A stretch of 64,000 bases of DNA from Pelagimonas varians (GTDB taxonomy: Bacteria > Pseudomonadota > Alphaproteobacteria > Rhodobacterales > Rhodobacteraceae). Shown one piece after another: positions 1 to 64,000 of this stretch (position 1 is its first letter; every line of letters starts with the position of its first letter). Where the stretch lies: positions 124,001 to 188,000 of the forward strand of contig NZ_QKMF01000003.1 of assembly GCF_003208435.1 (NCBI RefSeq), read 5' to 3'. The notes under the pieces are model-generated. The model had not been told where the DNA came from. It saw only the letters and a program-made list of their open reading frames with translations, and made no database searches. The translations under genes and the position numbers were made by a program.

Positions 1-237
1 CAGGGGCGTCATAATCAAAAAGACCAGCAATATGGTCACATAGGACGGACTGTTGGCCACGTTGTGCAGCCGTAGTTTTTCCCGGCACACTGGGCAATGG
101 TCGCGCACCCGTAAGAAACCGGACAGCAGCGGACCGGCCCCGCAATTGGGGCATTTTCCGCGCAAACCGCGCAGAATTGCAGTTCTGGTATCCCGCGCCC
201 CGTTCAAATGTGGGGCGTTTGGGCTAGGTGGTGTCAT
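1..237 (-). CDS. DUF983 family zinc-ribbon membrane protein, partial
   Basis: The gene reads leftward and runs off the window edge, so only the first 79 residues are visible. Two CxxC pairs (CPNC at about residues 29-32 and CPVC at 48-51) form a zinc-ribbon-like module with the GxGPLxxGFL spacing typical of DUF983. A hydrophobic stretch that looks like the first membrane helix starts near residue 64. The start is the ATG complementary to 235-237. DUF983 proteins are small inner-membrane proteins of unknown function, common in Alphaproteobacteria. The family call rests on the motif pattern; the C-terminal half cannot be checked. Confidence 0.8.
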   Translation of the reverse strand, partial: MTPPSPNAPHLNGARDTRTAILRGLRGKCPNCGAGPLLSGFLRVRDHCPVCREKLRLHNVANSPSYVTILLVFLIMTPL

Positions 238-462
238 AGTGCCTCTAACGCTCGCGGTGTCAGGATGGGTGCAGTCTGGTGATGCGGGAAGGTCGCATTA
301 TGTCCTTGCGTCCGGATGTCGCAAAAAAAAGCGCTCACGGCGCTGTGAACAAGAAAGAGTCATTTTCAGCGACGGGAGTTCTGAGCTGGCGCGTGGAAGC
401 TGCATAGACGCCCAAAGAGAAGCGGCGGTCTGAAGTGAAGCGAACAGGAATGGAGACCTGAT

Positions 463-1068
463 ATGAAAAAGACAACAATGATCCTGAGCAGTGTTTTGGT
501 TTTGTCTCTTGGCGCGGCCAGCTTGGCTTCGGCGGCAGGTATGCAGCATGGCAAAGGCAAAGGCATGGGGCCACGCGGTATGAACATCGAGCAGATGTTC
601 GAAGATCTGGATGTGAACAAAGACGGCCAGCTGACCAAAGAGGAAATCCAAGCTGCGGGCCAAGCTCGTTTCAAAGCTGCTGACACTGACGGCGACGGCT
701 TTTTGTCCGCTGACGAGCTGAAGGCCGCTGCCGAGAAGCGCGCTGCAGAGCGTACAGCCAAGCGCGGTGACCGCACTGCTAAAATGCTTGAAAAGCTGGA
801 TGCCGACAAAGACGGCAAGCTAAGCTTTGAGGAAATGGAAGCCGGTAAAGGCAAAGGTCGCGGCGACGGTATGGGCCGGGGCAAGGGCCACGGTAAAGGT
901 CACGGCGAAAACAAAGGCCGAGGCGAAGGCCGTGATGGTGGTGATCGCGCCATGCGTATGTTTGAACACGCCGATGCTAACGAGGACGGTTTTTTGACTT
1001 TGGAAGAGGTTCAAGACGCAATGTCTAAAATGGGCAAAGGCCGTCGTGGCGGCAAAGACAAGGGCTAA
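463..1068 (+). CDS. Secreted EF-hand calcium-binding protein
   Basis: This 201-residue protein starts with a Sec signal peptide (Lys-rich start, hydrophobic core to about residue 22, AxA-type cleavage near 23-25). It carries four EF-hand loops at about residues 50-61, 74-85, 113-124 and 171-182, each with Asp at position 1, Gly at 6 and Glu at 12. Loops 3 and 4 are separated by a Gly/Lys/His-rich linker (about 128-160) that could bind metal. GGAG sits 7 bases before the ATG. It should be a periplasmic Ca2+ buffer or sensor; the partner is unknown. It lies just upstream of an ECF sigma/metal-sensor cluster in the same direction, which may be functional or coincidental. Confidence 0.88.
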   Translation: MKKTTMILSSVLVLSLGAASLASAAGMQHGKGKGMGPRGMNIEQMFEDLDVNKDGQLTKEEIQAAGQARFKAADTDGDGFLSADELKAAAEKRAAERTAKRGDRTAKMLEKLDADKDGKLSFEEMEAGKGKGRGDGMGRGKGHGKGHGENKGRGEGRDGGDRAMRMFEHADANEDGFLTLEEVQDAMSKMGKGRRGGKDKG

Positions 1069-1165
1069 TACGCCACTCTGGCTTATGTAATATGTGTCCG
1101 GGCTACTGCGCAAATGTGGCGGCCCGGGCATTGCACCGCCTGCCCTGAAAGGGTAGCGCTGGGGA

Positions 1166-1759
1166 ATGGATCCAATGCCGTATGACGCCATGAATGAGCA
1201 TGACGACGAGGAATTGCTGCTTGCTTTTGCGGGCGGGAATGCTGCGGCGGCGCGCGCTTTGACCGGGCGTTTGGGGCCACGGGTTTTTGCCCATGCGATG
1301 CGGATGCTTGGAGATCGTGCCGAAGCCGAAGATGTGGCTCAGGATGCCTTGCTCAAGCTGTGGCGAATTGCACCGGGCTGGCGGGTTGGCGAAGCCAAAG
1401 TAACCACTTGGTTGTACCGGGTGACAGCCAATTTGTGCATCGACCGCATTCGCAAACGTCGCGGCGGGCCAAACATTGATGACGTGCCGGAATTGGCAGA
1501 TGAATCGCCCTCAGCGGTGGATCAGATGCAGCAAAAATCGCGGGCCGAGGCTTTGCAAAACGCATTGAATGCACTGCCGGACCGCCAAAGGCAGGCCGTT
1601 ATTTTACGCCACATCGAAGGGCTCACAAACCCTGAGATCGGGCAGATCATGGACATAGGACCGCGCGCAGTCGAAAGCTTGACTGCACGTGGCAAACGGG
1701 CGCTAGAAGCCTTGCTTACAGGGCGGAAAGCCGAATTGGGGTATGAAGACGATGAGTGA
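1166..1759 (+). CDS. ECF-type RNA polymerase sigma factor
   Basis: The 197-residue protein has region 2 (GDRAEAEDVAQDALLKLW, about residues 48-66) and a region 4 helix-turn-helix (ALPDRQRQAVILRHIEG followed by TNPEIGQIM) joined by a short linker, with no region 1 or 3. That is the layout of extracytoplasmic-function sigma factors. The ATG at 1166 is the first start, but ATG at 1178 or 1190 would also keep all domains. The 3' end overlaps the next gene by 17 bases, so the two are translationally coupled. With the small membrane protein and the heavy-metal-sensor-like protein downstream it forms a likely three-gene stress-response operon. Confidence 0.9.
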   Translation: MDPMPYDAMNEHDDEELLLAFAGGNAAAARALTGRLGPRVFAHAMRMLGDRAEAEDVAQDALLKLWRIAPGWRVGEAKVTTWLYRVTANLCIDRIRKRRGGPNIDDVPELADESPSAVDQMQQKSRAEALQNALNALPDRQRQAVILRHIEGLTNPEIGQIMDIGPRAVESLTARGKRALEALLTGRKAELGYEDDE

Positions 1760-2117
1760 TGAAAGAAAGACCGACCTGACGGGCGATCTGGGGCTTGATG
1801 CCTTTTTTTCGGCTGCTCGCGACGATACCCCGATGCCCTCAGGTGATTTTATGGCGCGGATCGAAGCCGATGCTTTGGCTGCGCTGCCGGCGAAATCACA
1901 ACAGGCACCTGTGAGTATCCCTTTGTGGCGGCAAGTTCTTGTGGCGATCGGCGGGGTGCCGGGCGCTGCCGGACTGGCAGCAGCATGCGTTGCTGGTATT
2001 TGGATCGGGGTTGCGCCGCCGCAAAGCCTGAGCGAGATTTGGTCTCAGTCAGCTGGGCTGGAGGCCTATGAGGTTGATCCACTGAGCGGGTTTGATCTAG
2101 CGATGTTGGAAGGGTGA
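1743..2117 (+). CDS. Small single-pass membrane protein, putative anti-sigma factor
   Basis: The 124-residue protein overlaps the end of the sigma factor gene; an alternative ATG lies three codons in (1752). The N-terminal about 60 residues are acidic and cytosolic-looking, a hydrophobic segment follows at about 66-90, and a short C-terminal tail would be periplasmic. The gene position, overlap and topology fit an anti-sigma factor of the kind found next to ECF sigma genes in Rhodobacterales. I see no zinc-binding HxxxCxxC motif, so it is not a ZAS-type anti-sigma. The role is inferred from context. Confidence 0.65.
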   Translation: MKTMSDERKTDLTGDLGLDAFFSAARDDTPMPSGDFMARIEADALAALPAKSQQAPVSIPLWRQVLVAIGGVPGAAGLAAACVAGIWIGVAPPQSLSEIWSQSAGLEAYEVDPLSGFDLAMLEG

Positions 2118-2120
2118 CGC

Positions 2121-2621
2121 ATGTCTGAAACAGCAAAACCACCGATGATGCGGCGTAGAATGCGAATCGTTTTGTTTGCGTCTCTGGCGTTGAATCTGGT
2201 GATTGTCGGTTTGGTTGTCGGGGTGATCGCCAATGGTGGACCGCCGTCACGCGCAGACCATCGCGACCGCGATCCCGTAATGCCCTACACCCGTGCTTTT
2301 GATGAGAAGCAACGCCGGAACTTGCGTGACGCCTATCGTAGTTCTTTTGCTCCGCGGCCGGGCAGCGGCAAGCCGGATCTGGTGGCAGGCTATCGGCAAG
2401 CCGTCGATGTGTTGCGGGCGGAGCCGTTTGATGCAGCGCAGTTGAACGCTGTTGTGGGGCAACAAAAGGCCCATTCTGACCGGCGTCAAAAAACGGGCCA
2501 AGACATTTTGACGAACTTTCTTGCGGCGATGAGCCCTGAGGAGCGTAAGGCCTATGCCGACCGCCTTGAGGTCGAGATTGAGCGTATGTCATCCCGGCAA
2601 AAGCGTTGGCATAAGGACTAA
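2121..2621 (+). CDS. Periplasmic heavy-metal sensor-like protein
   Basis: The 166-residue protein has one N-terminal membrane helix (about residues 14-36) followed by an Arg/Gln-rich helical periplasmic domain ending in an LxAMSPEERKAYADRL-like segment. That pattern is typical of the CnrX/CpxP-like heavy-metal resistance family that sits with ECF sigma factors. It starts 3 bases after the previous stop. In known CnrYXH-type systems such a protein senses metal and controls release of the sigma factor. Whether this one binds metal is not shown: the domain has no Cys and few His. It could be another envelope-stress sensor. Confidence 0.7.
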   Translation: MSETAKPPMMRRRMRIVLFASLALNLVIVGLVVGVIANGGPPSRADHRDRDPVMPYTRAFDEKQRRNLRDAYRSSFAPRPGSGKPDLVAGYRQAVDVLRAEPFDAAQLNAVVGQQKAHSDRRQKTGQDILTNFLAAMSPEERKAYADRLEVEIERMSSRQKRWHKD

Positions 2622-2703
2622 CGCTTGGACCGCCAGTAACCGGCACCCAAATGGTTGCCGGTTTGACTGCCTGTATGCGGCCAATCAACAAGGCCTGATA
2701 AGA

Positions 2704-4167
2704 TCAGATCATACCCGAGCTAGGCCAAGCAAACAGATCTTGCTGTGTGGCGCGGGGGGGCGTGCGCCGAGCGGGGGTCTTTTGTGTCTGTGGCGGAGCG
2801 CTCGGTTTGGCCATGACAACGGTATTACGGCCCTTTTCCTTAGCTTCATAAAGGGCTTTGTCAGCACGTTCGATCAGGTCTAGAGGAGCGGTTTCATCTT
2901 GTTTGCTTGAGGTGGCGACACCAATACTAAGCGTAACGGTTAAATGTTCCCCGCCGGGCAGTACGATTGGGTTTTCTGACATGATTTGGCACAAACGTTC
3001 TGCTGTACGCTGGGCTGCAAGGCGTCCTGTGTCCGGCATCGCGATCAAAAATTCCTCACCGCCCCAACGCGCAATCAGATCGGCGGCGCGCAAGTTATCC
3101 TTGAGCCGCTGGGCAAGTGCCACCAAAACAGCGTCGCCTGCAGCGTGGCCATAGCGGTCATTGACTTGTTTGAAATGATCAAGGTCTGCCACCAATAGGG
3201 CATAAGGGCGGCGCTGCCGCGTGGATCGATCCGCCAACCTGTTCAGATGCGGCAGGGTATACCGGCGGTTATACAACCCGGTTAGCTGATCCGTAACCGC
3301 AGCGCGCAGCCCGTCTTGCATATTGGCACGAAGCCGGTCTGCGGTGCGCTTGCGCTCGATCTGTTTTTTCAACCGTAGCGTCAACTCTTGGAGGTCGAGC
3401 CCACCGGCCAAAAGGTCATTTGCCCCCATATCCAAGGCGCTTGCCGCTTCGCGCCTTTGGTTGGGCTGCGCGACATAGATCAGCGCCGCATGGCGGGTCG
3501 ATGTGCTGGCACGCATTTGCGCCAGCAAGGTCAACCCTTCGCCTTGGCTACCTTCACCTTCGGCAATAACGATGACATCCGGTGTTGGTTTGCGTTCTCG
3601 CAATGCGTCTTCGGGATCGACCAGTTCAATTCTGTCGCGCAATTCTGCACCAAGATCGTAAACCAGCTTTTCTGCCTCTGGCTGATGCCCCGTCGGGACC
3701 ACAACAACATAGGCCGGTGTCGTAAACTCTGCGCTTTGTTCCGCCAGGCCAAGAGCCCTTCGGGTATCGTCTCTCAGCTGCAGCTCGGCCTCGGCATCGC
3801 GGGCCCGCAGCAGCGACCTTAGCCGCGCGAGCATGACCAAATCATCAATCGGCCGCGCCAGCACGTCATCGGCTCCAGCTGCAAGGGAGGCCAGCCGCTC
3901 ACCTGGATCGTCATTATTGTGCATCATGACCACCGGCAACCGAACACCGGCTTCTTGACCGCGCAAAGCAGAGACGAGAGCGCGGCCAGTCATGTCGGGA
4001 AGGTCAGAGGCAGTGATAACCAAATCCGGCATGGATTTTTTCATAATGGCCAAAGCGGCCTTCCCGGAGGCAGCTTGGACGACTTCATAAAACGCCGCCG
4101 AAAGCTTAACCCGAAGGATAATCCGGTTCGTCGGAACGGCGTCCACCACTAGTATCCGGCCAGTCAT
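2704..4167 (-). CDS. pleD: PleD-like diguanylate cyclase with two degenerate receivers
   Basis: From the MTGRILVV start (ATG complementary to 4165-4167; further starts lie upstream to 4212) the protein has 487 residues: receiver 1 (about 1-125), receiver-like 2 (about 150-270) and a GGDEF domain with GGEEF at 369-373. The inhibitory I-site RAAD lies five residues earlier. GGDEF enzymes make cyclic di-GMP from two GTP. In receiver 1 the phosphoacceptor position holds Ala53 (aligned on PDLVITA) and the acidic pair is DA; receiver 2 also has Ala at the acceptor position (PDVIVIA). The catalytic domain looks intact and feedback-inhibited, but phosphorylation control as in Caulobacter PleD seems lost. 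The C-terminus has a Pro/Thr-rich tail. Confidence 0.85.
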   Translation of the reverse strand: MTGRILVVDAVPTNRIILRVKLSAAFYEVVQAASGKAALAIMKKSMPDLVITASDLPDMTGRALVSALRGQEAGVRLPVVMMHNNDDPGERLASLAAGADDVLARPIDDLVMLARLRSLLRARDAEAELQLRDDTRRALGLAEQSAEFTTPAYVVVVPTGHQPEAEKLVYDLGAELRDRIELVDPEDALRERKPTPDVIVIAEGEGSQGEGLTLLAQMRASTSTRHAALIYVAQPNQRREAASALDMGANDLLAGGLDLQELTLRLKKQIERKRTADRLRANMQDGLRAAVTDQLTGLYNRRYTLPHLNRLADRSTRQRRPYALLVADLDHFKQVNDRYGHAAGDAVLVALAQRLKDNLRAADLIARWGGEEFLIAMPDTGRLAAQRTAERLCQIMSENPIVLPGGEHLTVTLSIGVATSSKQDETAPLDLIERADKALYEAKEKGRNTVVMAKPSAPPQTQKTPARRTPPRATQQDLFAWPSSGMI

Positions 4168-4273
4168 ATTGTTCATCCCCGCGCTTGGACGCAGCCACAC
4201 GTCTGCTTGCACTTCTTGTGACTCTCAGATTTGATGAATATTGGTTAAGAAACCCTTTCGGGATTGGGTAGCA

Positions 4274-4558
4274 ATGTCACTTTCTAGAGATGCAGCTGAA
4301 ACAGTCGGCCTTCAGGCCGTTGCGTGGTTGGCTGCAAATGATGAACTATTTCCGGTGTTTATGGGGGCTACCGGAGCCTCGGAAGCGGATTTTCGCGCAG
4401 GCTTGGAAGACCCGATTTTTCAGGCGTCGGTCTTGGATTTTTTGATGATGGATGACGCGTGGGTAATGGCCTTTTGCGATGCACAAAGCATGGGTTACGC
4501 ATTGGTCGGGCAAGCCCGTGCCGGATTGCCCGGAGGAGGAGAGGTGAATTGGACATGA
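4274..4558 (+). CDS. DUF3572 family protein
   Basis: This 94-residue acidic protein starts at ATG 4274; an in-frame TTG at 4241 would add 11 residues. Features of the alphaproteobacterial DUF3572 family are visible: an AxxVGLQAVAWLA helix near the start, a central GAxxAxFRAGLEDPxFQASVLDFLM-like block, and a final WVxAFC segment. Function is unknown. It is divergent from the PleD-like gene, as commonly seen in Rhodobacterales, and its stop overlaps the next start (ATGA), so the HAD gene is coupled to it. Confidence 0.85.
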   Translation: MSLSRDAAETVGLQAVAWLAANDELFPVFMGATGASEADFRAGLEDPIFQASVLDFLMMDDAWVMAFCDAQSMGYALVGQARAGLPGGGEVNWT

Positions 4559-5256
4559 GTTTGCGCGCGGATGCAGTGCTTTTTGACAAAGACGGAACGC
4601 TTTTTAACTTTGGGGCGACTTGGGATGTTTGGGCAGCCGAAGTGATTGCGCATTTGTCTGGCGGTGATCACCACCTGCAAGAGGCCATGGCCGCCTCCGC
4701 AGGCTATGACCTGACCCGCAAACGCTTTCACAGTGACAGTCCGGTGATTGCTGGAACCAACCTTGAAGCGGCTGAATGTCTGGCCCGCGTATTGCCGGAT
4801 CGGTCATTGGAAGAGGTCGAGCTGTATCTGATGAAAGCCGCAGCAGAAGCACCTCTGAGCGAAGCCGTGCCCTTGGTTCCGTTCTTGGCGCAACTTGCGG
4901 CCATGGATTTGGCGCTGGGGGTGATGACAAACGATTCTGAATTTGCGGCCCGGGCGCATCTGCAGACCGCAGGTGTTGAAGGCATGTTCGATTTCATAGC
5001 CGGATTTGACAGCGGCTTTGGGGCGAAACCTGACCCTGATCCACTTTTAGCTTTTGCTGTGGCAACCAAAATTGCGCCAGAGCGAGTGGTCATGGTTGGT
5101 GACAGCACCCATGATTTACAGGCTGGTCGCGCGGCGGGAATGCAGACGGTTGGCGTGTTGACCGGCCCGGCTTTGACCGCTGAACTTGAACCTTGGGCGG
5201 ACGTTGTTCTGTCTGACATTGGTGAGGTGTTGGGCTGGCTCTTGGCGGCTGAGTGA
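4555..5256 (+). CDS. HAD-superfamily hydrolase, phosphoglycolate phosphatase-like
   Basis: The 233-residue protein has all four HAD motifs: DKDGT with nucleophile Asp11 and Asp13, MTND (motif II), GAKPDPDP with the conserved Lys (motif III), and GDSTHDLQAGRAAG (motif IV). An inserted helical cap follows motif I, as in subfamily IA enzymes such as phosphoglycolate phosphatase. The substrate cannot be read from sequence. The ATG overlaps the stop of the DUF3572 gene, which fixes the start and rejects the longer upstream extension of the frame. Cytosolic; no signal peptide. Confidence 0.88.
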   Translation: MSLRADAVLFDKDGTLFNFGATWDVWAAEVIAHLSGGDHHLQEAMAASAGYDLTRKRFHSDSPVIAGTNLEAAECLARVLPDRSLEEVELYLMKAAAEAPLSEAVPLVPFLAQLAAMDLALGVMTNDSEFAARAHLQTAGVEGMFDFIAGFDSGFGAKPDPDPLLAFAVATKIAPERVVMVGDSTHDLQAGRAAGMQTVGVLTGPALTAELEPWADVVLSDIGEVLGWLLAAE

Positions 5257-5339
5257 TAAAAGCGACGATATCTGTCGCAATCGGACTGGAAAGCCGGTGA
5301 TTGCGCATGTGTCATGGAGGCAGCCGATAGGAGGCCCCC

Positions 5340-6908
5340 ATGACCGACACTGACACCTCACCCAAAGGTCGTCGCCGCAGCGGTGGACGCGCCGCCAATA
5401 CGGCGCGGCGTGGGATCACAGCGGTAGAGCAGCAACCTTGGCGCTTGCCCGTCAACCAAGACCGCCCGATCGAACCGCTGAGCCCGGAAGGGGTCGAAAG
5501 GGTTCATAACGCGACCATGCAGATCCTCGAAGAAATCGGGATCGAGTTCTTGAATCCGAAGGCCATCACCTATCTGAAAAATGCTGGCTGCACGGTGCGC
5601 GGTGAAAACGTGCGCATGGATCGGGAATTTGTAACCGAGATGGTGGCCAAAGCGCCAAGTCGGTTTACCGTAACCCCGCGCAATCCGGAGCGGCAATTGA
5701 CGCTTGGGGCTGGTCATTTGCTGTTTGGAAATGTGTCGTCTCCGCCCAACTATTGGGACCTTGAGATCGGGCGCAAAGTTCCCGGCACCCGTGAACATTT
5801 CCGCAATCTTCTGAAGCTGACCCAGTATTTCAACTGTATCCACTTTTGTGGTGGCTATCCCGTTGAACCGGTCGATATTCACCCCCGCGTGCGTCATCTG
5901 GATGCCATGTTTGACAAGTTGACGCTGTGCGACAAGACCATGCATGTCTATTCGCTCGGCAAAGAGCGTGTCGAAGACGGGATGGAAATGGTGCGGATTG
6001 CCGGCGGCCTCAGCCACGAAGAATTCGACGCCACTCCGCGCATGTATACGAACATCAATTCCACCTCGCCTTTGAAGCATGACCATCCGATGCTGGACGG
6101 TTGGATGCGCATGGCGCAACGCGGGCAGGGGCTTGTTGTGACCCCCTTTACCTTGGCGGGGGCGATGGCACCGGTCACAATGGCAGGTGCAGTTGTTCAA
6201 TCCTTGGCCGAAGCGCTGGCCGCGGTGGTTTTAGCGCAGGTCATCAACCCCGGCGTGCCCTGCATGATTGGCACTTTCACATCAAATGTGGATATGAAAA
6301 CCGGCGCTCCTGCTTTTGGGACACCTGAGTATATGCGGGCGACGCAGATGACCGGTCAGATGGCGCGCTATTACGGGTTGCCTTTGCGCTCGAGCGGGGT
6401 GTGTGCGTCCAATGTGCCTGACGGGCAGGCTATGTGGGAAACGGAACACAGCCTTTGGGCTGCGGTCCAATCAGGCACTGACATGGTGTATCACGCGGCG
6501 GGTTGGTTAGAGGGCGGGTTGATTGCCAGTCCTGAGAAATTCATCATGGATTGCGAAGTTTTGGGGCAAATCCAGCGCTATATGGAGCCGGAGATCTGTG
6601 ATGTTTCCGATGCGGCATTGGCGGTTGAAACCATCCGTGACGTCGGCCCGAACGGTCATTTCTTTGGAGTGCAACACACCCAAGACAGGTATGAAACCGC
6701 CTTTCACCAACCGTTCTTGTCAGATTGGAAAAACTTTGAGGCGTGGGAAGCGGCAGGCGCTATGTGGACACCAGAGCGTGCGCATGGAATCTACAAACGG
6801 ATCTTGGATGAATTCGAAGCCCCGGCGCTGGATCCGGCCGTTCACGAAGAGCTAACTGCTTTCGTTGCACGGCGCAAAGAAGAGGGAGGGGCCCCAACCG
6901 ATTTTTGA
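5340..6908 (+). CDS. MttB-family methyltransferase without pyrrolysine
   Basis: The 522-residue protein belongs to the trimethylamine methyltransferase (MttB) superfamily: a Lys/Arg/Gly-rich N-terminus, then the barrel with LxEIGIEF, FGNVSSPPNYWD, and a C-terminal region with HYxAGWLEGGL-like and FxxPFLSDWxNFE-like blocks. There is no in-frame amber codon, so it belongs to the non-pyrrolysine branch, whose characterised members demethylate quaternary amines such as glycine betaine onto a corrinoid protein. No corrinoid-protein gene is adjacent. AGGAGG lies 8 bases before the ATG. The substrate is unknown. Confidence 0.85.
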   Translation: MTDTDTSPKGRRRSGGRAANTARRGITAVEQQPWRLPVNQDRPIEPLSPEGVERVHNATMQILEEIGIEFLNPKAITYLKNAGCTVRGENVRMDREFVTEMVAKAPSRFTVTPRNPERQLTLGAGHLLFGNVSSPPNYWDLEIGRKVPGTREHFRNLLKLTQYFNCIHFCGGYPVEPVDIHPRVRHLDAMFDKLTLCDKTMHVYSLGKERVEDGMEMVRIAGGLSHEEFDATPRMYTNINSTSPLKHDHPMLDGWMRMAQRGQGLVVTPFTLAGAMAPVTMAGAVVQSLAEALAAVVLAQVINPGVPCMIGTFTSNVDMKTGAPAFGTPEYMRATQMTGQMARYYGLPLRSSGVCASNVPDGQAMWETEHSLWAAVQSGTDMVYHAAGWLEGGLIASPEKFIMDCEVLGQIQRYMEPEICDVSDAALAVETIRDVGPNGHFFGVQHTQDRYETAFHQPFLSDWKNFEAWEAAGAMWTPERAHGIYKRILDEFEAPALDPAVHEELTAFVARRKEEGGAPTDF

Positions 6909-7027
6909 ACCTTGTTAACGTGCAACTAAATGTACCGGCCGCTTAATTTATGCACAATTGAAGATGTTACCCCTAAATTAAGGACGCAAGTGCCATCTTT
7001 TTGCAAAGACAAAAAGGCGGAGACATT

Positions 7028-7633
7028 ATGCACGGCCTCATTTTGAAGACGCTTCAGGTCTTCGTGCAGGATACCTATGGTCCAGAAGCTTGGCGGAATA
7101 TTTCAGCCCATGCTTCCCTTGAGACGCCTGATTTAGAGGCGATGTTAAACTACGACGAACAAGTTTTTAAGGACGTCGTTGCTGCCGCCAGTGAAGTGCT
7201 TGAAAAACCAAGCGAGGTCTTCTTGGAAGATATCGGAACCTATCTGGTGTCACACCCGAACTGCGAAGGGTTGAGGCGATTGTTACGGTTCGGGGGGGTG
7301 GATTTTATTGAATTTCTGCATTCCCTGGATGACTTGCCTGATCGTGCCCGCCTCGCTGTGGCGGATTTGGGGCTGCCCGATCTCGAGCTGCGGGACCACA
7401 CCATCAACCAGTTTCAGCTGAAGATCGAAGGGCACCTTCCCGGTTTCGTTCACGTCATGACGGGGCTGTTGCGCGCGATGGCTGATGATTACGGTGCTTT
7501 GGCCTTGCTGGATCATTCTGGCGACGGAGCGGCCAGCGTACAAATGATCGACATCACTGTAGTCGAAACCGCTTATGCCGAAGGCCGCGATTTTGAATTG
7601 GCAGTATCCAAACAAATGGGAGAAGCCTCATGA
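7028..7633 (+). CDS. H-NOX heme nitric-oxide/oxygen sensor protein
   Basis: The 201-residue protein begins MHGLILKTLQ and follows the H-NOX fold pattern, with the proximal heme ligand probably His98 (EFLHSLDDL). H-NOX domains bind heme and sense NO or O2 and pass the signal to a partner encoded next door. The usual YxSxR motif that holds the heme propionates is not visible where it is expected (about residues 130-134 read QLKIE). The C-terminal FVxVMTGLLRAMADDYGAL segment is typical. GGCGGAG precedes the ATG, and the stop overlaps the GGDEF gene start (ATGA). Heme binding is plausible but needs testing. Confidence 0.82.
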   Translation: MHGLILKTLQVFVQDTYGPEAWRNISAHASLETPDLEAMLNYDEQVFKDVVAAASEVLEKPSEVFLEDIGTYLVSHPNCEGLRRLLRFGGVDFIEFLHSLDDLPDRARLAVADLGLPDLELRDHTINQFQLKIEGHLPGFVHVMTGLLRAMADDYGALALLDHSGDGAASVQMIDITVVETAYAEGRDFELAVSKQMGEAS

Positions 7634-8637
7634 TAGAGTTCCCGATAGAGATGTTGCATAGGTTCTGCCCGATGCACGTTGTTTTGGACAGAACCGGGCA
7701 TATCGTTCAAGCTGGTCCAACGTTACATAAAATCGGTGGCGACAACCTCGACGGGAAACGGTTTCTGGAATTGTTTGAAATTTATCGCCCTCGGTCTGTG
7801 TTGGGCATGTCGGACCTTCTCAATTCCCAAGGGCGCAAACTGCATCTGCGATTGAGAAGCGGAATTAGAACACCGCTAAAAGGGGTTTTGTCAGGCGACG
7901 GGCGCGGCGGGGCTGTGATAAATCTTTCCTTTGGTATCGCGGTGATTGACGCCGTGCGCGACTATGGTCTGACGAGCACCGATTTCGCTCCGACAGATCT
8001 TGCAGTAGAAATGCTTTATCTCGTTGAGGCCAAGTCAGCTGCCATGGATGCTTCTCTCAACCTGAATACACGCCTCCAAGGGGCGATGGTCGCGGCAGAG
8101 AAACGCGCCTTTACCGATACTCTTACCGGTTTGCACAATCGTCGCGCCGTTGATCAAGTTCTTGATCGGCTTTGTCGCAGTGGGCAACCGTTTTCCATCA
8201 TGCACATCGATTTGGATTTCTTTAAGCAGGTTAACGACACCATGGGCCATGCTGCGGGTGATCATGTCTTGAAGGTTGTATCGCGATCGATGGCGGATAC
8301 CTCGCGCAAGGACGACACGACTGCCCGGGTTGGTGGGGATGAGTTTGTGATAATTTACAACACGTTGGTAAATCGGGACCGCTTGTCGGACTTGGCTGGG
8401 CATCTCATATCACGAATCGAACATCCAATTCCTTTCGAGGATCGCGAATGCAATGTCTCGGCTAGCATTGGAATCTTTTGCAGTGAAGGGGGCGAACAAG
8501 ATCCTGCTAAAGTGATGGAGCAAGCTGACATCGCACTCTACGCCGCGAAACATGCCGGCCGCGCGCAGTATTGCTTCTTTGAGGATCAAGATGACGTATC
8601 TGCGGCTGAAAATACCACAGCCATTGCGGGTGAATAA
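7630..8637 (+). CDS. Diguanylate cyclase with H-NOX-associated N-terminal domain
   Basis: The 335-residue protein has an N-terminal PAS-like domain of the H-NOX-associated type (about residues 1-130; CPMHVVLDRTGHIVQAGP near the start), a short coiled linker (about 130-160) and a GGDEF domain with GGDEF at 235-239. An I-site RKDD lies five residues before it. It should make cyclic di-GMP and be allosterically inhibited by it. The ATGA overlap with the H-NOX gene means the two are co-translated. By analogy with characterised pairs, NO-bound H-NOX would change its activity. No EAL domain is present, so it is not a bifunctional enzyme. Confidence 0.9.
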   Translation: MIEFPIEMLHRFCPMHVVLDRTGHIVQAGPTLHKIGGDNLDGKRFLELFEIYRPRSVLGMSDLLNSQGRKLHLRLRSGIRTPLKGVLSGDGRGGAVINLSFGIAVIDAVRDYGLTSTDFAPTDLAVEMLYLVEAKSAAMDASLNLNTRLQGAMVAAEKRAFTDTLTGLHNRRAVDQVLDRLCRSGQPFSIMHIDLDFFKQVNDTMGHAAGDHVLKVVSRSMADTSRKDDTTARVGGDEFVIIYNTLVNRDRLSDLAGHLISRIEHPIPFEDRECNVSASIGIFCSEGGEQDPAKVMEQADIALYAAKHAGRAQYCFFEDQDDVSAAENTTAIAGE

Positions 8638-8704
8638 TTTTGTGATTTTTTTTAAAAGAGGGGCTTGCACCCGCCGAAATCACACCGTAAATACCGCCTA
8701 CAGT

Positions 8705-8779
8705 TGGGGTGTAGCCAAGTGGTAAGGCAACGCTTTTTGGTAGCGTGCACCGTAGGTTCGAATCCTACCACCCCAGCCA
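8705..8779 (+). tRNA. tRNA-Gln (anticodon TTG)
   Basis: A full cloverleaf can be folded by hand: acceptor stem TGGGGTG with CACCCCA, anticodon stem ACGCT/AGCGT around loop TTTTGGT giving anticodon TTG (reads CAA, Gln), T-stem GTAGG/CCTAC with loop TTCGAAT, discriminator G and an encoded CCA at 8777-8779. From 8755 on, the 3' part was supplied by the prophage; the displaced chromosomal copy of this end lies at 43795-43823. Confidence 0.93.
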
Positions 8780-8783
8780 TTTT
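8755..8783 (+). repeat. attL: 29-bp core repeat in tRNA-Gln 3' end
   Basis: The 29 bases starting GGTTCGAATCC and ending CCAGCCATTT are identical to 43795-43823. They cover the T-arm and acceptor 3' strand of the tRNA, so integration keeps the tRNA functional. Confidence 0.9.
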
Positions 8784-8788
8784 TACAA

Positions 8789-8819
8789 AAAACCCGATGC
8801 CAAGGCGTCGGGTTTTTGT
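8789..8819 (+). terminator. Rho-independent terminator after tRNA-Gln
   Basis: A 9-bp perfect stem (AAAACCCGA / TCGGGTTTT) with a 10-base loop is followed by TG and T-rich sequence. It lies inside the prophage end, so the phage supplies the terminator for the rebuilt tRNA gene. Confidence 0.8.
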
Positions 8820-8878
8820 TTGATTGCCGTTTAAATTCAAGAGCTTGGAGGCTTACCCCTCCGTGAGGGCGGCTTTTT

Positions 8879-8914
8879 TGTTGCGAAAAATCCCGCAACA
8901 TTACTCGCAACAAT
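8879..8914. repeat. Putative integrase arm-type sites, left end
   Basis: CGCAACA occurs at 8894-8900 and 8906-8912, a 12-base period, with an inverted copy TGTTGCG at 8879-8885. The same 12-base-spaced pair recurs near attR at 43703-43721. Position and shared spacing suggest binding sites for the integrase amino-terminal domain or an excisionase; binding is inferred. Confidence 0.45.
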
Positions 8915-9025
8915 CCAAGCTTCTATTGAAGGCAATTTCCCCCAACCCACTAGATTCGTGAAGCTTGGTGTGCAAGTTTGCCTCGTGATGTACGGTGTGC
9001 GCTGAGCATTGTTTGAAGGGGTGAT

Positions 9026-10351
9026 TTGTTGGGCGTTGTGAATGACCGTGGCCGGTACTACTGGGTTAAGCGCGTTCCTAAGCGCTTCCTTGGGTTGGTG
9101 TGCGGGGTTGATGGCCAGCCAGTTGGACAAGTGCGTCAAGCGCTGCACACAGATAGTTTAAAAGAGGCGAAGGCTAAAGGTTCTCAAGTTGAGGCCGCTC
9201 GGTTGGCTGAGTGGGAAGCTTTGGCGGTTGGTGATGATGCCAGCGCGAGAGCGCATTACGAGGCGGCGCGCACTCTGGCAGAGGTTCGCGGGTATTCGTA
9301 CACGCCAATGCCGGGCCTTACTGATGGTGACTTTGATAGGTTGATGCATCGCGTTCTATCATTGAGCGGCGATGGCGTGCTAAAATCACCGCTATCAGAT
9401 GCAAAGGCGGTTTTGGGTGCTGTTCCTGAGGCATTGCCAACGCTGCCTGAGGTTTTAGAAGAGTATTTTGATCTTACTAAAACGCGGCATATTAAAAAAT
9501 CAGATGCTCAGCGTCACCGCTGGAGCTTGCCGCGCGAAAGGGCCGTGAATAACTTTCTTGCGGTTACATCGCCGAATAATTCACGCGGTGTTCGAAACCT
9601 AAAGCCTGTTAATGAAATTACCCGCCCCGATGCATTGAAGTTTCGGCGCTGGTGGTCTGATCGGGTTGAGGGCGGCATGAAAATCGAAAGTGCCAATAAA
9701 GATTTTGGCCATTTGGCTGAAATTTTTGGCACTTGGGCGGATCTGAAAAATGCTGAAATGCCCAACCCGTTTTTAAAGCTGCGCTTAGAGGGCAGGGATG
9801 AGCGAACTCGCCCGGCATTTAGCAAAGAGTGGATACAGGGTAAACTATTAGCGCCTGATGCGCTGACGCGGCTAAATGATGAGGCGCGTGATGTGTTTTT
9901 GATCACCCTAAATACCGGGTGTCGCCCAAGTGAAATTACCGATGCACCAGTTGAGGATTTTCAAGTTGAGGTGGATATACCATTTCTGCGCATTGCCCCG
10001 CATGGCCGTGAATTAAAGGTTGCGCATACACGGCGCGATGTGCCGTTGCTTGGTGTTTCTTTGAATGCCGCCAAGCGGATTGTGGCGCGGGGCGGCATTC
10101 AAAAATATGGGAATAAGGCTGGATCTTGGTCCGCTTGTGTCAATAAATTCATGACAACCAACGGGCTAAAGGAGACGCCTGCACATTCGGCCTATTCTGT
10201 GCGCCACTATGTCGAAAATGCATTGTTGGCCGCAAAGGTTGATGATCGGGTGCGTGCCGATATTTTAGGGCACAAGTACCATCGCCCTAGTTATGGCGAT
10301 GGCGGTGCTTTGGAGGGGCGGCGTGCTGCATTGTCCTTGATTGCATTTTGA
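9026..10351 (+). CDS. int: Tyrosine site-specific integrase
   Basis: The 441-residue protein has an N-terminal arm-binding/DUF6538-like segment (YYWVKRVPKRF), a SAM-like core-binding domain around residues 140-250, and a C-terminal catalytic domain with the first Arg in NTGCRPSEI, the box II SVRH, and the GHKY box followed by the Tyr of RPSYGDG near the end. It catalyses strand exchange between attP and attB. It starts at a TTG (9026; a second TTG follows) behind GAAGGGG, 240 bp inside attL. Its orientation, away from the tRNA, is common for this class. The 3' end overlaps the convergent gene at 10291-10548 by 61 bases. Confidence 0.9.
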   Translation: MLGVVNDRGRYYWVKRVPKRFLGLVCGVDGQPVGQVRQALHTDSLKEAKAKGSQVEAARLAEWEALAVGDDASARAHYEAARTLAEVRGYSYTPMPGLTDGDFDRLMHRVLSLSGDGVLKSPLSDAKAVLGAVPEALPTLPEVLEEYFDLTKTRHIKKSDAQRHRWSLPRERAVNNFLAVTSPNNSRGVRNLKPVNEITRPDALKFRRWWSDRVEGGMKIESANKDFGHLAEIFGTWADLKNAEMPNPFLKLRLEGRDERTRPAFSKEWIQGKLLAPDALTRLNDEARDVFLITLNTGCRPSEITDAPVEDFQVEVDIPFLRIAPHGRELKVAHTRRDVPLLGVSLNAAKRIVARGGIQKYGNKAGSWSACVNKFMTTNGLKETPAHSAYSVRHYVENALLAAKVDDRVRADILGHKYHRPSYGDGGALEGRRAALSLIAF

Positions 10352-10548
10352 ATGCCGTGAGTGGTTGTTGCGGCGCACCGGCCAAGCGCGCGGGCGCGTT
10401 CTAGGGATGTGCTGCGGCGATCTAGCGCCGCCACTTCTGCCTCTATTCTCTCAAATACCGGCAAAAACATTTCGCCATCGCGTGCGACCAATTGCGCGGC
10501 AACGCTTAGAGCCTCTCTAAGCTTGTTGGGGTCAATATCGCGCTTCAT
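10291..10548 (-). CDS. Small phage protein of unknown function, copy A
   Basis: This 85-residue protein has the block LREALSVAAQLVARDGEMF followed by LPVFERIEAEVAAL (about residues 10-42), which is clearly related to the product of 10754-10960 two genes upstream. The shared part is a short amphipathic helical unit ending in an acidic helix. The Arg-rich C-terminus lies in the overlap with the integrase gene. It is the last gene of a three-gene leftward operon; its ATG overlaps the stop of the Fis-like gene (ATGA). Function is unknown; by position it could modulate integration or lysogeny. Confidence 0.65.
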   Translation of the reverse strand: MKRDIDPNKLREALSVAAQLVARDGEMFLPVFERIEAEVAALDRRSTSLERARALGRCAATTTHGIQNAIKDNAARRPSKAPPSP

Positions 10549-10757
10549 TCTAGCGTATAAACTTTTTTGACGTTGTATCGTTCCAATTTTCGACGAAGCG
10601 TTAAAACGGTAATGCCTGCTATGTTTGCCGCGTGCGTTTTATTCCCATCTGTTTCAGTTAGAGCAAGCTCAAGATACTTAAGTTCGACGGATTTCTGCAC
10701 TTCTGCTAAAGACTGTTTTTGCAGGTTAATTGTCACGGTTAAGCAATGATCGGTCAT
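10545..10757 (-). CDS. Fis-like helix-turn-helix DNA-binding protein
   Basis: This 70-residue protein is almost only a Fis-type HTH: VELKYLELALTETDGNKTHAANIAG followed by ITVLTLRRKLERYNV, matching the C-terminal half of Fis and NtrC-family HTH domains. It is coupled by ATGA overlaps on both sides to two related small proteins. It is the only clear DNA-binding regulator in the left part of the prophage, where a CI-type repressor would be expected, so it may act as repressor or as a recombination accessory factor. That role is inferred from position. Confidence 0.75.
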   Translation of the reverse strand: MTDHCLTVTINLQKQSLAEVQKSVELKYLELALTETDGNKTHAANIAGITVLTLRRKLERYNVKKVYTLE

Positions 10758-10960
10758 TGTTTGACCTCATGCGCTAAACTTGTGGGTTGGGTCTGTCTGG
10801 CTGAAACTTCCCTTGCGATCCTATCAAGGACGGGTTGAAAGATCGGGCCATCGCGCGCGACTAGCTGCTGAGCAATGCTAAGCGCCTCTTCAAGTTTCTC
10901 CATCGGGATGTGTGTTGACGGATCTTGATTGCAGTTTCCCAAAGAATTTTTAATAGACAT
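10754..10960 (-). CDS. Small phage protein of unknown function, copy B
   Basis: The 68-residue protein starts at the ATG complementary to 10958-10960, behind a good ribosome site (GGAGG on the minus strand). Residues 21-53 (LEEALSIAQQLVARDGPIF and FQPVLDRIAREVSA) repeat the block of the product of 10291-10548, so the two genes are paralogues flanking the Fis-like gene. It is first in the leftward operon and divergent from the early genes. Longer in-frame upstream starts exist, but they lack a ribosome site and extend into the intergenic region. Confidence 0.68.
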   Translation of the reverse strand: MSIKNSLGNCNQDPSTHIPMEKLEEALSIAQQLVARDGPIFQPVLDRIAREVSARQTQPTSLAHEVKQ

Positions 10961-11381
10961 GGCTAGCCTCCGTACGGCGTTTACAACACCGGCTTGCCAA
11001 GTTTCCAATCTTGGGTGGGCCGGACGAACGGAGTTGGAAATACCGCAATACGGAACGGCCTGCCGAAGCAGCCCCGAACGCCCGAACCCATAAAGAAACC
11101 GCGCAATTTGGGCGCGGTTTGGACGCCGTATTATATGCGGGTTTCCAATCCCGGCAACCGTTTTTTGCGGCTGCACAGGAATCTTGTGCGAAATATATGA
11201 TGCTGTCAACATTAAAAACAACTCCCCAAATATGGCTAGATTCAAAACGCAATGGAATCACGTCAAGGTTGAATTGTTTTTGGAATCCAAAGAATAAACG
11301 AACAGTTAATCCCTGCGGGCATAATGGTGTCACTTGTGCTACTGGCTGATGTTTACGGCACGCTCTTGAAGTCATTGTGAA

Positions 11382-11409
11382 CAAAAATGACCCTTTGCGA
11401 TCATTTTTG
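11382..11409. promoter_or_regulatory. Inverted repeat, possible operator 1
   Basis: CAAAAATGA and its exact reverse complement TCATTTTTG are separated by 10 bases, so the half-site centres lie about two helical turns apart. This suits a dimeric regulator. No T-run follows, so it is not a terminator. Confidence 0.4.
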
Positions 11410-11499
11410 TCCGTTTTGAGTCACCATTGTCGTCCGCTGTTACTATTTGAAAGTAATAAATAATTTATGCCGGATTGCCGACAATAAATGTCTTTTCGC

Positions 11500-11513
11500 G
11501 GTCAATTTTGACC
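11500..11513. promoter_or_regulatory. Palindrome GGTCAATTTTGACC, possible operator 2
   Basis: A perfect 14-bp palindrome lies about 136 bases before the first rightward early gene. Its TGACC half-site also occurs as ATGACC in the upstream inverted repeat, which hints that one regulator could bind both. Confidence 0.4.
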
Positions 11514-11648
11514 CTCCCGCCTGTCTGTTCCTCCGTTTTAAGTGGTCACATCATTAATAAGATGTTGGAGTTCAGGTCGTGGCAAATCAGAAAAGAGAAA
11601 AGCAACCCATAGTTGATTGCGAGTTGTCGAAGTGGGCGAGGTTCAATC

Positions 11649-12080
11649 ATGGCGTTTGAACCCACAACACCAGAAGCACCCAAAAAGAACGGCAAGATTG
11701 AAGAGCGGATTTCGCTTGCTGTGAAAGTTGATCAGCGCGGCGTTTCGCGCGTTCACATCATTATCAACGGTGCTGCGCGAAAGCGGTATTTCCCGGCCTC
11801 CGAAAAGGGAACCCATTTTGAGGTTTCATTTGGAGTTGGGGCGGATATTGGGCGTTTCATGATCTGCCAAAGCGCAAAAGGTGGCGTGATCGCTCATCAG
11901 CGCGGCATTAAGGGGCATGCGCTCACTCTAATTGTTAGACCGTGGGAAGCTATCGCTGCGCGGCGTCATTTAGCGGTGCCATGCCGCATTTTAGAAGATT
12001 TCGGAAATGGCGGTTTGGTGCTGCGGGTTCCTGATGAGCCGGTGCCTTATTGTGACCGGGTTGAGGGGATTGCGGCATGA
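11649..12080 (+). CDS. Early phage protein of unknown function
   Basis: This is the first rightward gene of the prophage: 143 residues, starting at ATG 11649 behind GGGCGAGG. After a Pro/Lys-rich start it has beta-rich sequence (ISLAVKVDQRGVSRVHIIING) and reads like one compact basic domain; no catalytic motif is recognised. Its stop overlaps the next start (ATGA), and it heads a tightly packed run of small genes to 14036. By position it is an early gene. Confidence 0.65.
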   Translation: MAFEPTTPEAPKKNGKIEERISLAVKVDQRGVSRVHIIINGAARKRYFPASEKGTHFEVSFGVGADIGRFMICQSAKGGVIAHQRGIKGHALTLIVRPWEAIAARRHLAVPCRILEDFGNGGLVLRVPDEPVPYCDRVEGIAA

Positions 12081-12379
12081 AAGATGCAACGTCAAAGGTG
12101 CCTTCCTTAGCCCGCGTGATTATCGGTGGCCTACTGATGCACGGGAAAATCGAAACTGGCGAGCTGCTGGCTATTTCAACCAAAATGGGGCTTGGCGGCG
12201 GGGCTTTGCCGCGCGCGATGCTGGATGTGGTGAACGCTGGGCAGGCGCGGGCCTTGCCCGGTCCATCTGGTGCGGGTCAGTTGATTGCCGGTGATGCGCT
12301 GGCCATGATCCCGCGCCCGATCCGCATTCGGTTAAAAACAGCCTACCTGACCACCAGAATGGGGGTGCGTCATGCGTAA
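12077..12379 (+). CDS. Early phage protein of unknown function
   Basis: The 100-residue protein is coupled to its neighbours by overlaps at both ends. It is rich in Ala, Gly and Leu with a basic C-terminus (IPRPIRIRLKTAYLTTRM). The segment VIIGGLLMHGKIETGELLAISTKMGLGGGALPRAML resembles a short helical DNA- or protein-binding domain, but no family is recognised. Confidence 0.6.
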   Translation: MKDATSKVPSLARVIIGGLLMHGKIETGELLAISTKMGLGGGALPRAMLDVVNAGQARALPGPSGAGQLIAGDALAMIPRPIRIRLKTAYLTTRMGVRHA

Positions 12380-12638
12380 TCCGCCCCTTTTGAAATTTTT
12401 GGCCGCTGTTCAGATGCATTGCGAAACGGCTGCCACACTGATGCGCGCATCTGAACTTGAGCCTTTAGATTTGCAGCTTTCCGTCGCAATTGCTGAGGAT
12501 CTTGGCTTTGTGGAAAACACCGGTGAAATCCACCCTTCGCTGCGCATCACTGCCGATGGCTGGGCATGGGTCACACAAGAGCTTGCACCGTTTCGGGGAT
12601 TGATACGCGATGCCGCGCGGACGGGTGGTGTATCATGA
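12372..12638 (+). CDS. Early phage protein of unknown function
   Basis: This 88-residue mostly helical protein overlaps the previous gene by 8 bases and the next by 4 (ATGA). It contains SLRITADGWAWVTQELAPFRGLIRD, a pattern resembling the recognition part of small winged-helix proteins, but the similarity is too weak to name a family. Confidence 0.6.
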   Translation: MRNPPLLKFLAAVQMHCETAATLMRASELEPLDLQLSVAIAEDLGFVENTGEIHPSLRITADGWAWVTQELAPFRGLIRDAARTGGVS

Positions 12639-12892
12639 GGCAAGTGCCAAAACCCGCCGCAATGGCCATCCGGCTCAATGACAGCCCTTGGCAGCATTTG
12701 CCGGAAATGAGCCAAAACTATCAACTTGAGCGCGCCGGAATTGAGGCGGGTTTGTTGCTGGTTGAGATGTTTCACCACCATGGCGCAAGCCGCTTGGCGG
12801 CGGCTGGGTATGCGCAAGCCGCTAAGATGCGGCTTGGCGCTGCTGTTGCGGCTGCATCCTTGCGGGCTGATATTGTGGGGATAGTGCGATGA
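12635..12892 (+). CDS. Early phage protein of unknown function
   Basis: The 85-residue protein starts at the ATGA overlap (12635) and its stop overlaps the next start. It is Ala-rich and helical with a FHHHGASRLAAAGYAQAAKM segment containing three adjacent His. No family is recognised. The coupled position argues that it is a real gene. Confidence 0.6.
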   Translation: MRQVPKPAAMAIRLNDSPWQHLPEMSQNYQLERAGIEAGLLLVEMFHHHGASRLAAAGYAQAAKMRLGAAVAAASLRADIVGIVR

Positions 12893-13773
12893 AGCATCTT
12901 TTTCTCTCGCCCTACGCTTTGCAGGCTTATTTTGAAAACGTGCTGTTTGGTCAGTCTATGCGCGCCATTGGAACAGCGCAGGGTTGTGCCCCGTCCAATG
13001 TGCTTCGGAGCCGTATTCGTGTTGTTGAGAACGCGCGCGATGTTCCTGAATTTGATGATCTTATTCAGCGATTGGAAACCTTTATTTTAAGCCAGCCTAT
13101 GCCGCCGCGTGGTCCGGTTTCCCGCGAATTGGTACTAAGGGCATTGGGGTTGGATGCGCGCAAATTCTCTGTGACGATTGCAAAGGTGATCCCGGTTTTG
13201 AGTAAATCGGATGCCATCGTTTTATCCGGCGATGCGCCGCGCGCCGCGATTTTGGCCAAAAATGTCGCGGGGGAAAGCCTGTCTCGCGAAGAGTTTTTGG
13301 CGGCGGTCGCTTTTGGATGGTTGGAAGTTGCCGGGCCAACGGATCGCCGAATTCGGCGTTTCAAACTTACTCTGCGCGCCGAAGAAGCGACGGTTTCACT
13401 GGATTCTGTCAAGGGGCTTTTGGCCAACGAAAAACCGCAAGAGCGGCCTGCGCGCAAAATGGGCTGGTCTCATTCGTGCCCTCTTGAGGCGTGTTCGCGC
13501 CGCTCTGGGCAAACTTTAATCACGGATAAGCACGTGAAAACCAAGGGGCGGTTTCAGTCAATTTATTTGACGCGCAACGCGGTTGATCCGGGGGCATATG
13601 CGGCGATAAGTGATGCTTTGCCGCCCCGGTTAATGACCGTTCTAGAAGAGGTCTGCGGCAAGAACACCGGCTTTGAGGTTGTTGAAAAAGGGATGGGTAT
13701 ACCGGCGCGTTCGGCCAAGGTTTTGGTTGCGGCGGCGCTGGAAACGCTTGATCACGCGGGGCTTTTGTCATGA
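12889..13773 (+). CDS. Phage HTH protein, DUF6456-like N-terminus
   Basis: The 294-residue protein has an N-terminal HTH-like region (AYFENVLFGQSMRAIGTAQGCAPSNVL followed by RSRIRVVENARDVPEFDDLIQRLE), similar in layout to Rhodobacterales DNA-binding proteins that carry DUF6456. The middle has a Cys-containing HSCPLEACSRRSG segment. The C-terminal third is helical. It is linked by ATGA overlaps at both ends. It may be an early transcription regulator of the phage; the family call is tentative. Confidence 0.6.
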   Translation: MKHLFLSPYALQAYFENVLFGQSMRAIGTAQGCAPSNVLRSRIRVVENARDVPEFDDLIQRLETFILSQPMPPRGPVSRELVLRALGLDARKFSVTIAKVIPVLSKSDAIVLSGDAPRAAILAKNVAGESLSREEFLAAVAFGWLEVAGPTDRRIRRFKLTLRAEEATVSLDSVKGLLANEKPQERPARKMGWSHSCPLEACSRRSGQTLITDKHVKTKGRFQSIYLTRNAVDPGAYAAISDALPPRLMTVLEEVCGKNTGFEVVEKGMGIPARSAKVLVAAALETLDHAGLLS

Positions 13774-14036
13774 CCCGCGCCCCGTCTGAGATTTGCGAAA
13801 TCTGCAATTTGTTCCCGGTCTCATCTGGCCTTGGCTTCCCTCTTTGGCCCGGCATCGTGCCAGAATTGCCCGATATCCTACGCGGTGCCTGCATTTGGGT
13901 GTGCGCTGGCAAGGCCTGTGAGCTGGCGGCGCAGAAGCGTGCGCTGCGTAGCGCGGCGCGTTTTGGTGTCACGCTGGCCAAGATCTGGCGGCATGTGCCT
14001 GCCCCATCCAAGGGGGCACAACATGGCCCTGTCTGA
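13770..14036 (+). CDS. Small Cys-containing early phage protein
   Basis: The 88-residue protein begins with CEICNLF and has two later Cys (WVCAGKACEL), so four Cys in CxxC/CxxxxC spacing that could hold a zinc. It overlaps the previous gene by ATGA and runs 14 bases into the primase gene, which suggests coupled translation. It may assist the primase; this is inference from position only. Confidence 0.6.
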   Translation: MTRAPSEICEICNLFPVSSGLGFPLWPGIVPELPDILRGACIWVCAGKACELAAQKRALRSAARFGVTLAKIWRHVPAPSKGAQHGPV

Positions 14037-15216
14037 TGAAATCAAAGCCCGCGTTTCGCTGCGCGCAATTGTTGAGCAAACTGTTGAATGGGATGCGCGC
14101 AAAAGCCAACCGGCAAAAGGTGATTATTGGGCACCATGCCCGTTTCATGGTGAACGATCCCCAAGCTTTCATGTCACTGAACCCAAGGGCACCGGCGGGC
14201 AATTCTATTGCTTTGGCTGTCAGGCCAAGGGATCGGTGATTGATTTCTTGATGCAACGCGATGGCCTTTCCTTCACCGCCGCTGTGCGCGCGCTTGCCGA
14301 TAGTGAAAACATTGATCGCACCGCAGATCCCGCGCGGATCGCGGCATTCAAGGCCAAGTCTGAGGCGCGACAACGCCAAGCCGAACGCGCGGCGGCTGAG
14401 CTGGCTGATCGCGGCGTGACCAAAGCGCATAATGTGTGGCGTGCATCGGTCGCCAACCACCCCGATTTGATGGCCTATCTTGAGGGGCGCGGCATTCGCA
14501 TTGAAGCGATTGGCGGCTTGCCTGCAACTTTGCGCTATCACGCGGATCTACCTTGCTATGACGGGGCTGATGAAAATGGCAGGGCCAAGCTGATCCATCG
14601 CGGCCCCGCCATGGTGGCGTTTATTGGTCGGCAAAAACTGATTGGCGTACATCGCACATGGTTTAACGCGGCTGACCCGCGCAAGGGCCGTGCCCATACC
14701 CCGGACGGCCACAAGGTGCCCAAAAAGATGCTGGGCCGCACGGGTGAAATTTTTGGCAATCCGGTGGTGCTGTCCAAGCCCTATTGCCCGCGCGTGGTTG
14801 TGGGGGAAGGTATTGAAACCACGCTCGCGGTGTATTCGGCCACCCGCGCCCTCAATCCAGAATTTAACGCCCGAATTGAGGCGGCTTTGTCGCTGGGCGC
14901 ATTGGCTGGACCTGAGGCCAAAACCGGCGCGCGGCGCGGGGTTGGCCGCACCGGCAAACGTCTGCCAAACCCATCACCGGAATTGGACGGGCCGCGCCCC
15001 GGCTGGTTGCCGCCCGATGGTGTGAGTTGCGCAACCATTTTGGCCGATCCAAGCACAAAATGCCCCGACGCTGCTCGCATCCATGCTGAGCGTGCCTTGG
15101 CCAAAATATCCCATGCCTGCCCGGATGGCGCACGCCTCGCGATCCCGCTGGGGCATTGGGATCATGATCAGGATTTTGCGGATCTGGCCAAGGCTGGAAC
15201 ACTTTATGAGGCATAG
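14023..15216 (+). CDS. Phage DNA primase with CHC2 zinc finger and Toprim domain
   Basis: The 397-residue protein starts at ATG 14023 behind AAGGGGG. Residues about 40-70 form a CHC2 zinc finger (CPFH, then FYCFGC), the template-binding module of DnaG-type primases. A Toprim-like domain follows, with EGIET (the catalytic Glu) at about residue 265 and a degenerate acidic part (ILADPST). It should make RNA primers, together with the D5-type helicase downstream. The Toprim DxD is not canonical, so the polymerase activity deserves caution. Confidence 0.85.
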   Translation: MALSDEIKARVSLRAIVEQTVEWDARKSQPAKGDYWAPCPFHGERSPSFHVTEPKGTGGQFYCFGCQAKGSVIDFLMQRDGLSFTAAVRALADSENIDRTADPARIAAFKAKSEARQRQAERAAAELADRGVTKAHNVWRASVANHPDLMAYLEGRGIRIEAIGGLPATLRYHADLPCYDGADENGRAKLIHRGPAMVAFIGRQKLIGVHRTWFNAADPRKGRAHTPDGHKVPKKMLGRTGEIFGNPVVLSKPYCPRVVVGEGIETTLAVYSATRALNPEFNARIEAALSLGALAGPEAKTGARRGVGRTGKRLPNPSPELDGPRPGWLPPDGVSCATILADPSTKCPDAARIHAERALAKISHACPDGARLAIPLGHWDHDQDFADLAKAGTLYEA

Positions 15217-15287
15217 ACGGTTTGGCAGTTTAGCCGCTGCCATGCCCTTCACCGCCGAAATCCCCAATACTCACAGGAGGCATATCT

Positions 15288-16934
15288 ATGGGTAAACCCT
15301 ACGCGCTTATAGCTGGCCTGCGTGCCTCGGCTTTGACGATGCCTGAGCGGCTTGATCTGGAAATGAATGATGAGGATAACGCCGCGCGGATCTTGTCAGC
15401 CTATGGGCAAGATCTGGTGTTTGTCTCCGGCAAGGGTTGGGCCGTTTGGGATGGCACGCGTTATTCGTTCCGGTCGGGCAATTTGGCCGCGCGCGAGATT
15501 GGCCACCAGTTGCGCCAGTTGGTCATAGAAGAGGCTGAGTTTTTACAGGCAAATTTTGACGCCCCAATAGAAGAGCTGGAAGCCTTTATTGATCAGATGG
15601 CGCACAAGCGCCCGCCGGTCCTTGTCAGATCCCACAATGATGCCCGGCAAATGATGGGCTTTGCGGCTGCGTCCAAGCTACGCCAACACGCCACCAAGTG
15701 CGGCAATGCCGCCAAGGTCAAAAGCGCGCTTGAAACTTGCGAGCATCAAAGGCGGGCTGAGGTTGAGGAAATGGACAATGATCCTTGGACCTTTGTTTTG
15801 CCAAATGGCGATTTGGATCTGCGCGCCGTGCGCGATTGGGAAGCGCCCTATGACGCCCCGGATGCTGAGGTGATCGCCAGCAAAATGGACTGGCTCAAGC
15901 CTGTCGATCGGGCGCATCTGCCAACCAAATGCGGGGGCGTCAAATTCGATCCGGCGGCGGGTTGTCCGGGCTGGGTGGATTTTATGGAATTAATCATTCC
16001 TGATGATGAAATTCGCGCCTGTACGCAGCGCATTTTTGGCGCAACCTTGTTTGGTGAAAACAGCGCGCAGATCTGCGTTTTGCTGCGCGGCCCCGGTGGC
16101 AATGGCAAATCGACTTTGCTCAATACCCTCAGCCATGTGCTTGGCCGTCAAGATGGCTATGCCGCGCCCTGTAAAATCGAAATGTTCCTTGAAACCGGCC
16201 AAGCGGCGGCAAGTGCAGCCACGCCCGAAGAGGCGGATTTGCCGGGTGCGCGCGCCTATATCGCGACTGAACCGGGCGCGCGCGATGTTCTGAGCGCCAA
16301 GAAAATCAAAGGGCTAACGGGCGGTGATCGCCGTATGTCGCGCGGGCTATATGCCGATCCGTTCTTTTGGACGCCAACCGGCATTCCGATCTTGTCATGC
16401 AATCGCACGCCCAAGGTCAAAGACGAAGATGAGGGCACCCGCCGCCGATTGGTCTTTGTGCCCTTTGACGTGAACCTGCGCGCCCTGCCTGCGGACCAAC
16501 AACGCGCGCAGGGCGCTGTTGAGGCAGAGCTAAGGGCCGAAGGGCCGGGCATTCTCAACTGGATGATTGAAGGGTTTCAGGAGTTCATGCGCATTGGTGT
16601 GGATCTGCCGGATAGTATGACCAAGCTCAAAACGCAGCTTTTGGAAAGCGCCGATCCGGTTGGCGTGTTTCTGGGCGAAATGGTCGTGCCAGATCCCAAG
16701 GGGCGGGTGCCTGTCAAAGAGTTCTTCACCGTGCATGAGGCGTGGTGCGAGCAAGGCGGTTTCCAGCTTTATCAAAAATCCACCGTGCGCAATATCATGG
16801 TTGAAAAGGGCTATGAGACAGGCCCCGTCAAAGGCTACGCGCACTACAAGGGCTTTAGCTGGTCTGAGGATGCGGCAGAGCTGATCAAGGGCGTTCTTGG
16901 CGCGCCAGTTGAGCCGGATGGCCCGCCGTTCTAG
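15288..16934 (+). CDS. Phage D5-type helicase / P4-family primase C-terminal protein
   Basis: The 548-residue protein has a D5_N domain around residues 80-230 and a superfamily 3 helicase domain with Walker A GPGGNGKST near residue 265. AYIATEPGARDVLS and PILSCNRTPKVKDEDEGTRRRLVFVPF follow, giving Walker B and motif C. A winged-helix segment closes the protein. It unwinds the phage origin and partners with the primase encoded just upstream, from which it is separated by 71 bases with its own AGGAGG site. Confidence 0.9.
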   Translation: MGKPYALIAGLRASALTMPERLDLEMNDEDNAARILSAYGQDLVFVSGKGWAVWDGTRYSFRSGNLAAREIGHQLRQLVIEEAEFLQANFDAPIEELEAFIDQMAHKRPPVLVRSHNDARQMMGFAAASKLRQHATKCGNAAKVKSALETCEHQRRAEVEEMDNDPWTFVLPNGDLDLRAVRDWEAPYDAPDAEVIASKMDWLKPVDRAHLPTKCGGVKFDPAAGCPGWVDFMELIIPDDEIRACTQRIFGATLFGENSAQICVLLRGPGGNGKSTLLNTLSHVLGRQDGYAAPCKIEMFLETGQAAASAATPEEADLPGARAYIATEPGARDVLSAKKIKGLTGGDRRMSRGLYADPFFWTPTGIPILSCNRTPKVKDEDEGTRRRLVFVPFDVNLRALPADQQRAQGAVEAELRAEGPGILNWMIEGFQEFMRIGVDLPDSMTKLKTQLLESADPVGVFLGEMVVPDPKGRVPVKEFFTVHEAWCEQGGFQLYQKSTVRNIMVEKGYETGPVKGYAHYKGFSWSEDAAELIKGVLGAPVEPDGPPF

Positions 16935-17345
16935 CCCCCCCCCGCATTTGTCACCCCAAACCCCGCGCCCCCTAAGGGGAGGTGAAAAAAACGTCACCCA
17001 ATTGGAAAATCAGAGGGCTTTGTGCGGCCTCAGCCGTAGTCCGGCTGAGAAGCGATAAGGAAAAAAGCCGGAATTGGCGAAATAAAAGTCACCCCAAGGG
17101 GAAAAAGTCACCCCGAGAATTGAAAAAGCCACCCCAGTTATCACCCCTCTAGCTCTCTTCTTTTTTCTATCCTCTTATTATTAAACAGAAAAATAGATAG
17201 AGGGGTGTGCGGGGTGAAGAAAATCCGCCCGTATATGTGAGAAAAATCATATATAGATTTTTTCTCAAAAGTGTTCGGGCGGCTGTCACCCCACCCAAGT
17301 CACCCCGGCCACCCCTGTTGGCCACTTTTGCAAGGAAATCCCCGC
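16935..17345. repeat. Intergenic cluster of GTCACCC repeats
   Basis: These 411 non-coding bases follow the helicase gene. GTCACCC occurs at 16950, 16993, 17088, 17107, 17285 and 17299 (five continue to GTCACCCC). Related CCACCCC/TCACCCC units lie at 17130, 17141 and 17308, and inverted GGGGTG units at 17202 and 17211. A hairpin (CTCAGCCG/CGGCTGAG) lies at 17029-17049, and the AT-rich block 17155-17200 sits in the middle. This layout resembles an iteron-type origin or a multi-site regulator target. Confidence 0.55.
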
Positions 17346-18023
17346 ATGGCCAGAAAACGCAAAGCCCAAGGCACCGTCACCCTTCCACCCTTTGCATGGG
17401 ACACACATGCCACGCCTTTGGGCGGCACGCGCACGCGGCTTGCCCGCGCGGATGTTGAGCGCGCGGAAATTGAGGTTGGCACCGGTGTTGATGGTGATGG
17501 CGAGATTGTCAGCCAGCGTGCCCGCGTCTGGCGCACCAAACCTGCGCCCATGATGGCCAATCTAACCCCTGCCGCCCGCGCTGCCGTGCTGGTCTATATC
17601 GAAGCGGTTGAGATTGTCGGCGGTTCAATCGGCGGCAGTGATGCGGGTGGATCTGGCACGGGTAGCTCTTCGCCAACCGCCGGGCCAAGCGTGCGCGCCT
17701 TGGCTGAGGCTGAGCGGTTGCGGATGATGCATGCCGCGCTTGAGGGTGGTGAGCTGGTGGTGCCTCATCGCGAGGCAAGGCAGCAACGGCGCGGTGATGG
17801 TTTGGCGCGCACGCCCTTTAGGCAGTTGCTGGAATGGATGGCGATTGATGGGCTTGGCCGTAATGATATTCTAAAACGCGCCGGTGCATCCATTGGCAAT
17901 GAGTTAGCCCAAAGTGAATTGGTTGTATCTATCGCCGCTGTTGGTGAGCGTCTTGCAATCTCTTGCGGTTATATTTCAGCACCGCACTCCAAATCTGAGT
18001 TTGGTCAACGCTCAAATGTTTGA
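17346..18023 (+). CDS. Phage protein of unknown function
   Basis: The 225-residue protein starts at ATG 17346 behind AAGGAAA. It has a basic start (MARKRK), a Gly/Ser-rich low-complexity stretch near residues 100-120, and a C-terminal half with FRQLLEWMAIDGLGRNDILKRAG, which resembles an HTH. Its position between replication genes and packaging genes suits a late-gene activator. That is inference; no family is recognised. Confidence 0.6.
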   Translation: MARKRKAQGTVTLPPFAWDTHATPLGGTRTRLARADVERAEIEVGTGVDGDGEIVSQRARVWRTKPAPMMANLTPAARAAVLVYIEAVEIVGGSIGGSDAGGSGTGSSSPTAGPSVRALAEAERLRMMHAALEGGELVVPHREARQQRRGDGLARTPFRQLLEWMAIDGLGRNDILKRAGASIGNELAQSELVVSIAAVGERLAISCGYISAPHSKSEFGQRSNV

Positions 18024-18097
18024 TGTATACGTCTTGGCACAGTCGAGAAGTGGCTAAGAAATACCGCACCGGCGGATCTGGCCATGTTCCGACACCC

Positions 18098-18147
18098 CCC
18101 GAACCTCTGAGATTGCCTGCATGCTCCCCTTGTCTCAGAGGTTCGGG
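18098..18147. repeat. 15-bp perfect inverted repeat
   Basis: CCCGAACCTCTGAGA (18098-18112) is mirrored exactly by TCTCAGAGGTTCGGG (18133-18147) around a 20-base spacer. A strong RNA hairpin would form just ahead of the 18187 gene. No T-run follows, so it is more likely an operator, RNA processing site or leader structure than a plain terminator. Confidence 0.5.
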
Positions 18148-18186
18148 CTGTATCGTTCAAGTCTCGCTAACAGATTGGCTGCGTCT

Positions 18187-18798
18187 ATGGATCTGCGTAT
18201 CACATCAAACGCCAAACAGTTTCAGCGTGGCTTGAACAATGCGGCCCGCAAGCAAGTGCCCTTTGCCATGTCGTTGGCCATCAACGAAGTGCTGAATGAG
18301 ATTAAGCGCAATTGGGAAAAGACATTGCGCCGCCGGTTGGACAACCCCACGCCCTTCACCATGAAAGCCTTTGCGATCAAGCGCGCCACCAAACGCAATC
18401 TGCGCGGTGTGATCTTTGCCAAGGCCATTCAAGCGGACTATCTGCTATGGCAAGAGGATGGTGGCACACGAAAGCCCAAGCGTCGGGCAATCCTTGTGCC
18501 CGTTGGTCAGCGGGTCAACAAATACGGGAACATGCCGCGCGGTGCGGTTGGTCGTGTGCTGGCAATGCCTAACACTTTCTCAGGTAAGCCTAAGGGTAGT
18601 TCTCATGCTGGGATCTATCGGCGGTTAGGGACAAAGAATACAAGTCGCAAGTCTGGTGCGAAGTTGAAACTTCTGGTCAGCTATGAGCGCAAGGCGCGTT
18701 ACAAGCCCAGCTTGAAGTTGATCAGCGGCGCTGCCAAGACCGCAACCGCCCGCCTGCCGCAAGCCCTACTCAAAGCAATGCGCCGGGCGATGAAATAG
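18187..18798 (+). CDS. Basic phage protein, possible minor tail/HK97 gp10-like
   Basis: The 203-residue strongly basic protein starts at ATG 18187. The N-terminal pattern (NNAARKQVPFAMSLAINEVLNEIKRNWEKTLRRRLDNPTPFTMKAF) recalls phage minor tail proteins of the gpZ/HK97 gp10 kind. It lies upstream of the terminase, away from the tail genes, so it may instead be a DNA-binding protein. The family call is weak; that the frame is coding is supported by consistent composition. Confidence 0.55.
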   Translation: MDLRITSNAKQFQRGLNNAARKQVPFAMSLAINEVLNEIKRNWEKTLRRRLDNPTPFTMKAFAIKRATKRNLRGVIFAKAIQADYLLWQEDGGTRKPKRRAILVPVGQRVNKYGNMPRGAVGRVLAMPNTFSGKPKGSSHAGIYRRLGTKNTSRKSGAKLKLLVSYERKARYKPSLKLISGAAKTATARLPQALLKAMRRAMK

Positions 18799-18960
18799 AC
18801 CCGATAGGTTCTTTGGAAGCCCCCGCTACATGGGTAATTCGCGATCATGTATGGTGTGTATCTTTGTTTTTCGCGGCCCCTTTCGTTTTGGGTTGTGGTT
18901 GTTGTTGAGGGGATGTGATGTTGATAAGTCTAGCTAAGGTAAAATAGCGTGGTTTGAGAA

Positions 18961-19557
18961 ATGAAGTTTTGGATTGAAGTAGTTAGGCGCGCATTATCGT
19001 GGTGGGTTAGCCTCGTTGGGATTGTGGCCTTGTTTCTTTCGTGGATTGCTTCGGCAACATCTAAGGACGGATATATCACGCTTTTTCAAACTGAGGTTGT
19101 CGAAAGCTCAATTTGGAGCTTAGTGTTTTTGGTTTGCGGCGTGATTTTTTTTCTCAGGTGTCTGTTTGTGATTTCGAAAATCCACAAAGAACAAAACTCT
19201 GATATTTCGAGTTTAAGGCAAGAATTAGCTTCACCTAAAAGAGCTAACATGAGGGATCTTGCGAATTCAGCAACGAATTTTCTAAATGCATCCGAAAAAA
19301 TATATCACCAGTGGATGAATTCCGATCAGGGTGGCCGCGAGACTTTATACGCAGGCTATTACTCACTTCGAGAGGAAGTAAATAGGTCCAATTCTAGGTA
19401 TGCTCACATCGAAAAAGTACGAATCGCAGGCTCTGATTTAGTAAATGCCTGCGATATTCTTGTTGATGAAGTGAAAGGCGACAACCCTGATCATCGCTTA
19501 CTTCAAGCTTCTCTCAGGAAGCACAAGGAATTTCTTCAAATAGTAGATCCGCAATAA
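18961..19557 (+). CDS. Two-helix membrane protein, likely moron gene
   Basis: The 198-residue protein has two membrane helices (about residues 10-32 and 50-70) and a long helical cytosolic part with a possible coiled coil. The gene is clearly more AT-rich than its neighbours, has its own leader gap, and interrupts the run from regulators to terminase. Such insertions are typical of moron genes expressed from the lysogen, often for superinfection exclusion or defence. No family is recognised, so the role is inferred. Confidence 0.6.
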   Translation: MKFWIEVVRRALSWWVSLVGIVALFLSWIASATSKDGYITLFQTEVVESSIWSLVFLVCGVIFFLRCLFVISKIHKEQNSDISSLRQELASPKRANMRDLANSATNFLNASEKIYHQWMNSDQGGRETLYAGYYSLREEVNRSNSRYAHIEKVRIAGSDLVNACDILVDEVKGDNPDHRLLQASLRKHKEFLQIVDPQ

Positions 19558-19586
19558 AGCATAAGCACTCAAAGAAAGGGGAGGAG

Positions 19587-20237
19587 ATGACGGCTTCTAA
19601 TCTTCGTCCTTTCACCGCCGAAGAAGCCGCACTGATTGAGCGGTTTCCGCTGCCAAAGGGTGTGCCGGATGCGGTTGTGAACAAGTCGCAGCTTGAGGTT
19701 GGGCTTGGGGTTTCGGGCACCACGATTTCCGCATGGCTCCGGCGCGGTGAAAATCCACTGCCCTTTGAAACCGCCGGGGCAAATGGCCGGTCCTATGAGT
19801 TTCGTTTGTCGCTGGCATTCGCTTGGATGAAGGCAATGCGCGCCGATGAGGAAAGCGCCAAGGCTGCGGGTGACGCGGCAACGGCGCAATTGTCCTTGGC
19901 CTTGCTGGGCGGCGAAACCGCATCGGGCGAAAGCGGCAAAATGAGCCTGACCGATCAGCGCAAGCTTTTGGAGCTTGAGGCCATCCGCCGGGTTGAGGCA
20001 GAAAAGCGCAACAACCTGATCCGGTTTGAGGATGTGCAAGCCGGAATTGAAGATGTGTTTGCCGCTATCCGCGACGGATTGGATGCGCTGCCGGACCGCT
20101 TGGCGCGCGAACTCGGCCTTGAGGGGCGCGATCTGGAAAAGGTTGAGCGCGCCTGTGACGATGTGTTGTCACAAGCCGCGCAAAAGGTGCATGAGGTGGT
20201 TGGCGATGGCAGGGAAAGCGACGGAAACGCTCTTTGA
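19587..20237 (+). CDS. Phage terminase small subunit, Nu1-like
   Basis: The 216-residue protein has an N-terminal winged-helix-like DNA-binding region (VNKSQLEVGLGVSGTTISAWLRRGENPLPF) of the lambda gpNu1 / DUF1441 kind. A long helical middle (RRVEAEKRNNLIRFEDVQ) and a C-terminal part for contact with the large subunit follow. It recognises the packaging site and loads the large subunit. AGGGGAGG precedes the ATG, and the 3' end overlaps the large-subunit gene by 32 bases. Confidence 0.82.
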   Translation: MTASNLRPFTAEEAALIERFPLPKGVPDAVVNKSQLEVGLGVSGTTISAWLRRGENPLPFETAGANGRSYEFRLSLAFAWMKAMRADEESAKAAGDAATAQLSLALLGGETASGESGKMSLTDQRKLLELEAIRRVEAEKRNNLIRFEDVQAGIEDVFAAIRDGLDALPDRLARELGLEGRDLEKVERACDDVLSQAAQKVHEVVGDGRESDGNAL

Positions 20238-22347
20238 TATTGAGCCATTGCCACCCTTTTGCAGCATCGAAAAAGCGATAGCTGCGGCGCTACCGGTCTT
20301 GCAACCACGGGCGCGGGTCAAGGTGTCACAAACGGCCCCGCGCCGCATGATCAAATCGGGCGGGCAATGGGTGCCATGGCGCGCGGATGTTGCGCCCTAC
20401 ATGACCGAACCCATGGATGTGACCACATCGCGGCGCTTTGATAGCATCGCTTTTGTTGGCCCGGCGCGGTCTTCGAAATCTGAGGGGCTGGTGATCAACC
20501 CGCTGGTGCATGCAGTGCTGGCGCAGCCCCGCGTTGTGGCGATGTTCTCGCCAAGTAAGGGCGCTGCAAAGGAATGGTCAGAAGGCGCGCTTGATGAGCT
20601 GATCCGCAATAGCCCTGAGCTGAAAGCCAAGCTGGGCACCGGCAAGGGCGCGGACAACATTTTTACCAAGAAATTCACCGGCGGCACGCGCCTGACAATT
20701 GATTGGCCCGTTGGTGACAAGCTGGCGCAGCGGTCAATCGCCCTGTGCATCGGTACGGATTACGACAAATTCCCCGCCGATATCGGGCGCAATGCCGAGG
20801 GTGAAGGCGAAGGCAGTGCCTTTAACCTGATGCGCAAACGGACAGAGGATGCCGGATCGCGGGCCATGACCATTGTTGAAAGCTCGCCGCGCTTTCCGGT
20901 GATTGATGATGAATGGACGCCGGACACGCCGCACGATGTGCCAACCGTATCGGGCGGGATTGTGCCGCTTTATGCCAAGGGGTCGCGCGGGCGGCTTTAT
21001 TGGACGTGCCCGCATTGCGCCCATGAATTTGAGCCGCGCTTTGATCACTTGCGCTACCCGGATACAGGCAGCGCCGCCGAGCGCGGGGCAGCGGCTTTTA
21101 TGCTGTGCCCAAGTGGAAACGGATGTGTGATTGAAGCGCGGCACAAGGCGGATCTGAACATAGGCGCGCGCTGGTTGCATGAGGATACCGGCGGCGCATT
21201 GGTGCCTTTGGATCAGCTCACCCGCGAGGTGGCCACCGCATCTTATTGGTTGCCCGGTCCTGCTGCCGCGCTGGCGAGCTGGGCCAAGATTGTGAGCCGT
21301 TTTATTGAGGCCGAAGGGGTCTATGAGCTAACCGGCGATGAAGGGGATTTGAAATCCATCACAAATGTTGAGCTTGGCTTGCCCTATTTGGCGCGTGCCC
21401 GTGCGGTTTCGGCTGGGCTTTCGGTGGATGCGCTCAAAGCTGGCGCTACTGATCACGCTTGGCAAGTGGCCCCGGCCAACACTGCCTTTCTCACCGCCGC
21501 TTTCGACGTTCAAAAGGGGCGGTTTGTTGGTCAGGTAGAAGCGTGGTCACTGGATCTTGAGCGGGTGGTGATTGACCGCGTTGATGTGGTCAACCCGCCC
21601 GATACCGCGCCAAACCCAAAGGGGCGGCGCATCCAGCCGGAAATGTATGGCGAGGATTGGGACGCACTCTTGCCGCATATGCTCAAATCCTATCCGGTTG
21701 CGGGGGCGGATCATGCCTTGCAGATCCTTGCTACGGTTTGCGATTTGCGCGGTGAGCCGGGGGTGACGCCGCGCGCGCGGGATTTCTACCGCAAGATGCG
21801 GCTTGAGCATCCCAACCGGTTTTATCTGGTGATGGGCAAAGGCAAAGACACAACCCCGCGTGCGGTGCTGCGCACGCCTGAAAGCGCGCATCGCGGCAAA
21901 GAGCATGTGGCGCGCGATGTGCCTGCCATCACGGCGGGCACGGATCGGCTCAAAGATGAGGTTGCCGCATCGCTGATGCGCGAGGCTGGCGGGGCGCGAA
22001 AGCTCAATATTTCCAAATACGCCCCGCATGAGGTGTTCGCGGAATACTGCGCCGAACGTCGGTATGAGGGCGGATGGGCCAAGCGCCCCGGCCAACTGCG
22101 CAATGAAGCGCTGGACCTGTCGGTCTATTCGCTGGCGCTGGTGATCGTGTTGGAAGCCGAAGCGCTTAACCACGAAAACCCGCCCGCTTGGGCGCTGCCG
22201 GGTGCGGGCAATATGATGGCGATCACGCTGGATAAGTCCGAATATCGCGATGTAACGGGCGGGCAAACGAAGCCTGAGCAGGCACCGCCCAAGCCGCCGA
22301 AAAAGAGCGGCTGGGCGGTGAAGAAACCCAAAAAACGAAACTGGTGA
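20206..22347 (+). CDS. Phage terminase large subunit, lambda gpA family
   Basis: The 713-residue protein starts at ATG 20206, inside the small-subunit gene. It has the gpA-type ATPase with a Walker-A-like VGPARSSKSEG, a CPHC/C-rich zinc-ribbon-like insertion (WTCPHCAHEFEPRF then LCPSGNGC), and a nuclease half starting AFDVQKGRFVGQVEAW. It cuts the concatemer and drives DNA into the prohead. A Lys/Pro-rich tail ends the protein. gpA-type terminases usually make cohesive ends, so this phage is probably cos-type. Confidence 0.92.
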   Translation: MAGKATETLFDIEPLPPFCSIEKAIAAALPVLQPRARVKVSQTAPRRMIKSGGQWVPWRADVAPYMTEPMDVTTSRRFDSIAFVGPARSSKSEGLVINPLVHAVLAQPRVVAMFSPSKGAAKEWSEGALDELIRNSPELKAKLGTGKGADNIFTKKFTGGTRLTIDWPVGDKLAQRSIALCIGTDYDKFPADIGRNAEGEGEGSAFNLMRKRTEDAGSRAMTIVESSPRFPVIDDEWTPDTPHDVPTVSGGIVPLYAKGSRGRLYWTCPHCAHEFEPRFDHLRYPDTGSAAERGAAAFMLCPSGNGCVIEARHKADLNIGARWLHEDTGGALVPLDQLTREVATASYWLPGPAAALASWAKIVSRFIEAEGVYELTGDEGDLKSITNVELGLPYLARARAVSAGLSVDALKAGATDHAWQVAPANTAFLTAAFDVQKGRFVGQVEAWSLDLERVVIDRVDVVNPPDTAPNPKGRRIQPEMYGEDWDALLPHMLKSYPVAGADHALQILATVCDLRGEPGVTPRARDFYRKMRLEHPNRFYLVMGKGKDTTPRAVLRTPESAHRGKEHVARDVPAITAGTDRLKDEVAASLMREAGGARKLNISKYAPHEVFAEYCAERRYEGGWAKRPGQLRNEALDLSVYSLALVIVLEAEALNHENPPAWALPGAGNMMAITLDKSEYRDVTGGQTKPEQAPPKPPKKSGWAVKKPKKRNW

Positions 22348-22370
22348 TCGGGCGTGGGTCGCGCCCGATC
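22346..22370. repeat. 9-bp hairpin at the end of the terminase gene
   Basis: GATCGGGCG and CGCCCGATC pair perfectly around a 7-base loop, beginning in the terminase stop codon. No T-run follows. It may slow read-through or protect the 3' end of the mRNA. Confidence 0.4.
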
Positions 22371-22403
22371 TAAAGGGTTGTCCTTAGATCGGCGGTGGTT
22401 GGC

Positions 22404-22814
22404 ATGAGCGTGATTGAGCGGTTTTCGTATGGCGAATACACGGTGCATTTGGCCAATCCCGGCCACACATGTCGGGTGAAAAACTCCGAAAAGGTCTCTA
22501 AGTTTGAGCGCCTGACTGTCTCGCGCCCGATGGCCAAGATCTTTGATCCGGGCGGCAATGCAGTTGAGTGCGCTCCGCTGGATTGGCCTGATGTGCAATC
22601 GGGTGATTGGGCCGAAAATACCCGCCGCCGGATAGATGCCGGGGTGCGGGCTGCGGTGCGGGTGGGTCAAGTCAGATTGGTTTGTGATGATGGTTCGGTG
22701 CCGGATGCGGGCTGGATGCGCGACACGCCAGATAATCGCGCCGCGCTGTTCAAGAAATCCAAGCGGATGTTCCATCGCAGCAAAACAAACACATGGATGC
22801 AATTTGCAAACTAG
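22404..22814 (+). CDS. Phage protein of unknown function
   Basis: The 136-residue protein ([20 protein letters not shown]) lies between terminase and the SSB gene, 12 bases before SSB. It is basic at the C-terminus ([16 protein letters not shown]). No motif is recognised. Codon use matches the late genes, so it is probably real. Confidence 0.6.
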
Positions 22815-22825
22815 AGGAGGCTGTC

Positions 22826-23272
22826 ATGCTGAATGAAGTCAAACTGGTTGGATACCTCGGGCGCGATCCTGAGGTGCGGACCTTTCAAAATGGCGGCAAG
22901 GTTTGCAATCTGCGCATTGCCACCTCTGAAAGCTGGAAAGACCGCGACACAGGCGAGCGCCGCGAAAAGACGGAATGGCACAGCGTTGCAATCCACTCTG
23001 AGGGTTTGGTTGGCATTGCCGAGCGATACCTGCGCAAAGGCTCAAAGGTGATGATCAGCGGCAAGCTGCAAACCCGCAAGTGGCAAGATCAAAGCGGCGC
23101 AGATCGCTATTCGACTGAGATTGTTTTGCAAGGCTTCAAGGCAACGCTTTTGATGTTGGATGGGCGCGGATCTGGTGAGGGATCGGGGCAATCTGATCGC
23201 GGCGGGTCCGGCAGCGGCGGTAGTGATGGCCCGCCACCCGCGCGCGATATTGATGATGAAATTCCATTTTGA
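22826..23272 (+). CDS. ssb: Phage single-stranded DNA-binding protein
   Basis: The 148-residue protein has the SSB OB-fold ([18 protein letters not shown] start, [32 protein letters not shown]). A Gly/Ser-rich linker (about 115-138) and the acidic tip DDEIPF, which recruits partner proteins, follow. It coats single-stranded DNA during phage replication. The start is supported by GAGGAGG. Its place among head genes rather than with primase/helicase is unusual. Confidence 0.95.
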
Positions 23273-23355
23273 TGCCTGACGTGATGCACCCTGAGGCGCT
23301 GGCGCTGCTTTTTACGGCGGCGCTTTTGTCTGCGAATTGGCCCCGGTTGAGGTAA
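23272..23355 (+). CDS. Possible 27-residue coupled peptide
   Basis: The ATG overlaps the SSB stop (TGATG) and the frame stays open for 27 codons, ending 5 bases before the next start. The product has a short hydrophobic middle (LALLFTAALLSANW). Overlap-type coupling is the only positive evidence; it may be a spacer frame. Confidence 0.25.
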   Translation: MPDVMHPEALALLFTAALLSANWPRLR

Positions 23356-23360
23356 GTTTT

Positions 23361-23906
23361 ATGACCCTGAAAAACTGCATTCCCACAACATTGGTCGCGG
23401 GCGATGGTTGGGCGTGGCTGGATGCAACAGCCTTTGCTAGTCACCCGCCCGCTGATTGGTCGCTGCGCTATGTGCTGCGACCACTGGCGGGCGGCGCATC
23501 TGTTGAAATTGACGCGATTGCCGGGGCAGACGCCTATGAGCTGCGCCTTTCATCCGCGCAATCCGCCGTCGTGCCGCCGGGGCAATTCACTTGGGTTGCG
23601 CTGGCGTTTCATGGTGCAAGCGGGGATCGGGCGACACTTGCCACTGGCCGGGTCGAAGTGTTGCCAGATCCGGCGGCGTCTACGGGTGATCAACGTTCCA
23701 GCGCCGAGCGGATCTTGGATGCGATCAAAGCCACGCTTGAGGGGCGCGTTTCCAAAGATGCCGAAAGCTACAGCATCGAAGGGCGCAGCATTTCGCGAAC
23801 GCCCATCGCGGATCTGCTCAAGCTGCGCGAGGTCTACACCCGCGAGGTGCAGGCCGAACAAAACCCCGGCGCATCGCCGTTTCAAATCAGGAGGGTTAAG
23901 TTTTGA
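23361..23906 (+). CDS. Head-tail joining protein with gpW-like C-terminus
   Basis: This 181-residue protein has a beta-rich N-terminal domain (about 1-110). Its C-terminal segment (ERILDAIKATLEGRVSKDAESYS then IEGRSISRTPIADLLKLREVYTREV) follows the pattern of lambda gpW, including the helix, beta hairpin and helix order. gpW is normally only about 68 residues, so this looks like a fusion of an extra domain to gpW. It lies directly before the portal gene, as gpW does in lambda; its stop overlaps the portal start. Confidence 0.65.
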   Translation: MTLKNCIPTTLVAGDGWAWLDATAFASHPPADWSLRYVLRPLAGGASVEIDAIAGADAYELRLSSAQSAVVPPGQFTWVALAFHGASGDRATLATGRVEVLPDPAASTGDQRSSAERILDAIKATLEGRVSKDAESYSIEGRSISRTPIADLLKLREVYTREVQAEQNPGASPFQIRRVKF

Positions 23907-25435
23907 ACCTATGGCCTTTCAACTCAAAGCGCTCTGAGACGCGGATTGAACCCAGCGCACCCGCGCCAAAGCCCGCACCGGAAACAGCTCCCCAGTCTCA
24001 CCGCCGATCTGCGCCGCTGCAAACGCGGTCCTATCGGGCGGCGCGCCCGGATCGGCTGGCCTCTGGCTTTAGCATGTTTGGCGACACAACCCGCCAAGAA
24101 ATGCGCCAAGATGCGCGCGGGTTAATTCAGCATTCCCGCCACGCCGCGCATAACTTTGATTTCCAGCGGTCCTATGAAATGTTGTTTCGCCGCCATGTGA
24201 TCGGGCCAAGCGGTATCCGGCTGCAAATGAATGTCCGCGATCCAGATGGCAAAAAGGATGATGGCGCAAATCGCACCATTGAAAGCGCTTGGGCCAAGTG
24301 GGGCAAGATGGGCACGCCGTCCCGGTGCGGGCGTTTGTCGTGGCACGGGGTTGAGTGCCAGATGGCCACCGGAATTGCCCGCGAAGGCGGTGCTTTTATG
24401 CGCTTTCATGAAGGTGCCGGGCGCGGCGCATTTGGGTTTCAGGTGGAACCGGTGCTGTTTGATCGGCTTGATTTGGATCTGACCACGCCCTTGCCCGGCG
24501 GCGCATATATTGAGGCCGGAATTGAGTTTGATCAGAGTGATCGCATTCTTGCCTATCATATGTGGAACCGCCCCCATAGCGAGGCGCATCGCGGCACCGC
24601 CCAAATTCGCGAGCGTATCCCGGCAAGCCGCATGATCTATGTGCTGATCCCTGAGGAAATCGCCCAAGTGCTGGGGGTTCCAAGATCAGCCACCGCCCTG
24701 CGCCTGATGAATATGAGCGAAAGCTATCAGGAAAGCGCCATGACAGCGGCCAACTATGGCGCGGCTGCGATGGTGTTTTTCAAGCAAGAACATACTGGCG
24801 GGCAGATTGGCAGCGCGGTTGAGGATGCGCCCTTTGATGAGATTGAGGCGGGCACGGTGACGATGATGCCGCCAAGTGTTGAGCCGGTTTTCAACACGCC
24901 GCATTATCCTGAGGCTGCGATTGAACCGTTTATGCGCCACATGGGCACCAGTCAGGCGGCGGGCATGGGTGTTGCTTATGAAACTCTGACTGCGGATCTG
25001 AGCCGGGCCAATTTCTCAAGCCTGCGCGCAGGCAAAGGTGAAGAGCGCGATGAGTGGCGGATGCTGCAACGCGCGGTTTTTGAGGGGCTGCATGATCGGG
25101 TGTTTGCCCGCTGGCTGCGCATGGCGATGCTGTCGGGCCGCTTGTCCTTGCCCTTATTCAAGCTGGATAAGTTTGACGCGGCGACATGGCGTCCGCGCGG
25201 CTGGCAAAGCGTCAATCCCAAAGATGATGCCACCGCCAATGCGGCGGATCTGGCCAGCGGCGCGCGGTCACTAACAGAAATTGTAGCAGAGCGCGGGCGA
25301 TCCCTTGAGGACGTGCTTGATGAGCGCAAGGCCGAATTGGAGGCCTTCAAAGAGCGCGGCTTGCCGGTGCCCGAATGGTCGCCCAAGCCTGATGATGGCG
25401 TGCCGGGCGACTTTGACCCCCCGAAAAAGGAATAG
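23903..25435 (+). CDS. Phage portal protein, lambda gpB family
   Basis: The 510-residue protein starts at a TTG (23903) overlapping the previous stop, with AGGAGGG 7 bases upstream. Features of lambda-type portals are visible: RAARPDRLASGFSMFGDTTRQEMRQDARGLIQHSRHAAHNFDF near the start, DRLDLD, GIEFDQSDRILAYHMW, and AAGMGVAYETLTADLSRANFSS in the C-terminal half. Twelve copies form the ring through which DNA enters the head. The acidic Pro-rich tail is ordinary. Confidence 0.92.
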   Translation: MNLWPFNSKRSETRIEPSAPAPKPAPETAPQSHRRSAPLQTRSYRAARPDRLASGFSMFGDTTRQEMRQDARGLIQHSRHAAHNFDFQRSYEMLFRRHVIGPSGIRLQMNVRDPDGKKDDGANRTIESAWAKWGKMGTPSRCGRLSWHGVECQMATGIAREGGAFMRFHEGAGRGAFGFQVEPVLFDRLDLDLTTPLPGGAYIEAGIEFDQSDRILAYHMWNRPHSEAHRGTAQIRERIPASRMIYVLIPEEIAQVLGVPRSATALRLMNMSESYQESAMTAANYGAAAMVFFKQEHTGGQIGSAVEDAPFDEIEAGTVTMMPPSVEPVFNTPHYPEAAIEPFMRHMGTSQAAGMGVAYETLTADLSRANFSSLRAGKGEERDEWRMLQRAVFEGLHDRVFARWLRMAMLSGRLSLPLFKLDKFDAATWRPRGWQSVNPKDDATANAADLASGARSLTEIVAERGRSLEDVLDERKAELEAFKERGLPVPEWSPKPDDGVPGDFDPPKKE

Positions 25436-25438
25436 TGC

Positions 25439-27379
25439 ATGAGCCGAAAAATCCCGGCCTTTGCCCAGCGTATGGGTGAAATCACAACGGATGTTAAAGG
25501 GGCGGCTTCGGCTGCTCCTTCCGATTCCAGAGATATCGAAATCTCATTCTCAAGCGAGGCGCGTTACCTGCGCCATGATTTTGAGCGCGATCAGGATTTC
25601 TGGGAAGTGCTGGGCCATGGGCCGGATGAGGTGGATCTTTCCTTTCTCAATTCCGGTGCGGCCCCTCTGCTCAAAGATCACATGCCGATCTTGGATGCCA
25701 AGATTGGCGCGGTCACGCGGGCATGGATTGAGGACGGGCGCGGCAAGGCAACCCTGCGGTTTTCCGACACGCCCGATGGCAATGCCTACCTTGCCCGCGT
25801 TCTATCCGGTGACGTGACTTGCGTGAGCACCGGATACGCCATCAAGCGCGCCGAACCGGCCCCGGATGAGGATGGCAAACCCGTTATCCGCGCCACGCTT
25901 TGGATGCCCAAAGAAATCTCATTTGTCGCGATCCCTGCTGATCCGTCCGTTGGTTACGGTCGGGCCGATCAGGCACGCGCGGCCACAATTACTGTCTCTG
26001 AAAAGGAAGCTGATATGCCCAATTCAAACCCCGCCGTTCAAGCGCAGCCAACCAATCCTGCGCCCGCCGCTTCGGCAACTCCTGCCGCGCCCCATGCCCG
26101 CGCGGCAAATCCAGAAACGCAAACCCCTCTCCAAACTCCGCCGCAAGATCTAGTCGCGGCTGAGCGTACCCGGTCTGCCGAAATTCGCGGGATCGCGCGC
26201 CAGTTTGAAATGGCTGACGATGCGGTTGAGGGGGCGCTGACACGCGGCACAAGCGTTGGGGCGTTTCGCGAGCAAGTGATGAACCACATCGCCAGCGACG
26301 AAGAGCAAACCAAACGCAGCAATGCCACCCGTATCGGCATGAGTGAGCGTGAAACCCGCGCCTTTAGCGTCACCAATGTTGTGCGCTTTTTGATGAATCC
26401 AAGCGACCGAAACCGCCAAGCTGCGGGTTTTGAGCTGGAAGCCTCTGGCGCGGTGGCGGATCTTTTGGGCCGCGATGCTGGCGGCGTGTTCTTGCCCTCT
26501 GATGTTTTGATGGATGGCAATTATATGCGTTCGCAAAACACAGGCACCCCGGCGCAAGGCGGCGTGCTGGTCGCCCAAGATTATCGCGGCGGATCTTTCA
26601 TCGAAATGTTGCGCAACCGCATGGCGCTTTCGGGTCGTGGCGTGCGGATCCTGCAAGGGCTAAAAGGCAATGTTGATATCCCCAAGCAAACCGGCACCGG
26701 CACCTTTTATTGGATTGGTGAAGATGAGGATGTTGCTGATACAGAGGCCAACTTTGGCCTTGTTAGTATGACGCCGCATTCGGCTGGTATGGCCATCCCA
26801 ATGACCCGCCGGATGGTGCAGCAAGGTAGCCCCGATATTGAGGCGCTGGTGCGTGATGATCTGTTGCGCGGGCTTGCCATCGGCTTGGACAAAACCGCAT
26901 TGGTTGGGCACGCTTCACCGGATGCGCCAGAGGGGCTGCGTGACAAGCTCTTTGCCAACGCCACGGATTGGGCAGATAGCGCGGCATTTCCAAGCTTTGC
27001 GGAAATTGTCGCGATGGAAACAGCCGTGGCGGCGGGCAACGCTGATGTGGGTGATCTGGCTTATATTTACAGCCCGCACACATCGGGATATCTGAAAACC
27101 ACACCCAAGTTTGCGGGTGGGGAAACCGCCATTGAAGAGCGCGGCGTTGTGAATGGCTATGAGCGCGTAACAACCAATCAAATGGCCACCGGCGAAAGCA
27201 TTTTTGGCAACTGGTCGGATCTGATCATTGGCATGTGGTCCGGTTTGGATCTGCGTGTTGATACGGCCAGCAAAGCCGCCAGTGATGGCAAGGTGCTGCG
27301 GGTGTTTACCGATATCGACACCGCTTGCCGCAACACCGCGTCCTTTAAAATGGGCAAGCCTGACACGGTGCTTTCTTAA
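25439..27379 (+). CDS. Prohead protease / major capsid protein fusion
   Basis: The 646-residue protein joins an S78-type prohead protease (about residues 1-180, with His in LLKDHMP and Ser in CVSTGYA) to an HK97-fold capsid protein (about 290-646). Between them lies an Ala/Pro-rich linker and helical scaffold-like region (about 185-290). The protease would cut itself off during maturation. Separate genes are the rule in HK97-like phages; fusions are known in some phage groups. It starts 3 bases after the portal stop. Confidence 0.88.
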   Translation: MSRKIPAFAQRMGEITTDVKGAASAAPSDSRDIEISFSSEARYLRHDFERDQDFWEVLGHGPDEVDLSFLNSGAAPLLKDHMPILDAKIGAVTRAWIEDGRGKATLRFSDTPDGNAYLARVLSGDVTCVSTGYAIKRAEPAPDEDGKPVIRATLWMPKEISFVAIPADPSVGYGRADQARAATITVSEKEADMPNSNPAVQAQPTNPAPAASATPAAPHARAANPETQTPLQTPPQDLVAAERTRSAEIRGIARQFEMADDAVEGALTRGTSVGAFREQVMNHIASDEEQTKRSNATRIGMSERETRAFSVTNVVRFLMNPSDRNRQAAGFELEASGAVADLLGRDAGGVFLPSDVLMDGNYMRSQNTGTPAQGGVLVAQDYRGGSFIEMLRNRMALSGRGVRILQGLKGNVDIPKQTGTGTFYWIGEDEDVADTEANFGLVSMTPHSAGMAIPMTRRMVQQGSPDIEALVRDDLLRGLAIGLDKTALVGHASPDAPEGLRDKLFANATDWADSAAFPSFAEIVAMETAVAAGNADVGDLAYIYSPHTSGYLKTTPKFAGGETAIEERGVVNGYERVTTNQMATGESIFGNWSDLIIGMWSGLDLRVDTASKAASDGKVLRVFTDIDTACRNTASFKMGKPDTVLS

Positions 27380-27382
27380 GCG

Positions 27383-27655
27383 ATGCGTTGGCTTGAACCT
27401 CATGCAAAGGCCATCGCGGCCTTTGCTGTCCCGCCACTTGCCATATTGGCGCTGGCGGTTCTCGTTCGCGGGTTTTCGATGCCCGTGGTTGCCTTGTCCC
27501 TGATCTTTGGTTTTTGGACCTCTGCCTTCACCGCCGCTGCGGTTTGGTGGGTGCCTAACCGTGTCAATGGATACAGCGTTTCTTACATCGCCAGCATGTT
27601 GATTGATCGGGGCATTGCCCCGGCTGGCAAACCAAAGAGGTTTGATGATGGCTGA
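27383..27655 (+). CDS. Small two-helix membrane protein in the head module
   Basis: The 90-residue protein has two hydrophobic helices (about residues 13-30 and 33-56) and starts 3 bases after the capsid stop. Membrane proteins are not expected here; it could be a holin or a host-modifying protein. No family is recognised. Overlap with the next gene supports expression. Confidence 0.55.
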   Translation: MRWLEPHAKAIAAFAVPPLAILALAVLVRGFSMPVVALSLIFGFWTSAFTAAAVWWVPNRVNGYSVSYIASMLIDRGIAPAGKPKRFDDG

Positions 27656-27869
27656 ACACTTCAAAGCGCGCCATCCGGTGAAGGTTGGCGGCAAGCTGAT
27701 CGGCAAAGGTGGCGGTGTTGATCCGGCCAAGATTGATCCGGTGCGGTTGGCCCGATTGCAGGAAAAGGGGCGGATCGGCGCGGATGATGATCCGTCTTTG
27801 ACCAACCGCGCGCAAGCTGGCGGTCGCCCATCGGCGGCGGATGTTGTCAAGGTTGCCAGCGATGATTGA
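27645..27869 (+). CDS. Small phage protein of unknown function
   Basis: The 74-residue soluble protein (ATG 27645 or 27648) overlaps both neighbours. It has a Gly/Lys-rich start and an acidic C-terminus (RAQAGGRPSAADVVKVASDD). Its position between capsid and head-tail genes suggests a decoration or completion protein, but nothing in the sequence proves it. Confidence 0.5.
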   Translation: MMAEHFKARHPVKVGGKLIGKGGGVDPAKIDPVRLARLQEKGRIGADDDPSLTNRAQAGGRPSAADVVKVASDD

Positions 27870-28197
27870 AGGCCTTGATGAATGGGCCGTGTTCACTGAT
27901 CCGAATGATTTTGGTGAACACGTTACGATCACCCGCGCCGGGCAAACGCCTGTGCAAATCACCGCGCTGTTTTCGGCGGCGGGTGTGGTTGAGGCAGATG
28001 GGTTTCAGGCGGGCGTGGCCACCACTGAACCGGTGCTGACCTTTGGCGCAAGCGCCCTGCCGTTTGACCCCGCACAAGATGATCAAGTGACCCTCAGCCG
28101 ATCCCATCCGGGCTTTCCGGCGGGCACGGTGCTGCGCATGGCGCATGTTCAACCGGGCGGCTCTGGCCAGATCCGGGCAATTCTCGAAAGGATGTAA
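27862..28197 (+). CDS. Head-tail attachment protein, gpFII-like
   Basis: The 111-residue beta-rich protein (WAVFTDPNDFGEHVTI, ALFSAAGVV, LTFGASALPFDPAQDDQVTLSRSHPGFPAGTVLRMAHVQPGGSGQIRAIL) follows the pattern of phage head-tail joining proteins of the gpFII type and sits at the expected place before the tail tube gene. It overlaps the previous gene by 8 bases. Confidence 0.65.
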   Translation: MIEGLDEWAVFTDPNDFGEHVTITRAGQTPVQITALFSAAGVVEADGFQAGVATTEPVLTFGASALPFDPAQDDQVTLSRSHPGFPAGTVLRMAHVQPGGSGQIRAILERM

Positions 28198-28198
28198 G

Positions 28199-28588
28199 AT
28201 GCTGAAAGGCAAAGATGGAATTATTCGTGTGGGCGGTAGCCTTGACCGCCTCGGCGGTGTGCAAAACTGGAACATTGACCCCCAAGTTGATGTGGTTGCG
28301 GGTTGGGGAATGGGCGATGCGGCTGAAGAGGCGTTTTCGACAATCTCGCGCTATTCAGGATCTATGGAAGTCTATCTGGATCACGCGGACCCTTCCGATG
28401 ATATCAACCCCGGCGATGTGATGGATGTGGATCTATACCCCGGCGGCGAAACCTCAGGTTCGGGCTATTACTCGGGCAGCATCCTAGTGACCGGCACGCC
28501 CATGTCAGGCTCCAAGGATGGCATTCCAACCAAAACAATCAATTTCCGCAATTCCAGCGGCGTTTTGACAAAGGCAACCGTTGCATGA
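28199..28588 (+). CDS. Major tail tube protein
   Basis: The 129-residue protein starts at ATG 28199 right after the previous stop, behind AAAGGA. The beta-rich sequence with IRVGGSLDRLGGVQNWNIDPQ, SGSMEVYLDHADPS and a C-terminal ITVTGTPMSGSKDG-like segment fits a small siphophage tail tube protein. Position (after the head-tail protein, before the chaperone pair) supports this. The stop overlaps the next start by 4 bases. Confidence 0.7.
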   Translation: MLKGKDGIIRVGGSLDRLGGVQNWNIDPQVDVVAGWGMGDAAEEAFSTISRYSGSMEVYLDHADPSDDINPGDVMDVDLYPGGETSGSGYYSGSILVTGTPMSGSKDGIPTKTINFRNSSGVLTKATVA

Positions 28589-28971
28589 CCCAACTCGTTT
28601 TGAACGCGCTCACCGATCACTACAACCGCCTGCGCCTGCAATGTTATGTGGTGCCCGGCATTACCCAAGCCGATGGCGGGCCGCTTGAGATCTACTATGA
28701 TCCGCCAACCAATGCGCAGGGCAATGAGATCCAAACCCGCGCCAAGGGCAACACTGCGCTCACCACGCTTTACACTGTGCTGTTGCTGGCCAAGGACAAA
28801 GACGGAAATCGGCTGTTTGATGATAGCGCGGGCACTGTCCAAGCCTTGACCGAAAATGTGCCGGGCCGCGTTCTAACCGGCATTGCCGCTGCAATCATGA
28901 CGTTTTCCGATGGGGCCAAATTGGGAAACTCTTCAAGTCCAGCCCCGACGCCCGATTTATCTACGGGTTAG
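28585..28971 (+). CDS. Tail assembly chaperone, short form (gpG-like)
   Basis: The 128-residue protein lies between the tail tube and tape measure genes, the usual place of gpG-type chaperones. It is the product of normal translation; near codon 115 lies a -1 slippery heptamer that yields the longer form ending at 29081. Its last 13 residues (after the slip) are Ser/Pro-rich and look like non-functional tail sequence. It should coat the tape measure during tail assembly and is not kept in the virion. Confidence 0.75.
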   Translation: MTQLVLNALTDHYNRLRLQCYVVPGITQADGGPLEIYYDPPTNAQGNEIQTRAKGNTALTTLYTVLLLAKDKDGNRLFDDSAGTVQALTENVPGRVLTGIAAAIMTFSDGAKLGNSSSPAPTPDLSTG

Positions 28972-29081
28972 CGTTAAGGCTGGGCAAGTTCCCAAGCGAA
29001 ATTGAACAGCGCCCGATTGAAGAATTGCGGGCGCTGCATGCTTTTCTGGACTGGGAAAAGCAAAACCAACCTGAGGGGTGA
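28585..29081 (+). CDS. Tail assembly chaperone, long form by -1 frameshift (gpGT-like)
   Basis: Ribosomes that slip back one base on GGGAAAC (28923-28929) continue as KLFKSSPDARFIYGLALRLG and then KFPSEIEQRPIEELRALHAFLDW, ending at the TGA at 29079-29081. The result is about 165 residues instead of 128. The extension has no ATG, GTG or TTG start of its own ahead of the conserved part, reads as a coherent helical domain, and ends 5 bases before the tape measure start. This matches the G/GT arrangement of lambda, where the T part binds the tail tube. Confidence 0.75.
28923..28929 (+). other. Programmed -1 ribosomal frameshift heptamer GGGAAAC
   Basis: In the zero frame the heptamer reads G GGA AAC, the classical X XXY YYZ form, one base different from lambda's GGGAAAG. 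Slipping to GGG AAA opens the T-like frame. No stop codon lies between the heptamer and 29079 in that frame. Confidence 0.75.
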
Positions 29082-29086
29082 TTTGA

Positions 29087-31168
29087 ATGCTGGGCAAGGT
29101 CAAAGATCTGTTTTTCTCAATTGATGGCAGGGACAACACCGGCCCGGCGTTTGGGTCTGTTAATCGCCGCTTGCGCGAAACCGATGGGCTATCAGCCAAG
29201 GTGTCCGAGCGCGTTGGCCGAGCTGGCAAAGGCATGGTTGCCTTTGGCGCGGCGGGCACTCTTGGCACCGCCGCCGTGGTGGCGGGGTTCCGCGATGTGG
29301 TTGGGCTGTATGATGAGCAAGCGCGGGTTGAGGCCAAGGTTGCAACGGCGGTGCAAGTCACCGGCGGCGCTGCTGGGTATTCCGCCGATGAGCTGTTTAA
29401 AATGGCGTCCGGCTTGCAAGATGTGTCGCGCTTTGGCGATGAGGCGATTTTGAACGGCGTGACGGCGCAGCTTTTGACCTTCAAGGAAATCTCGGGCGAT
29501 GTTTTTGAGGATGCGCAAAAGTCGGTGCTGGATCTGGCCACGGTCTTAGATGGCGATTTGCAAAGTGCTGCGATCATGATGGGCAAAGCCTTGAATGACC
29601 CCATTGCCGGACTGTCTGCCATGTCGCGTGCGGGCATTACCTTTTCGGACGCGCAAAAGGACGTGATCAAGGATCTGGCCAAAACCGGCGACGTTGCCGC
29701 CGCGCAGCGGATGATCTTGGATGAAATCGCCAGCGCCTATGGCGGGCAAGCTGAGGCCGCGCGGCAAGCGGGCGCAGGCATTCTGGATGCTTGGGGCAAC
29801 ACTTGGGGCGATGCAAAAGAGGTGATCGGCGGCGTTGTGGTTGAGATCCTGCCGCCGGTGATCGAAATGCTTGAGGGCATCACAGGTTGGTTTCAAGCGC
29901 TGGAACCTGAGGGGCAGCGCAACGTTGTGATGATGGGCGCGCTGGCGCTGGCTATCCCGCCGGTGACTATGGCGCTTGGCTTTATGGCAATCGGGATTTC
30001 AGCGTTGACCGGACCAGTTGGTTTGGTGCTTGGCGGCATTTCTGCCTTGGCTGTCGCTGCCGGATTGCTTTGGCCCGCTGCCGATGATGCAACCGCCTCA
30101 ATTGATAAGCTGACCACGGCCTTGGATGAGGAAAAAGTGGCGCTTGCGGCGCTGATTGGGCCAACCGGAACCAATATCAATCTATCGGCAACCGCCGCCT
30201 CTCAAAAGCTGATTGAGGCAAATTCGCGCTATGCGAATATCAAAGCCATCGCGGCTGAGGCGCAAGCGCTGGCCAAGGCGGAATTTGCCAAGGCTGAAAG
30301 CCGGATTGAGTTTAACGTGGCGACTTCGGGGATGGATTTTGGCCCCGGTGATGGTGCGGATTACTTCTATTCCGGGCCGCGATCTGTTGCGGATGTGATT
30401 GGCCCGCAAGCGGCTGAGGCGCAATTGCTGCGCGCGCGGGCTGAGGGGCAGCTTGAGCGGGTTGAGCAAGAAATGGCGGCGCTGTCTGAAATGGCAACCA
30501 CGGCAAGCGGGGCAGTTGTTGATTTTGGCGGCTCGCTGGACGAAATCAATGTGCCTGCCGCAAAACTGACTGAGGCGATTGGCGGCGGTGGCGGCGGATC
30601 ATCCAAGGGTGGCGGCGCGGCTGGCACCGGCTTGGTTGGTGCGGTGAATGAGCTGACCGGCGCAACCGAAGAGCTGGCGGAAACCAAGGGTTGGGATACT
30701 GTCAAAGACAACTTCAAATCCCTGATCCGCGATGGCCAAAGCTGGGAAACCACATGGCAAAATATCCTTGGCGATGCGGTTGATCACCTCTTTGATTTGG
30801 CATTCTCGCCCGCATGGGATGCGCTGTTTCAAAACCTGAGCGCTATGAGCGGCGGCGGCGGTGCTGGCGGCGGTATGCTAGGCGGATTGGTTTCCGGCGC
30901 TGGCAATTGGGTCGGCAATGTTCTTGGGCTTGATACCGGCGGCGATGTGACTGTGAGCGGCAAAGGCGGTATGGACCGCAACCTAACGGTTTTGCGCACC
31001 TCGGATGCTGAACAAATCAGCGTGCGCCGCCCCGGTGACAGTATGGGCGGCGGCGTCACAATCAACATGAATATCCAAACGCCGGATGTGCAGGGCTTCC
31101 AATCGAGCAAAGCACAGATCGCGCACCAGATGCGCGGCGCGATGGGCGCGGCGCAACGCACTGCCTAA
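29087..31168 (+). CDS. Tail tape measure protein
   Basis: The 693-residue protein has the usual tape-measure composition: an N-terminal FFSIDGRDNTGPAFGSVNRRLRET helix region, a central domain with FKEISGDVFEDAQKSVLDLATVLDGDLQSAAIMMGKALNDPIAGLSAMSRAGITFS typical of TMPs, and hydrophobic helices at about 280-330. A Gly-rich region and a conserved C-terminal GGDVTVSGKGGMDRNLTVLRTSDAE tail follow. Its length sets the tail length; about 690 residues suggests a short siphovirus tail of roughly 100 nm by the usual 1.5 angstrom per residue rule. Confidence 0.9.
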   Translation: MLGKVKDLFFSIDGRDNTGPAFGSVNRRLRETDGLSAKVSERVGRAGKGMVAFGAAGTLGTAAVVAGFRDVVGLYDEQARVEAKVATAVQVTGGAAGYSADELFKMASGLQDVSRFGDEAILNGVTAQLLTFKEISGDVFEDAQKSVLDLATVLDGDLQSAAIMMGKALNDPIAGLSAMSRAGITFSDAQKDVIKDLAKTGDVAAAQRMILDEIASAYGGQAEAARQAGAGILDAWGNTWGDAKEVIGGVVVEILPPVIEMLEGITGWFQALEPEGQRNVVMMGALALAIPPVTMALGFMAIGISALTGPVGLVLGGISALAVAAGLLWPAADDATASIDKLTTALDEEKVALAALIGPTGTNINLSATAASQKLIEANSRYANIKAIAAEAQALAKAEFAKAESRIEFNVATSGMDFGPGDGADYFYSGPRSVADVIGPQAAEAQLLRARAEGQLERVEQEMAALSEMATTASGAVVDFGGSLDEINVPAAKLTEAIGGGGGGSSKGGGAAGTGLVGAVNELTGATEELAETKGWDTVKDNFKSLIRDGQSWETTWQNILGDAVDHLFDLAFSPAWDALFQNLSAMSGGGGAGGGMLGGLVSGAGNWVGNVLGLDTGGDVTVSGKGGMDRNLTVLRTSDAEQISVRRPGDSMGGGVTINMNIQTPDVQGFQSSKAQIAHQMRGAMGAAQRTA

Positions 31169-31204
31169 CACGTCGCATCCTGACACGTCATTTAAGGGGG
31201 CGCT

Positions 31205-31891
31205 ATGAGCCATCTGAATATCGAATTTCCGCGCAATGTTGCGGCGGGCTGTCAGGCTGTGATTGCCCGCCGTGATGAGGTGGTGACGCTGGCCAGCGGG
31301 CATGAGGAAATCAATCAACGCTGGGTGCATTCCCGCCGCTCTTGGAATGCCGGATTTGGGATCAAAACCAAACAAGATCTGGCGCAGGTCGTGGCGCTGT
31401 TTGAAGAGGCTCGCGGGCGGCGGCACAGCTTTGGGTTTCGCGATTGGCAGGATTGGCACAGCAATGATGGCAGCGCGCCGATTACAGCCACGGATCAACC
31501 GCTTGGCGCGCTGATCGCCAATAGCACGGAATACGGCGATGCGGTTGGCGATGGCACCACGCAAAGCTTTCAACTGGTCAAATCTTACGGCGCAATCAAC
31601 CGCTATCTGCGCCCCATCACCTTGCCACATCTGGCGGGGCTGCAAGTGGCCATCAATGGCGTTCCGCAAGCCTCAGGTTGGAGCCTATCTGCCACCGGCG
31701 GGCGCATCAGTTTTGACACCCCGCCGCCCGATGCTGCCACCCTCACCGCCGGGTTCACTTTTGATGTGCCCGTGCGGTTTTCTGAGGCGCAGATTGCAAC
31801 GGAATGGGTTTATTTCAATGCGCAACGCGGCCTTGGGTCGGTTCCGTCGATTGGGTTGCTGGAAAAGCGCATGGACGCGCAAGCGGGCTGA
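31205..31891 (+). CDS. Distal tail protein, GTA gp12-like (DUF2460)
   Basis: The 228-residue protein starts with MSHLNIEFPRNVAAGC and has RRSWNAGFGIKTKQDLAQVVALFEEARGRRHSFGFRDWQDW, the DUF2460 signature shared with gene transfer agent gp12. Such proteins form the ring joining the tail tube to the baseplate. It starts the GTA-like baseplate block (gp12 to gp15 order) that follows the tape measure gene. GGGGG lies before the ATG. Confidence 0.88.
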   Translation: MSHLNIEFPRNVAAGCQAVIARRDEVVTLASGHEEINQRWVHSRRSWNAGFGIKTKQDLAQVVALFEEARGRRHSFGFRDWQDWHSNDGSAPITATDQPLGALIANSTEYGDAVGDGTTQSFQLVKSYGAINRYLRPITLPHLAGLQVAINGVPQASGWSLSATGGRISFDTPPPDAATLTAGFTFDVPVRFSEAQIATEWVYFNAQRGLGSVPSIGLLEKRMDAQAG

Positions 31892-31893
31892 TT

Positions 31894-32031
31894 ATGGGTC
31901 GCATTTTGAATTTGGCGGCGCTTTGGTGTCGCCGGTGCCGAACCTGCCGCATTGTTTTGCGCGGCGGCGTTGCGGTTTGTGCTGGTTGCGGCGGGCCGGT
32001 TGGCGATGATCCAAACAAGGAAAACCCATGA
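31894..32031 (+). CDS. 45-residue zinc-ribbon peptide in the baseplate operon
   Basis: It starts 2 bases after the previous stop and its own stop overlaps the next ATG (ATGA). The product has two CxxC pairs (CRRCRTC region and CAGCGG) separated by about 13 residues, the pattern of a minimal zinc ribbon, and a short acidic tail. It is too short for usual annotation cut-offs. The coupling on both sides argues it is translated. Confidence 0.6.
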   Translation: MGRILNLAALWCRRCRTCRIVLRGGVAVCAGCGGPVGDDPNKENP

Positions 32032-32903
32032 CAACTTACGAAGACGCTTTGCGCAGCGGCAGCACCTCGCTTTGCCGCTGCTTTCATTTGACGCGCGCGG
32101 ATGGCGTTGTGATGGGGTTTACCGATCATGATGTTGATATCCAATTTGAGGGCGTCACCTACCACGCTGAAACCGCGCTGAGCGCCTCGGATGCCTCGCA
32201 ATCTCTTGGCCTGTCGCCAGATGAGCTTGAGGCAAGCGGCGCGCTGTCTTCGGATGCCATCGCAGAGCCGGATATTTTGGCGGGCCTGTATGATGGCGCA
32301 GCGGTTGTTGTTTGGGATGTGGATTTCTCAAATGTGACGGTGCGCCAAATCTTGGGCAGCTACCGCATTGGCGAAATCCAGCGCGGCGCATTGGCGTTTC
32401 AAACTGAGCTGCGATCTATGGCGGCGGCGTTAGAGCAAGAGGTTGGCGAGGTTTATACCGCCACTTGCCCGGTGCGGATGCTGGGCGATCATCGCTGCAA
32501 GCTGGATCTGAGCCATTGGAGCGCGCCCGCCACGGTGATCAACGTGCAAGGGGCTGAGATTGTAGTGAGCGGCCTAGATGCTTTTGACGATGGGTTCTTT
32601 GATCGCGGCACGGTGGCTTGGCAAACCGGCGACAATCTTTTTGATCCCGGCGATATCCATTCAACGGCGCAGGTTGGCGATCTCGTCAAGATAGCCTTGT
32701 GGCGCATGCCGGGCCGCGCCATCGCGCCGGGCGACACGCTGCATGTGACTGCGGGCTGTGATCGCACCGCTGAAACCTGCCGCACCCGCTTTGATAACTT
32801 GCTGAACTTTCGCGGGTGCCCGCACATGCCGGGCAGCGGTTTTGCGTCTGAATATGCCAGCGACAATAGCACCGATCAAACCGGGGGAAGCCGCTTTGCT
32901 TGA
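32028..32903 (+). CDS. Baseplate hub protein, GTA gp13-like (DUF2163)
   Basis: The 291-residue protein has the DUF2163 pattern: CFHLTRADGVVMGFTDHDVDI near the start, LDFSNVTVRQILGSYRIGEIQRGALAFQTELRS-like middle, and four C-terminal Cys (TCPVRMLGDHRCKLD, GCDRTAETCRTRFDNLLNFRGCPHMPG). In the related lambda gpL and GTA hub such Cys bind an iron-sulfur cluster, so the same is likely here. It forms the ring from which the fibre protein hangs. Confidence 0.88.
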   Translation: MTTYEDALRSGSTSLCRCFHLTRADGVVMGFTDHDVDIQFEGVTYHAETALSASDASQSLGLSPDELEASGALSSDAIAEPDILAGLYDGAAVVVWDVDFSNVTVRQILGSYRIGEIQRGALAFQTELRSMAAALEQEVGEVYTATCPVRMLGDHRCKLDLSHWSAPATVINVQGAEIVVSGLDAFDDGFFDRGTVAWQTGDNLFDPGDIHSTAQVGDLVKIALWRMPGRAIAPGDTLHVTAGCDRTAETCRTRFDNLLNFRGCPHMPGSGFASEYASDNSTDQTGGSRFA

Positions 32904-33522
32904 TTTCACCAGTTCCAAAATTATCAATCCGGGCCTTGTGTTGGCCCATGCGCGGGCATGGATCGGCACGCCTTTTGTGCCTCAGGGCGATTTTCGCGGG
33001 GCTGGCGCTGATTGCGTTGGCTTGGCGCGCGGGATCTTGCGCGAGCTGAGCGGCAAATACCTGCCCGCGCCCGCATGGCGCAATGATTGGGCGGCGGTGC
33101 AAGGTGAACCAATTCTTGACGTTTTGCACGCCAATTTGGTGCCTGTGAGCGCCCCCAAGCCGGGCACAATCGCGGTGTTTCGCGTAGGGCATAAACGTGC
33201 CGCACATTTGGGGATTTTGTCCAAGCGCGGGATCATTCATGCGCTGGATGATCATGGGGTGATTGAGGTGGCGCGCGATGGCTTGCCGCCGCTGACAAGC
33301 CTTTGGGGCTTTCCGGTGACTGAGGGCTGTGAGACCGGCCCTGATGATATCAGCCCGAATAATTGCCTTGTGATTATCTGCCCGTGCGGCGGAGGATATT
33401 ACGGTGAAATCACCGTGATGAACGACGGAACACCCCTTGCGCAAACCGGGGTGTTTCAATCCCAGCGCGGCGCGATTGATGCGCTATCAAAGGTCTATCC
33501 AAATATTGAAACGGTGGATTAA
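32896..33522 (+). CDS. Tail-associated NlpC/P60 peptidase, GTA gp14-like
   Basis: NlpC/P60 cysteine peptidase of about 208 residues with nucleophile Cys in GADCVGLARG and catalytic His in AAHLGIL. It cleaves peptidoglycan stem peptides during DNA entry. I prefer the TTG at 32896, which has GGGGGAAG just upstream and overlaps the previous stop by 8 bases; ATG 32854 would give 222 residues and a 50-base overlap. After the peptidase domain (to about residue 145) there is an extra C-terminal domain with a CPCGGGYYGEI segment, which a plain gp14 lacks. Confidence 0.85.
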   Translation: MLDFTSSKIINPGLVLAHARAWIGTPFVPQGDFRGAGADCVGLARGILRELSGKYLPAPAWRNDWAAVQGEPILDVLHANLVPVSAPKPGTIAVFRVGHKRAAHLGILSKRGIIHALDDHGVIEVARDGLPPLTSLWGFPVTEGCETGPDDISPNNCLVIICPCGGGYYGEITVMNDGTPLAQTGVFQSQRGAIDALSKVYPNIETVD

Positions 33523-33525
33523 CGC

Positions 33526-36500
33526 ATGGCAACAGTTCTATTTGCAGGGCTTGGCAGCATGCTGGGCGCGTCCCTTGGTGGCGGCTTGTTTGGTGTTGGC
33601 TCTGCCGTGATCGGGCGCGCAATTGGTGCAACCCTTGGCCGGGCGATTGATCAACGCCTTATGGCGGGCTTGGCTCCTGCGATCAAACAAACTGGCCCGC
33701 GTTTGGACAGTCTGGATATTATGACTTCAAATGAGGGCGCGCCAATTCCTGAAATTTCAGGCCGCGCCGCCATCGCGGGTGAAGTGATTTGGGCGGCTAA
33801 ATTAAAAGAGGACCGCAACACAAAAAACAAATCGGTTGGATCGGGGAAGTCAAAACAAACAGTCAAGCAAACCTCATACAAATATTACACCTCGCTTGCG
33901 ATTGGATTGGGGCGCGGCCCGCTGTCTGGCTATGGCCGGATCTGGATGGACGGCAAGCAAGTTGATCTGTCCAATATGATCAACGAAGGCCGCATTCGGT
34001 TCTATTCAGGGGATGAGGCGCAAATGCCTGATCCCAAGATTGAAGCGGTTGAAGGCTTTGCCCCGGCCTATCGCGGCCTTGCCTATATCGTCTTTGAGGA
34101 TCTGCCGATTGATGATTTTGGCAACCGCCCGCCACAAATCAAGGTTGAGGTGTTTGGTAAATCCGGCGCGCTTGAGGATCTGGTGCGGGGCGTCAATATC
34201 ATTCCGGGCACAAGCGAATGGGGTTATATGCCCTCGGTCGTGACAAAGCGGACGGTGACAAACCCGCTTGATGGCACAATTTACACCACAATGGATCAAG
34301 CCATAGACGGGTTTACGTCAATGTTTGATGTGATCCACGAAAGCAAAGAAAACGCATCACGCCACGCTAAAATTTCCGATTGGTCCTTGTCTATGGATCA
34401 TATGAAATCGGTGCTGCCCGCCGCACAAACCGCAAGTTTGGTTGTGTCGTGGTTCGGCACCGATCTGCGCGCCGGGCAGTGCGAAATTGAGCCGCGTTTA
34501 GAGATGGCAGTGAAAGGCACCGCGCCAGCTTGGACTGCCGGCGGATTGACCCGCGAGGCTGCAAATCTGGTTTCCTTTGAGGATGGCGTGCCAAATTATG
34601 GATCTTCTCCGGCGGATATTTCGGTGATCGAAGGTATTCGCGATCTGCGCGCGCGCGGCAAACGCGTGGTGCTTTATCCCTTTGTCATGATGGATATCAC
34701 CGATAATCAGGCCTTGCCCGATCCATCGGGATCTGGCGTGCAAGAGCGCCACCCATGGCGCGGGCGCATCACGCCTGAGGCCGGGCAATCGGTGTCTGAT
34801 GAAGTCACGGATTTTATGGGCACCGCCGATCCCAGCGATTTCACAATTGCAGGCGATGAGGTGAGCTATAGCGGCCCGAATGAATGGCGGTTTCGCCGGT
34901 TTATCTTGCACCTTGCGCATCTGGCAGCGGCGGCGGGCGGCGTTGACGCCTTCCTGATCGGCTCGGAATTGCGCGGGCTAAGCATGGCCCCGGATGCGAT
35001 TGGCTCTTATCCGTTTGTGCAGGCTCTTCGCTCTCTCGCTGCCGATGTGCGCACGGTTCTGCCGGATGCCAAGATCAGTTATGCGGCGGATTGGTCGGAA
35101 TATCATTCCCATCAAACCGGCAATGATCTGCGGTTCCATCTTGATCCGCTGTGGTCAGATCCGAATATTGATTTCATCGGAATTGACAATTATCTGCCGC
35201 TGTCCGATTGGCGCGACGGCAGCGATCATGCGGACTATGATCCGGCGCAGGGTCATACCACACCCTACGCTTTGGACTACCTCAAGGCCAATATTGAGGG
35301 CGGCGAATATTGGGATTGGTTCTATGCCTCGGAGGCTGACCGCGCGGCGCAGATCCGCACGCCAATTTCTGACGGAGCCTACCAAGAACCGTGGGTGTAC
35401 CGGCAAAAGGCCATTCGCGATTGGCACGCAAACCCGCACCACACCCGCGAAATGGGCTTGCGGATGGATGCCACCGATTGGCAACCCGGATCAAAGCCCA
35501 TCTGGTTCACTGAGCTTGGATGCCCGGCGGTGGATAAGGGTGCAAATCAGCCCAATGTATTCTACGCGGCCAAATCATCTGAAAGCGCCTTGCCGCATTT
35601 TTCCAGCGGTGTGCGCGATGATTTTATGCAGCGTCAATTTCTGCGCGCCTCGCTGGAATGGTGGCGCGACAATGGCGCGGGTGTGGTTGACATAGGCGAC
35701 GTGCAAATCTGGGCTTGGGATGCACGGCCTTGGCCCGAATTTCCGCAACAAACCGGCTTTTGGTCAGATGGCGGCGATTGGCAGCGCGGGCACTGGCTGA
35801 ATGGCCGCGCGGGCGCGGCCCCGGCGGCTGAGCTGATCACCCGCCGCCTGATGGATGGCCACGGGCTGAGCGCGGATGAGATTGACGTGACAGCCTGTTT
35901 TGGCCAAGCGGATGGCTATCCGGCCACCGCGCCAATCGGGTTTCGCGATTGGTTGCAACCGATTGAGGTTGGCCTTGGCCTGCATGCCTTTGAGCGGGGT
36001 GGCCAGTTGGTGGTTGAATCGCGATCCGCCGCGCAAACCGTTGATATGGCGACTGAGGCGGCTTTGGTGGACGATGGCCAAGGATCACTTTTTGAGGCCA
36101 AACGCGCCGCGCTTGAGGATGTTGCAGCGGTGTCGGTCCTGAATTTCATTGATGGCATGGGCGATTATGAACGCTTGCCCGCCCGCGCGATCATTGGCGC
36201 AGGCCGTGAAAACGGATCTGCCGGATCATCCATTGATTTGGTGCTGGATTATGAGCGCGGGCATGCGGCCAATGAGCGGCTTTTGCGCGCGGCTGCCGAT
36301 GGGCGCGATGCAATCGCCTTTCGCCTGCCGCGCAGCGCAACCGCCATCCGGCCCGGTGTTGTCTTGCCGGTCAGTCTGGATGGATTGCCCGCGCGCCCGA
36401 TGATGGTTGAGCGTGTGGTTGAGGGCGTGGATAAACAGGTTGAGGCCAAAAGCTTTAACTTTGGCGTCTATGCGCCAACCGGCGGCGTGCTGCGTGCGGC

Positions 36501-37458
36501 CCCGGCGCTGGCGGGCCAAGGCGCAAGCGCCATTGTGGTGCGCTTTATGGACCTGCCAATTTTGCCGGGTAGCGATGCGGCCCCATGGGATACCTATGTG
36601 GCCTTCCATGCCGATCCTTGGCCAACCAGTGTTGCGGTTGCAAAGTCGGCTGATCCAAGCGGCGGCTATGGCGATCTGGCTGAGGCGGTTTTGCCCTCGG
36701 ATATAGGCGAGCTTACGGCGGATCTTGCCCCGGCTGGCATGCATCTTTGGCAAGAGGCAAGCGTGACGGTCAAGCTCTATTCCGGCAATTTGGTTGGTCG
36801 CACAAAGTTTGACGTTTTGAATGGTCAAAATGCGCTTGCGGTGCTGCATCCGAGCGGTTGGGAAATCTTGCAGTTTCAGGATGCGCAATTGGTTGGCCCG
36901 CAAGAGTGGCGGATTTCCGGGCTGTTGCGCGGGCGGCTTGGCACGGATGCGGTGATAGATCTAGATCCGGTGCCATCCGGCGCGGCAGTTGTTGTCTTGG
37001 ATGAGACTTTGACGCCGCTGGATCTGGGCGCGTCAGAGATCGGCGTGCCGCGCTACTACCGCACCGGGCCATCTGATCAGACCCCAGATCAGCACGGGCT
37101 GCGCAGCTATACCGCCCGCGCCGTGGGCCTGCGCCCCTATGCGCCCTGCCATCTGCGCCAGCAAAATAGCGGCGGTGATATCGCCCTAACATGGTTGCGC
37201 CGCACGCGGCTGGATGGCGAAGCGGATTGGCGCGATGGCGTGGCGGATGTGCCATTGGGCGAGGCACTTGAGGCTTACCGCGTCGAAGTCTGGGCGGGCG
37301 GCACAGTGCAGCGCAGTTGGGACACCTCGGGGCCAAGCGCGACCTATACCGCCGCCATGGCGGCGCAAGATGGCGTTGCCGCGCCCTATGAGCTGCGCGT
37401 GGCGCAAATATCAGAAACCTATGGCCCCGGTGCTTGGGCCGTAGCGCAAATCAGCTAA
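33526..37458 (+). CDS. Tail fibre/host-specificity protein with TIM-barrel domain, GTA gp15-like
   Basis: The 1310-residue protein is the equivalent of the GTA megatron (gp15). A Gly/Ala-rich hydrophobic N-terminus (about 1-45) is followed by a hub-like region with a Lys/Ser-rich loop near residue 100. The GTA TIM-barrel domain lies at about residues 430-720 (FLIGSELRGLSM, ISYAADWSEYH, IDFIGIDNYLPLSDW), then a phage-tail domain (about 730-1000) and fibronectin-like C-terminal parts. It reaches through the baseplate to contact the host cell. Start 3 bases after the previous stop. Confidence 0.92.
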   Translation: MATVLFAGLGSMLGASLGGGLFGVGSAVIGRAIGATLGRAIDQRLMAGLAPAIKQTGPRLDSLDIMTSNEGAPIPEISGRAAIAGEVIWAAKLKEDRNTKNKSVGSGKSKQTVKQTSYKYYTSLAIGLGRGPLSGYGRIWMDGKQVDLSNMINEGRIRFYSGDEAQMPDPKIEAVEGFAPAYRGLAYIVFEDLPIDDFGNRPPQIKVEVFGKSGALEDLVRGVNIIPGTSEWGYMPSVVTKRTVTNPLDGTIYTTMDQAIDGFTSMFDVIHESKENASRHAKISDWSLSMDHMKSVLPAAQTASLVVSWFGTDLRAGQCEIEPRLEMAVKGTAPAWTAGGLTREAANLVSFEDGVPNYGSSPADISVIEGIRDLRARGKRVVLYPFVMMDITDNQALPDPSGSGVQERHPWRGRITPEAGQSVSDEVTDFMGTADPSDFTIAGDEVSYSGPNEWRFRRFILHLAHLAAAAGGVDAFLIGSELRGLSMAPDAIGSYPFVQALRSLAADVRTVLPDAKISYAADWSEYHSHQTGNDLRFHLDPLWSDPNIDFIGIDNYLPLSDWRDGSDHADYDPAQGHTTPYALDYLKANIEGGEYWDWFYASEADRAAQIRTPISDGAYQEPWVYRQKAIRDWHANPHHTREMGLRMDATDWQPGSKPIWFTELGCPAVDKGANQPNVFYAAKSSESALPHFSSGVRDDFMQRQFLRASLEWWRDNGAGVVDIGDVQIWAWDARPWPEFPQQTGFWSDGGDWQRGHWLNGRAGAAPAAELITRRLMDGHGLSADEIDVTACFGQADGYPATAPIGFRDWLQPIEVGLGLHAFERGGQLVVESRSAAQTVDMATEAALVDDGQGSLFEAKRAALEDVAAVSVLNFIDGMGDYERLPARAIIGAGRENGSAGSSIDLVLDYERGHAANERLLRAAADGRDAIAFRLPRSATAIRPGVVLPVSLDGLPARPMMVERVVEGVDKQVEAKSFNFGVYAPTGGVLRAAPALAGQGASAIVVRFMDLPILPGSDAAPWDTYVAFHADPWPTSVAVAKSADPSGGYGDLAEAVLPSDIGELTADLAPAGMHLWQEASVTVKLYSGNLVGRTKFDVLNGQNALAVLHPSGWEILQFQDAQLVGPQEWRISGLLRGRLGTDAVIDLDPVPSGAAVVVLDETLTPLDLGASEIGVPRYYRTGPSDQTPDQHGLRSYTARAVGLRPYAPCHLRQQNSGGDIALTWLRRTRLDGEADWRDGVADVPLGEALEAYRVEVWAGGTVQRSWDTSGPSATYTAAMAAQDGVAAPYELRVAQISETYGPGAWAVAQIS

Positions 37459-37468
37459 GGAAAATCAG

Positions 37469-37870
37469 ATGAGCAATGCAGTCATTGCAGAGGCGATTTC
37501 GCGCCTCACTGCCGCCTTGCCCGGATGGCGCGATGCCACCGGCGCGGCGCATCCTACCCCTGAGGGAAAGCTACCGGCTTTTGCGGTGCGCGTGACCTAT
37601 ACCGATGCCGAACGCCTGAGCATGGATGATCCGCGCGAAATGAAAGAGGGGCAGCTTGAAGTTGAGCTGAGCTGCCAAACGCCAGCCAATGATGAGCGCG
37701 GCTTGCAAGATCTGGCCGGGCAATTCACTGCGGCCATCTTCACCCCGGATGATGATTTGGCGGGCACCGCTTGGCAGATCAATCGCGGATCATTTGAAGC
37801 CGATCACGGCAAAGGCGAAAGCCGGTTAAGCACTGGCGCGCTCACCTTTCCAATTCAAGTGATCGAATAA
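37469..37870 (+). CDS. Small phage tail-region protein of unknown function
   Basis: The 133-residue acidic protein starts 10 bases after the fibre gene, behind AAGGAAA. Its size and alternating pattern (LPAFAVRVTYTDAERLSMDDPREMKEGQLEVELSCQTPA) recall tail terminator proteins such as lambda gpU, but those genes normally lie before the tail tube gene. The terminator following it marks the end of the late structural transcript. Confidence 0.5.
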   Translation: MSNAVIAEAISRLTAALPGWRDATGAAHPTPEGKLPAFAVRVTYTDAERLSMDDPREMKEGQLEVELSCQTPANDERGLQDLAGQFTAAIFTPDDDLAGTAWQINRGSFEADHGKGESRLSTGALTFPIQVIE

Positions 37871-37898
37871 CCCCTAACCCAACCTTGTTTCTGTGATG

Positions 37899-37938
37899 GC
37901 CCGGCCCCGCGTGATGCGCAGGCGCGGGCCTTTTCTTT
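37899..37938 (+). terminator. Rho-independent terminator ending the structural genes
   Basis: A GC-rich stem (GGCCCCGCG on the left, CGCGGGCC on the right, one bulged C) is followed by TTTTCTTT. It lies 29 bases after the last tail-region gene. Confidence 0.7.
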
Positions 37939-37948
37939 GGAGGTATCC

Positions 37949-37999
37949 ATGAAAATTCCAATCCACACGGCCAATTTCGGGGGCGCAAATGCAAACTGA
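37949..37999 (+). CDS. 16-residue leader peptide before the holin-like gene
   Basis: An ATG behind a strong TTGGAGG site opens 16 codons (MKIPIHTANFGGANAN) whose end overlaps the start of the next gene. This resembles a translational-coupling leader that could time expression of the membrane protein. It is too short to judge by composition. Confidence 0.35.
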   Translation: MKIPIHTANFGGANAN

Positions 38000-38186
38000 T
38001 GTTGCTGCCGCCACAACCGGCGGAACCCTTCTTACATCGCCTTTCTGGCTGCACATGCTGGAACCCGCCTTGCAAATCGCGGTGCCGGTTCTGGGCTTTT
38101 TTGTCTTGGTTCTGACGCTTTGGAAATACTGGCTGGAAATCCAGATCAAACGCGAAATTCTCAAAGATCATCAGGAGGATGAATGA
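37989..38186 (+). CDS. Single-pass membrane protein, putative holin
   Basis: The 65-residue protein has one strong membrane helix (about residues 30-52) between a polar N-terminus and a charged C-terminus (KREILKDHQEDE), the look of a small class III holin or spanin-like protein. Its position right after the tail terminator and its small size fit a lysis role. No separate endolysin is recognised nearby. The stop overlaps the next start (ATGA). Confidence 0.5.
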   Translation: MQTDVAAATTGGTLLTSPFWLHMLEPALQIAVPVLGFFVLVLTLWKYWLEIQIKREILKDHQEDE

Positions 38187-39346
38187 TGCCCGGACAACCG
38201 CTTTCTGATGAGCAATTGCAGCAAACGCTTGATGCGCTGCAGCAAAACAAAGGCAACAAAGCCGCAACCGCCAAGGCGCTTGGGATCGCGCGAAGCTCCC
38301 TGCATCACCGGCTTGAGCGCGCCGCCGCGCGCGGCCTTGGCGGCGCAGCCCCGATCAAGATCCCGCCGGGCCAAGTGGTCAAGGGCATGTCAACGCTGGT
38401 GGACCGCAACGGCCAGATAGCCGCGCAATGGATCAAAACCAAAGAAGACGGTTTTTCCCTGCCTGACATTTTATCAGCGGTGCAAGAGGCCATTGGCGAT
38501 CAACGCAGCACCGCGCCTGCCGCGCCGTCTTCGGCCCAAGCTGATCGCGATTTGCTAAACGTGTTTCCGTGGCCCGATTTGCATTTGGGCATGTTCGCGT
38601 GGGGCGATGAAACCGGCCAAGATTATGATTTGCGCATTGCTGAGGATCTGGTGCGCAACACCTTTGCTGAATTGCTGGAACGTTCTGCCCCGGCGCATCA
38701 CGCGATCATTCTGGGCCTTGGCGATATCACCCATGCGGATGATGAAACCGCATCGACCCGGCGCAGCGGCAACCGGCTGGATGTAGACAACCGCCACCAA
38801 AAGGTTTTGGCCGCAACAATCCGGTTGTTGATCTGGGCGATTGAACAGGCGCTTGCCAAGTTTCCAAAAGTCACGGTGCGCCTTTTGAAAGGCAACCATG
38901 ATGAGCAAACCGCCGCCGCGCTATCCGTGGCGCTGTCTGTTTTTTACCAAGATCACCCGCGCGTGACGGTGGATGATAGCCCCTCGCTCTGGTGGTTTTA
39001 CCGCCATGATCAAACCTTGCTGGGCGCAACCCATGGCCACACGTGCAAGGCGGAAACCATGCCCGGCGTGATGGCGTCGGAGCGCTCGGCGCATTGGGGC
39101 GCAACCGCGTTTCGCTACATCCTGCACGGCCATTTGCACCACCGCCGCGTGATCGAAACCATGGGTGTGCCGGTGGAATGCTTCCAAACCATCGCCCCAA
39201 AAGACGCCTATCACGCGGGCGCTGGCTACGTTTCTGGCCGGTCCATGATGGGCATTTCCTACCACGCAAAACACGGTGAATGGGCGCGCTGGCAGGTCAA
39301 CTTGCCCAGCCGGTCCGAGCTGAAAACAAAAGGTAAAGCCGCATGA
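38183..39346 (+). CDS. Phage metallophosphoesterase with N-terminal HTH
   Basis: The 387-residue protein begins with a Fis-like HTH (LQQNKGNKAATAKALGIARSSLHHRLERAAARG, about residues 13-45). A calcineurin-type phosphoesterase domain follows with DLHLG, GDITHAD, GNHDEQ, GATHGH and HGHLHH, which supply the ligands for two metals. Such phage enzymes hydrolyse phosphodiesters, possibly DNA ends or cyclic nucleotides; the HTH suggests it acts on or near specific DNA. AGGAGG precedes the ATG. It is coupled to both neighbours. Confidence 0.85.
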   Translation: MMPGQPLSDEQLQQTLDALQQNKGNKAATAKALGIARSSLHHRLERAAARGLGGAAPIKIPPGQVVKGMSTLVDRNGQIAAQWIKTKEDGFSLPDILSAVQEAIGDQRSTAPAAPSSAQADRDLLNVFPWPDLHLGMFAWGDETGQDYDLRIAEDLVRNTFAELLERSAPAHHAIILGLGDITHADDETASTRRSGNRLDVDNRHQKVLAATIRLLIWAIEQALAKFPKVTVRLLKGNHDEQTAAALSVALSVFYQDHPRVTVDDSPSLWWFYRHDQTLLGATHGHTCKAETMPGVMASERSAHWGATAFRYILHGHLHHRRVIETMGVPVECFQTIAPKDAYHAGAGYVSGRSMMGISYHAKHGEWARWQVNLPSRSELKTKGKAA

Positions 39347-39750
39347 TCAACCCAAATCCAAGTGATCCCAAGCAAGAGGCAGGCATGCGCAAGGTGCCGT
39401 TCCAAACGCTGCCGATGGCGGTGCTGGCTGAAATGGCCGTTGCGCATGGCGAGGGTGCCACAAAGTACGGGCCGCACAATTGGCGCGAGGGACAAGTGAT
39501 CGCGTCCACCTATTATGGCGCTGCGATGCGCCACCTGTGCGCTTGGGTTGAGGGCGAAGATCTAGATCCTGACAGCGGGTTGTCGCATCTGACCAAAGCC
39601 ATGACCTCGCTTGCGGTGCTGCGCGATGCACAAATTCAAGGCACCGCGATTGATGATCGCCCGCGCCCGTCACCGCCGGATCTGATGGCCCGCCTCAACA
39701 CCAAAACCGAAGAAATCAACGCCCGCCTGCGCGCGGCTGAAAGTGAGTGA
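39343..39750 (+). CDS. dATP/dGTP diphosphohydrolase-like phage protein (DUF5664)
   Basis: The 135-residue protein has GATKYGPHNWREGQ followed by a helical AAMRHLCAWVEGEDLDPDSGLSHLTKAMTSLAVL segment, the layout of DUF5664 phage nucleotide hydrolases related to MazG. The Glu and Asp residues of the helices would bind Mg2+. Such enzymes alter the dNTP pool, in some phages to favour modified bases. It is coupled by ATGA to the phosphoesterase gene. Confidence 0.75.
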   Translation: MINPNPSDPKQEAGMRKVPFQTLPMAVLAEMAVAHGEGATKYGPHNWREGQVIASTYYGAAMRHLCAWVEGEDLDPDSGLSHLTKAMTSLAVLRDAQIQGTAIDDRPRPSPPDLMARLNTKTEEINARLRAAESE

Positions 39751-39754
39751 ACAC

Positions 39755-40306
39755 ATGGCAATCTTGAATGATATCGCAAGCGCAATTGGGCGCGCCCTTG
39801 CCTCAACCACCTTTGCGATGACGGTAGAAGTCACCGATAACACCGATGTTGCAACGGCCCACTCACCCGCCCCGGAACGCGAGGGCGCAAAGGTTGATCA
39901 CGTGCCCCTGATCAACCGCCTGTCTCACATCATGAGCAAGGCCCCGGATGGCATTTACCTGCGCGTTACGGTGCCAGATGTGAATTTTACCTTCGCAATG
40001 GTGCCCGGCGGCGCGGTGTTGGTCGGCGCAGGGCCGCTTTACCACGGCGAAACAATTGACCTGAGCGATACCGTGCCCCGCCTGACCATGCGCCGCATCT
40101 CGCCCGGCGCATGGTGCGACAAGACAACCGTTGGCGTGTTCTACTGGGGCGGCGGCACGTTTGATTTTATTGGTGAGGGTCGTGAAATGTGGACCGAAGG
40201 CGGGCCGCTGTGGCTCGGTGACGCAAGGCCGTTTTCATCTGGCCGCTGCATTGATGGTCTAGGACCTCGCACAACTGGCGTGGTGTGTGGTATTTTTGAT
40301 CAATGA
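39755..40306 (+). CDS. Phage protein of unknown function
   Basis: The 183-residue protein (MAILNDIASAIGRALASTTFAMTVEV) starts 4 bases after the previous stop. Its N-terminal helix is mildly hydrophobic, but no clear membrane segment is present; the rest is beta-rich and Gly-rich. A strong terminator follows directly, so it ends the rightward operon. No family is recognised. Confidence 0.55.
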   Translation: MAILNDIASAIGRALASTTFAMTVEVTDNTDVATAHSPAPEREGAKVDHVPLINRLSHIMSKAPDGIYLRVTVPDVNFTFAMVPGGAVLVGAGPLYHGETIDLSDTVPRLTMRRISPGAWCDKTTVGVFYWGGGTFDFIGEGREMWTEGGPLWLGDARPFSSGRCIDGLGPRTTGVVCGIFDQ

Positions 40307-40313
40307 AACAAAG

Positions 40314-40346
40314 GCCCTCGCCAACCCGCGAGGGCTTTTGTTTTTT
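40314..40346 (+). terminator. Strong rho-independent terminator
   Basis: GCCCTCGC and GCGAGGGC pair perfectly around a 6-base loop, followed by TTTTGTTTTTT. It separates the phage operon from the AT-rich cargo segment. Confidence 0.9.
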
Positions 40347-40953
40347 CGAAAGTGCATCCAATCTACATCTCAGCCAATGCTGACAAGACGCGTTATTTGC
40401 TACTGACCAGTGTTCGCTTCACTCCCCGAAGAAGAACACATAATACACGATACCAGTTGGCGAGGACCATCAAGAAAAACAAGTTTATCGTACAACGAAA
40501 TTTTGTGGCCAAAGATCCCATCACGCTCCAAAGCGCGTCTAAAACCAGGAGCGCTCCGAACGGCAAGTCAAAAGGATTCCCCTAGACTGAGATTGGTGCA
40601 AAGAAGCCAAACAATCGTTTGCAACGGCTTGAAGATCTTTCATTCGCACACGCAGAAAAAAGTGGTTTTTCGACAAGATAAGGCTAGAAAGCGACAAGAT
40701 TTGGGACAAAGGTGTGTGAAAAATACCCATTTTGCAACCCAAAGGGTGACATCATAGCCAAATGTTCTGCCACCTACCCATCAGATTTATTTCAATCACT
40801 TCAGAACAACGATAGCTATCTCAAAGTGAACAAAAAGACGGTGCCATTGTTGAACGCCGGTCGTGCCTGGGGCTGAATAGCAAGTCTCCATTCGTCCGTA
40901 TGGCCGAAGTAAGCAGATGCATAGGCGTCGTCTTCGCGTGAACATATCCTGGA
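40347..40953. other. AT-rich stretch without a convincing gene
   Basis: Composition changes sharply after the terminator. Short frames on both strands have no recognisable protein, ribosome site or coupling. It may hold promoters for the cargo genes or remains of a decayed gene. Confidence 0.5.
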
Positions 40954-41003
40954 TTGTTTGGTTGTCACCACTCAGTACCCCCAAGGCCCAAACAATCCAG
41001 GAT
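40946..41003. repeat. 16-bp perfect inverted repeat at the cargo boundary
   Basis: ATCCTGGATTGTTTGG (40946-40961) is the exact reverse complement of CCAAACAATCCAGGAT (40988-41003), around a 26-base spacer. It covers the apparent start of the pseudo-receiver gene. No T-run follows. It may be an operator, a recombination remnant or an RNA switch. Confidence 0.55.
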
Positions 41004-41499
41004 CCTAGTAGTTGACGGTAAGTTTTTATCACTGGAAAAGGCAAATGAGGTACCAGCGTTGGAAAACGTGAAAAATGACAGCTACGCGTTTGTAGCATCG
41101 CCAAGTTTTAAATTTAGACGAAGTTTGGCTGATTCGCTTCATGGGATTGGCAAAAGCTCCTTGACCTCTAGGAATTTGCGAAGCGTATTGTCGTTTGAAT
41201 CTAGAGGGATCCAAATTAGCCATATTCTGGTGGATCTTGAGGGGTTCGGAGGCGCGTCCATCATGTTTGAGGAACTTCGGGCAATTAGGCAATTTCTGCC
41301 CTGTTCTGCATTCATCTTGATTTCATCAGAGTTCGAATGTGACGAAATGGGCAATCATAGGGCATTCGTGACTGATGTGTCTTTGAAGGCTCCAGTTTCG
41401 GTGGAAACATTGGAGTTTTCTCTCGCACAGGCCGTGATTAATCGCCGCCTTAGCGCCGGATACTATGACGAACTTGCGGAGAAAGAAACTGCAATATAG
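40954..41499 (+). CDS. Pseudo-receiver protein in prophage cargo
   Basis: The frame gives up to 181 residues from a TTG at 40954, inside the inverted repeat, without a clear ribosome site, so the true start is uncertain. Residues about 42-165 follow a CheY-like pattern: first strand YAFVASPS, strand 3 SHILVDLEGFGG with a possible acceptor Asp, FILISSE, and a final SLKAPVSVETLEFSL like the LxKP loop. The acidic pair after strand 1 is absent, so phosphorylation is doubtful. AT-rich. It may regulate together with the NarL-type protein downstream. Confidence 0.5.
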   Translation: MFGCHHSVPPRPKQSRILVVDGKFLSLEKANEVPALENVKNDSYAFVASPSFKFRRSLADSLHGIGKSSLTSRNLRSVLSFESRGIQISHILVDLEGFGGASIMFEELRAIRQFLPCSAFILISSEFECDEMGNHRAFVTDVSLKAPVSVETLEFSLAQAVINRRLSAGYYDELAEKETAI

Positions 41500-41542
41500 A
41501 AAATTATATTAGTTGCCTTAGAAATTTCCTTGAAACTCAAGA

Positions 41543-41770
41543 ATGGATTGTACACATATGTCACATGTATTTGAAGAGATGGAAAAAAATCCCGTTAGAA
41601 TATTCGCATGTAAAAATTGCAGTCACCGTTTAAGGTTTGGCAGCAATTCGTGTGGGGCTTGCTACGCAAAGGCTACCATTCTGAATAGGAGGATTATTGC
41701 ATTTTTGCTTTTGATTTTTTTAACGATTTTTCCATTTTTAATTTTCGTAACCTTGACAATTTTTACCTAA
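41543..41770 (+). CDS. Small zinc-ribbon membrane protein
   Basis: The 75-residue protein (ATG 41543 or 41558) has two CxxC pairs (CKNC and CGAC) spaced like a zinc ribbon, then one very hydrophobic C-terminal helix (about residues 50-75). Strongly AT-rich, unlike the phage core. Such tail-anchored zinc-ribbon peptides are often unannotated; function unknown. Confidence 0.5.
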   Translation: MDCTHMSHVFEEMEKNPVRIFACKNCSHRLRFGSNSCGACYAKATILNRRIIAFLLLIFLTIFPFLIFVTLTIFT

Positions 41771-41996
41771 AAATCGCAACTGTTGTACAGTTTTTCGTAG
41801 TCTGTTCTTCACATTAACTAGATTTTTTGTACCGCCATAGATCAGTCGAAATCAAGATAACCGCAGATTCATCGTTGCGAATCCATTGCGAGAGATGTGG
41901 CTTCAAATATAATGATTTGCCGAAATGTGAAGGCAGCAGAAAAAATGGAAAAACGATAGTGCAACAAGATGCGTACCCTGCGAAAGGTTTCCTTAA

Positions 41997-42662
41997 GTGA
42001 GACACGACAATCAAATCAAAACCAACTCAGGCACCTTACCTGAGCAAGGTATCCGTATTTTAATTGCGGACGATCACGTGTTGTTAGGCGATGTATTGAC
42101 CCTTGCTCTTGAAAAAGCAGGGTATTCAGTAGAGTTTGTGACCAGTTACTATGACGCTTTGAACGAATTGAAATCAGACGCACCGCCCGACTTACTACTC
42201 CTCGACAAACACATGCCGGGAATGTCCGGGATACCTAGTGTTAAGCAGGCTGTTCTGACTAACAAAAAAACAAAGGTTGTTTTGTTTTCATCTTGCATAC
42301 GACCGCACTTTGTTCTGGCTTGTTTGTCTGCAGGCGCTTGGGGATATGTGTCAAAGTCCACGTCTCTACTTGGCGTAGTTGACGCTTTGTCTAAAATCTT
42401 GAAAGGCAATTTATATTTGCCGGAGAAAGTTAGACAAGAGTTGAAGGGTATAGAAAAGCACCCAGACCAAGTTGTCTACACTTCAGAGGATATGCGTCTG
42501 CTGAATTTGGTTGCGGAAGGCTTCTCCGACAAGGAGATTGCAGAGTTTTTGGGAGTTAGCCCTGCCAAGTCCAAGCGCATGGTGAAATCTATTGTCGATA
42601 AATTATCTGCCAAAAACCGTATAGTAGCGGTAATGAAGGCAAAAGAAGATGGTTTGATATAA
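41997..42662 (+). CDS. NarL/FixJ-type response regulator, prophage cargo
   Basis: The 221-residue protein (GTG start at 41997) has a receiver with ADDH, acceptor Asp in LLLLDKHMPGMSG, Ser in LFSSC and Lys in GYVSKST, so it looks phosphorylatable. A LuxR-type HTH follows (DMRLLNLVAEGFSDKEIAEFLGVSPAKSKRMVKSIVDKLSAKNR). No histidine kinase is encoded nearby, so a host kinase or small phosphodonor would have to act on it. It probably alters host gene expression in the lysogen. Confidence 0.85.
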   Translation: MRHDNQIKTNSGTLPEQGIRILIADDHVLLGDVLTLALEKAGYSVEFVTSYYDALNELKSDAPPDLLLLDKHMPGMSGIPSVKQAVLTNKKTKVVLFSSCIRPHFVLACLSAGAWGYVSKSTSLLGVVDALSKILKGNLYLPEKVRQELKGIEKHPDQVVYTSEDMRLLNLVAEGFSDKEIAEFLGVSPAKSKRMVKSIVDKLSAKNRIVAVMKAKEDGLI

Positions 42663-42695
42663 TTATATGTTATGCAGATTTAGAAGCGTCACAAT

Positions 42696-42995
42696 ATGAC
42701 ATGCACCTCCAAAAAGCCGCAGATATCATGTCAAAGCACCCCCTTTTCAGAAGACGCGCAGCAGCAAGCTCAAACTGCACTGCTGGAATTCCTTTCAGTG
42801 TGGCATGCATCTCTAAATGCCGATCCAAACCTTTGCGAGCTGGCTGATAGCCTCAAGCAAGCGGCGGCTGTTTCGGGAATGATTTTGGATTTAGACGCAA
42901 GTGCTTTTGAAAAAAGGGAGAGGTTTTTAGATAGCTTTTCCGAAGATTCCGAGTTTGTTTTCTTTGAATCTGGTCCAGTAAGAGCTTCATCATAG
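42696..42995 (+). CDS. Small cargo protein of unknown function
   Basis: The 99-residue acidic helical protein starts 33 bases after the regulator gene and may share its transcript. It contains AQTALLEFLSVWHASLNADPNLCELADSLKQAAAVSGMI. No family is recognised. Confidence 0.45.
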   Translation: MTCTSKKPQISCQSTPFSEDAQQQAQTALLEFLSVWHASLNADPNLCELADSLKQAAAVSGMILDLDASAFEKRERFLDSFSEDSEFVFFESGPVRASS

Positions 42996-43063
42996 ATAAC
43001 GCAAATATTTTTGCATGTGATTTGGTAATGAACTAAGAATTTTTTTAGTTGATGAAAGTAGTT

Positions 43064-43378
43064 ATGAAAACTAACCTTCTACTTGTCGTATTCGCATTTC
43101 TAGCTGGTTGCGGAACAGTCATGCGTGGTTCAAAAGATAACCTTGAAATAATTTCGTATCCGGAGGGAGCCTACGTGATATCGTCGTTTGGGCACAGTTG
43201 CGTCACACCCTGTGTAATCAAGCTGCCACGAAAAAAACTGTGAATATATCCATCAGCAAGCCTGACTATAACACCGCGGCTCTAACTGTGAGGCCAGAAT
43301 TGAGCATGGGCGGTGCAGGCACGATGCTGGCCAAAACGCCACAGTGTCGCGTGCTCATCTGTGGATGTGGCGATTAGA
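43064..43378 (+). pseudogene. Frameshifted PEGA-like lipoprotein gene
   Basis: The gene begins with a lipoprotein signal (MKTNLLLVVFAFLAGC, lipobox LAGC) and a PEGA-like domain (YPEGAYVISSFGHSCVTPCVIKLPRK), then stops at 43243. In another frame from the A7 run at 43231-43237 the reading continues naturally (TVNISISKPDYNTAALTVRPELSMGGAGTML) to 43378. A one-base change in the A-run explains this. Family members continue with a Gly-rich membrane-like part that is missing, so the gene is probably dead, unless the A7 run allows slippage. Confidence 0.6.
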
Positions 43379-43794
43379 CTATAAAATAGCAGTTCTTGTT
43401 TCCGACAGGATTAGACTAGGACCAGTGGTCAGTAATTCTGAAAGGCTGAAAAATTTGGATCGTAACTTTCCTCCACCGGAAGAGCCAAATTGAGGACCGC
43501 TGCGACTGGCCAGCCCTGTTTAATCAAGCAAAAGAATCTAAATTTGATTGGAAAATGAGCGACCGCTTTGGGCTGGGATCTGCCATTAGACGCCACCGCC
43601 ACCAACGAAGCTCAGGGTTGACTGTGCTGACAATGCCTTTCTTGCGGGCCGTGTCTTGTATTCGGAGGTCCGTCAAGAAAGCGACTTGAGTGGGCGTGGT
43701 TTCGCAACATTTCCCGCAACAATTCTCTTTTCTTGTTGGTTGTGTGGGTTTAAAAAGTGTGTAAAAATATAGATTTGCGTGATTTTGGTGAAAT
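43379..43794. other. Right prophage end without a gene
   Basis: No convincing gene is seen between the broken lipoprotein and attR. The stretch holds the integrase arm-like sites at 43703-43721 and AT-rich sequence next to the core repeat, as expected for an attachment region. Confidence 0.5.
43703..43723. repeat. Putative integrase arm-type sites, right end
   Basis: CGCAACA occurs at 43703-43709 and 43715-43721 with the same 12-base period and orientation as the pair at 8894-8912. Confidence 0.45.
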
Positions 43795-43823
43795 GGTTCG
43801 AATCCTACCACCCCAGCCATTTT
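43795..43823 (+). repeat. attR: second copy of the 29-bp core repeat
   Basis: Identical to 8755-8783 over 29 bases. It is the displaced original 3' end of tRNA-Gln and marks the right prophage boundary. The bases before it do not continue the tRNA. Confidence 0.9.
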
Positions 43824-44195
43824 CATGTTTAATATATAGTCCAAAGGTTTGGCCTGCTGGCTAAAGTCGACGGTGTTCCATGTCGGTGTGTGCTACACAT
43901 GTTACAGTTTTTTGCTCGAAGTGTGCATTTGGCTTTTTAGGTTCTGACGCCAGATACCGCTCCCGTAGTCTGAATCTCCAAACTTGTTTTGTCTCTTCTG
44001 ACAGGTGCAGGTTTTGGTGCATTTCGGGCCGGTCAGATTGGTTTGTGCAACGTGTCATCAGCGAAACAAAAACCGGACATGCGCGGTTGTCGCGAGAGCT
44101 ATCGCTACACTCATCACTGGGCTGCAGATTCATAACCTCTGGCGCTGAAGCTCTAAGGGCCACTCTCTAAGGTGATCAAAAACGAGAGGATTCAT
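43824..44195. other. Chromosomal spacer without a gene
   Basis: Frames of about 100 codons exist on both strands, but neither has recognisable domains, ribosome sites or a supportive context. Nothing else is seen. Confidence 0.45.
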
Positions 44196-44442
44196 ATGCT
44201 TAGAGGTTCCATCCGCACGTAAATCGACCAGATCTGGAGTGCCTTCTGGTCCGGCGGCGTGTCCAAACCTCTGTTTGTCATCGAACAGCTCGCCTTCCTT
44301 ATGTTCATCAAAACGGCTGGATGACCTGCATATGGTCGAGGAAGGCCAAGCCGAGGACCTCTTTATCGAAATGCAGCGCCGCACTTTCCCCGTTGGTGCT
44401 GATGACAAGGGCGAGCGGTATGACTATCTGTGCTGGTCTCGC
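44196..44442 (+). pseudogene. Remnant of type I restriction methylase gene hsdM
   Basis: From ATG 44196 the sequence reads MLRGSIRT, an in-frame stop, [17 protein letters not shown] and [13 protein letters not shown] one-base frameshift then leads to [30 protein letters not shown] and RYDYLCWSR. This is the N-terminal domain of HsdM (about 80 residues); it breaks off at an IS remnant and the methyltransferase core is absent. A complete type I system once stood here or was captured as a piece. Confidence 0.75.
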
Positions 44443-44504
44443 AATTTGGTCCCTCTTGGTACATTGCTCCGCAGTGCCCTGACAGGCAACAGTTCATGCC
44501 CCTG

Positions 44505-44833
44505 CTTTTGACGCCCAAGCTGGCCGCGCGACGGTGAGCCTACAGATAGGTCGCATCATTCATCACAGTCCTCTCTATACCGAGTTCAGCGGCCAGACCG
44601 GCCATCATCTGTGCGAAGATACTCTTGTCGCTCCTGCGCTTCCAGCGGGTTGCTTGGCGTCATGTGCGGGCGATACGTGGCGGGGCATCACGCCATCTTA
44701 AGCTATTGCGGTTGATTGAGATAATCCCACACAATACGCGCCGGTCATCGACGCAGGGTATGCCGTGGGACTTGGAAATGAAAGATTCAAGACGCCTCAT
44801 GTGTGCGTCGGTTGGCCCAAACAGATCAGACAT
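44505..44833 (-). mobile_element. Remnant of an IS5-family transposase
   Basis: On the minus strand from the ATG at 44833 the sequence reads MSDLFGPTDAHMRRLESFI, SKSHGIPCVDDRRVL and GIISINRNSLRWRDAPPRI. After a deletion or frameshift it continues FAQMMAGLAAELG and DATYL. That is the N-terminus and first catalytic Asp of IS427-group IS5 transposases, with stops and gaps. It abuts the hsdM fragment, which it may have disrupted. Confidence 0.7.
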
Positions 44834-45025
44834 GTTTACCGCTCGATTTCGAACCGTCGTTCACGTCATCGCTTGAAAATCAATGGGTCCTGACCCCAGC
44901 GGTTTTCGGACTTCTCAGTTGGCGTTTTCATACCTTTTCCAATGTGGGGACTGTGCCTCCGAAGTCAGGATATACGACAGTGCCCAGCGTGAACTTACCA
45001 CCCGCAAAAGGGAACGGTTTTGGTA

Positions 45026-45039
45026 TTGAGGCGGATCAA
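45026..45039. promoter_or_regulatory. FNR/FnrL-type box upstream of DUF5765 gene
   Basis: TTGAGGCGGATCAA keeps the TTGA-N6-TCAA core of FNR-family sites. Its centre lies about 55 bases before the ATG at 45088, which suits a class II promoter. Confidence 0.6.
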
Positions 45040-45087
45040 TTCGGTCTTGTCGCTTCCCACTAGAGTGAACGCGAAGGAGTGCTTTGT

Positions 45088-45801
45088 ATGTGCTGGAACT
45101 CTGAAATTTCAGTCGCGATGACATGCATCGGCGCGGCTGGGGCCCTGATTTCCTATCGTCGGCAGGATCCAACCGCGATATGGCTAACACTGGGGTATTT
45201 CTCGGTCATGGAGGCGCTTCAGGTCGCGGGTTATGCCGTTCTCGACCAATGCGGCACTGCGGAAAATCAGGCCGTTACGATGGCGTCATACCTGCACATT
45301 GTCTTCCAGCCCTTTTTGATCAATGCCTTCGCAATGGAATTGGTGCCGAAATCAGCGAAGCAACGCACCAGAGTAAGGGTTTACGTCCTTTGCAGCGTGT
45401 CTGCAGCCGTCATGATCATACAACTGATCCCGTGGCAATTTGCGGGCAATTGCTTGCCGGGCAGTGCGCTGTGTGCGGACACTCTATGCACTGTGTCAGG
45501 AGACTGGCACATCGCTTGGGACGTTCCCTACAACGGATTGCTGGTCCCGTTCGAAAACGCTATCGGTACCCATTCTGGTTTTCCGACCTATATGATCGCG
45601 GTTTTTGCCTTGCCGCTCGTGTATGGGGCATGGCGTTTTACGGCCATGCATGCGCTGTCGGGGCCGGTCCTTGCCTGGATGTTAACCGACAATCCGAACG
45701 AATTGCCCGCAATCTGGTGCCTGTTTTCTGTCTTTATTTTGTTCATAGGCTTGAGTTTGCGCGCAAGACGCCGCTTCACCGCGACGCGGTCGTTGGGCTA
45801 G
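45088..45801 (+). CDS. DUF5765 family multi-pass membrane protein
   Basis: The 237-residue protein starts MCWNSEISVAMTCIG and has about six to seven membrane helices. The tight loop CLPGSALCADTLCTVSGDWHIAWDVPYNG contains three Cys and an Asp/Trp-rich patch. The pattern matches the DUF5765 family of Rhodobacterales and related bacteria; no function is established. An FNR-type box lies upstream, so it may be induced at low oxygen. GGAG precedes the chosen ATG by about 10 bases. Confidence 0.8.
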   Translation: MCWNSEISVAMTCIGAAGALISYRRQDPTAIWLTLGYFSVMEALQVAGYAVLDQCGTAENQAVTMASYLHIVFQPFLINAFAMELVPKSAKQRTRVRVYVLCSVSAAVMIIQLIPWQFAGNCLPGSALCADTLCTVSGDWHIAWDVPYNGLLVPFENAIGTHSGFPTYMIAVFALPLVYGAWRFTAMHALSGPVLAWMLTDNPNELPAIWCLFSVFILFIGLSLRARRRFTATRSLG

Positions 45802-46121
45802 AAAATCGGGGGCCTAGCCCGCAGCACGTTGGTTGGACCTGTAGAAGATGACAACAGCTAGGTGCCTGTGCACCGGGCAAAGGACGATCAAAAGGTCACG
45901 TTTACAAAACTGAAAAAGACCGGGAGAGAGCCGCCGCCAGAGCGCCCCGAGACGCCGACTGATGACATCTTTGATCAAAAAACAGGCGCAGCTTCGGTCG
46001 TGTAGGACGTAATCGCCGTATATCCAACCGCTCAATTTTCGCGGCAGCTGTGCCTGCCGCCTATCCAGAGAGATGAAAACATTTCCATGGATAGTGCCAT
46101 CAATTCGCTATGTTAGTCGGC
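45802..46121. other. Spacer between convergent genes
   Basis: These 320 bases between the convergent DUF5765 and fusion genes show no gene. No clean hairpin with T-run was identified. Confidence 0.4.
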
Positions 46122-48779
46122 TCACAGCCCGAACGGGAAGGTTTCATCTTCTTGGTCGCTTGAAAGCGTTGCCAACGGTGTAACTGCGCTCGTTTCGTTG
46201 AACCAGACATAGGCGTCATACTGGTCGGAAAGGCTTGCATAGCTGTAATGGCTAGAACGTTCGGACTCAGGTCGGTAGATTACGCCGATGTAGCGTTGCA
46301 GCCGTTGCCGAGCCAGAATTCCCTTCAGGTTTTTGGTACGGTCACCGCCAAAATCAAGGAGAAAACGCTCCAGACCGGTGTCACGGCACATCGCTTCATA
46401 GCTGTCACCCCGCGGTGGGCGTATGGTCTTGAACTCGATCGGTTTGTCCCATTCGGATGCTGCCGCGACTGTACCTGATGCTGTGCCAAAGCCGATCAGT
46501 GCCGCTGTATCACCATATGCCTCTCGGCAGAGTTGCCCTATGTTCCATTCGCCGCGCGACTGGCCCATATCTGTAAACCGTGCGTCTCCGATATGAGAAT
46601 TATGAGCCCAGACCACCGCTTTTTCCGACGGCCCTGCGTGTTTAAGAATACTGTTCAGGGTCTCGAACATGTGTCGGTCGCGCAAGTTCCACGACAGGTG
46701 AGATCCATAGTACATAGCGCGATAGTACTGCTTTGCATTGGCGACAAGTCGGGCGTTCTGGGCCGCATCAAAAAACTGGTCACCATCGCGGTTGATGTAG
46801 TCGAGTTCCTTATGGAGCAGGTCGACAAGGATATCGGTCACCGGTTTTTGACATTTTGCGAACCCATGGGTCAGGGCCGCCCGGCCATAGGCTGCCGGTT
46901 CACGAGACCACGGCGACAGGCAGGCATATCGTTTGCGCGCAATTTCTGATGCTTTGGGATCTACCCGGTCAAGATAGTCCAGAACCGCAGCCATGGACGC
47001 CCTCATATTGTAGAGATCCAAGCCGTAGAACCGGACACGATCTTTTGTCTCAATGAGGCTGTTATGGTGGCGCAGGAAATCCGTAAACGCCTGAAACTCA
47101 CTGTTTCTCCACATCCAGGTGGGAAAGCGCGAAAAAGGCGGTGGTTGCATCTCAGGCTGCGCGATCTGCCCGATATGGCGATCTACGGTTGCAGCATCAG
47201 GCCAGTCCGCCTCTACTGCGACGATGGAGAAGCCATGTTTTTCGATCAAGCGCTGTGTGATTGCGGCCCGCGCCCGATAGAACTCGGATGTCCCGTGTGA
47301 GGCCTCGCCCAGAAGAACCACGCGGTGTGAACCAAACCGGTCAAAGGATTTGGCAAAATCGGGATCGTTGAGCGCCGGAAGCGGCTCTGCGGCGGCGCGC
47401 AATGCCTGAATTTCCGGATTTGCCAAAGGTGGCGCTGGTTCCGCTGGGTTCACCTGCAACGATACCAAATGTTTGTCGAACCAATTTGCCGCATGACCCA
47501 CAGCAGTATCAAGCGTCCCGCTCTCTTCGAAAAGGTGGCCTGCGCCGGGAACAATCTGCATCTGCCTTGTGCAATTGAGGTCGGATAAAGCGCCTTTGTT
47601 CAGTTCGATCACTTCGTGGTCGAGGCTGCCGACAACCAGAAGTGTTGGTGCGGTGACGTGCTGAAGATGTCTTCCAGCCAAATCCGGACGTCCACCGCGA
47701 GAGACTACAGCTGCAACTCTGTTCAAAAGCTCTGCTGCCGCGACAAGCGCCGCCGCAGCACCGGTACTGGCACCGAACAAGCCGAGCGGCAGATCAGCGA
47801 TGTCGGGTTCAGAGGCTACCCACATTGCGGCTTCCACGACTCGCTCGGCCAGCAGTTGGATGTCAAAAACGTTCTGGCGGTCCTGTCCCTCGGTCGGTGT
47901 CAACAAGTCGAACAGCAGGGTCGCAAAACCTTGGTCGTTGAGTCGGGAGGCGACTTGCCTGTTTCGAGGGCTGAGGCGGCTGGAGCCGCTTCCATGCGCA
48001 AAAAGGATTATGCCGCGAGGATCCTTCGGCACCACCAGATCGCCAACTAGACCCAATGGGGGGATCTCTACCTTTCGCTTGTGCGGCGTGCTTTCGTTCT
48101 CGCTCCTATCAACTGAAGCGTCGGGAAACCCTGCTTGGCCGAGTAAGGCAACGGTTTCATCATCGGTGAGCTGGTGGAAGTCATGATAAAACCCACCAAC
48201 ACCGCGAAACTCAGTCGATGGCACAAGGCAAACGACATCGTCCGCCAAGCCAGCCAGCTCCTGCAACGCTTGAACGGGTGCGACTGGCAATGCGACCACG
48301 ATTCTTGCAGCACCGTTTCGATGCAAGGCCGTCAGGGCCGCCTTCATGGTTGCCCCGGTGGCCAAGCCATCGTCGACAACGACAACTGTTCGGCCTTTGG
48401 GGTTCAAACGCTTTCGATCCCCGACATAGCGATCGCGCCTGCGTTCCAGCTCTGCCAGCTGTTCGGCATAGGCGCTTTCAAAATACTCCGTATCTGCTCC
48501 GGACCTCCGCCTGATGTCTTCATTGATGACAACCTGCACCTCGTCACCTTCGACAATGGCCCCGAGCGCCACCTCGGCATTGCCCGGCGCACCGATTTTG
48601 CGCACAAGAACAACGTCTAACGGTGCTGCTAGCGTTTGCGCCACTTCCACGCCGACGGGCACACCGCCGCGCGGCAGGGCAAAAACAAGCGGCTGATGCA
48701 ACCCCATTGCCGCTAGCTGCTCGGCGAGCTTTTGACCGGCGTCTTTGCGGTCCATGAATCTAATAGCGAATTCATCCAT
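46122..48779 (-). CDS. Phosphoribosyltransferase / dienelactone hydrolase-like / erythromycin esterase-like fusion
   Basis: The 885-residue protein has three complete domains. Residues 1-215 are a type I phosphoribosyltransferase with PRPP loop VVVVDDGLATGAT. Residues about 230-440 are an alpha/beta hydrolase (FAHGSGSSR, nucleophile Ser in GASTGA, SLDHEV, GAGHLF). Residues about 460-885 are an erythromycin esterase family domain (GEASHGT, VEADWPDA, WAHNSHIGDAR). Two-domain relatives occur in Mycobacterium, in genes linked to the dormancy response; all three in one chain is unusual. The substrate is unknown. An FNR-type box lies just upstream. No signal peptide. Confidence 0.85.
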   Translation of the reverse strand: MDEFAIRFMDRKDAGQKLAEQLAAMGLHQPLVFALPRGGVPVGVEVAQTLAAPLDVVLVRKIGAPGNAEVALGAIVEGDEVQVVINEDIRRRSGADTEYFESAYAEQLAELERRRDRYVGDRKRLNPKGRTVVVVDDGLATGATMKAALTALHRNGAARIVVALPVAPVQALQELAGLADDVVCLVPSTEFRGVGGFYHDFHQLTDDETVALLGQAGFPDASVDRSENESTPHKRKVEIPPLGLVGDLVVPKDPRGIILFAHGSGSSRLSPRNRQVASRLNDQGFATLLFDLLTPTEGQDRQNVFDIQLLAERVVEAAMWVASEPDIADLPLGLFGASTGAAAALVAAAELLNRVAAVVSRGGRPDLAGRHLQHVTAPTLLVVGSLDHEVIELNKGALSDLNCTRQMQIVPGAGHLFEESGTLDTAVGHAANWFDKHLVSLQVNPAEPAPPLANPEIQALRAAAEPLPALNDPDFAKSFDRFGSHRVVLLGEASHGTSEFYRARAAITQRLIEKHGFSIVAVEADWPDAATVDRHIGQIAQPEMQPPPFSRFPTWMWRNSEFQAFTDFLRHHNSLIETKDRVRFYGLDLYNMRASMAAVLDYLDRVDPKASEIARKRYACLSPWSREPAAYGRAALTHGFAKCQKPVTDILVDLLHKELDYINRDGDQFFDAAQNARLVANAKQYYRAMYYGSHLSWNLRDRHMFETLNSILKHAGPSEKAVVWAHNSHIGDARFTDMGQSRGEWNIGQLCREAYGDTAALIGFGTASGTVAAASEWDKPIEFKTIRPPRGDSYEAMCRDTGLERFLLDFGGDRTKNLKGILARQRLQRYIGVIYRPESERSSHYSYASLSDQYDAYVWFNETSAVTPLATLSSDQEDETFPFGL

Positions 48780-48812
48780 TCAGCGAGGGTAAGACAGTCA
48801 CGCAGCGCGAGA

Positions 48813-48826
48813 TTGATATCGGTCAA
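48813..48826. promoter_or_regulatory. FNR/FnrL-type box upstream of the fusion gene
   Basis: TTGATATCGGTCAA matches TTGA-N6-TCAA. Its centre lies about 40 bases before the start of the leftward fusion gene, in a 68-base gap after the alcohol dehydrogenase gene. Confidence 0.6.
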
Positions 48827-48847
48827 TTAACACCGTGCGTTTGGGCT

Positions 48848-49834
48848 TTACGGGACCAGAACTGCGGCCCCCTGAAGGCGACCAGCCCTGAGATCGTCCA
48901 GAGCGGCATTCGCCTCTTCTAGCGGGTATGCAGTTGTATGGGTGCGCACGCCTGCCTTGTCGGCCAAGGGAAAGAATTCTTGACCGTCCTGCCGGGTTAA
49001 ATTGGCAACCGACATGATTTGACGCTCTTGCCAAAGACTTGCGTAGGGAAACGATGGAATGTCGCTCATATGGATACCGCCGCAAACAACCTTCCCGCCC
49101 TTGCATAATGCGCTCAGGGCACGAGGGATCAACTCTCCGACTGGTGCAAAAATGATCGCAGCATCCAGCGGGGCAGGTGGGGTTTGCCCGGAACTGCCAG
49201 CCCAAACCACGCCGAGCTTTCTTGCGAAATCTTGTGCGTCCACGTCGCCCGCGCGCGTGAATGCGTAGACTTCGCGCCCCTGATAAACAGCGATCTGTGC
49301 GAGTATATGCGCAGCTGCCCCAAATCCATAAAACCCAAGCCGTTGCGCATCGCCCGCCATGCGCAAGCTGCGGTATCCAATCAGGCCCGCACACAGCAAA
49401 GGGGCCAGCGCGACAGGATCTGCGGTTTCGGACAAGGCGAAGACGTACCGCGCATCCGCGACGCATTCTTCGGCAAATCCACCATTCAGGGTGTAGCCGG
49501 TAAACCGCGCGTTATCACACAGGTTCTCGCGGTGAGTGCGACAGAACCCGCAGGCCCCACATGTCCAACCCAGCCACGGTACGCCAACGCGTTTCCCGAT
49601 CTTCATGCCTACAACCCCGGGACCGATTTCGGCGATGCGGCCAACGATCTCGTGGCCGGGGATCAGCGGCATTTTTGGATTGGGAAGGTCTCCGTCCAGA
49701 ACATGAAAGTCTGTGCGGCAGACACCGCAAGCCTCGATTTTGATCCGGACCTGCCCGGCACCGACACGCGGAGCCTCCACCTCTTCGAGCTGAAGTCTGT
49801 TCCTAAGGCCAGCATGTAAAGTCATTGCACGCAT
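48848..49834 (-). CDS. Zinc-dependent alcohol dehydrogenase
   Basis: The 328-residue protein (ATG complementary to 49832-49834 or three codons later) is a medium-chain zinc dehydrogenase. The catalytic zinc ligands are Cys in ACGVCRTDFH and His in PGHEIVG; structural zinc Cys lie in CGACGFCRTHRENLC. The nucleotide fold YGFGAAAH lacks the usual GxGxxG, so cofactor binding may be altered. Closest in layout to AdhP-like enzymes adjacent to stress genes in Alphaproteobacteria. The substrate is probably an alcohol or aldehyde. A one-mismatch FNR box lies upstream. Confidence 0.88.
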   Translation of the reverse strand: MRAMTLHAGLRNRLQLEEVEAPRVGAGQVRIKIEACGVCRTDFHVLDGDLPNPKMPLIPGHEIVGRIAEIGPGVVGMKIGKRVGVPWLGWTCGACGFCRTHRENLCDNARFTGYTLNGGFAEECVADARYVFALSETADPVALAPLLCAGLIGYRSLRMAGDAQRLGFYGFGAAAHILAQIAVYQGREVYAFTRAGDVDAQDFARKLGVVWAGSSGQTPPAPLDAAIIFAPVGELIPRALSALCKGGKVVCGGIHMSDIPSFPYASLWQERQIMSVANLTRQDGQEFFPLADKAGVRTHTTAYPLEEANAALDDLRAGRLQGAAVLVP

Positions 49835-49891
49835 GAGAGCTATCCTGTTTTACACGACACCGGAATCCCAAGACCCGTTTCGTGCCCAGCC

Positions 49892-49905
49892 ATGATGGCG
49901 ATCAA
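49892..49905. promoter_or_regulatory. FNR-like box upstream of alcohol dehydrogenase
   Basis: ATGATGGCGATCAA differs from the TTGAT-N4-ATCAA consensus only at its first base. It lies about 65-70 bases before the leftward dehydrogenase start. Confidence 0.5.
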
Positions 49906-49957
49906 TTTGGAAATGCTGCGACCTGTCAAAGATCCAAGCTGCATCCATTTTGATCGG

Positions 49958-50788
49958 TCATTTGGAAAAGGGCCGCCCCAACGGTTCCATATCCAGACGG
50001 TAATCCTCGGCAACCCGGAACACGGTCTTGTTTGGCACTTCGTACCATTGATCAACAATGGTGACAGGTTCCGACGCGATCTCGATGGCCTGATAGTTGG
50101 TTTTGGGATCGTGATGCACGTGGGGTTGATCGCAGATCGGACAATGGAACACATGGTCACGGTGCAGATAGTGTAGTGAGCGGTTGTAGCGCGATCCGAT
50201 CATATGTTCGCCATCGGTCAGAACGATGTTCAGGCCCACGCGGGCGGTCGGATCAACTTCTGCTGCCCAGGTCAAAATCTGCTCGAGCCCCTCTTTTACA
50301 GTGGCAAGCAGGCCGCGTTCAGGGTGTAGCAAAAACAAGCTCATCAAATAGCGAAAAATATGTTCGCTATCGGTGGTTCCGGAAATTTTTGTTCGGTGAA
50401 GCGGGTCGATATGGTCGAGCATCTTCATCCGGACATCGTCGAAATTCGGTATCGTGCCGTTATGGGCGAAAATCCATCTGCCGTGATGGAATGGGTGGGT
50501 GTTTTCGATGCTGGTCCCGCCCACCGTCGCGCGGCGCACATGAGCCACAACGGTCTTGGCATAAACGCGCGCAGCTTTGCGGGTGAAATGTTCACCGTGA
50601 AAGGCGGCCCAGACCTGCTTTTCGATCATCGGCACTCCGTCGGGGTAGTCGGCAACGCCCCAACCATGTCCATGTGCGTATCCTTCCATGTCGCTTTGGC
50701 TTTGCGCCATCAGAGCGTTTTGGGCTTTGACGAGGCCGCATTCTACCTTGGTCGGTTCGTTGGCATGCATCGCGTAAAGACGGCACAT
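49958..50788 (-). CDS. Class II glutamine amidotransferase-like protein
   Basis: The 276-residue protein starts MCRLYAMH, so Cys2 is the N-terminal nucleophile once Met is removed. VVAHVRRATVGG and HPFHHGRWIFAHNGTIPNF supply the glutamine-binding and oxyanion residues of the GATase_4 (YafJ/EgtC) group. EgtC in ergothioneine synthesis hydrolyses a gamma-glutamyl amide. Here no other egt gene is present, but an ATP-grasp ligase is divergently transcribed from the same control region. A role in making or trimming a glutamyl-peptide-like product is possible but inferred. Confidence 0.85.
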   Translation of the reverse strand: MCRLYAMHANEPTKVECGLVKAQNALMAQSQSDMEGYAHGHGWGVADYPDGVPMIEKQVWAAFHGEHFTRKAARVYAKTVVAHVRRATVGGTSIENTHPFHHGRWIFAHNGTIPNFDDVRMKMLDHIDPLHRTKISGTTDSEHIFRYLMSLFLLHPERGLLATVKEGLEQILTWAAEVDPTARVGLNIVLTDGEHMIGSRYNRSLHYLHRDHVFHCPICDQPHVHHDPKTNYQAIEIASEPVTIVDQWYEVPNKTVFRVAEDYRLDMEPLGRPFSK

Positions 50789-50841
50789 TAGGCTTTTCCC
50801 TTCGTTGATAGGCGGATTTTAGGAATTTGCGCGGAGATGGA

Positions 50842-50855
50842 TTGATTTTGATCAA
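50842..50855. promoter_or_regulatory. Perfect FNR box between divergent amidotransferase and ATP-grasp genes
   Basis: TTGATTTTGATCAA matches the full FNR consensus TTGAT-N4-ATCAA. It lies about 60 bases before the leftward gene and about 40 before the rightward one, so one dimer could control both. Confidence 0.75.
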
Positions 50856-50887
50856 ATTGACTGCCGGAATCCGGCTTATTTTTCCGT

Positions 50888-52321
50888 ATGTTCAACCAGC
50901 GGCAAACCAAGGACTCTGAAAGCGACTTGATCGCGCAAGACTATCTGCGCGACGAACCTGCCTTTTTGTCCTCTTTGGATTTCGGCCCTTTCGTGGCACA
51001 AGGCTGCGGGCCGGGGCCGTCTGTCCTGATTGGCGATCAGTCCGAGATCAACCTGCTGGGGTCTGTGTCGGATGTGCGGCTTGACCACCGTATGGCGCTG
51101 TTGGCAAGGAACGGTGACACCGTTCTGGTGCGCCACCGTGAGGCGGCGTTCGAGACCTACCTTGCCGACTTTCTTGGACTTGACGAAGTGTCGTTCATCC
51201 AGGTTGATAACGACCCGCTCCGCCCGGTCGCAGAGCAAGTGCGCATCTCGCTGCCACAGCGTGACGCGCTTGCGCAGACAGCGCGAAAGAGCGGCGGCAT
51301 GACGCTCAAAGCCTATTTGACTACGGGGAATATCTGGAGGCTGGCGCAGACCGTCGGAGAGACTTCGGGCGCGCGCATTCATGTCAGCGGCCCGTCACCG
51401 CGTGCCACCCAGCGTGCCAATGACAAGCTGTGGTTCAGTCATCTGGTGCAAAAAATCATAGGATCCAATGCAACCCCTCCAACACTTGCCGCCTATGGCC
51501 CGGCGGCGGCGGCGGGTCTTGCACGAAAGATCAGTCGCTCCGCAGGGCAGGTTATCATCAAGGTGCCCGATAGTGCAGGCTCAGCTGGGAATATCAGGCT
51601 TGAAGGCGCGCTTTTGCGAAGCATGTCCCTTGTCGAGGTAAGACAATTTCTGATGGAGCGGTTGCGCAGCATCGGTTGGCAAGACAGCTTCCCAATTCTG
51701 GTAGGTGTCTGGGATGAAAATGTCAGCCGTAGCCCGTCAGTCCAACTTTGGATACCAAAAATATCTGACGGCCGGCCACTGGTTGAGGGAGTTTTTGAGC
51801 AACGTGTGCAAGGGGCGGCCGCCGCCTTTGGCGGCGCGGTGCGTTCAGACTTGCCGATCTCCTTACAAGAACAGTTAGGTGCCGAGGCCCGCTCGATTGC
51901 CAGTGTTCTTCAAAAGCTGGGCTATTTCGGGCGCTGCAGTCTGGATTCAGTGATTTGTGACGCGCCGGGGCGACCAAGCACCATTCACTGGATCGAATGC
52001 AACGGCCGTTGGGGCGGTGTGTCCATTCCAATACAGGCGGCGTCGCGGCTGATACCCGGCAAAGTATTGCCTGCTATCGCGATTGTTCAGGAAATCCTGC
52101 CAGAGCACGTAATTGGCACGCGGCAACTTCAGCAGCATTTGGGGGACCTCCTGTTCCGCCATGGCAAGAACACGGAAGGCTTGATCATTTTGTCGCCGGC
52201 AGAAAGTCGGGGCGGTACGTCTGTCAATTTGCTGGCAATTGCCGCTACGCAGGGGGCCGCGGATGGTTTTCTGGCCGAAGCGATGGCACGGCTTGCCTCC
52301 GTTCGCTCAGGCGCTGGCTGA
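50888..52321 (+). CDS. ATP-grasp ligase, PGM1-like (preATP-grasp domain)
   Basis: The 477-residue protein has an N-terminal preATP-grasp-like domain (about 35-150, SVLIGDQSEINLLGSV). An ATP-grasp fold follows with AGQVIIKVPDSAGSAGNIRL as the nucleotide-binding Lys strand and loop, VGVWDENVSRSPSVQLWI, and the metal-site region WIECNGRWGGVSIP with Glu and Asn. The layout fits the peptide ligase PGM1-related family, which forms amide bonds in small peptides. The substrate is unknown. Its neighbour downstream and the divergent amidotransferase may act with it. Confidence 0.75.
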   Translation: MFNQRQTKDSESDLIAQDYLRDEPAFLSSLDFGPFVAQGCGPGPSVLIGDQSEINLLGSVSDVRLDHRMALLARNGDTVLVRHREAAFETYLADFLGLDEVSFIQVDNDPLRPVAEQVRISLPQRDALAQTARKSGGMTLKAYLTTGNIWRLAQTVGETSGARIHVSGPSPRATQRANDKLWFSHLVQKIIGSNATPPTLAAYGPAAAAGLARKISRSAGQVIIKVPDSAGSAGNIRLEGALLRSMSLVEVRQFLMERLRSIGWQDSFPILVGVWDENVSRSPSVQLWIPKISDGRPLVEGVFEQRVQGAAAAFGGAVRSDLPISLQEQLGAEARSIASVLQKLGYFGRCSLDSVICDAPGRPSTIHWIECNGRWGGVSIPIQAASRLIPGKVLPAIAIVQEILPEHVIGTRQLQQHLGDLLFRHGKNTEGLIILSPAESRGGTSVNLLAIAATQGAADGFLAEAMARLASVRSGAG

Positions 52322-52359
52322 GTATCCATCCTGTCCCATCCGATGCCGCATCGACGGTG

Positions 52360-52983
52360 ATGACCCTTGGCCCTCGGGAGGCGGCGGCCCATGCTTCTTT
52401 CCTCAACTGTGCCCTCCTTTGGCCAATCGGGTTGAGCGTTCCAGAGTTTGACCTGCATCAATCCGTTTTCCTCGCTGTCCTTCACTTTCTCCCCCAGTTG
52501 GCCAGCGAATCTCAGAGGTTCTTCACCGTGCAAAATATCATTCAACACTCGGAAACCTTTCAAAAACCGCCTGCCGGGGATACCGACGGGCCTGTCTGGC
52601 TGGAGATCGCTGATCATGGTGCCAAAAGTGGAATAGATATTGGAGTGTTTGATCCGGTCACCAACCAGCTGTGCTTTGAAATTATCACTCTGGCCCCTGA
52701 GGCCTGTCCGCTGATCGGAAAGGAACCCCAATCAAATGAGTCCTTCCGTGCGTTTTGCAAAGCCTTGAACCGCACCACGAGCAGAGGCAGAATTTATGTT
52801 CTCATTCAGTTTCACCAAAGCGTTTCCACAGCTCATGCACCAGACATCGAGAGTGATGATCGCAGCAGCAGAGTCTATAGGATGGTCGAAGATATCGTTG
52901 ATGAAATTTTAACACATAGACCAGGATCAAAGATCGAGATTGGAATGCGACATGCCGGAGGATCAGTTACATCACTCATGTGA
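52360..52983 (+). CDS. Unknown protein downstream of the ATP-grasp ligase
   Basis: The 207-residue protein (ATG 52360; GTG 52357 is also possible) starts 38 bases after the ligase gene and probably shares its transcript. It is soluble and mixed alpha/beta, with PVWLEIADHGAKSGIDIGVFDP, LCFEIITLAPEACPLIG and RIYVLIQFHQSVST. No family is recognised. The same frame extends 5' into the ligase gene, but that part reads like a shadow. Its function may be linked to the ligase product. Confidence 0.6.
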   Translation: MTLGPREAAAHASFLNCALLWPIGLSVPEFDLHQSVFLAVLHFLPQLASESQRFFTVQNIIQHSETFQKPPAGDTDGPVWLEIADHGAKSGIDIGVFDPVTNQLCFEIITLAPEACPLIGKEPQSNESFRAFCKALNRTTSRGRIYVLIQFHQSVSTAHAPDIESDDRSSRVYRMVEDIVDEILTHRPGSKIEIGMRHAGGSVTSLM

Positions 52984-53036
52984 GCCCCAGCCTCACATGC
53001 ATTTCAGGCCGTTGCACACAAATACAGCGAAGAAAG

Positions 53037-53057
53037 CCGTCGGCTTTGGCCCGACGG
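53037..53057 (+). promoter_or_regulatory. Hairpin in the leader of the thioredoxin gene
   Basis: CCGTCGG and CCGACGG pair around a 7-base loop, ending 18 bases before the ATG and just ahead of the AAGGAAG ribosome site. It could be a weak attenuator or stabilise the mRNA. Confidence 0.35.
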
Positions 53058-53075
53058 ACTTAAAGGAAGAGTAAG

Positions 53076-53510
53076 ATGCCAGAGGCAATCAAATTGACAT
53101 GTCTGTCCTGTGGACAAGGAAATCGGTTTTCAGCTGCAAGGCTTGACGCAGGGCCGAAATGTGCAAAATGTAGCGCGCTGCTGGTCAGTGGGGACGTCGC
53201 AGAGATCAACATGAAAATCCATGACAAAGCGCTGAAGATCGACGACCTTCCGCTGCTTGTCGACTATTGGGCCCCTTGGTGTGGTCCGTGCAAGATGATG
53301 GCCCCTGAATTTGCAACGGCGGGCAAGGCTCTGCGTTTCAAATCACGCTTTGCCAAGATCAACACCGAACAATTTTCTGCAATATCTCAGCGGCTGCAGA
53401 TAAAGGGGATTCCACTGTTGATCCTATATGCCAAAGGCCGTGAAATTGCGCGCTTACCGGGCGCAAGACCTGCTGCCGAAATCGAGGCATTTGTGCGACA
53501 ATACCTTTAG
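53076..53510 (+). CDS. trxC: Thioredoxin 2
   Basis: The 144-residue protein has the N-terminal zinc finger that marks thioredoxin 2 (C9-x2-C12 and C29-x2-C32). The thioredoxin domain carries active site WCGPC at 68-72 and the cis-Pro in KGIPLLILY. It reduces protein disulfides in the cytosol; E. coli TrxC is part of the peroxide response, and loss of zinc by oxidation changes its activity. GGAAGAG precedes the ATG. Confidence 0.93.
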   Translation: MPEAIKLTCLSCGQGNRFSAARLDAGPKCAKCSALLVSGDVAEINMKIHDKALKIDDLPLLVDYWAPWCGPCKMMAPEFATAGKALRFKSRFAKINTEQFSAISQRLQIKGIPLLILYAKGREIARLPGARPAAEIEAFVRQYL

Positions 53511-54047
53511 GCTAGAAGGCAATTCGCTTCACCGGTTGCGCCGCATCAGCCAACTTTATCGTGTCGATGACAGAACCGGATTGGGAACTCTTCTGCCACT
53601 CAGACAGTGGCCTGCTACGCTGAGGGTCTTTGACGAGAGCCGGAGTGCAACCATGCCTTCAATCGGCGACGGCGGCCTCCGTTAACAAACATCGGAGGGA
53701 AGACGCCGCCACGGACGCGGGACTGCCTATGCGTAAAGAAAGTTTGCGATGGATTTCGAGGATGCCACCTTTGCACTGCTGATCGGGTTCGGGGCTTGAG
53801 CGGCGGGCATTCTTTGCCACGTTGGCAGCAGATATTTCGCAAATTGCGGGAACATCACGCTTTTTATACTGGCATTGGATACGACGGATGCAGGCGGTTA
53901 AGACAGGCCAGTCAAAGGCCGCCGGGCCAACGTTCTCTAGGCTGCGCCGTTGAAGCTATCGGACTTTTGGGGTGTCATCTTGTATTCCCCCGAAATTTAG
54001 GGGTGTTTGTCGGTAGAATTTTCTCAACACTGAACGAGGAAATCTTG
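53511..54047. other. Spacer without a recognisable gene
   Basis: No frame in these 537 bases resembles a known protein. Its right part leads into an IS3-type remnant, so it probably consists of decayed mobile-element and chromosomal sequence. Confidence 0.45.
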
Positions 54048-54560
54048 GTGAATCGATCAAAGTACAGCGAAGCCCGGATCATGGTCTGATCACAGTCAGT
54101 TTGACAAGTGGCGGGCCAAATACGGTGGGATGGAGACACTGGAGCGGGTTTTGTTGCGCCATTGGTCCGAGCGACAATGGCGCGCGAGAAAAAGCTTCTC
54201 ACAAAGATGTTTTCTGAGAAGGGCTTGCAGAATGACCAGCTAAAGGTGGCGCATGCAAAAAAGGGGTAAGGCCGTCTCAGCGCAAGGAGATGGCACAAGC
54301 GCGGCTGCCGCATCTATCACGAGCTGGGCCTAAACATGCGCCCCTCTCGGGACATTGCCCTGCCATGTATTGCCGGGTGTCAATCAATCCGCGCAAACGC
54401 CTGCAACGGGAAAAGTCAAATCCACTGACTGTACCGGATTCTTCGAATGGTTTGGTCCATGGACTTTATGTCGGATCAGCTTGTCGATGGCCGGTCCTTC
54501 GGGCCGCTCAATGTGCTTGATGACTTCAATTGCGAAGGGCACCCCCATAAAACTGAATGG
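54048..54560 (+). mobile_element. Remnant of an IS3-family element
   Basis: Translated pieces in changing frames match IS3-type transposases: NRSKYSEARIMV (orfA start), then after a deletion KWRAKYGGMETLE. A pseudo-orfB follows with CRIYHELGLNMR, VWSMDFMSDQLVDGRSFGPL and NVLDDFNCEG, around the first catalytic Asp region. Several stops and frameshifts show the element is dead. Confidence 0.7.
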
Positions 54561-54755
54561 TTCCCCGACCGACGATCAGTGTCTTTTGCGAATTCACTAC
54601 TTGCATGCCAATCATTTGGCACGGGTCGTCTTCGAAAAGTGGAAGAGGCGGGGGCTCTTGTCAACTGCAAGGGCAGATGAGCAACCCAGCCGCAAAACAC
54701 ACTTTCCTAATAACCGGAGGTGGAACTCGGCAGGGTGTGCACCAGTCATCGTGGA

Positions 54756-54769
54756 TTGATTTTGGTCAA
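54756..54769. promoter_or_regulatory. FNR/FnrL-type box upstream of the sugar transporter
   Basis: TTGATTTTGGTCAA matches TTGA-N6-TCAA and differs by one base from the perfect site at 50842. It lies about 155 bases before the binding-protein start, so a leader of about 110 bases would be needed. The rest of the gap 54561-54917 shows no gene. Confidence 0.5.
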
Positions 54770-54917
54770 TCGCCCTTATGTGATCTGTGGTTCGATATCG
54801 TGCAATCCGTCCGAAGAAAACAATGACCAAAGCGTCTGGATGACGCGGCTGTTTCTCGGACAGCATGTTCAGACAGCAGGGTTCGTCGGTCTCTGCTTTT
54901 CAGAAAAGGAAGACCTG

Positions 54918-56171
54918 ATGAATATCCTTAAGAAAGCGCTTATGGTCTCAGCAACCCTGACAACCATTGGCCCTGGTTTCGCTGGTGCAGAAGGCACAGT
55001 AGAGGTACTTCACTGGTGGACTTCGGGGGGCGAAGCAAAGGCGGTCGGAGAGTTGAAAGACGCCTTTGAAGCCCAAGATGGCACTTGGATCGACTCGCCC
55101 ATTGCAGGCGGCGGCGGTGATGCTGCGATGACAGCATTGCGTGCACGGGTGATCGCCGGAAATCCACCAACCGCCGTGCAACTGAAAGGTCCAGGTATTC
55201 AAGAATGGGCCCGCGAAGGTGTTTTGAACTCTGTTGATGCAGTGGCCCAAAGCGAAAACTGGGACGCGGTGCTGCCGCCTGTCCTTGCAGATATTATGAA
55301 GTACGAGGGCGCATATGTGGCTGCGCCAGTCAACATCCACCGCGTCGACTGGATGTGGGCCAACCCAAAGGCACTTGAAGCTGCCGGTGTCACGCAGATG
55401 CCGACAACCTGGGATGAATTCAACGCAGCGGCCGACAAACTGATGGCAGTCGGCATTGTGCCGCTGGCCCATGGTGGTCAGCCTTGGCAGGACGCGACCG
55501 TGTTTGAAGACGTTGTCTTGGGCATTGGCGGCGCGGACTTGTTCCGCAAAGCGCTGGTTGAGTTGGATCAGGACGCGCTGCAAAGCGATATGATGATCGC
55601 GGCGTTCGATCAGTTGCGCAAAATGCGAGGCTACGTCGATGACAATTTTTCAGGGCGCGACTGGAACCTTGCAACCGGTATGGTCATGCGCGGCGAAGCA
55701 GGTTTTCAGATTATGGGCGATTGGGCCAAGGGGGAATTTCTGGCCGCCGGAAAAGTTCCGGGTGTTGATTTCTTATGCGCCCCAACCCCGGGTAACGGAT
55801 TTGTGCTGAACTCCGATAGCTTCACGTTCTTTCAGGTTGAAGGCGAGGAAAACATCGCAGGTCAACAGGTGCTTGCCGGCCTGATCATGTCGCCAGAGTT
55901 TCAAGAAACCTTCAACCTAGCCAAAGGGTCGATCCCGGCGCGCACTGACGTGTCACTTGAATCTTTTGACGCCTGCGCGTTGCGGTCACACGAAGACCTT
56001 CTTGCCGCGATTGAAAATGATGCGCTGGTGCCATCAATGGCGCATGAAATGGCTATCCCACGTTCCATTCGTGGTGAGTTTATTGACCTTGTGACCAACT
56101 TCTTCAACTCGGACATGAGTTCCGAAGAGGCGGTGCAATCGCTTGCGGCAGCCGTCGCACGCGCGCAATAG
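54918..56171 (+). CDS. Sugar ABC transporter substrate-binding protein
   Basis: The 417-residue protein starts at ATG 54918 behind AAGGAAG and has a Sec signal (to about residue 26, GFAGA). The mature part (EVLHWWTSGGEAKAVGELKDAF, GNPPTAVQLKGPGIQEWAREG, WDEFNAAADKL, FQIMGDWAKGEF) fits the family 1 periplasmic binding proteins for glucose/mannose-type sugars (GtsA-like). It delivers sugar to the permease encoded next. A longer upstream frame is rejected because it has no signal peptide at its start. Confidence 0.9.
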   Translation: MNILKKALMVSATLTTIGPGFAGAEGTVEVLHWWTSGGEAKAVGELKDAFEAQDGTWIDSPIAGGGGDAAMTALRARVIAGNPPTAVQLKGPGIQEWAREGVLNSVDAVAQSENWDAVLPPVLADIMKYEGAYVAAPVNIHRVDWMWANPKALEAAGVTQMPTTWDEFNAAADKLMAVGIVPLAHGGQPWQDATVFEDVVLGIGGADLFRKALVELDQDALQSDMMIAAFDQLRKMRGYVDDNFSGRDWNLATGMVMRGEAGFQIMGDWAKGEFLAAGKVPGVDFLCAPTPGNGFVLNSDSFTFFQVEGEENIAGQQVLAGLIMSPEFQETFNLAKGSIPARTDVSLESFDACALRSHEDLLAAIENDALVPSMAHEMAIPRSIRGEFIDLVTNFFNSDMSSEEAVQSLAAAVARAQ

Positions 56172-56210
56172 AAAGCTTGCGCCGGGGGATCCGCCCCGGC
56201 GCAGATTCAA

Positions 56211-57113
56211 ATGGCACCCCGCACCCATAGCACCGTCCCGCTTGGCCAAAAAATAGAACTCTGGCTTCCCCGGTTCGTCGTCTCACCGCTCTTTGCGCTT
56301 AGCCTGTTCTTTGTTTACGGGTTCATTCTCTGGACGGTTTACATCTCGTTTACGAAATCCGGTGTGATGCCGAACTATTCGTTCGAAGGCCTTTCACAAT
56401 ACGAACGGCTGTGGGCCACGCCACGGTTGTATGTGGCGCTTGGCAATATGTTCGTATTCTCGGCGCTATTCATCGGAATAAGTCTGGCAATCGGGATCTT
56501 TCTGGCGATTCTTCTTGATCAGCGTGTCCGCATCGAAGGTGTGATCCGAACGATCTATCTTTATCCGATGGCGCTGTCGTTCATCGTGACCGGAACGGTC
56601 TGGAAATGGATCCTCAACCCCGGTCTGGGCATTCAGAATTTCGTTCGAAAAGCCGGGTTCGAGGAGTTCACCTTCGATTGGCTCGTCAACTCGGACTATG
56701 CGATCTACACCATCGTCATCGCTGCCGTCTGGCAGTCTTCGGGCTATGCGATGGCGCTATTTCTGGCGGGATTGCGGTCGGTTGATGATGAAATTCTGAA
56801 GGCCGCTGCAATAGATGGAGCGGGCAGCTTTCGCACTTATTTCAGTGTCGTGCTGCCGATCATGCGCCCGGTATTTTTGTCAACTGTGATCATTCTTGCG
56901 CATCTGGCGATCAAAAGCTTCGACCTTGTCATTGCCCTGACAGGCGGAGGGCCGGGCTATGCTACAGCTATGCCAGCGACTTTCATGTATTCTTTTGCGT
57001 TCCAGCGCAGTGAGTTAGGCGTTGCGGCAGCAAGTGCCGTGATGATGCTCGCGACGGTTATCGCGATCGTGGTTCCCTACCTGTATTCCGAATTACGGGG
57101 GACCAAACAATGA
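56211..57113 (+). CDS. Sugar ABC transporter permease 1 (GtsB-like)
   Basis: The 300-residue protein has six membrane helices and the EAA loop (EILKAAAIDGAGSFRTYFSVVLPIMRP) that docks the ATPase. Opposite-type partner of the next gene; together they form the channel. The stop overlaps the next ATG. The NSDYAIYTIVIAAVWQSSGYAMALFLAGL region is typical of glucose/mannose systems. Confidence 0.92.
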   Translation: MAPRTHSTVPLGQKIELWLPRFVVSPLFALSLFFVYGFILWTVYISFTKSGVMPNYSFEGLSQYERLWATPRLYVALGNMFVFSALFIGISLAIGIFLAILLDQRVRIEGVIRTIYLYPMALSFIVTGTVWKWILNPGLGIQNFVRKAGFEEFTFDWLVNSDYAIYTIVIAAVWQSSGYAMALFLAGLRSVDDEILKAAAIDGAGSFRTYFSVVLPIMRPVFLSTVIILAHLAIKSFDLVIALTGGGPGYATAMPATFMYSFAFQRSELGVAAASAVMMLATVIAIVVPYLYSELRGTKQ

Positions 57114-58003
57114 GCCGCAATAACTTGGGCGGAATAGTTCAACAAAAAGGGACGCGGCATCTGATGATGCGCACGCTGCTGTTCCTGACGCTTGGCGTGT
57201 TCTGCCTGTATTACCTAATCCCCCTGATCGTCATGATTGCCACCTCATTGAAGTCACTCGAAGAAATCCGCGCGGGGTCACTGCTGAGCCTGCCGCAGGA
57301 CGTCACCTTTGATGCGTGGGCCAAAGCATGGAGTTCAGCCTGTGTCGGGGTGCGTTGCGATGGCCTGAAGCCGTTTTTCTGGAACTCAGTCGCGATGGTT
57401 GTGCCTGCGGTCACGATTTCGACGATTCTTGGCGCGCTCAACGGATACGCACTGACGAAATGGCGCTTTCCCGGCGCGGACATCATATTCGCGCTGATCC
57501 TTTTCGGTGCCTTCATTCCGTTTCAGGTGATCCTGTTGCCGATGGCCCGCACGCTTGGTGTCTTGGGGCTTGCGGGGACGATCCCGGGGCTGGTTCTAGT
57601 GCACGTCATCTACGGCCTAGCCTTTACCACGCTGTTTTTCCGAAATTTTTTCATCGGTGTATCCAGTGGGATCATACAGGCAGCCCAGATCGACGGCGCT
57701 GGCTTTTTCGGGATCTTCTTTCGGATCGTCCTGCCCATGTCATTGCCTGCGGTTGTGGTAACAGTGATCTGGCAATACACGCAAATCTGCAACGACTTTC
57801 TGTTTGGCATCGCCTTTACAGTCGGTGACAGCAACCCGGTTACGGTCGCGCTGAATAACGTGGTGAACACGTCGACGGGTGTGAAGGAATACAATGTTGA
57901 TATGGCTGCTGCGATCATCGCCGCACTGCCGACATTGGCGGTTTATGTGATCGCTGGGGCGTATTTTGTTCGCGGTCTGTCCGCCGGCGCAGTAAAGGGG
58001 TAG
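57110..58003 (+). CDS. Sugar ABC transporter permease 2 (GtsC-like)
   Basis: The 297-residue protein has six membrane helices and an EAA loop ([28 protein letters not shown]). It contains [19 protein letters not shown], a Cys-containing periplasmic loop seen in GtsC-type permeases. ATGA overlap with permease 1 fixes the start. Confidence 0.92.
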
Positions 58004-58007
58004 CGCG

Positions 58008-59120
58008 ATGTCTGATATTCGTCTGGAAATGGTCAAAAAGAATTTTGGCGCGACCGAAGTCATCAAGGGCATTGATCTGGCCATTGATCCCGGAGAATTC
58101 GTAGTGCTGGTCGGGCCGTCGGGCTGTGGCAAGTCAACTCTGCTGAACTTGATAGCCGGGCTTGAGACGATTACCGAGGGCAACATCTATATCGGTGGCA
58201 AGCGGGTCAATGACACCCCGCCGCGCGACCGCAACATCGCAATGGTGTTTCAATCCTACGCTCTCTACCCGACCAAGACAGTGCGCAACAATATCACCTT
58301 TGGCATGGTGTCACGTGGTATTCCCAAGGCGGATCAGGATGCAGCTGTCGCAGAAATCAGCACGCTGCTGCAGATCGAAAGGTTGTTGTCGCGCAAACCC
58401 GGTCAACTTTCGGGCGGCCAGCGCCAAAGGGTCGCAATGGGGCGCGCGTTGGTGCGCAAGCCAGATGTTTTTTTGTTTGATGAGCCGCTTTCAAACCTCG
58501 ACGCCAAGCTGCGCATCGAGATGCGGACCGAGATCAAAAAACTGCACCAGCGGCTGGGCAAAACCATCGTCTATGTGACCCATGACCAGATCGAGGCGAT
58601 GACGCTTGCCTCGCGGATCGCGGTCATGGACAATGGCCACATCCGGCAATTTGCCGATCCCAAGACAATCTATGAGGATCCCGTCGATTTGTTCGTGGCC
58701 GGATTCATGGGCTCCCCGCCGATGAACATGATGCCTGGAAAGATTCGCACGCTAGGTGGTCAGTGTGTGGTCTCAACCGGCGGTCCAGAGGACGAACCAC
58801 TCGATTTTCTGCTGCCACCTGCGTTATCAGAGCGGGCCTGCGGGCAGGAAGGACGAGACGTGATCCTGGGACTGCGCCCCGAGGCGATTTTTGCAGCCGG
58901 TACTGAACTGCCTGGCGCGAACCGGTTCATTTTCGAACGCCCGATCAGCGTGGTCGAGCCGACAGGCCCGGATACCATGATCTTGTTTCACCACGCCGGA
59001 CTGGACGTTGTCGCGCGTGTCAGGCCAGAAGACGCGCGGCCTGAGGGAACACTCTTCATGTTTGAGGCCGATATGGAAAAGGCCAAGCTTTTTGACGCAA
59101 AAACAACGCTGCGCATTTGA
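58008..59120 (+). CDS. Sugar ABC transporter ATPase, UgpC/MsmX type
   Basis: The 370-residue protein has Walker [10 protein letters not shown] (about 38-46), Q-loop [10 protein letters not shown], signature [17 protein letters not shown], Walker [14 protein letters not shown] and switch His in [15 protein letters not shown]-terminal TOBE-type regulatory domain (about 280-370) follows. It powers the transporter encoded by the three genes before it. Starts 4 bases after permease 2. Confidence 0.95.
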
Positions 59121-59173
59121 TATGTGCACAGTCTGCAACACATGACCTGTCTTTCAAACAAGGCTCTGTAAAT

Positions 59174-59420
59174 GGCTCTGTCGCAAATAACTGCGTGAAG
59201 GGCATCATGGAGTTGTTGTGTTAGGTGCCTGCCTCCAAATTTGCATGTGAGCTGCCAGCTGTGACGGCTGATTTCAAAGGCACCAAAGCCCCGAGAGCGT
59301 TATTGTACGCGGTGTTTTTCTGCGTCAGCTACAGGGTGTCATGCCGAGATTTGGAAGCAGTCATGGCCGGGCACGGTGTAGACGTCGACCATGCCACGCT
59401 AAACCGTTGGGGTGTTAAAC
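59174..59420 (+). mobile_element. Truncated IS6-family element, 5' part
   Basis: The piece begins with GGCTCTGTCGCAAA (59174-59187), which looks like an IS6-type terminal repeat. It reads into TADFKGTKAPRALLYAVFF, RDLEAVMAGHGVDVDHATLNRW, the N-terminal region of IS6 transposases. The DDE domain is missing. A likely 3' piece of an IS6-like element in opposite orientation lies at about 62105-62236. Confidence 0.6.
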
Positions 59421-59556
59421 TCACGCCACCAAATGCTGCAAAGGCCCGGGTTGGATAGACGCCCGCGGCCATCTTTTGGCGAGATGGACAAGACAGCTTT
59501 GCGTTGCAGAATTTGAAAAGCTTTTCCAGTTGGTTATTTTCCCATCTCTCGCGTCA

Positions 59557-61362
59557 CTATGTTTGATGAACATACGTTCCGGGAGCAGCGCAAGGGGGTT
59601 CAAAGCCTGGTGAGAGGGGGCCAGATTGAGGCGGAGATACCAGATCGCTGCTGTTCTCATTTAGCCAATTCGTGTATTCAGGCCACCAAGATCCAGAGAC
59701 CGCAGTTTGTCGAAAAAGCCAAAGATCGGGCCCTTTGTAAAGTGCGCCAGCAGCCCGATGCCCAATTCTATAGTGGCGGTCGGCATGTCCGGGTTCGCTC
59801 AGAATTCCGCCATTGTGACCGCCCTTTGTCAGAACGAAAGTCAAATCGCAGTCTGTGAAAAGCTGGATTTTATAGACCGATCGCCAGGGCGCAATGTGAT
59901 CGGTCTCGGTTGCGATGACAAACATCGGTGTCGAAATATCTTTCAACGCAATGACCCGTCCTTCTACTGCAAAACGCCCTGCAGTCAGGCGGTTTTCCAA
60001 AAACAGACCGCGCAGGTACTCTGAATGCATCCGCGCAGGCATCCGTGTCGTATCGCCGTTCCAAACGCCAATATCTGTCGGCAAGTCCTCTTTCCCAAGA
60101 AAATAACGGTTCACCGCACGGGTGTAGATAAGGTCTTCAGCACGAATAGCGGAAAACGTTCGCGCCATCTGTGGGCGATCTAGATACCCTTGGCTCCACA
60201 TCATATCCTCAACGAAAGCAATCTGGCTTTCATCAACGAACATGAGCAATTCACCAGCTTCGGCGAAATCCACCTGCGTGGCCATCAATGTAACGGAGGC
60301 AAGTCTTTCATCGCCATCTCGCGCCATTGTCGCGGCTGTGATGGCCAGCAAGGTGCCCCCAAGGCAATACCCGTTGGCATGAACCTTCCGGTCTGGAACA
60401 ATCGTATTGATCGCGTCCAGTGCCGCCAGCACGCCGTTTATTCGATAGTCTTCAAGCGATAAACCCGATAGATCCGCAGTCGGGTTGCGCCATGAGATCA
60501 TGAAGACCGTAAACCCTTGTTGCACCAGATAGTTGATCATCGAGTTGTGCGGCGAGAGGTCGAGAATGTAATATTTCATGATCCAGGCAGGAATGAACAA
60601 GATAGGCTCTGCCTGAACCTGATCGGTCTGGGGCGCGTACTGAATCAATTCGAACAGAGTGTTACGAAACACGATCTCCCCGGGCGTGCAGGCCAGATCG
60701 ACACCGATTTCATATCCTTCGGGTGCAGGTTTATGGGTCTGGGTGAGCGTTTGGATCATGTCTTCGGTAAGATGAAAGGCTCCGTCCACGAGATTTCTGC
60801 CGCCTGTTCTTGCCGTTTCGGCAATGATCTCGGGGTTCATCCATGGCAGGTTCGAGGGGGCACCAAAATCCAGCAACTGCCGCATCTGGAAACGGGTGCG
60901 ATCAGCGTCTTGTTTGTGAAGCCCGCGCATGTTGTCCGTTGCTTGGTCCCACCAATCCTGCATCGCTAGGAAGCCCTGTTGCCAGAAGATAAAGGGGGCA
61001 TTGTTCCAAGAGGGATCAACAAAGCGGTGATCGTAATCTTTCGGCTGAAAAGGGGGGGTGCTGTCTTTGCCTAACAGTGTGCTGGCAGAATGCCGCAACA
61101 GTTTTAGCACGTTGGACTGAGCGCGCTCGGTGAGTTCCAACTGGCGCCCGGGTGAGCGGTTCAGATGCATGGCCCAATCGCTCCAGGCTTCGTAGGCTGA
61201 ATGAGGGGATATACCGCCCGCCATCTTTGCAACGGCGGCCCGAATGGCACGATCAATATCATAATGCTTGTGCTGCGGTTCGGCCGTTATGTCCGTTGGT
61301 ACCAACGTCGTTGGCACGCGTGCTTTGCCAACCTTGGCCTGTTTCGATGTGGATTTGTTCAA
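59557..61362 (-). CDS. phaC: Poly(3-hydroxyalkanoate) synthase-like protein
   Basis: The protein has a polymerase N-terminal domain (YDIDRAIRAAVAKMAGGISPHSAYEAWSDWAMHLNRSPGRQLEL), the synthase core, and a lipase-like box GYCLGG whose Cys is the nucleophile, with Asp in ATETDHIAPW and His in KGGHNGG. It should polymerise hydroxyacyl-CoA into storage granules. I chose the TTG complementary to 61360-61362 (GGAG eight bases upstream, 601 residues); the frame is open to 61428 (623 residues). No phaA, phaB or phasin gene is adjacent; it follows the attachment-protein gene, probably in one transcript. Confidence 0.85.
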   Translation of the reverse strand: MNKSTSKQAKVGKARVPTTLVPTDITAEPQHKHYDIDRAIRAAVAKMAGGISPHSAYEAWSDWAMHLNRSPGRQLELTERAQSNVLKLLRHSASTLLGKDSTPPFQPKDYDHRFVDPSWNNAPFIFWQQGFLAMQDWWDQATDNMRGLHKQDADRTRFQMRQLLDFGAPSNLPWMNPEIIAETARTGGRNLVDGAFHLTEDMIQTLTQTHKPAPEGYEIGVDLACTPGEIVFRNTLFELIQYAPQTDQVQAEPILFIPAWIMKYYILDLSPHNSMINYLVQQGFTVFMISWRNPTADLSGLSLEDYRINGVLAALDAINTIVPDRKVHANGYCLGGTLLAITAATMARDGDERLASVTLMATQVDFAEAGELLMFVDESQIAFVEDMMWSQGYLDRPQMARTFSAIRAEDLIYTRAVNRYFLGKEDLPTDIGVWNGDTTRMPARMHSEYLRGLFLENRLTAGRFAVEGRVIALKDISTPMFVIATETDHIAPWRSVYKIQLFTDCDLTFVLTKGGHNGGILSEPGHADRHYRIGHRAAGALYKGPDLWLFRQTAVSGSWWPEYTNWLNENSSDLVSPPQSGPLSPGFEPPCAAPGTYVHQT

Positions 61363-61470
61363 GTGCCGGGCTCCAAAATAGTGATGCAGGAATGTCGAGC
61401 CGCTCGCAGGCCGGCCTAACCGTATCAAACCCCGGCGCTGTCAATCCGCTGTCGTCCGACTGCATCGTTT

Positions 61471-61950
61471 CTAGATGGCAAGCACATCATCGAAGTGCTT
61501 TGGCAATTCCATGACCGGTACCTGTGTCAAGTCTTTGTCCAACTCTGCGATAACCAGCTTTGAGACCTTTTCGGACAACGCTTTTCGTATGCTGCTCAGC
61601 ATGTGGGGCCCGGCAGCAATAACAAGCTGCTTGTAGTCACCTTGTTTCAGCGATGTTTCCAGAAAATCACAAATACTAGCTGCGAATTCTGCTTCCGCCT
61701 GCGCCTTGGGGTCTGATTGCTCGACGGCTGAAACACCCGGACCGACCCTGCTATGGCTCACTCCGGCCCTGTCTGCATAGAGCCTTGGGGGGGCCGCTTG
61801 CAGGGTTTCGACAGTTGCAGGAACCAACCCGCTGCCCCGCCCCGGATTGACAAAGAACTTCGCTACTCTGGAATTGGCGAGTACAATCATCGTTTTGCTT
61901 GTCTTCACAGTTTTGCTCCTGTTTTGCTCTGCTTTCTTCAAATCTGACAT
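61471..61950 (-). CDS. BaeRF-type host attachment protein
   Basis: The 159-residue protein (ATG complementary to 61948-61950) reads TMIVLANSRVAKFFVN at the first strand. AEAEFAASICDFLETSLKQGDYKQLVIAAGPHMLSSIRKAL and the ending VSKLVIAELDKDLTQVPVMELPKHF follow. That is the pattern of the family called protein required for attachment to host cells (baeRF family 12 fold, similar to eRF1 domains). Genes of this family often lie with stress and PHA genes in Alphaproteobacteria; the molecular role is unclear. An FNR-type box lies about 35 bases upstream. Confidence 0.82.
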   Translation of the reverse strand: MSDLKKAEQNRSKTVKTSKTMIVLANSRVAKFFVNPGRGSGLVPATVETLQAAPPRLYADRAGVSHSRVGPGVSAVEQSDPKAQAEAEFAASICDFLETSLKQGDYKQLVIAAGPHMLSSIRKALSEKVSKLVIAELDKDLTQVPVMELPKHFDDVLAI

Positions 61951-61978
61951 AAGCCTAGTTTTCTTGAGCAGGGCGCAA

Positions 61979-61992
61979 TTGACGCAAATCAA
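61979..61992. promoter_or_regulatory. FNR/FnrL-type box upstream of attachment/PHA genes
   Basis: TTGACGCAAATCAA matches TTGA-N6-TCAA. The centre lies about 35 bases before the leftward start at 61950, so the true start could be slightly downstream if the site acts at -41.5. Confidence 0.55.
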
Positions 61993-62104
61993 CGAAGATG
62001 GATTTAGGGGACCAAAAAACACTCGGGCCATGGCCGTCGGTTCTGTCGAAAACTCCCTCAATGGCTGGGTGAGAAGTTACGCTCGACACAATTTTCCAGC
62101 GAGA

Positions 62105-62236
62105 GCCGCAAACAGCGTGAAAATGCGACGCACCATTTTGACCAAACGGCTCCTTGCGGATCACGTCTGCGGCTTCGATCCCTGCCAGTGTCGCTGCAGC
62201 CAAATAGAAGGCCAGGAAGCCTAGCATTTGGGCGAT
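62105..62236 (-). mobile_element. IS6-family transposase C-terminal fragment
   Basis: On the minus strand FLAFYLAAATLAGIEAADVI and RKEPFGQNGASHFH match the last part of IS6-type transposases (ATLAGIE, IRKGQFG). Upstream catalytic parts are missing. Confidence 0.5.
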
Positions 62237-62690
62237 TTTTGAGAGAAGGAATTCGGTCTTTGCGCCGAATGGACCACATAATCGGATCTGCCCCCAACCC
62301 AACGGCGTTTCAGTTGGCTGGAGATGTTTTGATGCGTGAGAGGGTCTGACCTGTATTCGCGCCTTGTCATCGGCCGTGCTGTCGCAAATTGGATGAAGCG
62401 GGGCTTGGATCTTTTGCGACGCGACACTCATCCAAAACTGGTCGATTTAAGCAACATATTCACCACCCAAACCGTTCGCCGTCGGTCGCTTATACAAGCG
62501 CGAAACAGCGGAACCAATTAAGGGGGCCATCGAACGAAGAGATGTCAAAGCCAACTCAAGATTATCGAGCCTGAGTACTCATCAAAACCAATCGTTGCGT
62601 CTCTACCTAAAACGCGTCGGCTTTGGGCAAAACAACTGTTCACCTAAGAACAGGGCAAGCATCAAAACCTACCCTGCTCTTATTCCCAAA

Positions 62691-63542
62691 TCAGTTGATT
62701 GGCGACAACAAGCTGGGGTTAGTAACCAGATTGCGCACGCCGTGTGCGTGGTTTTCCCCAAACGGGTTGTCGCTAAGCCACTTGCCAACAGAGGCAATAT
62801 TCAACTTGGCCACTCCCGGGCGCACACTCCAGGTTACCTGGAATGGTGACGCTTTTTCGTTATAGCCGGGGCCGGTGGTTGAGCCTTCATATACGACCGG
62901 TTGCCCCAAATCAGTTGGAAGGTTAGGGACCTGATTTATACCTTCGACTTTTTCAATGTGGGCCATTTCGGTGAAATCGACACCTCCCTCAGACACAAGA
63001 ACGGCCACGACCGTCTCTACCCGCAGCTGCGGATTGCCGATAGCGTCGCTTAAACAGGTGCCGAGGCCATTGCCCAAAGTCGCTTGCGCCGTCGAGTGTA
63101 CAAAATGGATCTCGATCGTATCTCCCGGCACGAGGTCGCCATGTTCGCTTTTGCCGACGGACATGTCGATTGGTGCGCGCTCGGCGTCAGTGAGGGCACC
63201 GTCGTACTTGAAGCCGGTGCCATAGCCGTTTCCGTCGCCGTTGCCCGCATAGGTGGTAAAGCCACCTCCCTTGTGCTCGGCGTTTTCATGAAAATGAATG
63301 TCGCACAGCATCATGTTACCCACGTCTGGGGCAGATCCGAAAACACGTTGGTTGACGCCATCCAGCGCATCAATGTCACGCGGCGATTGTGGTCCAAATC
63401 CTTGGCCCTGCGTCGCGGCGGATAAGGTTGCACGCTGCGCGGCGATGACATCATCCGAAACGGTATGACCATCGGTTGCAGCGTACGCAGTAGATTCAAG
63501 CATTGCGACCGAAAGGCTGAGCAGCAAAATTTTGTTGAGCAT
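62691..63542 (-). CDS. Secreted delta-class carbonic anhydrase
   Basis: The 283-residue protein has a Sec signal (cleavage near AYA-A, residue 22). It carries the delta-class pattern: MMLCDIHFHENAEHKGG, TYAGNGDGNGYGTGFKY, GDTIEIHFVHSTAQA and a C-terminal GENHAHGVRNLVTNPSLLSP. The His/Cys cluster in the first and third blocks should bind zinc or another metal. Carbonic anhydrase interconverts CO2 and bicarbonate, here outside the cytoplasm. The delta class was first described in diatoms, and bacterial members are fewer. It is flanked by gene-poor DNA on both sides. Confidence 0.85.
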   Translation of the reverse strand: MLNKILLLSLSVAMLESTAYAATDGHTVSDDVIAAQRATLSAATQGQGFGPQSPRDIDALDGVNQRVFGSAPDVGNMMLCDIHFHENAEHKGGGFTTYAGNGDGNGYGTGFKYDGALTDAERAPIDMSVGKSEHGDLVPGDTIEIHFVHSTAQATLGNGLGTCLSDAIGNPQLRVETVVAVLVSEGGVDFTEMAHIEKVEGINQVPNLPTDLGQPVVYEGSTTGPGYNEKASPFQVTWSVRPGVAKLNIASVGKWLSDNPFGENHAHGVRNLVTNPSLLSPIN

Positions 63543-64000
63543 AATTCTTCCTGTAAAGATGCGGGCAAAATCCCCCTTTCAGGCGAACACATTTCAACCC
63601 TCAGATCAACAGGAGCTCTTCAGTTCCTCAGAATTTATAGGCTTTGCGGGATGGATCATATCGTCTGGTTTCCCAAGAAAATCACCAGTGCAAAAGCCAT
63701 GAAAAAACGAGAAGTTGCCTGTCCCGCCCAGAACTACAAACCGAGCGAGACCCGTCGTGACACATTCTCGGAAAAAATATGTGCGTCAAGCCTTTGAAGA
63801 ACCGACCCTGATCCGGCTTTTTTGTGGAATCCCGGCGGCCATCTGTCAAGCGGGCACAATATGACAAGGAGAGCATAGATGCTGCATCTGGGTTAAGTTG
63901 CCGTGGAGACGTTCTAATCTGTGCAAAACCCGGTTCCTGCATATAGGCGACCTTGCTGCTGCTGTAGTATATGTTGTAGTGACATAAACCTGTGAACCGC
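63543..64000. other. Window end without a recognisable gene
   Basis: No convincing gene, RNA or repeat is seen in the last 458 bases. The part next to 63542 should hold the promoter of the carbonic anhydrase gene. Confidence 0.4.

Follow-up and report, generated by a model that had tools for sequence, protein, structure and literature searches.

Bacterial gene sets for hypoxia and dormancy include the FNR/DNR regulons and the DosR regulon of mycobacteria; to our knowledge, the ligase-amidase gene pair considered here has not been described within either. The systems closest to the ligase are BesA (8yi6), which we take to be the gamma-glutamyl ligase of beta-ethynylserine biosynthesis, the 'ATP-grasp peptide ligase' 8ynd, and the pheganomycin peptide ligase PGM1 (3wvq/3wvr), and those closest to the amidase are EgtC, the Dug2-Dug3 complex, and 1te5, presumably a YafJ-type protein. 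According to excerpts of PMC8939145, PGM1 couples a peptide with a nonproteinogenic amino acid. EgtC, in excerpts of PMC10805701, removes the glutamyl part (the 'glutamine fraction' in the wording of that paper) from S-hercynyl-gamma-glutamylcysteine sulfoxide. Excerpts of PMC6508711 describe the conversion of glutathione to glutamate and Cys-Gly by the Dug2-Dug3 complex, which is also able to transfer the gamma-glutamyl group; the partner of Dug3 is thus Dug2 and not an ATP-grasp ligase. Like 1te5, Dug3 is a standalone class II protein.

Results

The window, by which we mean the whole analysed stretch of 64,000 nucleotides from Pelagimonas varians, contains the following features of interest.

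46122-48779, minus strand: PRTase/hydrolase/erythromycin-esterase fusion (domain and curated models), a recurrent neighbour
48848-49834, minus strand: Zn-alcohol dehydrogenase (domain and curated models), a recurrent neighbour
49958-50788, minus strand: class II amidotransferase-type (Ntn, Cys2) protein of 276 aa (GATase_4, EgtC model, invariant residues)
50111-50143, minus strand: amidase codons 216-226, with C216, C219, H223 and H226 as a putative metal-binding knuckle (alignment)
50842-50855, unstranded: exact FNR/DNR-type box TTGATTTTGATCAA (pattern scan)
50888-52321, plus strand: PGM1/BesA-type ATP-grasp ligase of 477 aa (Pfam, profile, AF2 fold)
52448-52461, plus strand: FNR-like box TTGACCTGCATCAA, 5' of the 151-aa gene, with one mismatch to the exact box
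52528-52983, plus strand: orphan protein, probably of 151 aa, from GTG 52528 (homologues in loci L031, L032 and L054)
53076-53510, plus strand: thioredoxin 2 (TrxC-like) with an N-terminal zinc ribbon (Pfam; context)

The ligase and amidase reading frames are both open and divergent, with start codons 99 nt apart. The first-pass annotation had called the ligase a PGM1-like, peptide-forming ATP-grasp enzyme, and the likeness to PGM1 is borne out by profile and fold. Pfam assigns PreAtp-grasp to the window protein (5.8e-11; 43.2 bits against a cut-off of 27.5) and to 77 of 78 homologues (E 0.01); PGM1_C was not reported in the window protein at E 0.1 and was matched by 2/78 homologues at E 0.01. 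Over 78 aligned rows K225 is invariant and E370, N372 and R374 are at least 90% conserved; by analogy with the superfamily, these would be the ATP/Mg residues (Lys, Glu-x-Asn, Arg). Sequence profiles matched 8ynd (6.2e-16) and PGM1 (5.7e-8), and BesA was not among the matches at E 0.01. The AF2 model (pLDDT 91.6) is closest to BesA (Z 32.0 over 409 residues, 19-20% identity only), PGM1 (Z 31.2) and 8ynd (Z 30.9), the latter two at about 18% identity; these scores put the three level as fold matches, with BesA not set apart, and the next row has Z 25.2. A close match to a housekeeping enzyme, which had been raised as an objection beforehand, was not found among solved structures, where the best rows have 17-20% identity. 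In contrast to PGM1, the neighbours of this ligase family are stress and energy genes, and no natural-product cluster is present.

The assignment of the amidase as a Cys2 class II amidotransferase was likewise correct: its open frame begins with Met-Cys2, Pfam GATase_4 matches it at 7.4e-25 and is found in 57/57 aligned amidases, and C2, R85, T88, N110, G111 and D140 are invariant in these 57 sequences. The comparison with EgtC also holds, in that EgtC is the nearest curated model, matching 57/57 amidases with the lowest best E-value among the models listed, although the window protein scores 122.8 bits, below the TIGR03442 cut-off of 218.65. The Cys2, Arg, Thr and Asn-Gly motifs are shared with EgtC, and the amidase probably cuts gamma-glutamyl bonds. 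With 1te5 (profile match 1.3e-17) it shares the form of a standalone GATase_4-type Ntn protein. However, the C216/C219/H223/H226 motif, invariant in 57/57 aligned amidases, is missing from the aligned EgtC (4zfj) and 1te5 sequences; this CxxC...HxxH signature may bind a metal and marks a distinct amidase subfamily. As to the claimed absence of the other egt genes, it stands for EgtD alone, which was not found in the organism's own genome (0/1), a modest negative because the control was positive in only 1/14 genomes and fell below the cut-off there. Both the ligase and the amidase look like soluble single enzymes.

The ligase-amidase pair is a conserved unit. Of 79 named ligase loci, 62 have the amidase at most 0.8 kb away; 58 of these pairs are divergent, two co-directional (Mycobacterium), one co-directional the other way and one convergent. 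By protein match the amidase is found in 61/79 loci, the next commonest gene in 25, and the adjacency is kept while the remaining island genes reshuffle. Among 248 genomes of the family, the ligase occurs in 8 and the amidase subfamily in 9, all 8 being shared (hypergeometric 2.8e-14, assuming independent genomes); the ninth amidase is a fragment at a contig end. Ligase and amidase distances are correlated (r 0.725 over 54 loci), and in the 10 loci that also carry PDH E1 the ligase-amidase correlation is 0.958 versus 0.314 for ligase and PDH. Four plasmid records that we viewed label the amidase only 'class II glutamine amidotransferase' and the adjoining ligase only 'hypothetical protein', and no description of the pair was found in open-licence literature, judged from search listings.

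The association has exceptions. A subfamily amidase was not found in the genome for 10/79 ligase loci, no ligase match was present in the 7-12 kb fetched around the amidase of four genomes (G251, G253, G257 and G259), and the two genes are unlinked in some genomes. The gammaproteobacterial ligases L101, L103 and L105 (the last two identical rows) have no amidase and adjoin an M20-type gene, called by eye for all three and by Pfam for L103, which would be an amidohydrolase in the amidase's place; L102, which groups with L101 and L103 in the tree, has no M20-type neighbour by eye. No ligase-amidase fusion was seen among the reading frames shown for part of the 79 loci. The 923-aa ligase frame of L102 was considered as a fusion and rejected, Pfam finding PreAtp-grasp only; its tail after an ambiguous base appears by eye to be non-coding.

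The surroundings of the pair look like a hypoxia/dormancy island, with USP, Hsp20, the PRTase-erythromycin esterase, a ribosome hibernation factor, and hemerythrin-like and nitroreductase-like proteins; neighbours of all these kinds are a trait in common with the FNR/DNR and DosR gene sets. BLAST finds relatives of the PRTase-erythromycin-esterase fusion in 16 of the 79 loci and of the alcohol dehydrogenase in 10. In a survey of clusters built from open reading frames (antisense clusters included) and judged by eye, no conserved third enzyme stood out beyond general island genes among clusters of at least 6 loci.

The perfect FNR box reported earlier is exact and is conserved in position. TTGATTTTGATCAA is centred closer to the ATG of the ligase (39.5 nt) than to that of the amidase (60.5 nt). 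The 4.93-Mb genome has 16 exact sites, this one included, and a single occurrence of the reversed pattern. Counting the window, 31 of 52 regions have FNR half-sites at one constant spacing from the amidase start (0.23 expected), and the position is anchored on this start. An FNR-family regulator, and with it oxygen, would be expected to control the pair.

The third gene, which the first-pass annotation had placed under the same control region and considered a partner, has fared differently. It is real and belongs to no Pfam family that we could find, as had been said, but its length is most likely 151 aa (52528-52983) and not the 207 aa of the longer frame starting at 52360, because in L032 the open frame reaches no further than four codons 5' of the GTG aligned with window residue 57, and at that position L054 has ATG and the window GTG 52528. 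In L031 a few of the residues just 5' of it are alike, but further 5' the L031 reading looks by eye like another frame of the window. The protein has homologues of 51-59% identity in L031, L032 and L054. Its AF2 model is weak (pLDDT 61.7) and has no PDB match with an E-value of 0.001 or lower, so that we assign it no fold. In the window, L031 and L032 the gene comes directly 3' of the ligase, and L054 has it next to the pair; its homologues adjoin the pair in 3/79 loci, and it was not found in the sequence around the other 76, some stretches of which are short. Conservation of neighbourhood, named in advance as a test, was observed for the pair and not for this gene. A common control region holds for the ligase and the amidase, while the third gene has an FNR-like box of its own, 73.5-74.5 nt from its start in the window, L031 and L032, with TTGAC-N4-GTCAA at the TTGACCTGCATCAA position in the latter two, and need not depend on the control region of the pair.

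Homologues also occur in G141, where the ligase was not found, in G300 with other island genes and without the pair in the 10.5 kb fetched, and on the SK012 plasmid about 70 kb from the ligase. The G141 homologue (L014), one of eight weak matches besides the gene itself in a genome search, is real by profile and in being 48% identical to its counterpart on SK012. The other matches were discarded: L010 runs antisense to an alpha/beta-hydrolase-like frame, L012, L013, L016 and L017 are 57-67% like L010 in pairwise comparison, and the minus-strand matches L011 and L015, whose plus frame is the same hydrolase, are presumably antisense as well. Co-occurrence largely rules the gene out as an obligate partner, and we regard it as an optional neighbour outside the pair.

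Discussion

Two enzymes encoded side by side in apparent low-oxygen islands point to an undescribed two-enzyme step, and the small-molecule step suggested by the first reading of this locus remains plausible. We tentatively prefer a low-oxygen module in which the ligase would make, and the amidase cut, a gamma-glutamyl amide. Low oxygen would turn the module on through an FNR-family regulator working from the common intergenic region and anchored on the amidase promoter. The ligase would activate a carboxylate with ATP as an acyl phosphate, by the ATP-grasp mechanism, and couple it to an amine, most likely putting a glutamyl group on the amine via the gamma-carboxyl. A gamma-glutamyl amide would be cleaved (or transferred) by the amidase, in which Cys2 would be the nucleophile and the glutamine/gamma-glutamyl pocket is conserved. 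Between them, the two enzymes would attach a gamma-glutamyl group to a single small molecule and detach it again, which would bracket a modification by an unlinked enzyme or provide a reversible store. The pairing, the families, the conserved motifs and the box with its position are observed; we infer the gamma-glutamyl chemistry, the order of steps, the regulator, the oxygen control and the metal. This reading is favoured by the pairing, the profile, the correlated distances, the BesA fold match, the EgtC model, the chemistry of EgtC and Dug2-Dug3 in the cited excerpts, the position of the box, and the M20-type amidohydrolase at the amidase-less L101 and L103/L105. Several observations speak against it. 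The neighbourhood of the pair shows no obvious third enzyme to act on a gamma-glutamyl intermediate, and a ligase and an amidase under one control region without such an enzyme could be a futile cycle. BesA, PGM1 and 8ynd are equal by Z, BesA is not among the profile matches, and PGM1, as excerpts of PMC8939145 describe it, joins an amino acid to a peptide and not a gamma-glutamyl group. In addition, there are the 10/79 loci without a found amidase, and L102 without an M20-type neighbour.

The absence of a third conserved gene would be explained if the pair were a two-subunit glutamine-dependent amide synthetase, the amidase releasing ammonia from glutamine and passing it to a ligase that converts a carboxylate to a primary amide. 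The tight pairing and the intact glutaminase-type motifs fit this main alternative, for which the invariant CxxC...HxxH could be a docking element. We nevertheless find it doubtful: ten of the 79 ligase loci come from genomes that yielded no subfamily amidase, the amidases of G251, G253, G257 and G259 lack a ligase match nearby, and we know of no characterised EgtC or Dug relative that donates ammonia to a separate synthetase. In the excerpts consulted, EgtC and Dug2-Dug3 act on gamma-glutamyl compounds (PMC10805701, PMC6508711).

It is unlikely that the two enzymes are merely co-regulated and biochemically separate, with a peptide or conjugate as the ligase product and glutathione or glutamine as the amidase substrate, in general nitrogen or sulfur economy at low oxygen. 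The islands do hold many unrelated stress genes, the two genes are unlinked in some genomes, and glutathione is the Dug2-Dug3 substrate in excerpts of PMC6508711; however, the adjacency survives island reshuffling (61/79 loci versus 25 for the next gene), and ligase divergence tracks the amidase far better than PDH E1, in a comparison of 10 loci only. A three-gene pathway with an obligate 207-aa protein is very improbable, since the third gene, for all its position 3' of the ligase (window, L031, L032) or beside the pair (L054), was not found at 76/79 loci (some stretches being short), has its own FNR-like box, and occurs in G141 without the ligase, in 10.5 kb of G300 without the pair, and on the SK012 plasmid well apart from the ligase.

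Many marine bacteria carry the pair, as do a few mycobacteria, in islands that look to be of the low-oxygen survival type. Beyond the gamma-glutamyl module preferred above, it is possible, though we hold this with some doubt, that marine Alphaproteobacteria, one methanotroph and a small number of mycobacteria share an undescribed small-molecule pathway for dormancy under oxygen limitation, with the pair at its core. In such a pathway the PGM1/BesA-type ligase and the EgtC-like amidase with its putative metal knuckle would make and release (or amidate) one metabolite only at low oxygen. If the pairing reflects one reaction sequence, it would offer a handle on a metabolite of bacterial low-oxygen survival.

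Conservation of the Ligase/Amidase Pair

The two genes under consideration are divergently transcribed.

50888-52321, + strand, ATP-grasp ligase, open frame of 477 aa
49958-50788, - strand, amidase-like protein, open frame of 276 aa, divergent from the ligase

The ligase is present in 8 of the 248 genomes of the family to which P. varians belongs, and amidases of at least 64% identity occur in the same eight; a ninth amidase match (G245) is a contig-end fragment of 53% identity, and the remaining 23 matches are at most 38% identical. The two genes are adjacent in all eight genomes, the window counted, seven times divergently and once convergently. Searching named genomes with the ligase alignment yielded 84 confirmed stretches; the best 80, corresponding to 79 distinct loci, were kept, and distant ligase members are therefore under-sampled. 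At least six of the 79 loci coincide with ligase-bearing genomes of the family survey. Most of the loci from these best 80 of 84 stretches are alphaproteobacterial; others come from Beta- and Gammaproteobacteria, Methylococcus capsulatus, and two Mycobacterium. Within the same set, an amidase lies within 0.8 kb of the ligase at 62 of the 79 loci: 58 are divergent, two are arranged amidase-then-ligase (both Mycobacterium), one ligase-then-amidase, and one is convergent. The genus of the Mycobacterium locus L068 has the ligase in 3 of 148 genomes, that of L068 counted. The ligase was also found on 12 plasmids (11 from Leisingera, one from Sulfitobacter); on the four plasmids viewed, the ligase carries the annotation hypothetical protein and its divergent neighbor that of a class II glutamine amidotransferase. 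Judged from search listings, a name or description of the pair was not found in the open-licence literature.

At 17 of the 79 ligase loci no amidase was found in the stretch, some of these stretches being short. Whole-genome searches (19 genomes, including two added pair-positive ones) revealed a subfamily amidase elsewhere in the genome for seven of them, in G249 split into two pieces over two contigs. This unlinked amidase adjoins another ligase match in G248 (cut by a contig end) and in G264; no ligase match was found in the 7-12 kb around the amidase in G251, G253, G257, and G259. For the other ten loci the search gave no amidase above 35% identity; all ten genomes are titled metagenome assemblies, and that of L086 is a whole chromosome. 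In the ligase tree, built by a quick method with a midpoint root and several forks left open, all 17 amidase-less loci fall inside one 30-row part, and the amidase is present in all of the other 48 rows.

Several loci have other neighbors. Gammaproteobacterial ligases without amidase are convergent with an M20-peptidase-type gene in L101 (3565-4740), L103 (2232-3410; supported by Pfam), and L105 (11442-12620), the L103 and L105 ligases being identical. A further ligase lineage comes from Rhodospirillales-type genomes (L070, L077, and L080); upstream in L077 and L080 there is, by eye, a methyltransferase-like gene, and the amidase is located elsewhere in the genome. A hemerythrin-type gene lies between ligase and amidase in L084, L085, L094, and L108, and adjoins the amidase in the Mycobacterium loci L068 and L097 (identified by Pfam in L084 and L068, by eye in the others).

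The first-pass annotation named conservation of the three-gene neighborhood as a check and took a 207-residue ORF (probably 151 aa, 52528-52983, + strand) for a partner of the pair. The neighborhood is conserved for ligase and amidase, but not for the third gene: in a search of 90 stretches, its homologs adjoin the pair at 3 of the 79 loci from the best 80 of 84 stretches (L031, L032, and L054, with 51-59% identity across 151 aa), a profile finds it in 3 of 390 genomes of the order, its own counted, and G141 has it without the ligase. In G300 it lies near Zn-ADH and PRTase-esterase genes. Coding similarity starts at or just 5' of the GTG codon at 52528, and a TTGAC-N4-RTCAA box is located 73.5-74.5 nt upstream of the start in the window, L031, and L032. 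The gene is an optional neighbor of the pair, its fold unassigned by prediction.

Families and Possible Function

Pfam PreAtp-grasp matches the window ligase at 43.2 bits (cut-off 27.5); no NCBIfam model does at E 0.1. The profile of 78 aligned ligases matched two solved relatives at E 0.01, namely 8ynd (6.2e-16), which bears the title ATP-grasp peptide ligase, and PGM1 3wvq (5.7e-8). The AlphaFold2 model is confident (pLDDT 91.6, pTM 0.91); its top VIA-align rows are BesA 8yi6 (Z 32.0), PGM1 (31.2), and 8ynd (30.9), values too close to order, and the next unrelated row has Z 25.2. Foldseek likewise places these three on top. BesA, an enzyme that makes a gamma-glutamyl dipeptide, is at most a candidate identity for the ligase.

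For the amidase, the Pfam match is GATase_4 (7.4e-25) and the top NCBIfam model is EgtC; each of these two models hits all 57 aligned homologs. The window protein is not assigned to EgtC proper, since it scores under the curated cut-off (122.8 versus 218.65 bits). Among solved structures it is closest to 3mdn, 1te5, and EgtC; GlmS and PurF are more distant. C2, R85, T88, N110, G111, and D140 are invariant in all 57 sequences, a pattern expected, from general knowledge of the residue roles, of an Ntn glutamine/gamma-glutamyl enzyme. Equally invariant are C216, C219, H223, and H226 (consensus CPICGxPHVHH), which form a putative zinc site. In contrast, EgtC 4zfj has two residues only aligned at this motif, and the cysteine pair is absent from the 1te5 alignment at that place; the alignment with 3mdn stops short of it.

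These families fix the class of chemistry, an ATP-dependent amide-forming ligase with a Cys-dependent gamma-glutamyl or glutamine enzyme. Our first choice, a tentative one, is an on/off gamma-glutamyl module, in which the ligase would put the group on and the amidase would take it off; it is preferred because BesA is among the three best fold matches of the ligase. Passages in two papers describe removal of the glutamyl group of a pathway intermediate by EgtC (PMC10805701) and cleavage of glutathione by Dug2-Dug3, where the gamma-glutamyl group can be transferred (PMC6508711). However, the fold does not tell BesA from PGM1, and no third enzyme is conserved near the pair. A third enzyme would not be required if ligase and amidase formed a two-subunit glutamine-dependent amide synthetase, but this seems rather unlikely to us, and we know of no precedent in this amidase group. 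Mere co-regulation of the two genes is an explanation to which we give still less weight than to the synthetase.

Candidate FNR-Type Sites and Genomic Surroundings

The perfect FNR box reported earlier for the ligase/amidase region was recovered as the exact FNR-type box TTGATTTTGATCAA at 50842-50855, between the two ORFs. Across the whole genome (4.93 Mb in 56 contigs), the exact site occurs 16 times, versus once for the backwards pattern. Every 14-mer was scored against TTGAT-N4-ATCAA in 52 of the 58 divergent loci (six with gaps >600 nt omitted) and the window; with L072 dropped as too short, 52 regions remained, the window counted. Scores of at least 8/10 at 50-60 nt from the amidase start codon occur in 31 of these regions versus 0.23 expected from base shuffles, and of at least 9/10 in 19 versus 0.01, the loci not being independent because related species share descent; 21 regions have no such box. 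The distance to the amidase start is unchanged in loci whose ligase match starts 150-250 nt off, and therefore the box appears to be anchored on the amidase promoter. In the scanned parts of six larger-gap loci, no box scoring at least 8 was found in L079, L082, L084, and L108; L085 and L094 have two each, of which the first overlaps codons close to the start of the amidase and the second is near that of the hemerythrin gene. Further one-mismatch boxes in the window are located at 48813-48826, just upstream of the PRTase-esterase start, and at 54756-54769 and 45026-45039, near an ABC sugar-transport-type operon and a DUF5765 gene.

The neighborhoods of the 79 loci (best 80 of 84 stretches) contain BLAST relatives, some of them distant, of genes labeled from plasmid annotation and the window: acetate-CoA ligase (25 loci), PDH E1 (23), PDH E2 (20), Hsp20 (18), USP (18), and PRTase-esterase (16). 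Neighbor clusters, with one or two members each checked by Pfam, add a ribosome hibernation factor (11), a LonB-like protease (10), and a hemerythrin-domain protein (8). In Mycobacterium, hemerythrin-like and nitroreductase-like genes adjoin the pair (Pfam-checked in L068).

The near neighbors in the window are Zn-ADH, PRTase-esterase, and thioredoxin 2, with PHA synthase and a host-attachment-like protein further away; relatives of acetate-CoA ligase, PDH, and Hsp20 were not matched in the 64 kb. The PRTase-esterase (46122-48779) has 885 aa and joins phosphoribosyltransferase, dienelactone-hydrolase-like, and erythromycin-esterase domains in one protein; it presumably resembles a DosR-regulon protein of mycobacteria. 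A strong Pfam match to 'Delta carbonic anhydrase' (4e-67) lies at 62694-63542, near the PHA synthase gene, and gene-transfer-agent-type tail genes (GTA_TIM, Rcc01698-like, DUF2460) at 31205-37455.

Stress and energy genes of the kinds found around the pair are part of hypoxia responses of the FNR or DosR type. Overall, the ligase and amidase are a real, conserved enzyme pair, and the islands that surround them are probably low-oxygen islands.
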